The notes under the pieces: generated by a model
What the model saw: only the letters and a program-made list of their open reading frames with translations
What the model was told of the DNA's origin: nothing
The model's database searches: none
Program-made: the position numbers and the translations under genes
Virus record (IMG/VR): IMGVR_UViG_3300010885_023067
Coordinates: 1-32,418 of that record
Reading direction: 5' to 3' (one strand)
From: a virus
DNA length: 32,418 bases
Shown: positions 1 through 32,418 of the stretch, piece after piece
Layout: every line of letters starts with the position of its first letter
How positions within the stretch are numbered: the first letter of the stretch is position 1

Positions 1-1
1 G

Positions 2-55
2 CGCGACTTTCAAGCTGAGTTGACCGCTGACATGGGTGATGCAGTAATACGGTAA
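2..55 (+). CDS. Possible 3' end of a convergent plus-strand gene (partial)
   Basis: Frame 2 is open from the left edge to a TAA at 53-55 and encodes 17 residues ending MGDAVIR, which reads like an ordinary protein C-terminus. The plus strand here is G+T-rich, as the sense strand of the minus-strand operon is, so a rightward gene ending here would fit the composition switch. It would converge on the late operon across the hairpin at 141-172, which could stop transcription from both sides. No family can be assigned from 17 residues. The frame could also be open by chance. Confidence 0.3.
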   Translation, partial: RDFQAELTADMGDAVIR

Positions 56-60
56 TACTG
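42..60. repeat. Near-perfect 19-bp palindrome (CAGTAATACGGTAATACTG)
   Basis: Eight of nine symmetric base pairs around the central G are complementary, and the sequence also contains the direct repeat GTAATAC (44-50 and 52-58). This is the size and shape of a dimeric repressor or activator operator. The central 13-mer (46-58) recurs at 2326-2338 inside a coding sequence, so a coding remnant or chance are alternatives. Role unknown. Confidence 0.35.
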
Positions 61-140
61 TTTTGCAGGATGAGGCGGTTTCGGGGTAGGGGAGTGGCCG
101 GCAGGCCACCACCCACAACAGAACACCCCACAGAACGAGA

Positions 141-172
141 AAAAGCCGGCCCCAAATAAGGGACCGGCTTTT
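141..172 (-). terminator. Intrinsic terminator closing the late operon
   Basis: The arms AAAAGCCGG (141-149) and CCGGCTTTT (164-172) are perfect complements. An inner CCC/GGG extension sits around the loop AAATAA, with one C/A mismatch between the two stems. Read on the minus strand the hairpin runs into TTTTTC. It lies about 55 bases past the stop of the last minus-strand gene. The plus-strand reading also ends in TTTT, so it may work in both directions. The 55-base stretch between it and the redoxin gene holds nothing else recognisable. Confidence 0.75.
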
Positions 173-226
173 CTCACGCCTAGGAGCCACACACAGCCAC
201 CAAACGGCTTCCCGGGCACAACCACA

Positions 227-511
227 CTACCCGGCAGGAACTAACCCACTACAGGGGAAATCAACCCCATTTTTTACGCACTTATCGAGTTGATCAATCA
301 ACGTCGGACGAAACCCAGCCCAATGAGCCTGCGCCCCATCCCCACACTCAACCTCAACCACCGGGACCATCGAAAACCCCAGCCCCCGCACATACTCCGC
401 AACCTCACCCACCACAGGGACCTCCTCAAACCTGATCCCCAAACGATCCAACTTCACCTTCGTAAACCGACACTGCACACAATCCTCAGCAGTAAAAACC
501 CTAACCTTCAA
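227..511 (-). CDS. nrdH: NrdH-like glutaredoxin / thioredoxin-fold redox protein
   Basis: Small thiol-disulfide oxidoreductase of the NrdH type, expected to donate electrons to a class Ib ribonucleotide reductase in the cytoplasm. From the chosen start it has 94 residues: a beta-strand (VRVFTA), the redox motif C11-V-Q-C14, a MVPVV segment containing the usual cis-Pro, and HWAGFRP near residue 65, matching the WSGFRP signature of NrdH. About 20 residues after the signature are extra. The frame is open upstream to ATG at 547, but homology begins at the TTG at 509-511, which has GGGGAGGG about 11 bases upstream, so I prefer that start. It overlaps the stop of the preceding gene by 11 bases. It is the last gene before the terminator. 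No ribonucleotide reductase is visible in the window. Confidence 0.85.
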   Translation of the reverse strand: MKVRVFTAEDCVQCRFTKVKLDRLGIRFEEVPVVGEVAEYVRGLGFSMVPVVEVECGDGAQAHWAGFRPTLIDQLDKCVKNGVDFPCSGLVPAG

Positions 512-923
512 GAAGCCGTAAACCCTCCCCAGGACGCCAACCATCATCCCAACGACGAGAAAACTCAGTGAACGGAATGCGCTGCGGCAGCAAACCCACT
601 ACCCTCGCGCAATTTTCCGCAATAATCACATTCGTTTCCTGATGCCACTCAGCATCAATCATCAAATACGTCGTAGCACACTCCAACTTATCCGACGTGC
701 GCTCCAACATTTCCTCAATATGCTCAATCCGCTTCAAGGCACGCGACGGGATATTTGTCCTCTCATAAACACCACGCCCAAACTTACCGAAAATCGACGC
801 GATCTTCTCAGAACCCCTAATGCCCTCATAAACGAAAAACAACAACAGGCCCGTCATCAGAATCGGCCACATCCAATGAGGAACGTGCGACCAAAACTCG
901 TCGGTAGGGGAAACCGGACTCAC
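501..923 (-). CDS. Single-pass membrane protein of the lysis region (DUF2746-like)
   Basis: 140 residues with a GTG start that overlaps the holin stop as GTGA, so translation is probably coupled. Residues about 16-34 form one hydrophobic helix (WPILMTGLLLFFVYEG). A charged, probably coiled-coil region follows (IEHIEEMLERTSDKLE, about 66-82). The arrangement (short N-terminus, one TM, helical cytoplasmic domain) resembles the DUF2746 proteins found near mycobacteriophage lysis genes; the family name is from memory and not verified. Sitting directly after the holin, it may modulate lysis timing or be a second holin-like component. Its biochemical role is unknown. Confidence 0.75.
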   Translation of the reverse strand: MSPVSPTDEFWSHVPHWMWPILMTGLLLFFVYEGIRGSEKIASIFGKFGRGVYERTNIPSRALKRIEHIEEMLERTSDKLECATTYLMIDAEWHQETNVIIAENCARVVGLLPQRIPFTEFSRRWDDGWRPGEGLRLLEG

Positions 924-1189
924 CGTCTGAGCCGTAGCGCCCGTAGGGATTTGTTTTTCGCCTTACTGGCAATCTGAGAAATAGCCTCAATCACCTGGGG
1001 GTTCGACAGGAAAGCCGACAACGCCGTGATCGCCGCCGCCACCACAGCCCAGCCGGCCACACTGGAATGCGGAGCAACCTGCTCCAACACCCCCACCACC
1101 GTCGCAGCAGCAGCCAAACCCGACACCACCTCTTTGCGGGTATTCGGCAACTCAGCAACAAAACTCTTAAAAGCCGAACCAATATTCAT
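920..1189 (-). CDS. Holin (two transmembrane segments)
   Basis: 89 residues. Two hydrophobic helices are visible, about 21-39 (VVSGLAAAATVVGVLEQVA) and 44-62 (VAGWAVVAAAITALSAFLS), separated by a short polar turn and followed by a basic tail ending RALRLRR. This is the usual layout of small phage holins, which form inner-membrane lesions that release the endolysins and time lysis. It follows lysin B directly. The ATG at 1189 has GAGGG just upstream, overlapping the lysin B stop codon. The call rests on size, topology and position; the subfamily is not certain. Confidence 0.75.
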   Translation of the reverse strand: MNIGSAFKSFVAELPNTRKEVVSGLAAAATVVGVLEQVAPHSSVAGWAVVAAAITALSAFLSNPQVIEAISQIASKAKNKSLRALRLRR

Positions 1190-1195
1190 ATACCC

Positions 1196-2062
1196 TCATC
1201 TATATTTAAGAGCGACAGAATTAAGAAAACCAATAGCAGGACTAACATCATAGGTGTAATGGCCCGCAGCAGGACCCTCCACCACAAACTTCAACCCGTT
1301 ATAAATCGCCTCAACCAAACCAACGATCTCATCCCACGGGCGAACAAACTGCTTAATCAACTGCCAAACAATTTTCAACAAACCTTCTAACGTGCCACCA
1401 AAACCAGTGGTCACAATCAGATTGTAAATCAGCATTTCTTCCATCGCGGCATCATTCAACACAATCCGCGAACCATCCGGCGACAACTTCACCGGGGAAT
1501 CCGTATACAAATCATACCCCGTATTAGTGCCATTCGGATTAGCAAAATCCAGCCACCAATCAGGAACCTGATCCGGCAACAAATCATCTTTACCCGCGAT
1601 ACCCCCGCCCTTCGGGATATCCCAGCCAGCATAACTATTGCCCCGGGCAATACCAGGGCAACGCAAAGGATTGCCCCACGTCACCGACGCAACAAAATCA
1701 TCCTTATAAGCGTGCGCCGGCCCGTCAGGAGACAACACATAATCACGCCAAAATTTAGACGTAACAATAGCTCCCTGCGAATACCCAGCCAACGCTTTAG
1801 GTGTACCCACAGGATCGGATAAAACGCAACCCAACAAATTCGCGATCCCAGTATTCACCGACGTGCCCATAGGGTACGTCGCCGCCGGATAAGGATTGGC
1901 CCACCAGTTAATTAAAGGCCGCGTCTCAAGCCCATCCAACTTATCGGCAAACACCGTATCCCCCGTGGGAATCAAAGCGTTCGCCACCATCACCGGAAAC
2001 TGCCCAGGATCATACGGGCCAGCCGCCGCCGTACCATTCACCGTGTAAAGCGTTAACGTCAT
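1196..2062 (-). CDS. lysB: Lysin B, mycolylarabinogalactan esterase
   Basis: 288-residue alpha/beta-hydrolase of the cutinase-like LysB family, which hydrolyses the ester bond linking mycolic acids to arabinogalactan and so detaches the outer membrane of mycobacteria at lysis. The nucleophile elbow GYSQG places the catalytic Ser at residue 95. The probable acid is Asp184 (GYDLYTD) and the probable base His268 (AGHYTYD), spaced as in known LysB enzymes. An extended alpha-helical lid region lies around residues 205-262. The N-terminus is short, with no peptidoglycan-binding domain. ATG at 2062 overlaps the upstream stop as ATGA. The gene ties the phage to a mycolate-bearing host. Confidence 0.95.
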   Translation of the reverse strand: MTLTLYTVNGTAAAGPYDPGQFPVMVANALIPTGDTVFADKLDGLETRPLINWWANPYPAATYPMGTSVNTGIANLLGCVLSDPVGTPKALAGYSQGAIVTSKFWRDYVLSPDGPAHAYKDDFVASVTWGNPLRCPGIARGNSYAGWDIPKGGGIAGKDDLLPDQVPDWWLDFANPNGTNTGYDLYTDSPVKLSPDGSRIVLNDAAMEEMLIYNLIVTTGFGGTLEGLLKIVWQLIKQFVRPWDEIVGLVEAIYNGLKFVVEGPAAGHYTYDVSPAIGFLNSVALKYR

Positions 2063-2418
2063 GGCGCCGGCTTGTGATTAACCGAATTGACCTCATCATC
2101 ATTGATGTGAACGTCCGCTTTCAACGCCGCCTTCGTCAAAGTGAAAAGGCAATCCCACACGTCATAGTCATTACCGTCAGCCATCCGCTGTTTCCTCGTC
2201 AATAATTTAGCTAAAGACGTGGTTTGATCCAGCGCCGACGACGACGCATTCGGCGGCTCAGGATAAGCGTAAGGAGCCTTCCCACCCGGCAGGCCAAACA
2301 TTTTCGCATCATAAAACATCGCCGCAATACGGTAATACAACGGACTACCGTTTCCATCCCTGCCATCCAACTTGTCCGCATTGGACATGGCGGTAGCATT
2401 TACATTTAGGTCAGGCAA
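2059..2418 (-). CDS. Unknown protein between lysin A and lysin B
   Basis: 119 residues that I do not recognise. Predominantly polar and helical, with no TM segment or signal peptide. Visible features are a GLPGGKAPYAYPEPP loop in the middle and a charged C-terminal helical part (LAKLLTRKQRMADGNDYDVWD). TTG at 2418 is the first start, with AGGA about 8 bases upstream; an ATG at codon 11 is an alternative. It sits inside the lysis cassette, starting 8 bases after lysin A and overlapping lysB by 4, so a role in lysis (accessory factor or regulator) is plausible but only by position. Confidence 0.75.
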   Translation of the reverse strand: MPDLNVNATAMSNADKLDGRDGNGSPLYYRIAAMFYDAKMFGLPGGKAPYAYPEPPNASSSALDQTTSLAKLLTRKQRMADGNDYDVWDCLFTLTKAALKADVHINDDEVNSVNHKPAP

Positions 2419-2426
2419 AATAATTC

Positions 2427-3572
2427 CTAAGAGGAGGTGAAAAGTTGATCTAAATTGGAACCAAGATAGGCGTTGCAGTCAACGGCTTTACCCGCAACCA
2501 ACGCCCGGTCGGTGAACTGCCACACAGACGGGGCGCATCCACCGTAAGCAGCCCAACCAGGGCCACCATTACCGCCACACGAACCATAAATATCCTGCGG
2601 CGAACCCCCACCACCAGGATAATTAGACGACACCAAAGCGATCCCGTTCTTCGACAAATACGACAAATCAGGGCAACCGATCTGATACCAATACCACTGC
2701 GGAATGTACGCCAACGACACATTCACGCCGGCAGAATTAAACTCCGACACCAAATTCCAAAAATTACTGATGTTGCCGCTATTCGCCTCAAGATCAAGCA
2801 TCACATTCGGGCCGCCACCATCGCCCACAAACGTCGCCACCTGAGACGCCGCATCATCCGTCGTCACATAATGATAACCAAGCCACGACATATTGTTGTT
2901 CTCACACCACGAACGGCACGCCCGCCAATACTGGTCAACAAAATAATCACCCTCGCTGACCTTATGCACAACACCCGACAAACCCAACCCATGCAACTGA
3001 GATAAAAACCCAGTCAACTCGTCAACCGACCGCCAATTATTATTCGACACATCGGTGTAAAACATCGGCTTCGCGGAACTACCCACAACCGGACCAGGCA
3101 AATACCAATGATCAGTCCACTGAGGATGCCCACACCCCACGCCCCCAGTGCCATTAGTGCAAGAACCGAAACTACCATTCGACTCCATGATCACACCATC
3201 CAACACGCAATTAGTGTGCGAATCCTCACCGCCACCACCATGCATGATATTGATCGTTAAGGCAGCATCAGCAGGGATGTCGGTGTAATCAGCGACAGCG
3301 ACAGTCCCATAAGGGCCAATAGTGCCAGGAGCCGCAGGGCAATCAGACCCATAATCATAAGGCCAGGATTCCGTCGAAACATTATGACCCCAATTCATTC
3401 CCTCAGGTGTATTAACAAGAGCCTCTAAAACCCAACCAACAAGACCAGAACAATCGCAGCCCTGGTACATATTATTTGGAGAATAAGCGCCGCCGTAAAT
3501 ATACGGATCGCCTACCCGGCCCCGAAACTGGTTCAACACCCAATCAACACTCGACCGTAAAACCATTCCCAC
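2427..3572 (-). CDS. lysA: Lysin A: NlpC/P60 peptidase plus GH25 muramidase
   Basis: 381-residue two-domain endolysin. Residues 1-160 resemble NlpC/P60 peptidases: YGG before the nucleophile motif CDCSG (Cys41) and a His in EDSHTNCVLDG (His119). Residues about 170-381 are a GH25 lysozyme-type glycosidase: opening FYTDVS (Asp174), the acid pair in MLDLEA (Asp260, Glu262), then AYIPQWYWY and the terminal WQF and VDCNAYLG motifs typical of the family. Together they would cut peptide stems or crossbridges and the MurNAc-GlcNAc backbone. There is no separate cell-wall-binding domain and no signal peptide, so export should depend on the holin. GTG at 3572 and ATG at 3566 are both possible starts. 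Confidence 0.92.
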   Translation of the reverse strand: MGMVLRSSVDWVLNQFRGRVGDPYIYGGAYSPNNMYQGCDCSGLVGWVLEALVNTPEGMNWGHNVSTESWPYDYGSDCPAAPGTIGPYGTVAVADYTDIPADAALTINIMHGGGGEDSHTNCVLDGVIMESNGSFGSCTNGTGGVGCGHPQWTDHWYLPGPVVGSSAKPMFYTDVSNNNWRSVDELTGFLSQLHGLGLSGVVHKVSEGDYFVDQYWRACRSWCENNNMSWLGYHYVTTDDAASQVATFVGDGGGPNVMLDLEANSGNISNFWNLVSEFNSAGVNVSLAYIPQWYWYQIGCPDLSYLSKNGIALVSSNYPGGGGSPQDIYGSCGGNGGPGWAAYGGCAPSVWQFTDRALVAGKAVDCNAYLGSNLDQLFTSS

Positions 3573-3590
3573 CCATTCCCGTCAACCGCA

Positions 3591-4394
3591 CTAAGCGGCA
3601 AGAATTTTCATGTCAGCAATCAACTGGTGAATATCAAACCCATCCAACGTCTTACCGTTGACAAGTTTGTCCTTGCTCAAATAAATCCACGTCTCATCAT
3701 TGAACTGCTCGTAGCCGGCCCGGGTCACAAGCTGCTGCTGACCCCACGTCACCACATTCAAACAACCATCCACATAGCCGACACCAAGAATGAAATGACC
3801 GCCCTCAATATCAGGCTCATCAACCGCATCCCACGGCTCCCCAGCGCCCGTCGCCTTCATCCACTGCGACGGCAAATTCACCCCAATGCCCACACCATCA
3901 AACAAATACAAAGCATACAAAAGTTCCTGCCAATTACCCGGCTCAATCGCCACATAAGAATCAATCTTGTGGACATTCCCGGCGGCATCCGTCAAACCCG
4001 TGGTACGCCAATACTGAGCAACATCCTGACAATTAGAACCCTGATCAGTCGGATTGTTATCCGTCGCCGGGTCATACTGCGCCGGATCGTAACCAGTGAC
4101 CTCCGCATACGTTCTCAACACACAATCAGTGTCCACAGAGAACTGCCGTTTACCCTCCGCAGTCCACAACTGCTGCGCGTGATACGGGCCAGCGATAGCG
4201 CAATCACCCACACCGTTAGGGGCGTAGGGGGGATTGTGAGGATCGAACCCATTCCCCAACATGCCCCACGTCGTGACAAGGCTCTGATGCCCGAAATCAC
4301 CCGAAGGGAGCGGGGGCAGAAGGCTGGGAAGAAGATAATCACCCAGTGACAGTTTGACCGTATCTTGTGCTGGTAGTTTACCGAGACGGTACAT
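3591..4394 (-). CDS. Papain/C39-like cysteine peptidase, lysin A partner
   Basis: 267 residues. The opening RLGKLPAQDTVKLSLGDYL, the nucleophile region GVGDCAIAG (Cys65), the GGHFILGVGY segment (His200) and the following VVTWGQQ form the expected Cys-His core of a papain-fold peptidase like the C39-type domains found in mycobacteriophage endolysins. It lies directly before the NlpC/P60-GH25 lysin, so it probably helps cleave peptidoglycan peptides at lysis. A role as virion-associated peptidase is possible because it also follows the tail genes. The frame is open to a TTG at 4442. I chose the ATG at 4392-4394 because the family-like sequence starts there, although its ribosome-binding site is weak. 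Confidence 0.75.
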   Translation of the reverse strand: MYRLGKLPAQDTVKLSLGDYLLPSLLPPLPSGDFGHQSLVTTWGMLGNGFDPHNPPYAPNGVGDCAIAGPYHAQQLWTAEGKRQFSVDTDCVLRTYAEVTGYDPAQYDPATDNNPTDQGSNCQDVAQYWRTTGLTDAAGNVHKIDSYVAIEPGNWQELLYALYLFDGVGIGVNLPSQWMKATGAGEPWDAVDEPDIEGGHFILGVGYVDGCLNVVTWGQQQLVTRAGYEQFNDETWIYLSKDKLVNGKTLDGFDIHQLIADMKILAA

Positions 4395-4447
4395 ATTAAG
4401 TTTTGCTTTCTCGCTTTTAAGGTTTCGTTTTAAGTATTGCAATCCAC

Positions 4448-4630
4448 CTACATGAAAAACTGGTTAGTGGGCGCCGGCACTGGCCCCAGCCTCGCACCGG
4501 ACTGAAACCCAGCCCACAACCACGAACCATACAAACCCGCAAGATGTCCCTGCGTCACACCAGCCACCGGAACGCCAGCAGCGCCCCCCCGGCCCGACAC
4601 AAAGTTAATCAAATTGTTGCCGGCTGACAT
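4448..4630 (-). CDS. Small unknown protein, possibly virion or membrane associated
   Basis: 60 residues from ATG at 4628-4630, whose A is the last base of the preceding gene's TGA (TGATG junction), a typical coupled start. The sequence is Gly/Ala-rich with moderately hydrophobic stretches (NNLINFVSG; LAGLYGSWLWAGF) and no recognisable domain. The frame is open further upstream but that would overlap the preceding gene by 67 bases. It is the last gene before the lysis peptidases. Function unknown; it fills an otherwise empty 180-base gap. Confidence 0.6.
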   Translation of the reverse strand: MSAGNNLINFVSGRGGAAGVPVAGVTQGHLAGLYGSWLWAGFQSGARLGPVPAPTNQFFM

Positions 4631-5217
4631 CAGTTCAAACCAAAAACCAGAAGCTGCTGAAGGCTGATGCTGTTGCTCGCGGACGACGTGCCGCACGCCG
4701 CGTTCACGTTAATGTAGTTCGTGATCGACGTGTCCAAAGTCGCCACCGTTCCCGGTGACGCCGCGCCACCAAACACCGCACCAACCACCGGACTAAGACC
4801 GGGAGACAAAACGCGCCCCATACCGCGAACCGTGCTGTTGGTGCCAGCCGCACCGATAGCAGTCAAAATCACGTCAGCTTCCAACTCCCACATCGCATTC
4901 GTGGCCGACGCGGCAGCCGTCAACGCGGCAGTACCCGCAATGATTGCCGCAGTCGTGGAACCAGCCGCACCCGCACGCACCGTAAACGTAAACGTCGGCG
5001 CGGTCGCAGCCGACGACAACACACCCCGGGCAACAATGCGAATACCACGCCCCACCTGGGTTTGATTAGGCAACCAAAAATCCGGCGGAAGATGCGCCTG
5101 AACACCCATCGTTGCCGTGGTATTCAACTGCGCCTCGCTGGTAAACGTGTTCAACGAAGCACCAACCGACGTTGATGAATAAACCATTTCCGTCACCGTA
5201 CCGCTAACGAAACTCAT
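4630..5217 (-). CDS. Beta-rich structural protein of the tail-fibre region
   Basis: 195 residues, rich in Ala, Thr, Ser and Gly with alternating hydrophobic patterns that suggest a beta-sandwich: for example VGRGIRIVARGVL, TFTFTVRAG and MWELEADVILTAIG. No signal or TM segment. The last residues (SISLQQLLVFGLN) look like a closing strand. ATG at 5217 is preceded by AGAAAGG. It belongs to a set of small structural genes after the large fibre protein; a minor tail or fibre accessory role is the likely reading, from context only. Confidence 0.7.
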   Translation of the reverse strand: MSFVSGTVTEMVYSSTSVGASLNTFTSEAQLNTTATMGVQAHLPPDFWLPNQTQVGRGIRIVARGVLSSAATAPTFTFTVRAGAAGSTTAAIIAGTAALTAAASATNAMWELEADVILTAIGAAGTNSTVRGMGRVLSPGLSPVVGAVFGGAASPGTVATLDTSITNYINVNAACGTSSASNSISLQQLLVFGLN

Positions 5218-5229
5218 AAAACACCTTTC

Positions 5230-5910
5230 TCAGTAGCCGTTGATGTCAGCGGCCATTAACATCCACGACGTATTATCAGCGTCATAGACAAACTTCAACG
5301 TCATCTTGCGGCCCGCAGAAGTGACGTTAGGTAAACTCGCAACACCAGAAGGAAGGAAATCAATCGTACTTGTCGTCAACCACGAAATGGCCTGCGGAGT
5401 ACCATTATCTTTAATGGTGATCGTAAGTTCCTCCCGGTCGGTGGGGCTGCCAGAAATCGACCAGCCAGTGATCCCAGTCGCCAAAGCCGTGATCTTAAAG
5501 CAATCCACACCATCCGTAGAAAACGTCGGAGTAGCAGTAGACACCACTGAGCCAACCAACTTCTTAAACACCACACTTCGCTGAACAATCTTCCAAAAAT
5601 TGTTCCCCGTAGTCGGCGTCACAACCTGCAAAGTGCAACGCTCACCCGCCTGATACAACGTCAACGACGTAGTAGAATCATCAAACGTGTCGCCGGTGTA
5701 AGCGGTCACGGTAATCGGATTGATACTCGTATCAGCAAAATTCTTTTCCACCACCAACGACGCACCCGTATTCAAGCCAACAAGTTGCGGCAAAACAGGA
5801 GTCAACGCACCACTGGAAGCGTTAAAAGAGTTAATGGAACCAATAAGCGGAGTGCTAGACGTTGTCGCCGCGACAGCGTTGACACCCAAAACGGTAGCAA
5901 GAACAGTCAC
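5230..5910 (-). CDS. Beta-rich structural protein of the tail-fibre region
   Basis: 226 residues that I cannot assign to a named family. Beta-strand-like segments recur (ASLVVEKNF, ERCTLQVVTP, EELTITIKDNG, KMTLKFVYDADNTSWMLMA). The final segment resembles the end of strand-rich phage virion domains where a measured or fitted surface loop precedes a Trp. Start is GTG at 5910, overlapping the upstream stop as GTGA. By position it is a minor tail or receptor-binding accessory protein. Confidence 0.7.
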   Translation of the reverse strand: MTVLATVLGVNAVAATTSSTPLIGSINSFNASSGALTPVLPQLVGLNTGASLVVEKNFADTSINPITVTAYTGDTFDDSTTSLTLYQAGERCTLQVVTPTTGNNFWKIVQRSVVFKKLVGSVVSTATPTFSTDGVDCFKITALATGITGWSISGSPTDREELTITIKDNGTPQAISWLTTSTIDFLPSGVASLPNVTSAGRKMTLKFVYDADNTSWMLMAADINGY

Positions 5911-6269
5911 GACGCCCCACTAAACGACGCAGAATACAACGGCAACGCCGTGTACGGCGAGTTAGGGCCACCATAAAACTCAAGGCTCAACATGGTCTTG
6001 CCGGCGGGATCAGTGCCGATGACAATCCAGTCATCCGTCGTGCAAATGCTCTGATGCCCAAGCAAATCAGTGGTCGAAATCGTCCACCGCAACCCCGCGC
6101 CGTCCTTCACCACCGTCGAAGTTCCCACCTCAATCAAACCCGACGCCACAGCGTCCTCCAGGGCTTGCGAAATCTCCACGCCCTGAGCGGTGCCAGTGAT
6201 CTGGATTGCGTAATAAGACGGCGGGCTGGCCGGGGTGACCGAATTAAAACCCGCAATAGGTGCAGTCAT
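5907..6269 (-). CDS. Small virion-associated protein, related to the gene at the right edge
   Basis: 120 residues of unknown family. The C-terminal half contains LRWTISTTD, TDDWIVIGTDPAGKTML and a Ser/Ala-rich end. The partial protein at 32193-32418 has a matching order of features: DWQVSIHG, VTDWIVTGMSIPAG, and a Ser/Ala-rich end. The two are probably distant paralogues. ATG at 6269 follows GGAAATT and lies 6 bases after the stop of the fibre gene. A minor tail or fibre accessory function is inferred from position. Confidence 0.68.
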   Translation of the reverse strand: MTAPIAGFNSVTPASPPSYYAIQITGTAQGVEISQALEDAVASGLIEVGTSTVVKDGAGLRWTISTTDLLGHQSICTTDDWIVIGTDPAGKTMLSLEFYGGPNSPYTALPLYSASFSGAS

Positions 6270-6275
6270 AATTTC

Positions 6276-8693
6276 CTAACTCAAAGTTCCGCAGTTCATC
6301 AAAGTGACAGAGAAGTTAGTCGCCCCCCCCGTTGTGTCGGTATTGACGATATAGGCGCTAGGGGTTCCAGCAAAAGCCATTACAGGCGTGATGGTATCGC
6401 CAGCCGATAAATACTGATTAAAGACGCTCTGCAACGGGGGAACGGCGCCGTTGCCCCATTGCTGAAAATTTGGAATCTGTTTAGACCACACGCCGTTGCG
6501 AAGAAAGCCAGGCCCAGCATAGTTGGCGCTTCCAGTAAACTGCGGGGTCAATTCCACAGTGATTAAATACCAACCTGAGATGCTGACGGTAACTGTGTTC
6601 GTTGTTGTTGACCAACTAAAGTCAGAAGTCTGTGCGTTAATCGTGTCAAACCATCCCGCCGGCAACGTGTAGTACACCCATGACGCCACCGAACCAGTGG
6701 CGGTTGGCCCCGTCGCCCAACTCGCCGCGCCCGCAGCGACCGAAGCAACTTTCGCCACCTGGAATCCGCTACCAACCGCTGCTGGGGTCGTATTATCCTG
6801 CACACCCCAATAGCCAATTGTGGCCGGATAAAAAGTGGAACTCTGTTTGCCGCGATAATACGTTTGAGAAGGTGGAGTTCCATATTGCCCATACGTCGTA
6901 GAATAAGTATCAAGGGTTTCATTTACGCTGGCCGCGCCGAAACCCGACAGCCGATAAGCGCTTCCATAAAAATGGTTACCAGAATTCGCTGTCCCTCCCA
7001 AAAGCTGAACGCCATTGCAGTACAACGACATCTGATAAATTCCAGCATCATTAGGCAAAGTGGGGTTACCACACACCAACTCGTATGTTGCACCAGTAAT
7101 AGCGTTATGCGCGATACTGCCCAGCACCGTGCGAGAACCGTTGACCACCGAAACCAGGGAAGCGAAACCATTGCCTATTTGCGCGTACACGCACGATACC
7201 AACTGGGTGCTTCCCGAACCCGGCAGCGTTCCCAATCTGCCCACCAGATACACAAAACCAGAAATGGGCACCGCGCCAGCAACGCCGCCAAGCGTGCCGG
7301 CGCTGTTAATCTGGTTAGCCGCCGTCAACACCATGTCAACAACCTGATAATTGCTCGTCGTAGGAGTTGGATTGTAAACCAACTCGCTCGACAAGTAAGC
7401 ATTCCAAACGTAAGTGTAATAGGAATAAAAATTACCGGGACCAAAATAATTTGGAGTCGTAGTTGTAGCAGAATACGTTGTCTGCGATTGCCACAACGGC
7501 CCCACGCCCGAGCCAGTCCAAGCCACCTGGCCTGACGACACACTCAAATCTTGCTGATAATACGTCGCGTAAGAAGGGAAAGCGGCTTGAGAAAGGCTTA
7601 CATCAGACAAAGACGACGTAGAGCTAAATGTGATCGAATTGGTGTAACCAGACGACCCACCAGTGTTCGACACCCCCGAACGCTGCAACGCCTGACGAAC
7701 AGACGACACAGACAAACCCTGCGTACCACCCAACTGCAACGAATTAGATTTGAGGGTGGCCTGCTGGTCATATGCCGACTGATGCAATCTAGCAACCGGC
7801 GCACCATCCGCAAAACCAAAAAGTTTATGATTAAAAACGCCCCCAGTAAGCCCCTGAAACAGACCCTCAGCCTGGGCATACAACTTTGAACCAAACTCAG
7901 TGGTCGCCGTTTGCACACCACCCAAACCATTGACCGCCGCATCGGCAAGGGCATGAGCCGTCTGCTGTGCTTCCGACAAACCCGAATTAGCCGCCTGCAC
8001 AACCGTACCATCATAACGATCCCGCAAACCCCCGAGAGCCTTCGCGGTTCCATCAGCCTGATCGTGAATAAACCCGACGCCACTGGCAATCGAATTCTTC
8101 GCATCAACAACCACGGGATTGTTTTCAGCATCGCGAATGGCCGTATGGGCAAGCGTCGTAATTGCATCACCAATTTGCGAAGGTATCGCCCCGCCGTGGA
8201 GAAGCCAATACCGAATCGGCGCCAAAATGCTATTAATGAAATCATCAATAGCAGTTACATCATCCCCCAAGGTCCCAGTCGGGTTCAAAATGCTCTTAAT
8301 CAACGTCGCCGGGATATGAGCCAACCAATACCCAAGATCATCCGAATTAGACGGGTCCAAAGACAACGAATACTTTTTACCAGGAATCTGCGGCGCACCA
8401 AAAGCATAGCAAATAATATTGACCAAATCCTGCAAACCCGACAGCGCCGCAGCAGGAATGTTGCCCATCGCCTGTTCTAAATGCACCAACAACTGATCAA
8501 GCGGACCCTCAAACTGCGACAACCCAAAAGCCCGCAAAATGGCGTTAACGACACCCTGAATAAGAATCCCAGGCAACGTACCCAAAATCGCCCGAAAAGC
8601 CTCAAATGCCGCACGCAACTCCATCTGCGCCAACTGAGACGCATACGGATCAAGATGGATGCTTGGATTCGGTGTCACATAACTCGCGGGCAT
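6276..8693 (-). CDS. Large minor tail / fibre protein with C-terminal C1q-like domain
   Basis: 805 residues, probably the receptor-binding fibre. Residues 1 to about 320 are helical, with repeated amphipathic segments (LGTLPGILIQGVVNAILRAF; GLSEAQQTAHALADAAVNGL), consistent with a trimeric stalk. The middle is rich in Tyr, Ser, Thr and Gly and includes concanavalin/laminin-G-like strands (YQMSLYCNGVQLLGG). From about residue 680 the pattern FSWSTTTNTVTVSISGWYLITVEL, then YLSAGDTITPVM and the final NFSVTLMNCG resemble a C1q/TNF-type jelly roll. The frame is open 20 codons further upstream, but the ATG at 8691-8693 forms a TAATG junction with the preceding gene. The C-terminal half is less G+T-biased on the sense strand than the N-terminal part. 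Confidence 0.82.
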   Translation of the reverse strand: MPASYVTPNPSIHLDPYASQLAQMELRAAFEAFRAILGTLPGILIQGVVNAILRAFGLSQFEGPLDQLLVHLEQAMGNIPAAALSGLQDLVNIICYAFGAPQIPGKKYSLSLDPSNSDDLGYWLAHIPATLIKSILNPTGTLGDDVTAIDDFINSILAPIRYWLLHGGAIPSQIGDAITTLAHTAIRDAENNPVVVDAKNSIASGVGFIHDQADGTAKALGGLRDRYDGTVVQAANSGLSEAQQTAHALADAAVNGLGGVQTATTEFGSKLYAQAEGLFQGLTGGVFNHKLFGFADGAPVARLHQSAYDQQATLKSNSLQLGGTQGLSVSSVRQALQRSGVSNTGGSSGYTNSITFSSTSSLSDVSLSQAAFPSYATYYQQDLSVSSGQVAWTGSGVGPLWQSQTTYSATTTTPNYFGPGNFYSYYTYVWNAYLSSELVYNPTPTTSNYQVVDMVLTAANQINSAGTLGGVAGAVPISGFVYLVGRLGTLPGSGSTQLVSCVYAQIGNGFASLVSVVNGSRTVLGSIAHNAITGATYELVCGNPTLPNDAGIYQMSLYCNGVQLLGGTANSGNHFYGSAYRLSGFGAASVNETLDTYSTTYGQYGTPPSQTYYRGKQSSTFYPATIGYWGVQDNTTPAAVGSGFQVAKVASVAAGAASWATGPTATGSVASWVYYTLPAGWFDTINAQTSDFSWSTTTNTVTVSISGWYLITVELTPQFTGSANYAGPGFLRNGVWSKQIPNFQQWGNGAVPPLQSVFNQYLSAGDTITPVMAFAGTPSAYIVNTDTTGGATNFSVTLMNCGTLS

Positions 8694-9583
8694 TAGGCCG
8701 AAACCGCCAAACACACAACCGTAGCGAACATCGAAGAAGCCGCCACAGACCACTGATCCGAAATTCCCGACACAGTCTGATTCACCAACACATACACAGT
8801 CTGCGCCGCCGTCGCATAACCATTAGTGCCACTAACCGTGGACACCTTACCGAAACCACTCGACAACACACCACCAAATGCCGGCGCCAAACGCAACTTC
8901 TGCGTCGGAGTAGACGCCAACCCCGCATCCGAAGCAATAACCGACCCACCAGACCCAAGCGTAGCGCTCAACGAAATGACCGTGTTAACCGTACCCACCG
9001 AAGTACAGCCCGCAAACACCAACGGAATATACGAATACGGCAACGACGGAATAGCAACCTGACACATCGTCTGCTGGGCGTAACCCGACGAAGCGATATT
9101 CGTAAAAGTCGCAGACGGATTAAAAGCCGCACCGTTATACAAAGACTTCAACGTAAACGCAGTCGGAGAAGTACCAGAAACCACCGGCACCAAACCATTC
9201 GCCGCCGTACCCGACACATCAGTGGCCGACCCCAAAGTGTAACTAGCCGTCGCCCCAGTCGCACCCTGCGGAACACTCAAATTCAACGTGTACGCGGCCT
9301 GCGACCCAGTGGGAACGACCGTACCGCTGGAGTTCGTCGTCACACCAGTGGCCGTCTGCGTCAACGTAGCGGTAGCAGCCGAACCCGGCGTCAACGTCGT
9401 AACCGTGCCCAACGTAATCGTCGGCGGCAACCCCGGCAGACCAGCCACCAACGCCGGCAACGTCCCAACACCGCCAGAAGGAGTCAACACCAACGTCGCA
9501 ACCCCATTAGCAGGATTCGTGAAATTGGTGACAGTCACAGTGCCCGTGAACACCAAATTATTGCCGTCAACAGTAATCGCCAC
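8693..9583 (-). CDS. Minor tail protein with collagen-like remnant
   Basis: 296 residues. It begins with beta-strand segments (LVFTGTVTVTNF, ANGVATLVLTPSGG), has a short collagen-like motif SVPQGATGATASYTLG at about 104-118, and ends in a hydrophobic Ser/Ala-rich region (SDQWSVAASSMFATVVCLAV). Short GxxG-type collagen-like linkers followed by beta domains are common in mycobacteriophage minor tail proteins. Start is GTG at 9583 with GGGGG about 5 bases upstream. It lies between the gp37-like baseplate protein and the large fibre. Adhesion or fibre-base function is inferred. Confidence 0.75.
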   Translation of the reverse strand: MAITVDGNNLVFTGTVTVTNFTNPANGVATLVLTPSGGVGTLPALVAGLPGLPPTITLGTVTTLTPGSAATATLTQTATGVTTNSSGTVVPTGSQAAYTLNLSVPQGATGATASYTLGSATDVSGTAANGLVPVVSGTSPTAFTLKSLYNGAAFNPSATFTNIASSGYAQQTMCQVAIPSLPYSYIPLVFAGCTSVGTVNTVISLSATLGSGGSVIASDAGLASTPTQKLRLAPAFGGVLSSGFGKVSTVSGTNGYATAAQTVYVLVNQTVSGISDQWSVAASSMFATVVCLAVSA

Positions 9584-9594
9584 AACAACCCCCG

Positions 9595-11328
9595 CTAGTT
9601 ACTCATAGTAAGCACATTAACAATTTCCTCAAGGCCCGTAATCATCCGCACAACCCGAAGAATCGGATTCACATTGCGCTTACCATTACCAACAATGCAC
9701 TCCACCTGGGCACGAGACTTACGATCATCCTTCAACTTCACCTGATACACATAATCCGTATACAGCTTCCCGGCCAACGCGAAAGACACCAAGCCACCCA
9801 AGAACACATCCTTACCAATGGTGTACGGCTTGCCGTTCTGCCACGTCAACTCAATGCAGTTATATCCCTGAGTATCAAACATCGCCTGCATCAACGCGAA
9901 CCATTCATCCAACGTATAAGCCGACGCCCCAGTGCGCGTAAAATATTCGGGGAAACCATACGGCCCCAAATCCACGCGGCGCTGCTCATTTTGCGTTTCC
10001 TGAAACGCCAAAATTATGTCCGCAAAACTGCCGTTCAGGAGGGTATCTGGAATTCCGGTAAATCCGATAATGATCTCAATGGAATCAATCAAAAATTCCA
10101 AAGTAGCATTAATCAAATCGTCCAACCACTGCGGACTTTTCCCACCCCCGATGCAGGTATAGGCAATGGGGTGATAGCCACTTAACTTGAAATTTAACAA
10201 ACCCGTACCATTGTTGATGTTATTGCCATCAAACAACACCCACGGCGCCACAAAGTTAATACCCAACGCCGGCGCAATATTGATACCGAGGTTCGTCGGA
10301 TAATACTGATTCCGCGATTGCAAGAAAGGCGACAAACTCAAACCCATCACACTGTTCGACAAATCAACAGTGGACTTGATTAAACCATCAATGAACGTCC
10401 CAGTAGGCCCGGTCACACCACTACGATCCACGCAGTTCACCAAAATGGTCGGAGCCGACAGTGGAATAGGGAACGGCAAAAACGACACACCCATACTTTG
10501 CGTTGCTGGTTGAGGATCACCCGGCAACCACAAATTCGCCGTCAACGACAACCCGTAATACAACAAAATGTCCTTGATAACATCAAAGATTTTATCCATA
10601 CGGGCCGTATAGGCAACCCACGGCGAAGCATCAAACAACGGGTCCACAAACTGAACCATCATCGGCGTCATCAACATCTGAATCAAATTACCGTTCGACT
10701 CCAAAATGGTGCCAAACCACGCCTGCCAATGAAAATTCAACGAACCAAGATTATTGACCATCTCCCAAATGCCCGACTGCAAACGAAAAGTCTGCTCCGC
10801 AATCATCGTAAGAATACAAGTAATCGCAGGACCCACAAAAATAGCGTTCTTCGGGAACTGAATCTCAATAGGCAGAAACGCATTAGGCCACACAAGGATA
10901 CGAGAAAACCAAGTGAAATCATCCACACATGATGCAGTAAACGAGGTAACCCTATTGTCCAAAGCGTAAGCATAAGAATTAACCCGGCCAGACCAGCGGA
11001 GATTGGCACCCACCTGAATCGTCACCGGAACCGTCTGCGACGTACACTCCATAATGTACGGAACCAACGAATCAGTGGCCTTCAAAACAATCTGCGCGGA
11101 CCCCATATCGTTGCGTTTCCACTCAGCTTCAACGCTAATATAATCGGAGGACTCACCAATCGGATTATAAAACTTGTCATAAAACGTCACCACAACTTCA
11201 TCGTGAGGATTCTGCACAGCCTGAGCGGCCTGCCAGGCAGCCGCAGACGCCATCTCAGGATACGAATGCAACGCCGGCAACAAGTTCGCCGGATCAGTGA
11301 AATCCCCACTCAACCCTAAAGAGGCCAT
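9595..11328 (-). CDS. Minor tail / baseplate protein (Gp37-like)
   Basis: 577 residues, second gene after the tape measure. The N-terminal part (VVVTFYDKFYNPIGE, VEAEWKRNDMGSAQIVLKATD, VGANLRWSGRVNSYAYAL) matches the opening beta-domain of tail-hub proteins, where a field-and-tilt style VPVTIQVG strand precedes a RWSGRV strand. The C-terminal part includes YTIGKDVFLGGLVSFALAGK and LKDDRKSRAQVECIVGNGK, resembling the siphovirus ReqiPepy6 Gp37-like group of actinobacteriophages. It likely forms the tail tip hub with the Dit-like protein. ATG at 11328 overlaps the upstream gene by 13 bases. Confidence 0.82.
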   Translation of the reverse strand: MASLGLSGDFTDPANLLPALHSYPEMASAAAWQAAQAVQNPHDEVVVTFYDKFYNPIGESSDYISVEAEWKRNDMGSAQIVLKATDSLVPYIMECTSQTVPVTIQVGANLRWSGRVNSYAYALDNRVTSFTASCVDDFTWFSRILVWPNAFLPIEIQFPKNAIFVGPAITCILTMIAEQTFRLQSGIWEMVNNLGSLNFHWQAWFGTILESNGNLIQMLMTPMMVQFVDPLFDASPWVAYTARMDKIFDVIKDILLYYGLSLTANLWLPGDPQPATQSMGVSFLPFPIPLSAPTILVNCVDRSGVTGPTGTFIDGLIKSTVDLSNSVMGLSLSPFLQSRNQYYPTNLGINIAPALGINFVAPWVLFDGNNINNGTGLLNFKLSGYHPIAYTCIGGGKSPQWLDDLINATLEFLIDSIEIIIGFTGIPDTLLNGSFADIILAFQETQNEQRRVDLGPYGFPEYFTRTGASAYTLDEWFALMQAMFDTQGYNCIELTWQNGKPYTIGKDVFLGGLVSFALAGKLYTDYVYQVKLKDDRKSRAQVECIVGNGKRNVNPILRVVRMITGLEEIVNVLTMSN

Positions 11329-12992
11329 TTTCGCATCGGCGTAATAGAAGCAACAAGATTCGTCTGAGCGTTACCACCAGACACCGTCACATAAATATGC
11401 TCAGTCGGCGGCTGAACACCATACGAAGCCGGGGGAATCGGCACAGTAAACCTTCCACTCAACAAAGAATACAAGTTACCCTGCGGCGCCTGAATGCCCA
11501 ACAAAGACTCAAACTGCTGCAAAAGGGGAGGAACATTATTGTTCGTCGCAAACGAAATCAACTGCTTAAAAAATTGCTGAAAAACATTCAACTGCTGCGG
11601 CGGCTGACCCGGCGACAAATCCACCACCGACCGATACTGCGGATGCGTAGTCACCAACACAACCTGCCCAGGCAACAAAGGCCCAAACGAAATCATGTTC
11701 CCCGAACCCGGCCCATTATTGAACGAAAACGTCCCAGGCCCGTAACACAAATACCTAGGCCAAGCCGGCTGGTCACCGAAATTAGTTAAATTAATCCAAC
11801 CAGACTGCGTCACCGTATTATTGTCCGCGCCGCTAAACGCCTGAATCGGAGGGGGAATGATAGCATTCCCAGCTATCGCATTCGTCTGAACACCAAAACC
11901 CATGTACTTGTTACCCAAGTTACTGCGATTAGCCGAATCAGTATAATCCGCCACCGTGAAACCATTACGCTGAATGACATACTGATACGGGCTGGCTGCC
12001 GTCCCAGCAATCAACGTCCACAAATCATTCGTCGCCGGCGGCACCAAAATCGGCACCGTCAACACAGTAGCGGAACCAGACGCATTCTTAATGGTCAAAC
12101 TAAACGACGCCAAACCCACACTCAACACAGCATACTGCGACCCCGCAGCGTTCAACCGCGCATACACCGTAAACGAAGCACCAGGGTCAACGAAATTGAA
12201 CAAGTTATATGCAGTGGGTGGCGCCAACTTCACCGACACCACCTGATTCGCAGTGTTCGTCTGCGTCTTACTGATATTCAACGCAGACACAGGCGTAGCC
12301 GTACCCGCAGGAATGAATCTCGCCGCACCATACTGGACACCGTAAGTACCGTGACCAGTAGGAGAAACAATCTGCGTCCACTTAGACGAATCCAACGTCG
12401 AAGCGTTACCTTCGTTGAAAAACAACTCCTGCACAAAATTATAGGACGCGGCAAAAGAACAAGTCGAATCAATCCCATGCCAAAACGCATCATAATTTTT
12501 AGCAGACCAAGTGAACGCCTGCCTACCCGACCAAGTGTAATTCTTACTGAACTCGTCGGTGATGTTCTTAGCTTGACGAACGGAACACCACCACTCGCCC
12601 ATATCGGGAGTGAACACGCTCAACGTACCGGCGGTGCGGAAATCCCACGCACTGATCCACGCCCGCATCGTATCCCTAGTCTCCTGCGGGGAAAGACCAG
12701 ACAACTCCAAGCCCAACATAATCTCAGCCGGATCATACACAGCGGCCTGCCACGTCGCACCGTCCTGACGTGCGCCCTTCTGATCAATCATGTCCGCGTT
12801 CGCCATCAGGCCCATGAACTTCTTAACAACCATACCGTTCTGCGCCCCAGCAATCGGCGCCAACGGACCAGTCAAATACCAAATGCTGCCGTCGATACCG
12901 ATGTAGCTGATCCACGTCGATTGATTCAGCAACGCCTCATTGATACCCCACTGAGAAATCGGGCCAGGAGGATAAGTGATAGGTGTAGTCAA
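11316..12992 (-). CDS. Dit-like distal tail protein with a carbohydrate-binding-like insert
   Basis: 558 residues, first minus-strand gene after the tape measure. Residues 1 to about 175 look like the N-terminal domain of actinophage distal tail proteins (GIDGSIWYLTGPLAP, DWQAAVY-like strand near TWQAAVYDPAEIMLGLE, TPDMGEWWCSVRQAKN). Residues about 190-390 form an added concanavalin/laminin-G-like domain (TLDSSKWTQI, YAVLSVGLASFSLTIKN, YQYVIQRNGFTVADYTD, KYMGFGVQ). The remainder carries a second tail-type beta domain (GDQPAWPRYLCYGPGTFSF). Start is TTG at 12992 with GAGGGAAGG upstream. This is an 'evolved Dit' that could contact cell-wall glycans. The promoter of the plus-strand DUF732 gene overlaps its translation start region. 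Confidence 0.82.
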   Translation of the reverse strand: MTTPITYPPGPISQWGINEALLNQSTWISYIGIDGSIWYLTGPLAPIAGAQNGMVVKKFMGLMANADMIDQKGARQDGATWQAAVYDPAEIMLGLELSGLSPQETRDTMRAWISAWDFRTAGTLSVFTPDMGEWWCSVRQAKNITDEFSKNYTWSGRQAFTWSAKNYDAFWHGIDSTCSFAASYNFVQELFFNEGNASTLDSSKWTQIVSPTGHGTYGVQYGAARFIPAGTATPVSALNISKTQTNTANQVVSVKLAPPTAYNLFNFVDPGASFTVYARLNAAGSQYAVLSVGLASFSLTIKNASGSATVLTVPILVPPATNDLWTLIAGTAASPYQYVIQRNGFTVADYTDSANRSNLGNKYMGFGVQTNAIAGNAIIPPPIQAFSGADNNTVTQSGWINLTNFGDQPAWPRYLCYGPGTFSFNNGPGSGNMISFGPLLPGQVVLVTTHPQYRSVVDLSPGQPPQQLNVFQQFFKQLISFATNNNVPPLLQQFESLLGIQAPQGNLYSLLSGRFTVPIPPASYGVQPPTEHIYVTVSGGNAQTNLVASITPMRKWPL

Positions 12993-13021
12993 CAGACCCT
13001 TCCCTCAAGTACAATAGAATC
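12988..13021 (+). promoter_or_regulatory. Promoter for a leaderless DUF732 mRNA
   Basis: TACAAT at 13010-13015 fits the mycobacterial SigA -10 consensus (TANNNT). The next six bases place a typical start site exactly at 13022, the A of the gene's ATG. A weak -35 candidate lies in AGTCAACA (12987-12994). No Shine-Dalgarno sequence precedes the ATG. Leaderless mRNAs are common and efficiently translated in mycobacteria. The element overlaps, on the other strand, the TTG start and ribosome-binding site of the Dit-like gene. Confidence 0.65.
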
Positions 13022-13513
13022 ATGGACGAAACAATGATCGGAAACATGCCCAACACAGACATAGTTCCGAAGCATGTGCAGGAAACAGACATGCTGCTGG
13101 CGTGGGCCTGCGACGAACAAGACGAAACCCCGACACGGTGGAAAGACGCCGCCCGCATCGCGGCCTGGTGCCTACTGCCGGCGCTCGCCACAGCCGCCGC
13201 CATCCTCATCGCAACACCCCACGAACACGCAACGGCGGTGACGGCAACCACCACAACAGTCACCGTCACCCCGCCAGCGCCCGAGGCGAAAGACGAAGCG
13301 TTCCTAGCCGCCCTACAAAAACACGGCATCCCCATAATCAACAAAGGAATCGCCATCGCAGACGGCCACATCCAATGCATGAACATGACACAAGCCGGAA
13401 CAACCTGGGGATACCAAGTAGAGTCGATCCTCAAAAGCAACGCCTTCAACCAAGATCAAGCCGCCCAGTTCCTCGTTCTATCAACCGACTTCTACTGCCC
13501 CAACGTCATCTAG
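13022..13513 (+). CDS. Membrane-anchored DUF732 protein (candidate lysogenic moron)
   Basis: 163 residues, the only convincing complete plus-strand gene. Residues 1-45 are polar and probably cytoplasmic, 46-64 are a single TM helix (IAAWCLLPALATAAAILIA), 65-92 are a Thr/Pro/Ala linker, and 93-163 match DUF732: EAFLAALQKHGIPI, a Cys in DGHIQCM (Cys119), NQDQAAQFLVLSTDFYCP (Cys159). The two Cys are likely disulfide-bonded outside the membrane. DUF732 proteins are abundant small secreted or anchored proteins of mycobacteria with unknown function. The gene lies antisense inside the late operon, has its own promoter-like element, and shares the CTAG at 13510-13513 with the tape-measure stop. It lacks its own terminator. 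Its plus-strand codons end mostly in A or C like the surrounding plus strand, which suggests long residence here. Likely roles: superinfection exclusion or altering the lysogen surface (inference). Confidence 0.88.
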   Translation: MDETMIGNMPNTDIVPKHVQETDMLLAWACDEQDETPTRWKDAARIAAWCLLPALATAAAILIATPHEHATAVTATTTTVTVTPPAPEAKDEAFLAALQKHGIPIINKGIAIADGHIQCMNMTQAGTTWGYQVESILKSNAFNQDQAAQFLVLSTDFYCPNVI

Positions 13514-16500
13514 CCCTGCCCATTGATGGGAATACCACCGAAGTTAGCCGCAGACAAAGCCTTCTCAAAGCCGTCCATCTGCTGCTGGGCATGATTATGC
13601 ACATCACCGTTAATGGTCACACCACCACCACCGTTAGGTTTAGCGGCCTTATCCAAATCGTCCTTAGGTGAAAGTTGCATCGCAGACTTACCCGCAGAAT
13701 TACCCGGGCTAGGATGCGCCCCAGCAATACCCAACGCCACCTTGCCGAACAAGCTGTTCGATGGGTCAGCAAGCGCAGAGTCATTCAAACTGAACGTCTG
13801 CATCAACCCCTCAAGGCCGATACCCACAAGCTGACCACCAAACCCGATAGCGCGGTTAAGCAACTGGAACGCAGACTGCGTAGCCATTGATCCAGCCGGC
13901 CCAGCCGGCGTAGCACCAGCCGCAGCAGTAATAGCCGATTCAGCCATCTGCATCAAACCACCACTGATGCCGAAACCTTTACTGGTGTTATTCATCCCAC
14001 CAGGCCGCGACGGGTTATCGGCAATATCCCGATCCCCCCCAGCGACAGGCACCGTACCCGGCTCCGTACCCGGCGCAACGAACTGCTCAGGCGGCTTATC
14101 ACCAGCAACCGGGGGAGCAACAACAACGGGCTTGCCCACTGGCGGCGTGGCCGGCAATGTGGAGTCCGGTTTCTTCCCCCCCGTTTTCCACCACGGGTTT
14201 TGATAAAGTTGCTTATACTCTGGCGTTTCAGTCTCCGGTGGCGTTTGTTTAATGTACTGCTGAACGCCAGCCGGATACTTACCAGGGTTGGCGGTGATTT
14301 CCTGCCGCCCAGCAGCATCAAGCGCACCGACCGTATTCGGCGGGTTAACCGTTGGCGGCGTCGGAATTATTGGTGGTTGACCAGAAGTACCGTCAAACCC
14401 GGGAATTACACCACCACGCGAAAATTCCTCTGGACCCTGCCGCTGGCCCAAATCCCCCATCCAAGGATCAGCCCAAGGATCGTGCATAAAATCGCCGGGG
14501 GTGCGACCATTGTAAAACGGTGCGCCATGATGCTCCGAATTATAAGTTCGGTCCCACCACTTTTGGCGACCCTCGTCAACAGCGTGCGCCCACCAGTTAG
14601 GTCGGAAACGGCTGCCGGTGGGGTCGGACGGTTGACCGGGGCCGTCGCCGGGAACATTCCCGCCCTCCGCATACCCCTTAACCACGCCGCCCTTAGAATA
14701 CCAATTATGGCCCTTCCAAAAAGCGGCAGCATTAGCCGGCGTACCATACCGATCAGAAATATACGACAACATCGCCTGAGCCTCAAGATACGCATTACCA
14801 GAATACGCACCCATCGCCCCATACTTATCATGCTCATGCCCCAAAAACTGGCCCAAACCATAAGCACCAGAAGAAGGATTCCGCGCATTCGGATTAAAGC
14901 CAGACTCATGCGACAAAATGAACTTCAAATCCTTAAACTGACCAGGCGGGAAACCCGACTCCAAATAAGCCCGCTCAATCGAAGCCATCGTACCATCAGA
15001 ACCACGCGGCTTCTTCAGCCCAAGCTCCTCATCATACTGCTGCTTCAACGCCTTATCGAAAGCCTTCTCGCCCTTCTCCTCGCCCTTCTCGCCCTTCAAA
15101 TTCAACTTCGCCGCATCATCAGACTCCTTGTCACGCGCCTCAAGCGACGTACCAGCAGCCTTCAAATACTTACCCCACGGGCTATACTTAGCCACACCAT
15201 CCGCGAAAGAAGAATACATCTTCGTCAAAGGATGATTCGACTCATCAAAGGGATTATCACTCTTACCGGAATTAATTTTATCCACAACCGAAGCGCCACC
15301 CAAAGCAGAAACAGCCTCAGGTGTCAAAATCCCCTCACCGCCACGCAACATCACCGGGTTATCCGCGTTCTGCACAAAACCCAAAAGCGAATCGCCACCC
15401 ATATCTGGATAACCCATCAACGGCTGACCGGGAACACCGCCGCTCTTGTAACCAACGATGCCGCCCCTAGCATGGGACGGCGGGCCTTGTTTCGGCCTAG
15501 GTATCCCCCAGCCGGGGTACGTTTCTTGGAAAGACGGAGTCTTTCGGGCGTAAGGATCAGGGCCATCAGTGATACCCAAATCGTGCCCAAGTTTACGAAA
15601 CGGCTTTGTAAGCTGATCAGGGATAGAATCGTGAAAAGTAGGAGTATCTAAACCGATGCTCTGAAGGGCGGATTCGGCAGGCCCAATCAGCGCAACAAAC
15701 CCACCAATTGTTCCCACCAGCCCCATAGCGGCACCAGCAGCAGCAGAAAACGCGCTGCCCGCAGCGCCAATCTCACCCGCAGCGGCCCCCCCTGCGGCAG
15801 CCAAGCCGTCAGCGGCGACACCAGTAGCGGCGAACTCAGTGCCGGCAGCAGAAATCTCACCCGCAGCAACGCCCTCCGCAGCCGCCAACTCGCTGCCGGC
15901 AACACCAGCAGCGGCGACCTCACCACCGGCAGTGCCGACCTCGCCGGCGGCGACACCCTCAGCAGCCGCCAACTCGCTGCCAGCGGTTCCGGCAGCAGCA
16001 ACCTGCCCGCCGGCAGTGCCGACCTCGCCCGCAGCGGCGCCCTCCGCAGCCGCCAACTCCTCAGCAGCCACACCAGCAGCCCCGACCTGAGTCGGCAGAC
16101 GATTAGACAAAAACTCGCCAACCGTCCGCGCACCATTCATCAAACTACTAAAAGGACCTTCCAAGTCTTTAAAAATATTCATCAATTTAGCGCCAGACCA
16201 GGCGACAGCAACACCAGAAATAGCCGCCAACAAAGCCTGCCCAGCCTCAGGCACTTTATCAAGAAAATCCATAAACCGATTGAGGCCACCCACCATTTTG
16301 CTAAACATCGGCAACAAATGCTGCCCAGCCTGCGCCTCTAACGACTCCAACGAAGCCGTAAACTTAAGCAACTTCTTCGCGGCGTCATCCATCGACTTCT
16401 CAAAATCGGCCTGCAACGCCTCAGGAGTCGCCGCCGCCCCAAACTCCTTCTCGCGTTGCTTATACTGGTCAAGCACCGGCTGCGAACCAGCAAGCATCAA

Positions 16501-18090
16501 CAAAGTGCGCCCACCCTCAGCGGTGCCAGCAGCCGCCTGAGCAGCCGCCGAAGCATTCATAATTTCGGGTTTATCACTCCGAATCGCAGAGTTAGGGCCA
16601 TGCAATTCCTTATTCTTCCGCAAATACTCGTCAATACGCGGAAAATCTTGATCAGTGATACCAGACGTATCAATATCACCGCCGCCCATCTCCCGCAGCT
16701 TTTTCTGACCATCAGGAGTGGTAAACATACTCCTAGCGCGGAACGGGCTAACCTCAGACTTCTCAAACGCCGGCAACGAAACAAGCTGCTGCGCCGCAGG
16801 CGACAACTTATCGAATTCTTCCTGCTGCTGTTCCTGAACCATCTGATTCTGGTAAGCCTCTTGCAAATGCAGATTGCCATCTGGTCCCAAATTCTTCGCA
16901 ATGGCATCCCGCACAAGCTGAAGCGTCCCAGCCAAACCATTCTGCGTAAAATCAGCGGAAAGCCCCTGAGGGTTCAACCCGATCTGACCTAAAAAATCGC
17001 CCTGCGGCTTTGTCGGACTTGCAAACTTCTTCAACAAATTAGTCAAGTTAGGGGCCGACTGCTGCGAAGTCTGACCAGTCTGAGACATCTGATCCAACGC
17101 CGCAAAAATCTCCACCGGGTCAATATTCATAGCCGAAGCCTGCGGCTCAATAGAATGCAGAGACTTCTCATAATCCTCCGCGCTACCCTTATTCCCGGCA
17201 TAACCACGCGACAACAACGCCGCAGCCTTCTCAACCGGAATACGATAGTCATGCGAAGTAGTCGAAACAGCCTGAATGGACTCCTCAAGAGAACCCGCGC
17301 CGCTGATACGGTTCAACATCGCAGAATTCCGCATCAAATCAACAGCAGCCTGCCCCTGATAATTCTTACCAGTGTTGTAATCTGTAGCCCGCGAAATCTG
17401 GCCGTAATTCTTCGCAAGCTCCTCAGGCTTAAAACCAGTCTGACGAGAAATATCCCACAAACTTTGCGTCATCACACGACGATCATCCGCCGAAATATGC
17501 TGCTGAGCCTGAATCTGATTTATTAAGTCATCAATCTTAACGTCGTGCTTCAGACCCTCACCCAAAAAAGCGCCCACACCGAACGTCGCGCCAGCGCCCA
17601 AAATGTTCTGGCCCCGCGTCATGCCGCCCCGGGTAGCCGGAACAACAGTCTCCCGACCACGATCCTCAGCGGCGTGCCGGCCACCAACAACCGTCGCACC
17701 ACGCGCCGCCTGAGCTTCCAACTGCGTGGCATTAGAAGCAGCAATCAAACGACTAGTGTTAGAAATCGCCGCATCAACCTCACGCTGAGCAGCCACCATA
17801 GAAGCAGAAGCAGCCTGAAACCCGCGCACACGCAAATCATTAATCCGCGACTCCGCGACCTGCAAATCAGCCAAACCGATCTGCATCTGCCGATACGCAT
17901 CATCCGACGCGGCAACCAACTTCTTAAACTGCGCCATCGCTGGGTCAAGCGTAAAACCCTCCGCGAAAGCAGCGGACGACCTCGCCCCGCCGTCCCGCAT
18001 CAGGCTTTGGGCCTCCCTCAAAGTGCGGTTAACAGAAGGAATGTTAAGCCGCGTCAAAATATCAAGAAAGATGCCACCCAGTTCAGCCAC
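13510..18090 (-). CDS. Tape measure protein with lytic transglycosylase domain
   Basis: 1526 residues. The N-terminus is typical (IFLDILTRLNIPSVNRTLREAQSLMRDGG), followed by long helical, Ala/Gln-rich stretches. Residues about 195-600 carry a phage tail tape-measure core, a hydrophobic patch (VPEAGQALLAAISGVAVAWSG) precedes four 28-residue Ala/Gly repeats (residues about 679-790), and residues about 1035-1130 look like a soluble lytic transglycosylase (HESGFNPNARNPSSGAYGLGQF, with Glu about 1061 as catalytic acid, then YLEAQAMLSYISDRYGT). The Pro/Gly-rich region after it is low complexity. At about 1.5 angstrom per residue the tail would be roughly 230 nm. Start is GTG at 18090, 5 bases after the chaperone stop, with a GGGGGG run upstream. 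The transglycosylase probably opens peptidoglycan during DNA entry. Confidence 0.95.
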   Translation of the reverse strand: MAELGGIFLDILTRLNIPSVNRTLREAQSLMRDGGARSSAAFAEGFTLDPAMAQFKKLVAASDDAYRQMQIGLADLQVAESRINDLRVRGFQAASASMVAAQREVDAAISNTSRLIAASNATQLEAQAARGATVVGGRHAAEDRGRETVVPATRGGMTRGQNILGAGATFGVGAFLGEGLKHDVKIDDLINQIQAQQHISADDRRVMTQSLWDISRQTGFKPEELAKNYGQISRATDYNTGKNYQGQAAVDLMRNSAMLNRISGAGSLEESIQAVSTTSHDYRIPVEKAAALLSRGYAGNKGSAEDYEKSLHSIEPQASAMNIDPVEIFAALDQMSQTGQTSQQSAPNLTNLLKKFASPTKPQGDFLGQIGLNPQGLSADFTQNGLAGTLQLVRDAIAKNLGPDGNLHLQEAYQNQMVQEQQQEEFDKLSPAAQQLVSLPAFEKSEVSPFRARSMFTTPDGQKKLREMGGGDIDTSGITDQDFPRIDEYLRKNKELHGPNSAIRSDKPEIMNASAAAQAAAGTAEGGRTLLMLAGSQPVLDQYKQREKEFGAAATPEALQADFEKSMDDAAKKLLKFTASLESLEAQAGQHLLPMFSKMVGGLNRFMDFLDKVPEAGQALLAAISGVAVAWSGAKLMNIFKDLEGPFSSLMNGARTVGEFLSNRLPTQVGAAGVAAEELAAAEGAAAGEVGTAGGQVAAAGTAGSELAAAEGVAAGEVGTAGGEVAAAGVAGSELAAAEGVAAGEISAAGTEFAATGVAADGLAAAGGAAAGEIGAAGSAFSAAAGAAMGLVGTIGGFVALIGPAESALQSIGLDTPTFHDSIPDQLTKPFRKLGHDLGITDGPDPYARKTPSFQETYPGWGIPRPKQGPPSHARGGIVGYKSGGVPGQPLMGYPDMGGDSLLGFVQNADNPVMLRGGEGILTPEAVSALGGASVVDKINSGKSDNPFDESNHPLTKMYSSFADGVAKYSPWGKYLKAAGTSLEARDKESDDAAKLNLKGEKGEEKGEKAFDKALKQQYDEELGLKKPRGSDGTMASIERAYLESGFPPGQFKDLKFILSHESGFNPNARNPSSGAYGLGQFLGHEHDKYGAMGAYSGNAYLEAQAMLSYISDRYGTPANAAAFWKGHNWYSKGGVVKGYAEGGNVPGDGPGQPSDPTGSRFRPNWWAHAVDEGRQKWWDRTYNSEHHGAPFYNGRTPGDFMHDPWADPWMGDLGQRQGPEEFSRGGVIPGFDGTSGQPPIIPTPPTVNPPNTVGALDAAGRQEITANPGKYPAGVQQYIKQTPPETETPEYKQLYQNPWWKTGGKKPDSTLPATPPVGKPVVVAPPVAGDKPPEQFVAPGTEPGTVPVAGGDRDIADNPSRPGGMNNTSKGFGISGGLMQMAESAITAAAGATPAGPAGSMATQSAFQLLNRAIGFGGQLVGIGLEGLMQTFSLNDSALADPSNSLFGKVALGIAGAHPSPGNSAGKSAMQLSPKDDLDKAAKPNGGGGVTINGDVHNHAQQQMDGFEKALSAANFGGIPINGQG
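15721..16056 (-). repeat. Four tandem 84-bp (28-residue) Ala/Gly repeats in the tape measure
   Basis: Four in-frame units of exactly 28 residues each begin LAAAEGAAAGEV, LAAAEGVAAGEV, LAAAEGVAAGEI and LAAAGGAAAGEI. The first two are nearly identical and the fourth is the most diverged. Each is built from AA, AG and GE steps likely to form helices with small side chains. Such units can be gained or lost by slippage and would change tail length in about 4 nm steps. Confidence 0.9.
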
Positions 18091-18095
18091 AGAAA

Positions 18096-18886
18096 CTACC
18101 CCCCGCTATTCAATTGTTCCAACACATGCCTACGCAACTCGACAACACGCCCATCCAAGTCCTCCTGAACCCGCTGCTCAGTCGGAGACTCAACAAGACT
18201 CAACTTCATCTTATGACTAGCATGAATCGCAGCATTATCGGCCCGCAACAAACGCAACTCATTCACCACAGCCACATCAACATACTGACCAAAAGACCAA
18301 TCACCGTCCCGGCGCTCACGCGCATACGCCGAATCATCAGGCAAAGAATCAATCAACGCACACAAACGCCGAGACGACAACAAACCCCGATGCCAATCGT
18401 GAACATCAACCCCACGAAAAAGAAGATCAGCCTCAATCTGAGTCGGAAAATTCCGCATCAAAATGACGGCCTCTAGCCTTTTGGGTCACCCTCCGCAACA
18501 GCCTTATTCTCGTCAACAAGCATCTGCCACGCCAACGTCACATCATTAGAATGACCGCCGGCGGCAATGAACTTCTTGTGATCCGCATCCCCCAACAGGG
18601 CACGCGCCGTGCGAATCACCATCGGCTCCGCGAGTTTACCTTTCACGGCATGAGGAACCACAACCTTACCCGAAGCATCCTTATCTAAATCCTCACCAGC
18701 CTGCACAACCTCCAACCGCTTCTGCGCGTCATCGGAAATCAACATCGGATGAGGAATCTCAAACTCCTCACCATTAGGCATAGTTAAAAACAAAGAAGAA
18801 AGCTGCGACTGCGCCTCAATAGCCTGATCACGGAAATCCCCGAGAGCCATCTTGCGGCGCTGATTGAAATTCGGCTTATCAGCCAT
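18096..18886 (-). CDS. Tail assembly chaperone, -1 frameshift fusion (gpGT type)
   Basis: Product of the chaperone gene read through a -1 frameshift at CCCAAAA (18479-18485). The first 136 residues are shared with the short form. After the slip the reading continues R-L-E-A-V-I-L-M-R-N-F-P without a stop and adds 127 residues, giving 263 in all. The added part (TQIEADLLFRGVDVHDW, SLPDDSAYARERRDGDW, VNELRLLRADNAAIH) is mostly helical, like T-type extensions. It is read directly upstream of the tape measure in the usual G-GT-tape order. The long form is thought to help load the major tail protein around the tape. A separate start at the TTG/ATG pair at 18456-18461 is possible but less likely. 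Confidence 0.88.
18473..18886 (-). CDS. Tail assembly chaperone, short form (gpG type)
   Basis: 137 residues ending ...EGDPKG at the TAG at 18473-18475. The frame is open upstream to 18949, but that region contains a terminator hairpin. The ATG at 18884-18886 has a strong ribosome-binding site (AGAAGGAGAT at 18896-18905), so I chose it. The sequence is acidic and helical (DFRDQAIEAQSQLSSLFLTM; MVIRTARALLGDADHKKFIAAGGH), typical of the tail chaperone family. It sits between the major tail protein and tape measure. The abundant short form is expected to bind the tape measure during tail assembly and is not part of the finished virion. Confidence 0.9.
   Translation of the reverse strand: MADKPNFNQRRKMALGDFRDQAIEAQSQLSSLFLTMPNGEEFEIPHPMLISDDAQKRLEVVQAGEDLDKDASGKVVVPHAVKGKLAEPMVIRTARALLGDADHKKFIAAGGHSNDVTLAWQMLVDENKAVAEGDPKG
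18479..18485 (-). other. Programmed -1 ribosomal frameshift slippery site CCCAAAA
   Basis: In the zero frame the codons are GAC CCA AAA GGC TAG, so C-CCA-AAA is a canonical X-XXY-YYZ heptamer two codons before the stop. Slipping back one base gives AGG CTA GAG GCC GTC ATT, which joins the second chaperone frame with no stop in between. This is the standard arrangement in long-tailed phages. I did not model a downstream stimulatory structure. Confidence 0.9.
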
Positions 18887-18895
18887 AAAAAAGTA

Positions 18896-18905
18896 ATCTC
18901 CTTCT
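18896..18905 (-). promoter_or_regulatory. Strong ribosome-binding site for the tail chaperone
   Basis: The minus-strand sequence AGAAGGAGAT lies about 9 bases before the ATG at 18886 and is followed by a T-rich spacer. It fixes the start of the chaperone gene inside a longer open frame whose upstream codons fall in the terminator. Confidence 0.85.
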
Positions 18906-18913
18906 AGAAAAAA

Positions 18914-18945
18914 GAAAGGACCCCCAAAGCACTGGGGGTCCTTTC
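18914..18945 (-). terminator. Strong intrinsic terminator after the major tail protein
   Basis: A perfect 12-bp stem (GAAAGGACCCCC at 18914-18925 with GGGGGTCCTTTC at 18934-18945) encloses an 8-base loop. On the minus strand it is followed by six T (18908-18913). It lies 9 bases after the major tail protein stop and before the chaperone, so it would leave capsid and tail-tube messages abundant and let only a fraction of polymerases read on into the chaperone and tape measure genes. Confidence 0.9.
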
Positions 18946-18954
18946 TCAACTGTT

Positions 18955-19965
18955 TTACGCTATAGCTGTGATGGTGTTAGACACCGGATAAGCGGCACTC
19001 TGAATGTTATCTCCAGTCGCAGTCACAGTGAACTTGTACGACGAAGAAGTAGTCAAACCAGTAACCGTTATAGTCACCACACCAGCATTGCTGGTAGTAG
19101 TCGTAGCAACCGTTGCATTAGTGGTCGTAGACGTACCAGTGTTCGTCTGAGACACCGCATAAGTGAACGGCACATTAGGCGACGTGGGCTGAGCAAACGA
19201 CAAAGTCGCCTTACCGCCAGTCACCGCAGTCGCAGTCACCGTCGAAACAGTCGGCAAAGTGACCTGACCGCCCAACGCCAGCCACCCAGGACCGCCATAT
19301 AGCGCCCGACGCACATACCCTGACGCAGGATCGGGGTAAGTACCAAACGCAACACCAAACGAATCCGCCTTCTTCGCAGAAAACATACGCTTGTTGATCT
19401 TCGTCAATGACACACGCGGACGAAGCTCAGCAATATAAATCGGGTTAGCCAATTCACCATCAACACCCAAAATGAGAAGCTGACGGTAAATGATCTGCGG
19501 CCACAGGCCATAGTCCTGGCTGAAACCCGACGCGCCCACCTGATTCAAAGCCGACAACGCACCCGTACCCGGGCTGGAGGTCAACGGCTGGTTGTTGTAG
19601 ATAGCCAACGAAACCGCATTCGTCTCCGCGAACGTGATGTCGATGTCCTCACCATCAGAATCAACATCAGTACGAGACGGGTAACGCTGCTGCCAAATTT
19701 CAGTGTCAACGGTCTTGTAGCGCGGGGAGAAATCCACACCATTCACATCAATGGCACCCACGTCATACCAAGGGCCACCCGGGTTGGAGGAAGAAAACAG
19801 GGTGGTGCTGAGCGAGCCATCCGCGTTAAACGGTGTGAAGTTCGTCAGCGAGGTAGTGCCCAGCGGGTCCCAGTCGCGGACCAGAACCGAACCATACAAC
19901 CACTTGCGGAGGTTGTTGGGATTCATCTGCTGAAGCGATGTCCACAATTCGCCAGTAATCGCCAT
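18955..19965 (-). CDS. Major tail protein with C-terminal FN3/Ig-like domain
   Basis: 336 residues. The N-terminal two thirds fit a tail-tube protein (WLYGSVLVRDWDPLGTTS, GVDFSPRYKTVDTEIWQQRYPSRTDVDSDGEDIDITF, ELRPRVSLTKINKRMFSAKKADSFGVAFGTYPD). Residues about 238-336 form a fibronectin-III/Ig-like domain (TVTATAVTGGKATLSF, FTYAVSQTNTG, VVTITVTGLTTSSSYKFTVTATG), a common add-on to tube proteins that projects from the tail surface and may stick weakly to cells. ATG at 19965 has AAGGAA upstream in an A/T-rich leader. It follows the tail terminator gene and is followed by a terminator hairpin. Confidence 0.9.
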   Translation of the reverse strand: MAITGELWTSLQQMNPNNLRKWLYGSVLVRDWDPLGTTSLTNFTPFNADGSLSTTLFSSSNPGGPWYDVGAIDVNGVDFSPRYKTVDTEIWQQRYPSRTDVDSDGEDIDITFAETNAVSLAIYNNQPLTSSPGTGALSALNQVGASGFSQDYGLWPQIIYRQLLILGVDGELANPIYIAELRPRVSLTKINKRMFSAKKADSFGVAFGTYPDPASGYVRRALYGGPGWLALGGQVTLPTVSTVTATAVTGGKATLSFAQPTSPNVPFTYAVSQTNTGTSTTTNATVATTTTSNAGVVTITVTGLTTSSSYKFTVTATGDNIQSAAYPVSNTITAIA

Positions 19966-19992
19966 ATTATATTGTATTCCTTATCAAGTTTT

Positions 19993-20388
19993 TTAAGAGG
20001 ATTGGTTAACCCTCAGAGAGATGCGGTAACGCCCGCAATAACGAAAAAGGTTAGGGTCCTCGTAGGTGTGCCACGCCGGCACCTCAGCAACCTCAAAACG
20101 GTCAATGCCAGCAACGCCAGAAGTCAACGAGAACGACAACTTAGGGGTAAAAACATACGGATTCATCTTCGCGTGCATAGCCCTAGCCGCCACAGCGGCA
20201 GCAGTATGAGTACTAGCGAACGCATGAACACTCACCGTGGAAACCTGCGTAATCCAATCCGTAGGAGAAGCCAACGCAGTCACCAAATAAAACGGCATCG
20301 GAGGATTCGGGGGCATATCAATACCGACATTCGGGAAGAACTGGCCCAAATACTTGACAACCAATTCCTCGACATCAGCGGCGATCAT
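19993..20388 (-). CDS. Tail terminator protein
   Basis: 131 residues. Position (after the gp10-like gene and before the major tail protein), size and sequence (an N-terminal helix VEELVVKYLGQFF, then PFYLVTALAS, STVSVHAFASTHTAAAVAARAMH, and a final RYRISLRVNQ strand) fit the tail terminator family that caps the tail tube and joins it to the head. The ATG at 20388 overlaps the upstream stop as ATGA. Family assignment is from context and pattern. Confidence 0.8.
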   Translation of the reverse strand: MIAADVEELVVKYLGQFFPNVGIDMPPNPPMPFYLVTALASPTDWITQVSTVSVHAFASTHTAAAVAARAMHAKMNPYVFTPKLSFSLTSGVAGIDRFEVAEVPAWHTYEDPNLFRYCGRYRISLRVNQSS

Positions 20389-20960
20389 GCCGTGAACAGA
20401 GACGCAGAACGCCTCGCCACCCTACTAGGCTGAGCCGCCTCGCCCGTCCCATTGAACGCAGCCAACACGCGGGCACCATACCCATGCTCAGGATTATGCC
20501 TAGACCCATACTCCAACCACTCAGCCAACGGCAACAGGTCCGAACCCACAAACACAAACCCATCCTTGTCTTTGTGGACTTCAATGGAGTTTCTGTAATC
20601 CTCAGGCCAGTTAGTGCCATACGCAGTCTCATCAGCAATGTGACCGCCCGGTGGTTTATCGCCACGCACAGGAGCTATCGACACCCAAAAGTCCCGAACC
20701 TCCCGCGCCTTCGCCTCTTTAGCGGCCTGAATGAACTCAGACCCCGCAATGATGCCCTCAAGTTCCGCAGCGAACGCGAAAACACCGACCTCGTTCACCA
20801 TTCCACGCGAAGCGAACCGGCCACCCAAATCCCTAGGCTGCGACCGCCCAGCACTGAACTCAGCGAACTGCTCACTGAAATCGCCGTAACGATTCACACC
20901 GCTAGTGAAACCCCGGCCATACTCGTAGGTCATACCCTGATATTCGTAACTATCAGTCAT
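20385..20960 (-). CDS. HK97 gp10-like neck / tail-completion protein
   Basis: 191 residues. The region DFWVSIAPVRGDKPPGG, then DYRNSIEVHKDKDGFVFVGSDL, then LAEWLEYGSRHNPEHG is the recognisable gp10-like core: a strand pair, then the signature G-S or G-T near a Tyr. The N-terminal 45 residues are polar and probably disordered. The C-terminus is basic and Ser/Ala-rich. ATG at 20960 forms a TAATG junction with the upstream stopper gene. The protein is expected at the neck between connector and tail. Confidence 0.85.
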   Translation of the reverse strand: MTDSYEYQGMTYEYGRGFTSGVNRYGDFSEQFAEFSAGRSQPRDLGGRFASRGMVNEVGVFAFAAELEGIIAGSEFIQAAKEAKAREVRDFWVSIAPVRGDKPPGGHIADETAYGTNWPEDYRNSIEVHKDKDGFVFVGSDLLPLAEWLEYGSRHNPEHGYGARVLAAFNGTGEAAQPSRVARRSASLFTA

Positions 20961-21304
20961 TAACCAGTCTCCTGTTTACACACAAACCCACACTGATAGA
21001 TAATCCCCGCAGCATCAGGAATCATATGCGAACCCAACACCCGAAAACGATCACCCCTATACTCAATATACCACTCAGGCAAAACCTGAGCCGTATTAGA
21101 ATTGTACGGCGTGAACGCCTTATGCGTAGACTCCGCATACGCAGTGTTCGTCACACGATCCTTCATCGTCGTCGTCTGAATCGTAGAACCAGACTGAGAA
21201 AACGCAGACACCCCAGCAGAAGCCGGCACCGTATGATACTGATCCTGAACAAACCGCCCAGGCGGGCTGAACGTCAACGTAAACACCCCAGGATTCAACG
21301 GCAT
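20960..21304 (-). CDS. Head-tail stopper / head closure protein
   Basis: About 114 residues from ATG at 21302-21304 (GGGGG about 5 bases upstream); a TTG at 21316 would add four. The beta-rich sequence (FTLTFSPPGRFVQDQYH, TTTMKDRVTNTAYAEST, EWYIEYRGDRFRVLGSHM, GIIYQCGFVCKQE) fits the small barrel of head-closure proteins that plug the connector after packaging. Position between the connector and the gp10-like gene supports this. No strict motif identifies the family, so the call is moderate. Confidence 0.75.
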   Translation of the reverse strand: MPLNPGVFTLTFSPPGRFVQDQYHTVPASAGVSAFSQSGSTIQTTTMKDRVTNTAYAESTHKAFTPYNSNTAQVLPEWYIEYRGDRFRVLGSHMIPDAAGIIYQCGFVCKQETG

Positions 21305-21316
21305 CACAACCCCCAA

Positions 21317-21925
21317 TCAAGCAATAGTGACCAACGTGTAACGCTCCAAAATGCGCTCATCAAAAGCGTTAATCACGATACCCACACCACCGGAGTTACC
21401 CGCATAGCGTTCATGGAAATCGCCAACCTCACGCTGAAGCAGAAGCGCAGGGTTCTCAAGATACTGTTGGGTGAACCGGCAGGCCGCATTAATCAAACCA
21501 TTCGGAATCTGCGAATAGCCATGACTATACGTCACCTGTAAACTCCCCGGCAACGTAGGCCAGGAAGGACCGAACGTCCACGGCACACCGGGTTGTCCGG
21601 TCGTGTCATACAACAATCCAGTCTCACTCACAAAAGCGTAATTGGTGAGGGTTGTCCACCCCAACACGCCAGTAAGAGGGGAAGGCATCAACGCCGACAC
21701 CGCCGACACCCCAGCAACGGGGATCGACGGCAACAACGCCTGCCGGTACACCAGCGGGTCCACAAAAGCGATGTCGTTTTGAATCAAATCAAAACCACCA
21801 TCCCCGCGATTACAATATTCCTCAACGAAAGACTGCGCCCACTTCAACGCCTGCGAAATCTCCGCATCAGAATACGCTGCTGAAATGGGAACGAAACTCG
21901 TCGCCAACTGATCAGCGAACGCCAT
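21317..21925 (-). CDS. Head-tail connector (adaptor, gp6-like)
   Basis: 202 residues. N-terminal helices (DAEISQALKWAQSFVEEYCNRG) are followed by a beta segment and then SLQVTYSHGYSQIPNGLINAACRFTQQYLENP, the usual pattern of head-tail connector adaptors, in which Y-x-x-G-Y then I-P and helices are conserved. The end region (FDERILERYTLVTIA) is typical too. ATG at 21925 forms a TAATG junction with the upstream gene. It should form a ring under the portal. Confidence 0.85.
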   Translation of the reverse strand: MAFADQLATSFVPISAAYSDAEISQALKWAQSFVEEYCNRGDGGFDLIQNDIAFVDPLVYRQALLPSIPVAGVSAVSALMPSPLTGVLGWTTLTNYAFVSETGLLYDTTGQPGVPWTFGPSWPTLPGSLQVTYSHGYSQIPNGLINAACRFTQQYLENPALLLQREVGDFHERYAGNSGGVGIVINAFDERILERYTLVTIA

Positions 21926-22119
21926 TATTTCGTCTCCGCACCCTCAGTAGACTTCGGGGAAGGCCGGCGACCCCGGCGAACCACCTTCACCTCAACCGAC
22001 TCATCCTCCTCAACCTCAGGCTGGGGAGTCAAATCGTAGTAACGGCCCACCGCAACCACATCCATAGGTGGCGAACAATCGCGCACCACCACACGGGTAA
22101 CCGGATAACTCAACGTCAT
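21925..22119 (-). CDS. Small basic/acidic protein of unknown function
   Basis: 64 residues. The N-terminal half is strand-like (YPVTRVVVRDCSPPMDVVAVGRYY), and the C-terminal half is charged (EVEEDESVEVKVVRRGRRPSPK). Such short proteins with a beta hairpin and acidic-then-basic tail occur between capsid and connector genes in actinophages, but I do not recognise a family. ATG at 22119 follows GAGAGGGG. Position suggests a head-associated or assembly role. Confidence 0.65.
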   Translation of the reverse strand: MTLSYPVTRVVVRDCSPPMDVVAVGRYYDLTPQPEVEEDESVEVKVVRRGRRPSPKSTEGAETK

Positions 22120-22125
22120 CCCCTC

Positions 22126-22404
22126 TCAAGCCGGAAAAATGTAGCTCACATTTGCAGTACCAGAAGCCGTAATCGCATACAAGCCATGCGACGGCCCCGC
22201 AGTGGGAATCATCAACGACGAACCCGCCGCCAGTGACGGCCCCGCCATCGAACCCGACACGGCCACCGACGCGCCACCAAGAAACACTGTCTGACCGCCA
22301 GTCGCGTTCGACACAAGAACACCGCCAGACTTATTCGGCACAGCAAGCAACGTGGCAGTAGTGCCCACAGACACCGTGCCCTGGACGAAGGGTTGAGCGG
22401 GCAC
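22126..22404 (-). CDS. Small capsid-associated candidate
   Basis: 92 residues. The sequence (FVQGTVSVGTTATLLA, SGGVLVSNATGGQTVFLGG, ASGTANVSYIFPA) is Gly/Ser/Ala-rich and strand-forming, without membrane or signal features, as expected for a small decoration or stabilising protein. Start is GTG at 22404, overlapping the upstream stop as TAGTG. Located two genes after the major capsid protein. The function is inferred from position and composition only. Confidence 0.65.
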   Translation of the reverse strand: MPAQPFVQGTVSVGTTATLLAVPNKSGGVLVSNATGGQTVFLGGASVAVSGSMAGPSLAAGSSLMIPTAGPSHGLYAITASGTANVSYIFPA

Positions 22405-22838
22405 TATTTCCCACCAACCACCGAATAGTAGATCGACAGGGTTTGAGAAGCAGTCAACGTGCCCGCAAACTTGATCGTCAACGCAGTCGCAGTAACAGTC
22501 GCATACAACTGTGCCGCAGCCGAACTCGCGTCACCAGCAGCCAATCGCACCGTCGCCGGCGCAGTCGCAAACGCCTTATTAAACGTCACAGTGACTAAAG
22601 TCCCGGCGGCAGGAGTACCAGCCGTAACCACACGCACCGTGCCATGCTCATCCGTACCCGCAGTCAAACTCGCGGTAGCGCCAGTACCAGCACCAGCACC
22701 AGCCGCCACGGTCGGAGCGGTCGAAGTACCCACACGGCGCCGACCATAAGTGTCAAACCGGGCAGCCAAACTGCCGTCAGGATTCACGATAGAAAAAGCA
22801 TCCGACCCATCAGCGGGATTTTTTCTAGGAGTTGCCAT
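22404..22838 (-). CDS. Capsid-associated candidate (decoration-like)
   Basis: 144 residues. After a polar start (FSIVNPDGSLAARFDTYGRR) there is a Gly/Ala linker, then a beta domain (TLVTVTFNKAFATAPATVRLAAGD, ALTIKFAGTLTASQTLSIYYSVVG) with the shape of a small surface domain. The motif order NPDGSLAARFDTYGRR followed by beta strands resembles H-type or decoration proteins of phages. Directly after the major capsid gene. ATG at 22838 has AGAGGGAAAG upstream. Confidence 0.65.
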   Translation of the reverse strand: MATPRKNPADGSDAFSIVNPDGSLAARFDTYGRRRVGTSTAPTVAAGAGAGTGATASLTAGTDEHGTVRVVTAGTPAAGTLVTVTFNKAFATAPATVRLAAGDASSAAAQLYATVTATALTIKFAGTLTASQTLSIYYSVVGGK

Positions 22839-22864
22839 TAAAAATTCTTTCCCTCTCAGGCAAA

Positions 22865-22890
22865 GGAGGGCGACGAAACGCCGCCCCCCT
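22865..22890 (-). terminator. Weak stem-loop after the major capsid gene
   Basis: GGCG and CGCC flank a 6-base loop, with an outer G-run/C-run extension that needs a one-base bulge. On the minus strand it is followed only by TTTG, so it is a poor terminator. It may pause transcription or protect the 3' end of the capsid message. The rest of the 67-base gap holds the next gene's ribosome-binding site. Confidence 0.3.
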
Positions 22891-22905
22891 CAACCAGAAT
22901 CATCT

Positions 22906-24372
22906 TTAGGTGGACAGATAGGTCAATTCAAACGCCGAAGGACGGTAGCAAAGCAGACCAAGACGCTCATCGGCCCTCACCGTGATCTTCCCCTGCACAA
23001 AGTCAGATTCGTTGCTGTTCGTCATCTGCATCTGAACACCCTGACGACGAGCGATCTGCACAGTCTGAGGGTCAAACCAACCAGTCAGAATGGTCCCAAC
23101 GGGCATCAGCGGAGTAGTAACAACCGGGACGCCCCAAAGGCTCATCACCGGGCCACGCGAAACGCCATACACGTTACCAAACATGCTGGTATTCATGAAC
23201 TGGCTATTCGCGTCCTGAGCAGTCTCAAGGCGCTGCCAATCCCGGGGGTGCATGATGTGCGCCGTAGGCGACTCAAACACAGCCAGTTCAATATCGACAG
23301 CAGCGTCCTTCAGGTTCAGCGACACCACCAGCGGGTCAGGATAGCTGCCGCCACCCGAAACCTTACGACCATAAGCAAGGTCTTGGGTGACCGAAACAAC
23401 GCCCGCACCCGAAGTGCCAGACGCCGGGAACGAAACCGATGAACTGCTGTAGCTCGTAGCACCATAAATTGAACTAGAGCTAGAAACAGTGAAGTTCGCG
23501 TCAAACGACAGCAGACCACCAACGCCCGGGTAACCAGTGCCGGCAAGAATCTGAACTTCCTCCTGGCGCTGAAGGCCAGTCAGCAGACGACCCTGCACAA
23601 AGTTATACAGCGTCGGGGCGTCAGCAACCGCCTCATCGGAAATCGTCAGAGCGTTCGCGATCTTACCGATTTGCGCGTAGCTGCGAGCAACCTCAATTGA
23701 CGAGAACGGACGAGTGCCGCCCTCAGCGACACCAGTCGCAGTCAGATTCAGCAGCGACTCAGTCAGGTACGAGACGTTAGGCGCGTTAGTGCCAAACGAA
23801 CTGATCAAATCATTGATCGTCAGCTTGTAAAGCAGCTTCTCAACGATACCGGGCCGGAAATCAGGCAGAATGCCAGGACCGAAAGCACCAGTCAGGAACG
23901 GGTTCTGGCCCACACCAGTCGGCGTGGACGAACCGTACAAACCCTCACCCATCAGGTTTCCAGACGAAAGCGAATCCTTCACGCCCAGTTCGTAAGCGGC
24001 ATCCACCTTACGGCGGAAGTCCTTCTCAAAACCAAACACGGCCTGAAACTCAGGATGCGAAACAGCCTCACTAGCAAGAGCTTTCCGGCTCGCAGCGCTG
24101 AAAGGCGAAGGCATCTCAAACTTCTCAACCGACTTACCAGTCGAAGCGTCTTTAGCGTCACCCAGGCCAACCAGCTTGGACGCCATCTCCGACGCGCCCT
24201 CAGAACGCTGACGCTGCGCCGACCAATCCTTGAACTCCTCCTGAAGAACCGTGTAAGCGGTTTCCTTCTCGTCCTCAGTGACAGATTCGTTCTGCTCAAA
24301 ATCTTTCGCGAAATCCGCGAGACGCTGAGTCAGTTCACGACCCTTAGCGTCAAGTTGTGCCGTACTAGGCAT
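22906..24372 (-). CDS. Major capsid protein (HK97 fold)
   Basis: 488 residues. Residues 1 to about 110 form a charged helical delta-type region (RELTQRLADFAKDFEQNE, TVLQEEFKDWSAQRQ) that could act as internal scaffold before being removed. The shell domain includes SYAQIGKIANALTISDEAVADAP (E-loop to spine-helix region), IELAVFESPTAHIMHPRDW, VPVVTTPLMPVGTILTGWF and the closing DFVQGKITVRADERLGLLCYRPSAF, all typical of HK97 capsids. ATG at 24372 has TAGGAG upstream. No separate scaffold gene is visible between the protease and this gene. Confidence 0.94.
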   Translation of the reverse strand: MPSTAQLDAKGRELTQRLADFAKDFEQNESVTEDEKETAYTVLQEEFKDWSAQRQRSEGASEMASKLVGLGDAKDASTGKSVEKFEMPSPFSAASRKALASEAVSHPEFQAVFGFEKDFRRKVDAAYELGVKDSLSSGNLMGEGLYGSSTPTGVGQNPFLTGAFGPGILPDFRPGIVEKLLYKLTINDLISSFGTNAPNVSYLTESLLNLTATGVAEGGTRPFSSIEVARSYAQIGKIANALTISDEAVADAPTLYNFVQGRLLTGLQRQEEVQILAGTGYPGVGGLLSFDANFTVSSSSSIYGATSYSSSSVSFPASGTSGAGVVSVTQDLAYGRKVSGGGSYPDPLVVSLNLKDAAVDIELAVFESPTAHIMHPRDWQRLETAQDANSQFMNTSMFGNVYGVSRGPVMSLWGVPVVTTPLMPVGTILTGWFDPQTVQIARRQGVQMQMTNSNESDFVQGKITVRADERLGLLCYRPSAFELTYLST

Positions 24373-24391
24373 AACAAAAACTCCTAATAAA

Positions 24392-25585
24392 TTAAGTTAA
24401 TTTGGAAGCCGCGACCATCTGGAGCAACCCCAGGGAACGCGACCTTTTACGGGCCTTAGCATCAGCGGCATCAACGGCGGGCGCGGGTTCCACAGGGGAA
24501 GCGGCGGCAGCCTCAGCGGGTGACTCAGGCAAAACTTCATCCAAGGCTTTAGAGAAAGCCTCAATCGACAACGACCTCTCATACGCACTAGGGTCGTAAA
24601 CATTCATCATGTCCATCAACGCCCGCACAGCCTGCTGGGCGCCGACAAGCAAATCCAAAGCCTGACCAACCTCAGGTGGCAAAGACTCGCGGGGAACATC
24701 AAGAGTCAATTCGACAGCCTCGTCAATGATCGCGTCCAAACCGGCCAGCGAAGCACTCGCATCCGCATACTGAACCGACTTCTGCTGCTCATCACACTTC
24801 CGGCACGAACCAGGAGCGCACGGCTTAGTGCCAGGCACACGCTCATACCCATCCCAGCACTCGCACGACGCCGCCTTAACTTCTTGCTCAGAATCAGCAG
24901 ACTTGTTCGCGCCATCCGACGCACCCGTATTCGGATCAGTCACATCAACCACCTCACTGGTTTGACACGAAGCCCCCAAGTGGCTCGACGCATCATGGAT
25001 CGCCTGGACAAGCGCACCGTCACCGCCGGCAGCCTTCTCCACAACAAGTTCTTTCGCGCTCAAAGCCGCCAAGACAGCCGACTTCACCGCATCCAAGGCA
25101 TCACCCTCAGGGACCTCAGAAAGTGCGTCAGAAAGCGCGTCAGCGGCCTTAGAGGCCAAGATCACGGCATCCCGGTTCGACGGAGTAGCCACAATGCCGG
25201 CGTTCAACAACTCCCGGCGCGGCTCCCCATCCTTCTTCGACTTATCAGACATGAACGCCACCGACACGCTCCGAATATGCCCCTCAGACACCAACGTCCG
25301 AACCTCCTGGGCCTTCGGCGTGGACGCAAAAAACGCATCCATCATCAAAGTGTCACCATCAAAATACGGGTGAAACGACCCCACCGTATCCGCAACGCTC
25401 ATACCATGATCAATATCCAGCGGATACCGATCATCCAACGGCTCAACCCACTCATCGCGGTGAAGCCGATCACCATCCCGGTCCAGCGACGGAGTTGACA
25501 AGATGGCAGTAAAACCACCGTTCTCGCCAAACTTATCGCCGTCCGCAACCTCAATAGAAGCAACGGACTTGCCAAAAGTTTGCAT
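24392..25585 (-). CDS. Prohead protease (HK97 type) with Cys-rich C-terminal extension
   Basis: 397 residues from ATG at 25583-25585, one base after the portal stop; a TTG at 25621 would overlap the portal by 35 bases. Residues 20-150 are the prohead protease core: DIDHG (His60) and RSVSVAF (Ser108 in the S-V/I-x-F nucleophile motif) with LSTPSLDRDGD before and GIVATPSNRDAV after. It matures the capsid by cutting the delta region of the capsid protein. Residues 150-240 are helical. A short cluster follows with Cys241, 243, 256, 261 and 264 (CECWDGYERVPG, then CAPGSCRKC), a possible zinc site. The final helical part may act as scaffold. Confidence 0.88.
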   Translation of the reverse strand: MQTFGKSVASIEVADGDKFGENGGFTAILSTPSLDRDGDRLHRDEWVEPLDDRYPLDIDHGMSVADTVGSFHPYFDGDTLMMDAFFASTPKAQEVRTLVSEGHIRSVSVAFMSDKSKKDGEPRRELLNAGIVATPSNRDAVILASKAADALSDALSEVPEGDALDAVKSAVLAALSAKELVVEKAAGGDGALVQAIHDASSHLGASCQTSEVVDVTDPNTGASDGANKSADSEQEVKAASCECWDGYERVPGTKPCAPGSCRKCDEQQKSVQYADASASLAGLDAIIDEAVELTLDVPRESLPPEVGQALDLLVGAQQAVRALMDMMNVYDPSAYERSLSIEAFSKALDEVLPESPAEAAAASPVEPAPAVDAADAKARKRSRSLGLLQMVAASKLT

Positions 25586-25586
25586 A

Positions 25587-27206
25587 TTAAGTTTTAATGC
25601 CTTTCTTATCGCGCTGAGCAATCGCCTGCTTGACAGACTCTAAAACGTCATCAAGCTCATCGGGATACTTCTCAGCCAACGCCTTAGCGAAAACCTTAAT
25701 TTCATCAGCCGACTTACCGCGCCCCACCTGAGCATTCACCTCGCGAAAATGCTTCGGGCGCACAGTAGTCGAAGGATTCTGATTAGACGGCTGCGGACCA
25801 CCACCCGGGGCCGACACAGCCACCGGAGACAACCTAGGAACCACACGCGGCGCACCCTGATCCAACGACGCCACCGGAGTACCACCGGGGGAGGGGTCCA
25901 ACACAACACCATCAGGTGTCACACCAGAAATAACCCCCTGCGCCCGAATGACCTCACCAGGCGTACCAAGCTCCTGAATCGCGGAGTTACAGTACAACTT
26001 ATCGGCCTTCGGGTCCTCAAACCTATTCAACCCCAACAACTCCCGCGCCTCATTCGGAGTGATCGCAGCAACAGACACACCCTTATGGGCGGCATCCATC
26101 CGCATCTCATAATCACCACGCATCACCTCATCAGTCGCGAAACGCATAATGTTCTTCCGCGACCAATACGAACCCACATAAGTGTCCATCACCGACTGCA
26201 AAAGCTCAATCACCGGAGCCATAGTGTCCCGATAAAACGCCCGCATCTGCGAAGTCACATTCGCAAACGTCGCATGATCCAAAATGCCAATCAACGTCGG
26301 AGCAATATCATAAACCGCCGCAATCTCCTCGCGGTTCATCTTCCGCGTCTCAATCAACTGCAAATCCACGGCAGTCATCTGGAACTGCTTCGCCGTAACC
26401 CCATCCTCAAGAACAAGAGTTTGACCGGCATTACCAGACCCAGCGTGCGCCGACTCCATCGCCAGCTTCAAACGCTTCGCCCCAGTATCATTCAAACGAT
26501 GCGAAGTCTCCAACACCAAATTCGGCCTAGCGCCATTCTTCCACATGCTCTGCACGGCATTCCGGCTAGAATCCTCCGCGAAAATCGTAGAACGAATCGC
26601 TTCCATCCTCGACAACCCGCGCTCCAAATGAATCGGGTTATACAAACGGAAAGGAACCACATCCTCCTGCGGAAAATGAACAAGCTCAGTGTTGATACCC
26701 GAACCCGCCTGAAAATAATAATCATACTTCCCGTCCTTAGGATCGCGACGAATCGCAACCCTCGACGGGTGCATCGGCATCAAAGCAAACGGGGCACCCC
26801 GATCATCCCGCGCAATCGCTAAATAAACCTCACCATAAATATCCAGCGTAGTCTGAACCCAATGCCAAAACCTGTACGGGTCCATATAATCATTCAAACA
26901 AGGATTCGCAATAAGCTGCGCGTAAGCCGAACGAGTATCAAGATTACGAGTCTCCCCGTTAACATCCCACACATTCACCGGCAAACGGGCCACCGCATTC
27001 GCCCTCTTGTCAATAACCACATGCACCCACGGGGAACGCTGATAAATCTCCCCATACATCGCATACTTATACTCTAAATCCATCCCCAAATAATCAGCAT
27101 AATAATACGATTGGGGAATAATTGGTTGAAGCTCAGCCAACGCCTCGGGAGCGAGCGGCACACCCGACTCGCGGATTCGCAGCTTAGTGCCCTTAATCGT
27201 CCGCAT
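25587..27206 (-). CDS. Portal protein (HK97 family)
   Basis: 539 residues forming the dodecameric DNA gate of the capsid. Typical segments: VHVVIDKRANAVARLPVNVW, FWHWVQTTLDIYGEVYLAI, LMPMHPSRVAIRRDP, MNREEIAAVYDIAPTLIGIL with the following TFANVTSQMRAFYRDTMAPV, as in HK97 portals, and an Asn/Pro/Gly-rich C-terminal tail with a final Lys-rich helix. It starts at ATG 27206, overlapping the upstream small gene by 14 bases, and is followed directly by the prohead protease. Slightly longer than average because of the C-terminal tail. Confidence 0.95.
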   Translation of the reverse strand: MRTIKGTKLRIRESGVPLAPEALAELQPIIPQSYYYADYLGMDLEYKYAMYGEIYQRSPWVHVVIDKRANAVARLPVNVWDVNGETRNLDTRSAYAQLIANPCLNDYMDPYRFWHWVQTTLDIYGEVYLAIARDDRGAPFALMPMHPSRVAIRRDPKDGKYDYYFQAGSGINTELVHFPQEDVVPFRLYNPIHLERGLSRMEAIRSTIFAEDSSRNAVQSMWKNGARPNLVLETSHRLNDTGAKRLKLAMESAHAGSGNAGQTLVLEDGVTAKQFQMTAVDLQLIETRKMNREEIAAVYDIAPTLIGILDHATFANVTSQMRAFYRDTMAPVIELLQSVMDTYVGSYWSRKNIMRFATDEVMRGDYEMRMDAAHKGVSVAAITPNEARELLGLNRFEDPKADKLYCNSAIQELGTPGEVIRAQGVISGVTPDGVVLDPSPGGTPVASLDQGAPRVVPRLSPVAVSAPGGGPQPSNQNPSTTVRPKHFREVNAQVGRGKSADEIKVFAKALAEKYPDELDDVLESVKQAIAQRDKKGIKT

Positions 27207-27423
27207 GAGTCACCGTCTGCACATACGCCAAATTATTGTGACGGATAAACAATTCGCCGGCCACCTTCTCAGGACTGGACTCATCAGGATAAGCGATCAC
27301 ATCAGCAAAAACAGCATAAACACTGTCCTCCGCGACCAGCACACCCGAAAATTGCATACCCACCCGTGGTGTCACATGAAACCGGGTACGCAAACGTCGT
27401 TGAATTAAATTTTTACGGAACAA
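27193..27423 (-). CDS. Small unknown protein between terminase and portal
   Basis: 76 residues. Basic N-terminus (KNLIQRRLRTRF), then beta-like strands (RVGMQFSGVLVAEDSVYAVFADV), and an acidic end. I do not recognise it, but a short gene at this place (between terminase and portal) occurs in many actinophages. It overlaps the portal start by 14 bases, which suggests coupled translation, and begins 14 bases after the terminase stop. It could be an assembly or packaging accessory factor. Confidence 0.7.
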   Translation of the reverse strand: MFRKNLIQRRLRTRFHVTPRVGMQFSGVLVAEDSVYAVFADVIAYPDESSPEKVAGELFIRHNNLAYVQTVTHADD

Positions 27424-27437
27424 GTCACATCCTAGAG

Positions 27438-29129
27438 CTAGATAACCAGAACTTCCTTGCCGTTATACACAGAATTAAACTGATAATCGCGTGTCCACCA
27501 CGCATTAGTCGCCATAATCGCCGCCGGCACCGCATCAATCCGCTTCGTAGCCCGCTGCCTATTCGGCTTCTCAGGCATAATCTGATCAGGATCAACCGAC
27601 TTAAACCGCGCCTCACACGCATCGAAACAAAAACGAGCCAACGGATTCCCATGATGACGAAACACACCCTCAGTCACCATATCGAAAATGCGGTGCATCC
27701 CATCCGACATCGTAGAAAACTGATTATCATAAGCATAAATATCCTCCACACCAATACCAGTCTCCAAACGAATCCGCTGAATAATAGGCTCAGACATATG
27801 CTTATCCACATCCCCACCCAAAATCAGGAAACGCTCAGAATCCCCCTTGATGTCCGCATAAATCTGCTCAAAATCAACCACCTGGCCGGGAGTCACCGTC
27901 AACCAACCCGCCCGGGCGAACTCCAATCCAAACCGGCCACCATTGTCCCGATCCAAACGCTCCACAGCCGCCTCAGGCGCCCAATGACGCCACACCACAT
28001 CAACCCCATACGAAGGATCAGCAGACGGAAACAAATAACACAGCGAACACAAATCCTGCTTCGCCGCCAAGTCCAAACCAAACCAGCACTCACAACCAGC
28101 GAAAGACGACAACAACTCCTCATTCGTGTCATACACAACCGAACGATTAGCCTTCTTATCCCACAAAAACATATTCATCCACCGCACAGTGCTGCTCTGC
28201 CACTGATTCAAACGATACTGACGGAAAGCCATCTCAGCAATCGGATTCGACTTCGCCTCAAGAGCCTGCTTCCGCAAAGACTCCAAACTCAAAAAATCAC
28301 CCAACGCCGGATTCGCGTGCCACCAATTCGCCTCATCCCAAGGATCAGCATCCTTCGGCGTATTCCGCATATACACAAAAATATGGCGATGCTCAGGCAA
28401 ATCAGGATTCTCCGCGACCTTCTCCATCTGCTTATGCATCTGGCCGGCGAACCCCTCAGTATCATTACCCGCCGTCGTAGAAGCCAACATCAAAGGCTGC
28501 AACCGCGCACCAGAACCCATACCAGTACGCAACGAATCCCACATACCGCCATCCTGCCACGCCAAAATCTCATCAGCCCCAACACCAGACGGGTTGGAAC
28601 CAAGAGCGGAACGCGCATCCGACGCAATAACCTGATAAAACGAATTAGTTTTCGGATCATAAATACGTTTCTTATAATCCGACACCTGAAGCCGCCGCGA
28701 CAACGCCGGCGAAAACTTCACCATCTGCGCCGCCACATCAAACGCCAACTTCGCCTGCGTAATATCCCGGGCAATGCCATACACCTCAGCCGACTGCTCA
28801 CCATCAGCAACCAACAAATACAACATAATCCCCGCAAGAAGCTCAGTCTTACCGCACTTCCTCGCAACCTCCAGCCACGCCACCTCGTAACGCCGCTTAA
28901 ACGAATCATACTCGTCAGACCAGTCCACCCGACCGAACAACGGGCGCACAATGCCCTCCCGCTGCCACTCAGCCAGAATAAAACGCTTCCTAGCGTACCT
29001 GCCCTTAGTGTGCTGCAAAAGCTCCTCAAAAAACGCCTGAGCCTTATCGGCGCGAGGCACACAGAAATGATTCCCCACCTCCACGCACTCCACACCATCA
29101 AGAATGTAACCACACACCTTGGGCATCAC
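27438..29129 (-). CDS. terL: Terminase large subunit
   Basis: 563 residues, the packaging ATPase and nuclease. Walker A region ARKCGKTE (89-96), Walker B with catalytic acid GADE (184-187), coupling motif around LASTTAG (215-221), and the nuclease domain starting FGLDLAAKQD (Asp353) with a second acidic stretch GGDVDK and a late IDAVPAAIMATNAWW near the C-terminus as in Terminase_1 proteins. Start GTG at 29129, followed directly by an ATG at 29126, is 8 bases after the upstream 58-residue ORF. The Walker A is of the ARKxGKT type common in phages rather than GxxxxGKT. Confidence 0.96.
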   Translation of the reverse strand: MMPKVCGYILDGVECVEVGNHFCVPRADKAQAFFEELLQHTKGRYARKRFILAEWQREGIVRPLFGRVDWSDEYDSFKRRYEVAWLEVARKCGKTELLAGIMLYLLVADGEQSAEVYGIARDITQAKLAFDVAAQMVKFSPALSRRLQVSDYKKRIYDPKTNSFYQVIASDARSALGSNPSGVGADEILAWQDGGMWDSLRTGMGSGARLQPLMLASTTAGNDTEGFAGQMHKQMEKVAENPDLPEHRHIFVYMRNTPKDADPWDEANWWHANPALGDFLSLESLRKQALEAKSNPIAEMAFRQYRLNQWQSSTVRWMNMFLWDKKANRSVVYDTNEELLSSFAGCECWFGLDLAAKQDLCSLCYLFPSADPSYGVDVVWRHWAPEAAVERLDRDNGGRFGLEFARAGWLTVTPGQVVDFEQIYADIKGDSERFLILGGDVDKHMSEPIIQRIRLETGIGVEDIYAYDNQFSTMSDGMHRIFDMVTEGVFRHHGNPLARFCFDACEARFKSVDPDQIMPEKPNRQRATKRIDAVPAAIMATNAWWTRDYQFNSVYNGKEVLVI

Positions 29130-29137
29130 ACCACCAC

Positions 29138-29314
29138 CTAACTGGTAACAGCGCCCCTACCCAAAGCGCCCTCCAACTTCTCAACGGCCTCAGCCCACGG
29201 CCCACCCCTAGCGCGATGCATCTCCAACGTCTCACTATGCGTATCAAAATGCTCCGACAGCCGGCGGTGAATGATCGCCTGACGAGCAGAATTCGCTTTA
29301 GGTGAAGAACTCAT
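29138..29314 (-). CDS. 58-residue ORF just before terL, candidate reduced small terminase
   Basis: Reads MSSSPKANSARQAIIHRRLS..., then HFDTHSETLEMHRARGGPW and AVEKLEGALGR, to a TAG at 29138-29140. AGGGAG about 5 bases before the ATG is a good ribosome-binding site. The composition is helical and basic at the N-terminus. It is below the usual size for TerS, but its place just before terL is where the small terminase normally sits. No helix-turn-helix is evident. It could be a truncated TerS or an unrelated small packaging factor; I would not name it. Confidence 0.65.
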   Translation of the reverse strand: MSSSPKANSARQAIIHRRLSEHFDTHSETLEMHRARGGPWAEAVEKLEGALGRGAVTS

Positions 29315-29349
29315 TGAATCTCCCTACGGGTCCGGTGGGGTTATTTAGA

Positions 29350-29382
29350 TCAGAACGAAATAAGGGTGGGGGTGATGGTCAT
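29350..29382 (-). CDS. 10-codon ORF with a strong ribosome-binding site
   Basis: ATG at 29382 is preceded by AAGGAG (29391-29396) at 8 bases, and the frame runs MTITPTLISF then TGA. No shifted frame continues it into a longer protein. It lies between the stop of the last adhesin-like gene and the 58-residue ORF. It may be a leader peptide that recruits ribosomes for the packaging genes, or a worn-out gene start. Outside it, the gap from 29314 to 29401 holds nothing else. Confidence 0.35.
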   Translation of the reverse strand: MTITPTLISF

Positions 29383-29400
29383 GGTGAACTCTCCTTAGAG

Positions 29401-30120
29401 TCAAAAGGGGTTTAGCGTTGTACTTAAAGTTGCACACGATATTGTATAAACATATCCAACGGTGCCAGAAAATGTAACACCTGAAGAAGTGTCATTGACG
29501 GATAAACAGGCATAGGAATAAAAAGCCTTGCTATAAAGGGCTGTTCTGTTAGCGCCACCTGACAAGGAAGTAATGAAATTGCCGCCATTGGCGTAGGAAG
29601 TTGCTCCTGCGCCGCTGATAATCATCGACGGTATGGAACACACATCATTTACCGAAAATGTTAAGTTTCCGGTATTTGATGTTTGAACTGACGAAGGTGT
29701 TGTAGATTGAGAAACAACATTTCGGTAAGAAAAAGAGTTCGCGCAAAAATTAGAGGTGCTAGTAGTTTGCGCCAGCGTAATGAACACCGAAGAGGTGCCG
29801 CCGCTGACGTTGCTCAATCCATAGCGTCCGTAAAATCCAGTTCCAGAGCCGGATACATTCGACAGCGTCACTGAGCCAAGAAGGCTCATCGTTTGCCCCG
29901 ACGAACCCCCATATTTCACGCTCGTCACAGTCCCAGTTTGAACGACTACGTCAACGATAACGTAAGCATTCGCAGTGGCCGTATGGTTAAAGGATGTTGT
30001 AGTAACAGTGGTGGGGCTTGAACCTGTATAAAATGCTCCTGCGCCAACATTGTCAAATTGCACAAGGAGCGGGGTGCCCTGCTTCTGCGGAAACGGATGC
30101 CGGTCCAGAAAATGGGCCAT
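29401..30120 (-). CDS. Beta-rich surface protein C of a three-gene tandem family
   Basis: 239 residues, the last member of a tandem trio. It shares with the two genes before it a GR/DR-P start (MAHFLDRHPFPQ), a central VxVDVVVQTG strand, YGGSSGQTMSLLGS, a SYRNVVSQST element that matches SYTGV and TYNNV of the others, and a Ser/Gly/Thr-rich beta composition. It lacks the FYNEPSA end of the other two. ATG at 30120 forms a TGATG junction. Likely a surface-exposed jelly-roll or Ig-like virion protein; role inferred. Confidence 0.75.
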   Translation of the reverse strand: MAHFLDRHPFPQKQGTPLLVQFDNVGAGAFYTGSSPTTVTTTSFNHTATANAYVIVDVVVQTGTVTSVKYGGSSGQTMSLLGSVTLSNVSGSGTGFYGRYGLSNVSGGTSSVFITLAQTTSTSNFCANSFSYRNVVSQSTTPSSVQTSNTGNLTFSVNDVCSIPSMIISGAGATSYANGGNFITSLSGGANRTALYSKAFYSYACLSVNDTSSGVTFSGTVGYVYTISCATLSTTLNPF

Positions 30121-30887
30121 CAGAGTCTCGCTCGCGGTACGGAAACAGGAATCTGCGCTGACGGCTCGTTGTAGAAAACCCCTCCGGGGATCAGCGGTAC
30201 GGCTACTGAAGCCCAGCCGTAGGTCGGCGTAGCCGAGCTAGTTGCGGTGACGGTCGATGACCCGTAGGACTGCCCGATAGCCATGAGTAGGTTCCCCGAC
30301 GAGTTAATCCATAACGGTATCTGGCTGTAGCTGGTGATGGAGGTTCCGGTGAGGGTGCCGAAGGCGGAGAACACCGTTTGGACGGGTGTCGCCGTCACGG
30401 TTTGCGACATGCTCGACGTTGCCCCGGTGTTGGTGACGGGGATTCCGAAACCGGACACGTTGTTGTATGTGAACGAGTTGAAGGTCACGGTGGCACCCGA
30501 GCCGCTGGACACGCCGACTCCGATGGTCTGGATTCCACTGGGTGGGTTCAGCATGCCCCACACATAGACTCCTGTGTAGCTGCGCCAGAGAAGCCCCCCC
30601 AACAAGGTCAGCGGAGTGGAACCGATCTGGGCCAACACGCCCGCCCCGTTGGTATAGGTGACATCGGCGGCCACTAGCAGGGCGCTGGTGCTGACCGGAA
30701 TATTATGAGTGATGTTGGCGTAAGCACTCGAACAGTTGGCGTTCGCAGTTCCCGACCCGAGCGACGTAAAAACGGGACGGGAACGAGCGAGCGCCGTCGT
30801 CGTGTATCCCAAACCAGCTTGATACGCGAAACTGCTTGGAACAGCCTGGGTGGACTGCGACGGGTATCCCCGTCCGACGACGGCCAT
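30120..30887 (-). CDS. Beta-rich surface protein B of a three-gene tandem family
   Basis: 255 residues. Begins MAVVGRGYPSQSTQ, has strand-like repeats (TSALLVAADVTYTNG, TLLGGLLWRSYTGVYVWGML, ATVTFNSFTYNNVSGFG) and ends VFYNEPSAQIPVSVPRARL. The FYNEPSA tail is shared with the gene before it, and 14 bp of DNA are identical there (30160-30173 and 30945-30958). Plus-strand G content is higher here (20 of 60 in 30241-30300) than in terminase (9 of 60 in 28861-28920), a sign of a different origin. ATG overlaps the upstream stop (TGATG). Probable receptor-contacting or decoration protein. Confidence 0.75.
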   Translation of the reverse strand: MAVVGRGYPSQSTQAVPSSFAYQAGLGYTTTALARSRPVFTSLGSGTANANCSSAYANITHNIPVSTSALLVAADVTYTNGAGVLAQIGSTPLTLLGGLLWRSYTGVYVWGMLNPPSGIQTIGVGVSSGSGATVTFNSFTYNNVSGFGIPVTNTGATSSMSQTVTATPVQTVFSAFGTLTGTSITSYSQIPLWINSSGNLLMAIGQSYGSSTVTATSSATPTYGWASVAVPLIPGGVFYNEPSAQIPVSVPRARL

Positions 30888-31645
30888 CAGAACAACCTGC
30901 TGCGGGTCATCATGGCGATGCTGGCTGGCGCTGGGGTCAAAGCAGACGGCTCGTTGTAAAACTTTTGGGTCGCCGGGGTGGCAGCGGGTATGACAGAAGG
31001 GTTAGGGTTTAGGACAACGCTAGTTGCGTACCACGGTAAACTGCCACTGAGTGTGGCCTGGAATGTTGTGTTGACCGGACCCAAGGCTTCACTTATCGCC
31101 AATGACGCGCCACCGAACGCTGCTGTTGCCCCAAAGAACCTGTTTGTACCACCGGACACCCCGGTCATCGTTACCCCACCGGAAAGCGCACTGTGTCCCA
31201 TGCCGCACACAGCCATTCCATTGACGGGAACCGAACTGGAGGTGACAGTATTGGAAGGAGATGTGCTTGTGCCACTAGTGTTGTTGATAACGCTAATAGT
31301 AGACACACCTGTGTAAGAAACTGCGCCCACATAACCCAGGTTGGCGCTGGCAGAATACGACACCGTAGGTGAAGAGCTAGCAATCCGAATAAACCAAACT
31401 TTTAGACTGCCGTTTGTAACCAGTAAATTAGGCGTCACGCCACCCACGGTGATCCCGAGCGTTGCCGGGGTACGGTCTGTGTCAACAAAAACAAGAACTG
31501 TTGACTTAGCTTTGGCTAAAAGGGTAAAGGAAGCGCCGTTGTTGAAGGTTGCGCCTGCGGCAGCATCAAACGCCACCTGAGAGGATTGTATTGTGGTTCC
31601 TTTATAAGCCAGGGGGATCGGGGTTCTGCGCCCGATACGCGCCAC
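30887..31645 (-). CDS. Beta-rich surface protein A of a three-gene tandem family
   Basis: 252 residues. Starts MARIGRRTPIPLAYKGTT and contains ASFTLLAKAKSTVLVFVDTD, TLGITVGGVTPNLLV, YVGAVSYTGVSTISVINNTSG, PVNGMAVCGMGHSAL, GVSGGTNRFFGATAAFGG, WYATSVVLNPNPS, and the FYNEPSA tail. The pattern of strand, glycine turn and strand is that of a beta-sandwich. Start GTG at 31645 follows the TGA of the upstream gene. The trio lies before the terminase, outside the tail region where such proteins normally sit. Function is inferred. Confidence 0.75.
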   Translation of the reverse strand: MARIGRRTPIPLAYKGTTIQSSQVAFDAAAGATFNNGASFTLLAKAKSTVLVFVDTDRTPATLGITVGGVTPNLLVTNGSLKVWFIRIASSSPTVSYSASANLGYVGAVSYTGVSTISVINNTSGTSTSPSNTVTSSSVPVNGMAVCGMGHSALSGGVTMTGVSGGTNRFFGATAAFGGASLAISEALGPVNTTFQATLSGSLPWYATSVVLNPNPSVIPAATPATQKFYNEPSALTPAPASIAMMTRSRLF

Positions 31646-31646
31646 T

Positions 31647-32150
31647 TCACTCCTCCCAAATGCAATACGCCAACACCGTCGTCGCCGCAGAAGTAGACGG
31701 AGTCGCCCGAATACGCAACGAATACCCAGCGTTTATCTCGACCTCCCTCCCTAGCGGAAATTGCTGCTTAAAATACGTGGAAAGGTCGTAAGTCTGCGCC
31801 AAAAGACGAGTTGACGTAATTGTTCCCTCTGCGGACGCATTGAACCCAGTCGCCGCCGTACCCACCGTCGCCTGACTGGCCGGCCCAGTGGCATCGTTAT
31901 AGTTCGTTATTGACCCAATGCTCGTAACCGTAGCGAACACCGTGCCAGTCTCAATCAATTCAACCTGAACCGGGGAAGTAGGCGCGGCAGCGAACATATA
32001 ACCCCATTCAACAATACGAATCTTTTTCAACGGGGCGATCTGAAGAATAGTTTTCACTGTGCCCGACGAGGTCGAGGTCGCCACCCCAGCCATTGGGGCG
32101 GTTAGAGCCGACGTTGCCGCCGAGTGGGCAATGAAGCAAGGTGCTGCCAT
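31647..32150 (-). CDS. Beta-rich virion protein of unknown family
   Basis: 167 residues. Strand-rich (VKTILQIAPLKKIRIVEWGYMF, PVQVELIETGTVFATVTS, YSLRIRATPSTSAATTVLAYCIWEE) with a Gly/Ala/Thr-rich centre, no signal peptide and no TM segment. Proteins of this shape occur next to fibre or decoration genes in actinophages. ATG at 32150 has TAGGAG upstream. It directly precedes the three-gene tandem family in the direction of transcription and may work with it. Confidence 0.7.
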   Translation of the reverse strand: MAAPCFIAHSAATSALTAPMAGVATSTSSGTVKTILQIAPLKKIRIVEWGYMFAAAPTSPVQVELIETGTVFATVTSIGSITNYNDATGPASQATVGTAATGFNASAEGTITSTRLLAQTYDLSTYFKQQFPLGREVEINAGYSLRIRATPSTSAATTVLAYCIWEE

Positions 32151-32192
32151 TAAAATTAACTCCTATATTTTATAGCCGTGCGCTTAAATAAA

Positions 32193-32418
32193 TTACGCGA
32201 CGGTGAAAGTTGATGCGAATGCGGCAGCGGAATAAACCAAAACAACCGGCCCCGCAGGAATCGACATACCCGTCACAATCCAATCAGTCACATTACCCAG
32301 TTGATCAGCCAAACCATTATGACCATGAATGCTGACCTGCCAATCGGCAGTGCCGCTAACCTCAACCGGGGCGCAACTCGACTGAATGCCATGCGTGGCA
32401 TACAACTCACCAAGCAAA
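32193..32418 (-). CDS. Partial gene at the right edge, paralogue of the protein at 5907-6269
   Basis: At least 74 residues are read to the stop at 32193. The first visible codon is a TTG that is probably internal, so the 5' end lies outside the window. The sequence ADWQVSIHG, VTDWIVTGMSIPAGPVVLV and a Ser/Ala-rich end parallels LRWTISTTD, TDDWIVIGTDPAGKTML and the Ser/Ala-rich end of the protein at 5907-6269. Probably a small virion-associated protein. It is the first gene of the structural block in transcription order within this window. Confidence 0.6.
   Translation of the reverse strand, partial: LLGELYATHGIQSSCAPVEVSGTADWQVSIHGHNGLADQLGNVTDWIVTGMSIPAGPVVLVYSAAAFASTFTVA

Follow-up and report, generated by a model that had tools for sequence, protein, structure and literature searches.

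A reverse-strand gene for a predicted membrane-anchored DUF732 protein within a phage tail operon, and its possible expression from a prophage

The question raised by this locus is why the late tail operon of a mycobacterial phage should contain a complete gene in reverse orientation, and whether its product could be made when the late genes are off. The initial annotation of the window, which is the whole 32.4 kb stretch of viral DNA analysed here, had reported a DUF732 membrane gene opposite to the late operon, and this gene is confirmed to be present. Its neighbours are the tape-measure gene and the gene for a Dit-like minor tail protein (phrog_106, DUF7257), both of which are encoded on the other strand, and it takes up the whole space between them (Table 1). 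Late transcription had been expected to run antisense through it, and the gene is indeed antisense to the late mRNA; its overlap with coding sequence amounts to only 4 nt, in which the stop codons of the antisense and tape-measure genes share the tetranucleotide CTAG. Elsewhere in the window, phrog_553, a minor tail protein family, is matched by two genes (30123–31645, −) located upstream of the gene for the large terminase, an unusual position. In addition, TACAATATAAT is found at 19966–19990 (−), directly ahead of the start of the major tail protein gene and adjoining an AAGGA ribosome-binding site, and may be a promoter within the late operon.

Table 1. Features of the antisense gene and its surroundings, in window coordinates.
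Feature	Position	Strand	Basis
Antisense gene, TM-anchored DUF732 protein, 163 aa, ATG start	13022..13513	+	ORF and Pfam
Tape-measure protein gene	13510..18090	−	
Dit-like minor tail protein gene (phrog_106, DUF7257)	11316..12992	−	Profile matches
CTAG, overlapping stop codons of antisense and tape-measure genes	13510..13513	both	Likewise in L002 and L059
−35-like hexamer TAGTCA, 18-nt spacer, overlapping the first Dit codons	12986..12991	+	Promoter scan
Shine-Dalgarno-like GAGGGAAGGG of the Dit-like gene, within the antisense promoter spacer	12997..13006	−	
−10 element TACAAT, ending 6 nt before the ATG	13010..13015	+	Sequence and comparison with homologues
ATG and predicted transcription start (leaderless)	13022..13024	+	Spacing, no SD
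Predicted TM helix, residues 43–63	13148..13210	+	AlphaFold helix and hydropathy
DUF732 domain (PF05305), residues 90–161	13289..13504	+	Pfam on protein; HMM on DNA
Cys119 codon, conserved Cys pair	13376..13378	+	Alignment of homologues
Cys159 codon, conserved Cys pair, YCP motif	13496..13498	+	Alignment of homologues

The domain assignment and the single membrane helix proposed for the product both held. In a Pfam search the protein matched DUF732 with E=1.3e-12 and 48.3 bits (gathering cut-off 22.4 bits), and the cysteine pair belongs to a set of residues, C119, Y158, C159 and P160, that are invariant in 27/27 aligned sequences. Hydropathy peaks at 2.23 over residues 46–64, largely coinciding with the AlphaFold helix. 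The protein consists of a short N-terminal segment, the helix, a Thr/Pro-rich linker and the DUF732 domain, the last of which is modelled as four helices with high confidence and the N-terminal part with uncertainty. The product is predicted to sit in the inner membrane with its N-terminus inside, basic residues immediately preceding the helix, and with a helical, disulphide-bonded DUF732 domain outside.

Profile matches were obtained to phrog_658 (E=2.9e-11) and phrog_13315 (E=1.2e-5), and the top matches in a viral structure library were DUF732 proteins of other actinobacterial phages (best E=8.5e-4). Foldseek against the PDB returned nothing at E below 3, and no known anti-phage defence protein was matched among the PADLOC profiles. 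The best VIA-align match, AFV1 ORF132 (Z 6.2), was dismissed and no function drawn from it, since this score is typical of common helical bundles. The gene had no match among INPHARED phages, by DNA or by protein, and a search of IMG/VR with the antisense protein alone found no relative.

The start of the gene carries a −10 element placed for transcription to begin on the ATG, and an SD 4-mer is absent from positions −20 to −1, both as described in the initial annotation. TAGTCA and TACAAT together match 9/12 consensus bases, but the idea that this promoter stands above chance by itself was dropped, one site being found against 0.5 expected per kb. TANNNT at exactly this 6-nt spacing precedes only 6 of the 909 ATGs of the window. 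The element is nevertheless held to be above chance because all 13 homologous genes have a TANNNT ending 6 or 7 nt ahead of the start codon, whereas the background rate over these sequences is 1.4% (50 of 3608 ATGs). The 13 genes represent 12 distinct upstream sequences and include the three tail-junction genes described below; being related to one another, they do not count as independent cases, and in Phayonce and L085 the start was picked from two in-frame possibilities. None of the 13 has an SD 4-mer within 20 nt of its start. By this comparison with relatives, a leaderless start and a promoter of the host (sigma-A-like) type are well supported, and transcription would be predicted to start on the A of the ATG. 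This agrees with what is established for mycobacteria, as 79% of M. smegmatis promoters have ANNNT between −13 and −6, of which 63% are TANNNT (PMC6448022, PMC4633059), and about a quarter of mycobacterial mRNAs are leaderless, a 5′ ATG being sufficient (PMC4633059, PMC6448022). With the predicted start on the A of the ATG, the mRNA would therefore be leaderless and could be translated directly by a mycobacterial host. A group of M. abscessus prophage genes differs, in that the −10 element (TAGAAT or TAAAAT) is followed by a short leader with a GGGAGGG SD, and these are not leaderless.

The promoter had also been said to overlap the start of the Dit-like gene. This is so for the −35-like hexamer, but not for TACAAT, which lies outside the Dit-like gene. 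Given that the hexamer falls in the Dit start region and the Dit SD within the promoter spacer, polymerase at this site could hinder late transcription, and vice versa. A hexamer resembling TAGTCA is found 17–18 nt from the −10 element in both of the closest relatives, a likeness for which the Dit start codon is in part responsible.

Relatives were found with the Dit-like protein as query, the two closest, at 51–52% identity, being a metagenomic phage contig (L059) and a prophage region of M. colombiense GF28 (L002/L003). In each, the tape-measure/Dit-like junction holds a gene for an anchored protein in antisense orientation, with the same CTAG stop overlap and with TANNNT 6 nt before the ATG (TATGCT and TATTGT, respectively). 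Behind an AWS motif and a TM helix, the L059 protein has three DUF732 domains, whilst in the M. colombiense protein an AWS motif and a TM helix are followed by a sensor domain of the PknI/Rv2253 type (NF052447, with E=6.4e-13 and a score exceeding the cut-off). DUF732 was not found in the latter, nor was there significant BLASTP similarity between it and the window protein, and a search of solved structures by sequence with the two relatives' proteins gave no useful match.

Further away, the junction is empty, with the tape-measure and Dit-like genes overlapping or within about 40 bp, in L004–L008 and likewise in Wiggin, GUmbie, Charlie, Phayonce, MadKillah and Ritam007, and most remoter relatives are without an antisense insertion here. 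The exceptions are a codirectional gene in L040 and two antisense endonucleases, which share with the window gene their strand and junction but differ from it in product, that of the window being a predicted surface protein. One is a NUMOD4/HNH_3 endonuclease (L029:638–1432, −), with TACCAT 7 nt before its ATG, and the other is endonuclease VII, Thibault gp31 (L122:381–1358, −), which has an SD. The finding of antisense genes, endonucleases or nothing at this position suggests that the junction is an insertion-tolerant slot, and homing endonucleases may help to open it. With other outer domains at the same spot in the two nearest relatives, it looks like a slot that lets dormant phages alter the host cell surface. 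In one genome (G190, L023 around 1492), the Dit-like match sits in a 1967-aa open frame extending upstream, a possible tape-measure/Dit fusion.

Anchored DUF732 genes of temperate phages are also found away from tail operons. TChen gp43, Phayonce gp31, Purky gp33 and Henu3 gp41 (phrog_658/phrog_13315) share with the window gene the order AW[SA], TM helix, Pro/Thr linker and DUF732, as well as a TANNNT 6–7 nt before the ATG and no SD. Unlike the window gene, which is inside the tail operon, they are next to the integrase and repressor genes and share the repressor's strand, and those of M. abscessus prophages also adjoin the integrase. Among the M. abscessus prophages L067, L071, L112 and L113, the first ~75 residues are 84–92% identical, whereas the outer domains are 24–39% identical; between Henu3 and L085 the anchor is 66% and the outer domain 38% identical, and between L085 and L112 the order is reversed (outer domain 49%, anchor 38%). 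Sequence comparison thus indicates, for two phage groups, retention of the anchor with exchange of the outer domain. The window anchor has an AWA motif and a TM helix positioned as in other phage anchors, and an HMM of those anchors scored L059 at E=1e-6, L002 at a borderline value and the N-terminal segment of the window protein not above shuffled sequence. The DUF732 alignment itself was too diverged to serve for a contig scan. In L112, L072, L073, L085, L088 and L090, anchors of a similar kind are followed not by DUF732 but by an unnamed domain, also exported (GKTxC...ALGWTITPT...GMTVSVE), which matched no Pfam or NCBIfam family above cut-off among the proteins tested.

No match to an integrase, a resolvase or HTH_3 was found in the window record, which is possibly a fragment, and its temperate nature is therefore judged from one relative: the M. 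colombiense prophage region encodes a tyrosine integrase, on the same strand as its antisense gene, so that the window phage may be temperate as well. Expression from a prophage, which the initial annotation had put forward, is favoured indirectly by this integrase, by the homologues that lie on the repressor strand by an integrase and by published cases of reverse-strand genes expressed in lysogeny, and the lack of an integrase in the window record counts against it. Adephagia gene 40, a reverse-strand surface lipoprotein gene, is expressed in lysogeny (PMC11373665), and so are toxin-antitoxin pairs on the opposite strand of M. abscessus prophages (PMC8092301). By analogy, transcription from the antisense promoter in a lysogen, followed by leaderless translation, would be expected.

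It is considered probable, with moderate confidence, that the antisense gene is a self-promoted, leaderless surface moron expressed in lysogeny. The moron would be a cargo gene placed in reverse at the insertion-tolerant junction, using its own promoter, and its protein, made from the prophage while the late genes are off, would alter the envelope of the lysogen. Weighing against this reading are the failure of the anchor HMM to recover the window N-terminus, the DUF732 proteins of phages generally considered lytic, the lack of a match to known defence proteins and the SD-bearing leader of the M. abscessus homologues. What the phage would gain is speculative; exclusion of competing phages is possible, though doubtful, and altered envelope sensing by the host is slightly more doubtful still. 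In the literature searched, the only functional datum for a phage DUF732 protein was that Troll4 gp76 (cluster D) is toxic on overexpression, with a toxicity index of 4/5 (PMC7474061).

That toxicity would also suit a gene that acts during lytic infection, on the envelope or on a second phage, from the same or an early promoter and with no role in lysogeny. Bxz1 and Wildcat, generally considered lytic phages, do encode DUF732 proteins, and the window record is without an integrase; such a role is nonetheless rated unlikely, as the gene points against the late operon, temperate phages have its homologues next to the integrase and on the strand of the repressor, and the M. colombiense relative carries an integrase. 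Quite improbable is a passenger gene, a mycobacterial DUF732 gene recently captured at a junction opened by an endonuclease and without a selected phage function. Host DUF732 genes are plentiful (27 matches in one M. colombiense assembly) and endonucleases occupy the junction in Thibault and L029, but the ORF is intact, the start and stop architecture is conserved in three divergent phages, and the closest host homologues are only about 30–38% identical, which argues against recent capture from a sampled host.

The overlap of the −35-like hexamer with the Dit start, the Dit SD in the spacer and the lack of a clear terminator on the + strand downstream of the gene would suit a mainly regulatory locus, in which the promoter interferes with the Dit start, or antisense RNA with the tape-measure 3′ end, to tune late tail genes and the protein is secondary. 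This is less probable again, given that the protein domain is conserved (Pfam, Cys pair), that relatives keep the protein layout and exchange its domain, and that most of them have no antisense promoter at the junction. The least likely explanation is that transcription is leadered from a promoter further upstream and TACAAT is a chance match; the promoter taken as a single site is not above expectation, but the shared −10 spacing of all the homologous genes, set against its rarity in the background, speaks strongly against this.

Phage morons, or lysogenic conversion genes, are well known from lambda lom and bor. The antisense gene resembles these in standing alone as cargo among late genes, in having a promoter of its own and in specifying an envelope protein; unlike them, it is reverse-oriented and leaderless, its lysogenic expression is a prediction, and its outer domain is DUF732 (a kinase-sensor domain in the M. 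colombiense relative). Closer to it in orientation is gene 40 of Adephagia (cluster K), a reverse-strand mycobacteriophage surface gene whose expression in the lysogen extends antisense to neighbouring genes (PMC11373665), although this gene encodes an LprJ-like lipoprotein rather than DUF732 and is near the integrase rather than in the tail operon. Some mycobacteriophage genes shield the host cell against other phages, among them Fruitloop gp52, Sbash gp30/31 and Butters gp30/31 (PMC7474061, PMC6426596, PMC7542560), and a membrane protein is part of the systems of Sbash and Butters (PMC6426596, PMC7542560), as predicted for the antisense product, but these exclusion proteins are unrelated to DUF732. 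Taken singly, morons, leaderless genes and DUF732 proteins of phages are already known. No account of a reverse tail-operon slot that combines a conserved leaderless start with exchangeable outer domains of host type was found in the literature searched, which covered few subscription journals.

DUF732 is a heavily duplicated mycobacterial domain of unknown function that is common in actinobacterial phages. Tentatively, and with rather low confidence, temperate mycobacteriophages may encode a class of modular anchored surface proteins, leaderless and made by lysogens, in which a conserved cytoplasmic and TM anchor with its start region would be joined to interchangeable outer domains of host families (one to three DUF732 domains, the PknI/Rv2253 kinase-sensor domain or the unnamed GWTITPT domain). 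The outer domains would be exchanged under selection, and the proteins would serve as decoys for, or dominant partners of, the envelope sensors of the host or the receptors of phages. The findings here mean that surface genes can sit antisense within structural operons, and that an anchor, a swappable outer domain and a leaderless start, whether the gene shares the repressor's strand or occupies a reversed position in the tail operon, form a testable candidate for the remodelling of the mycobacterial envelope by prophages.
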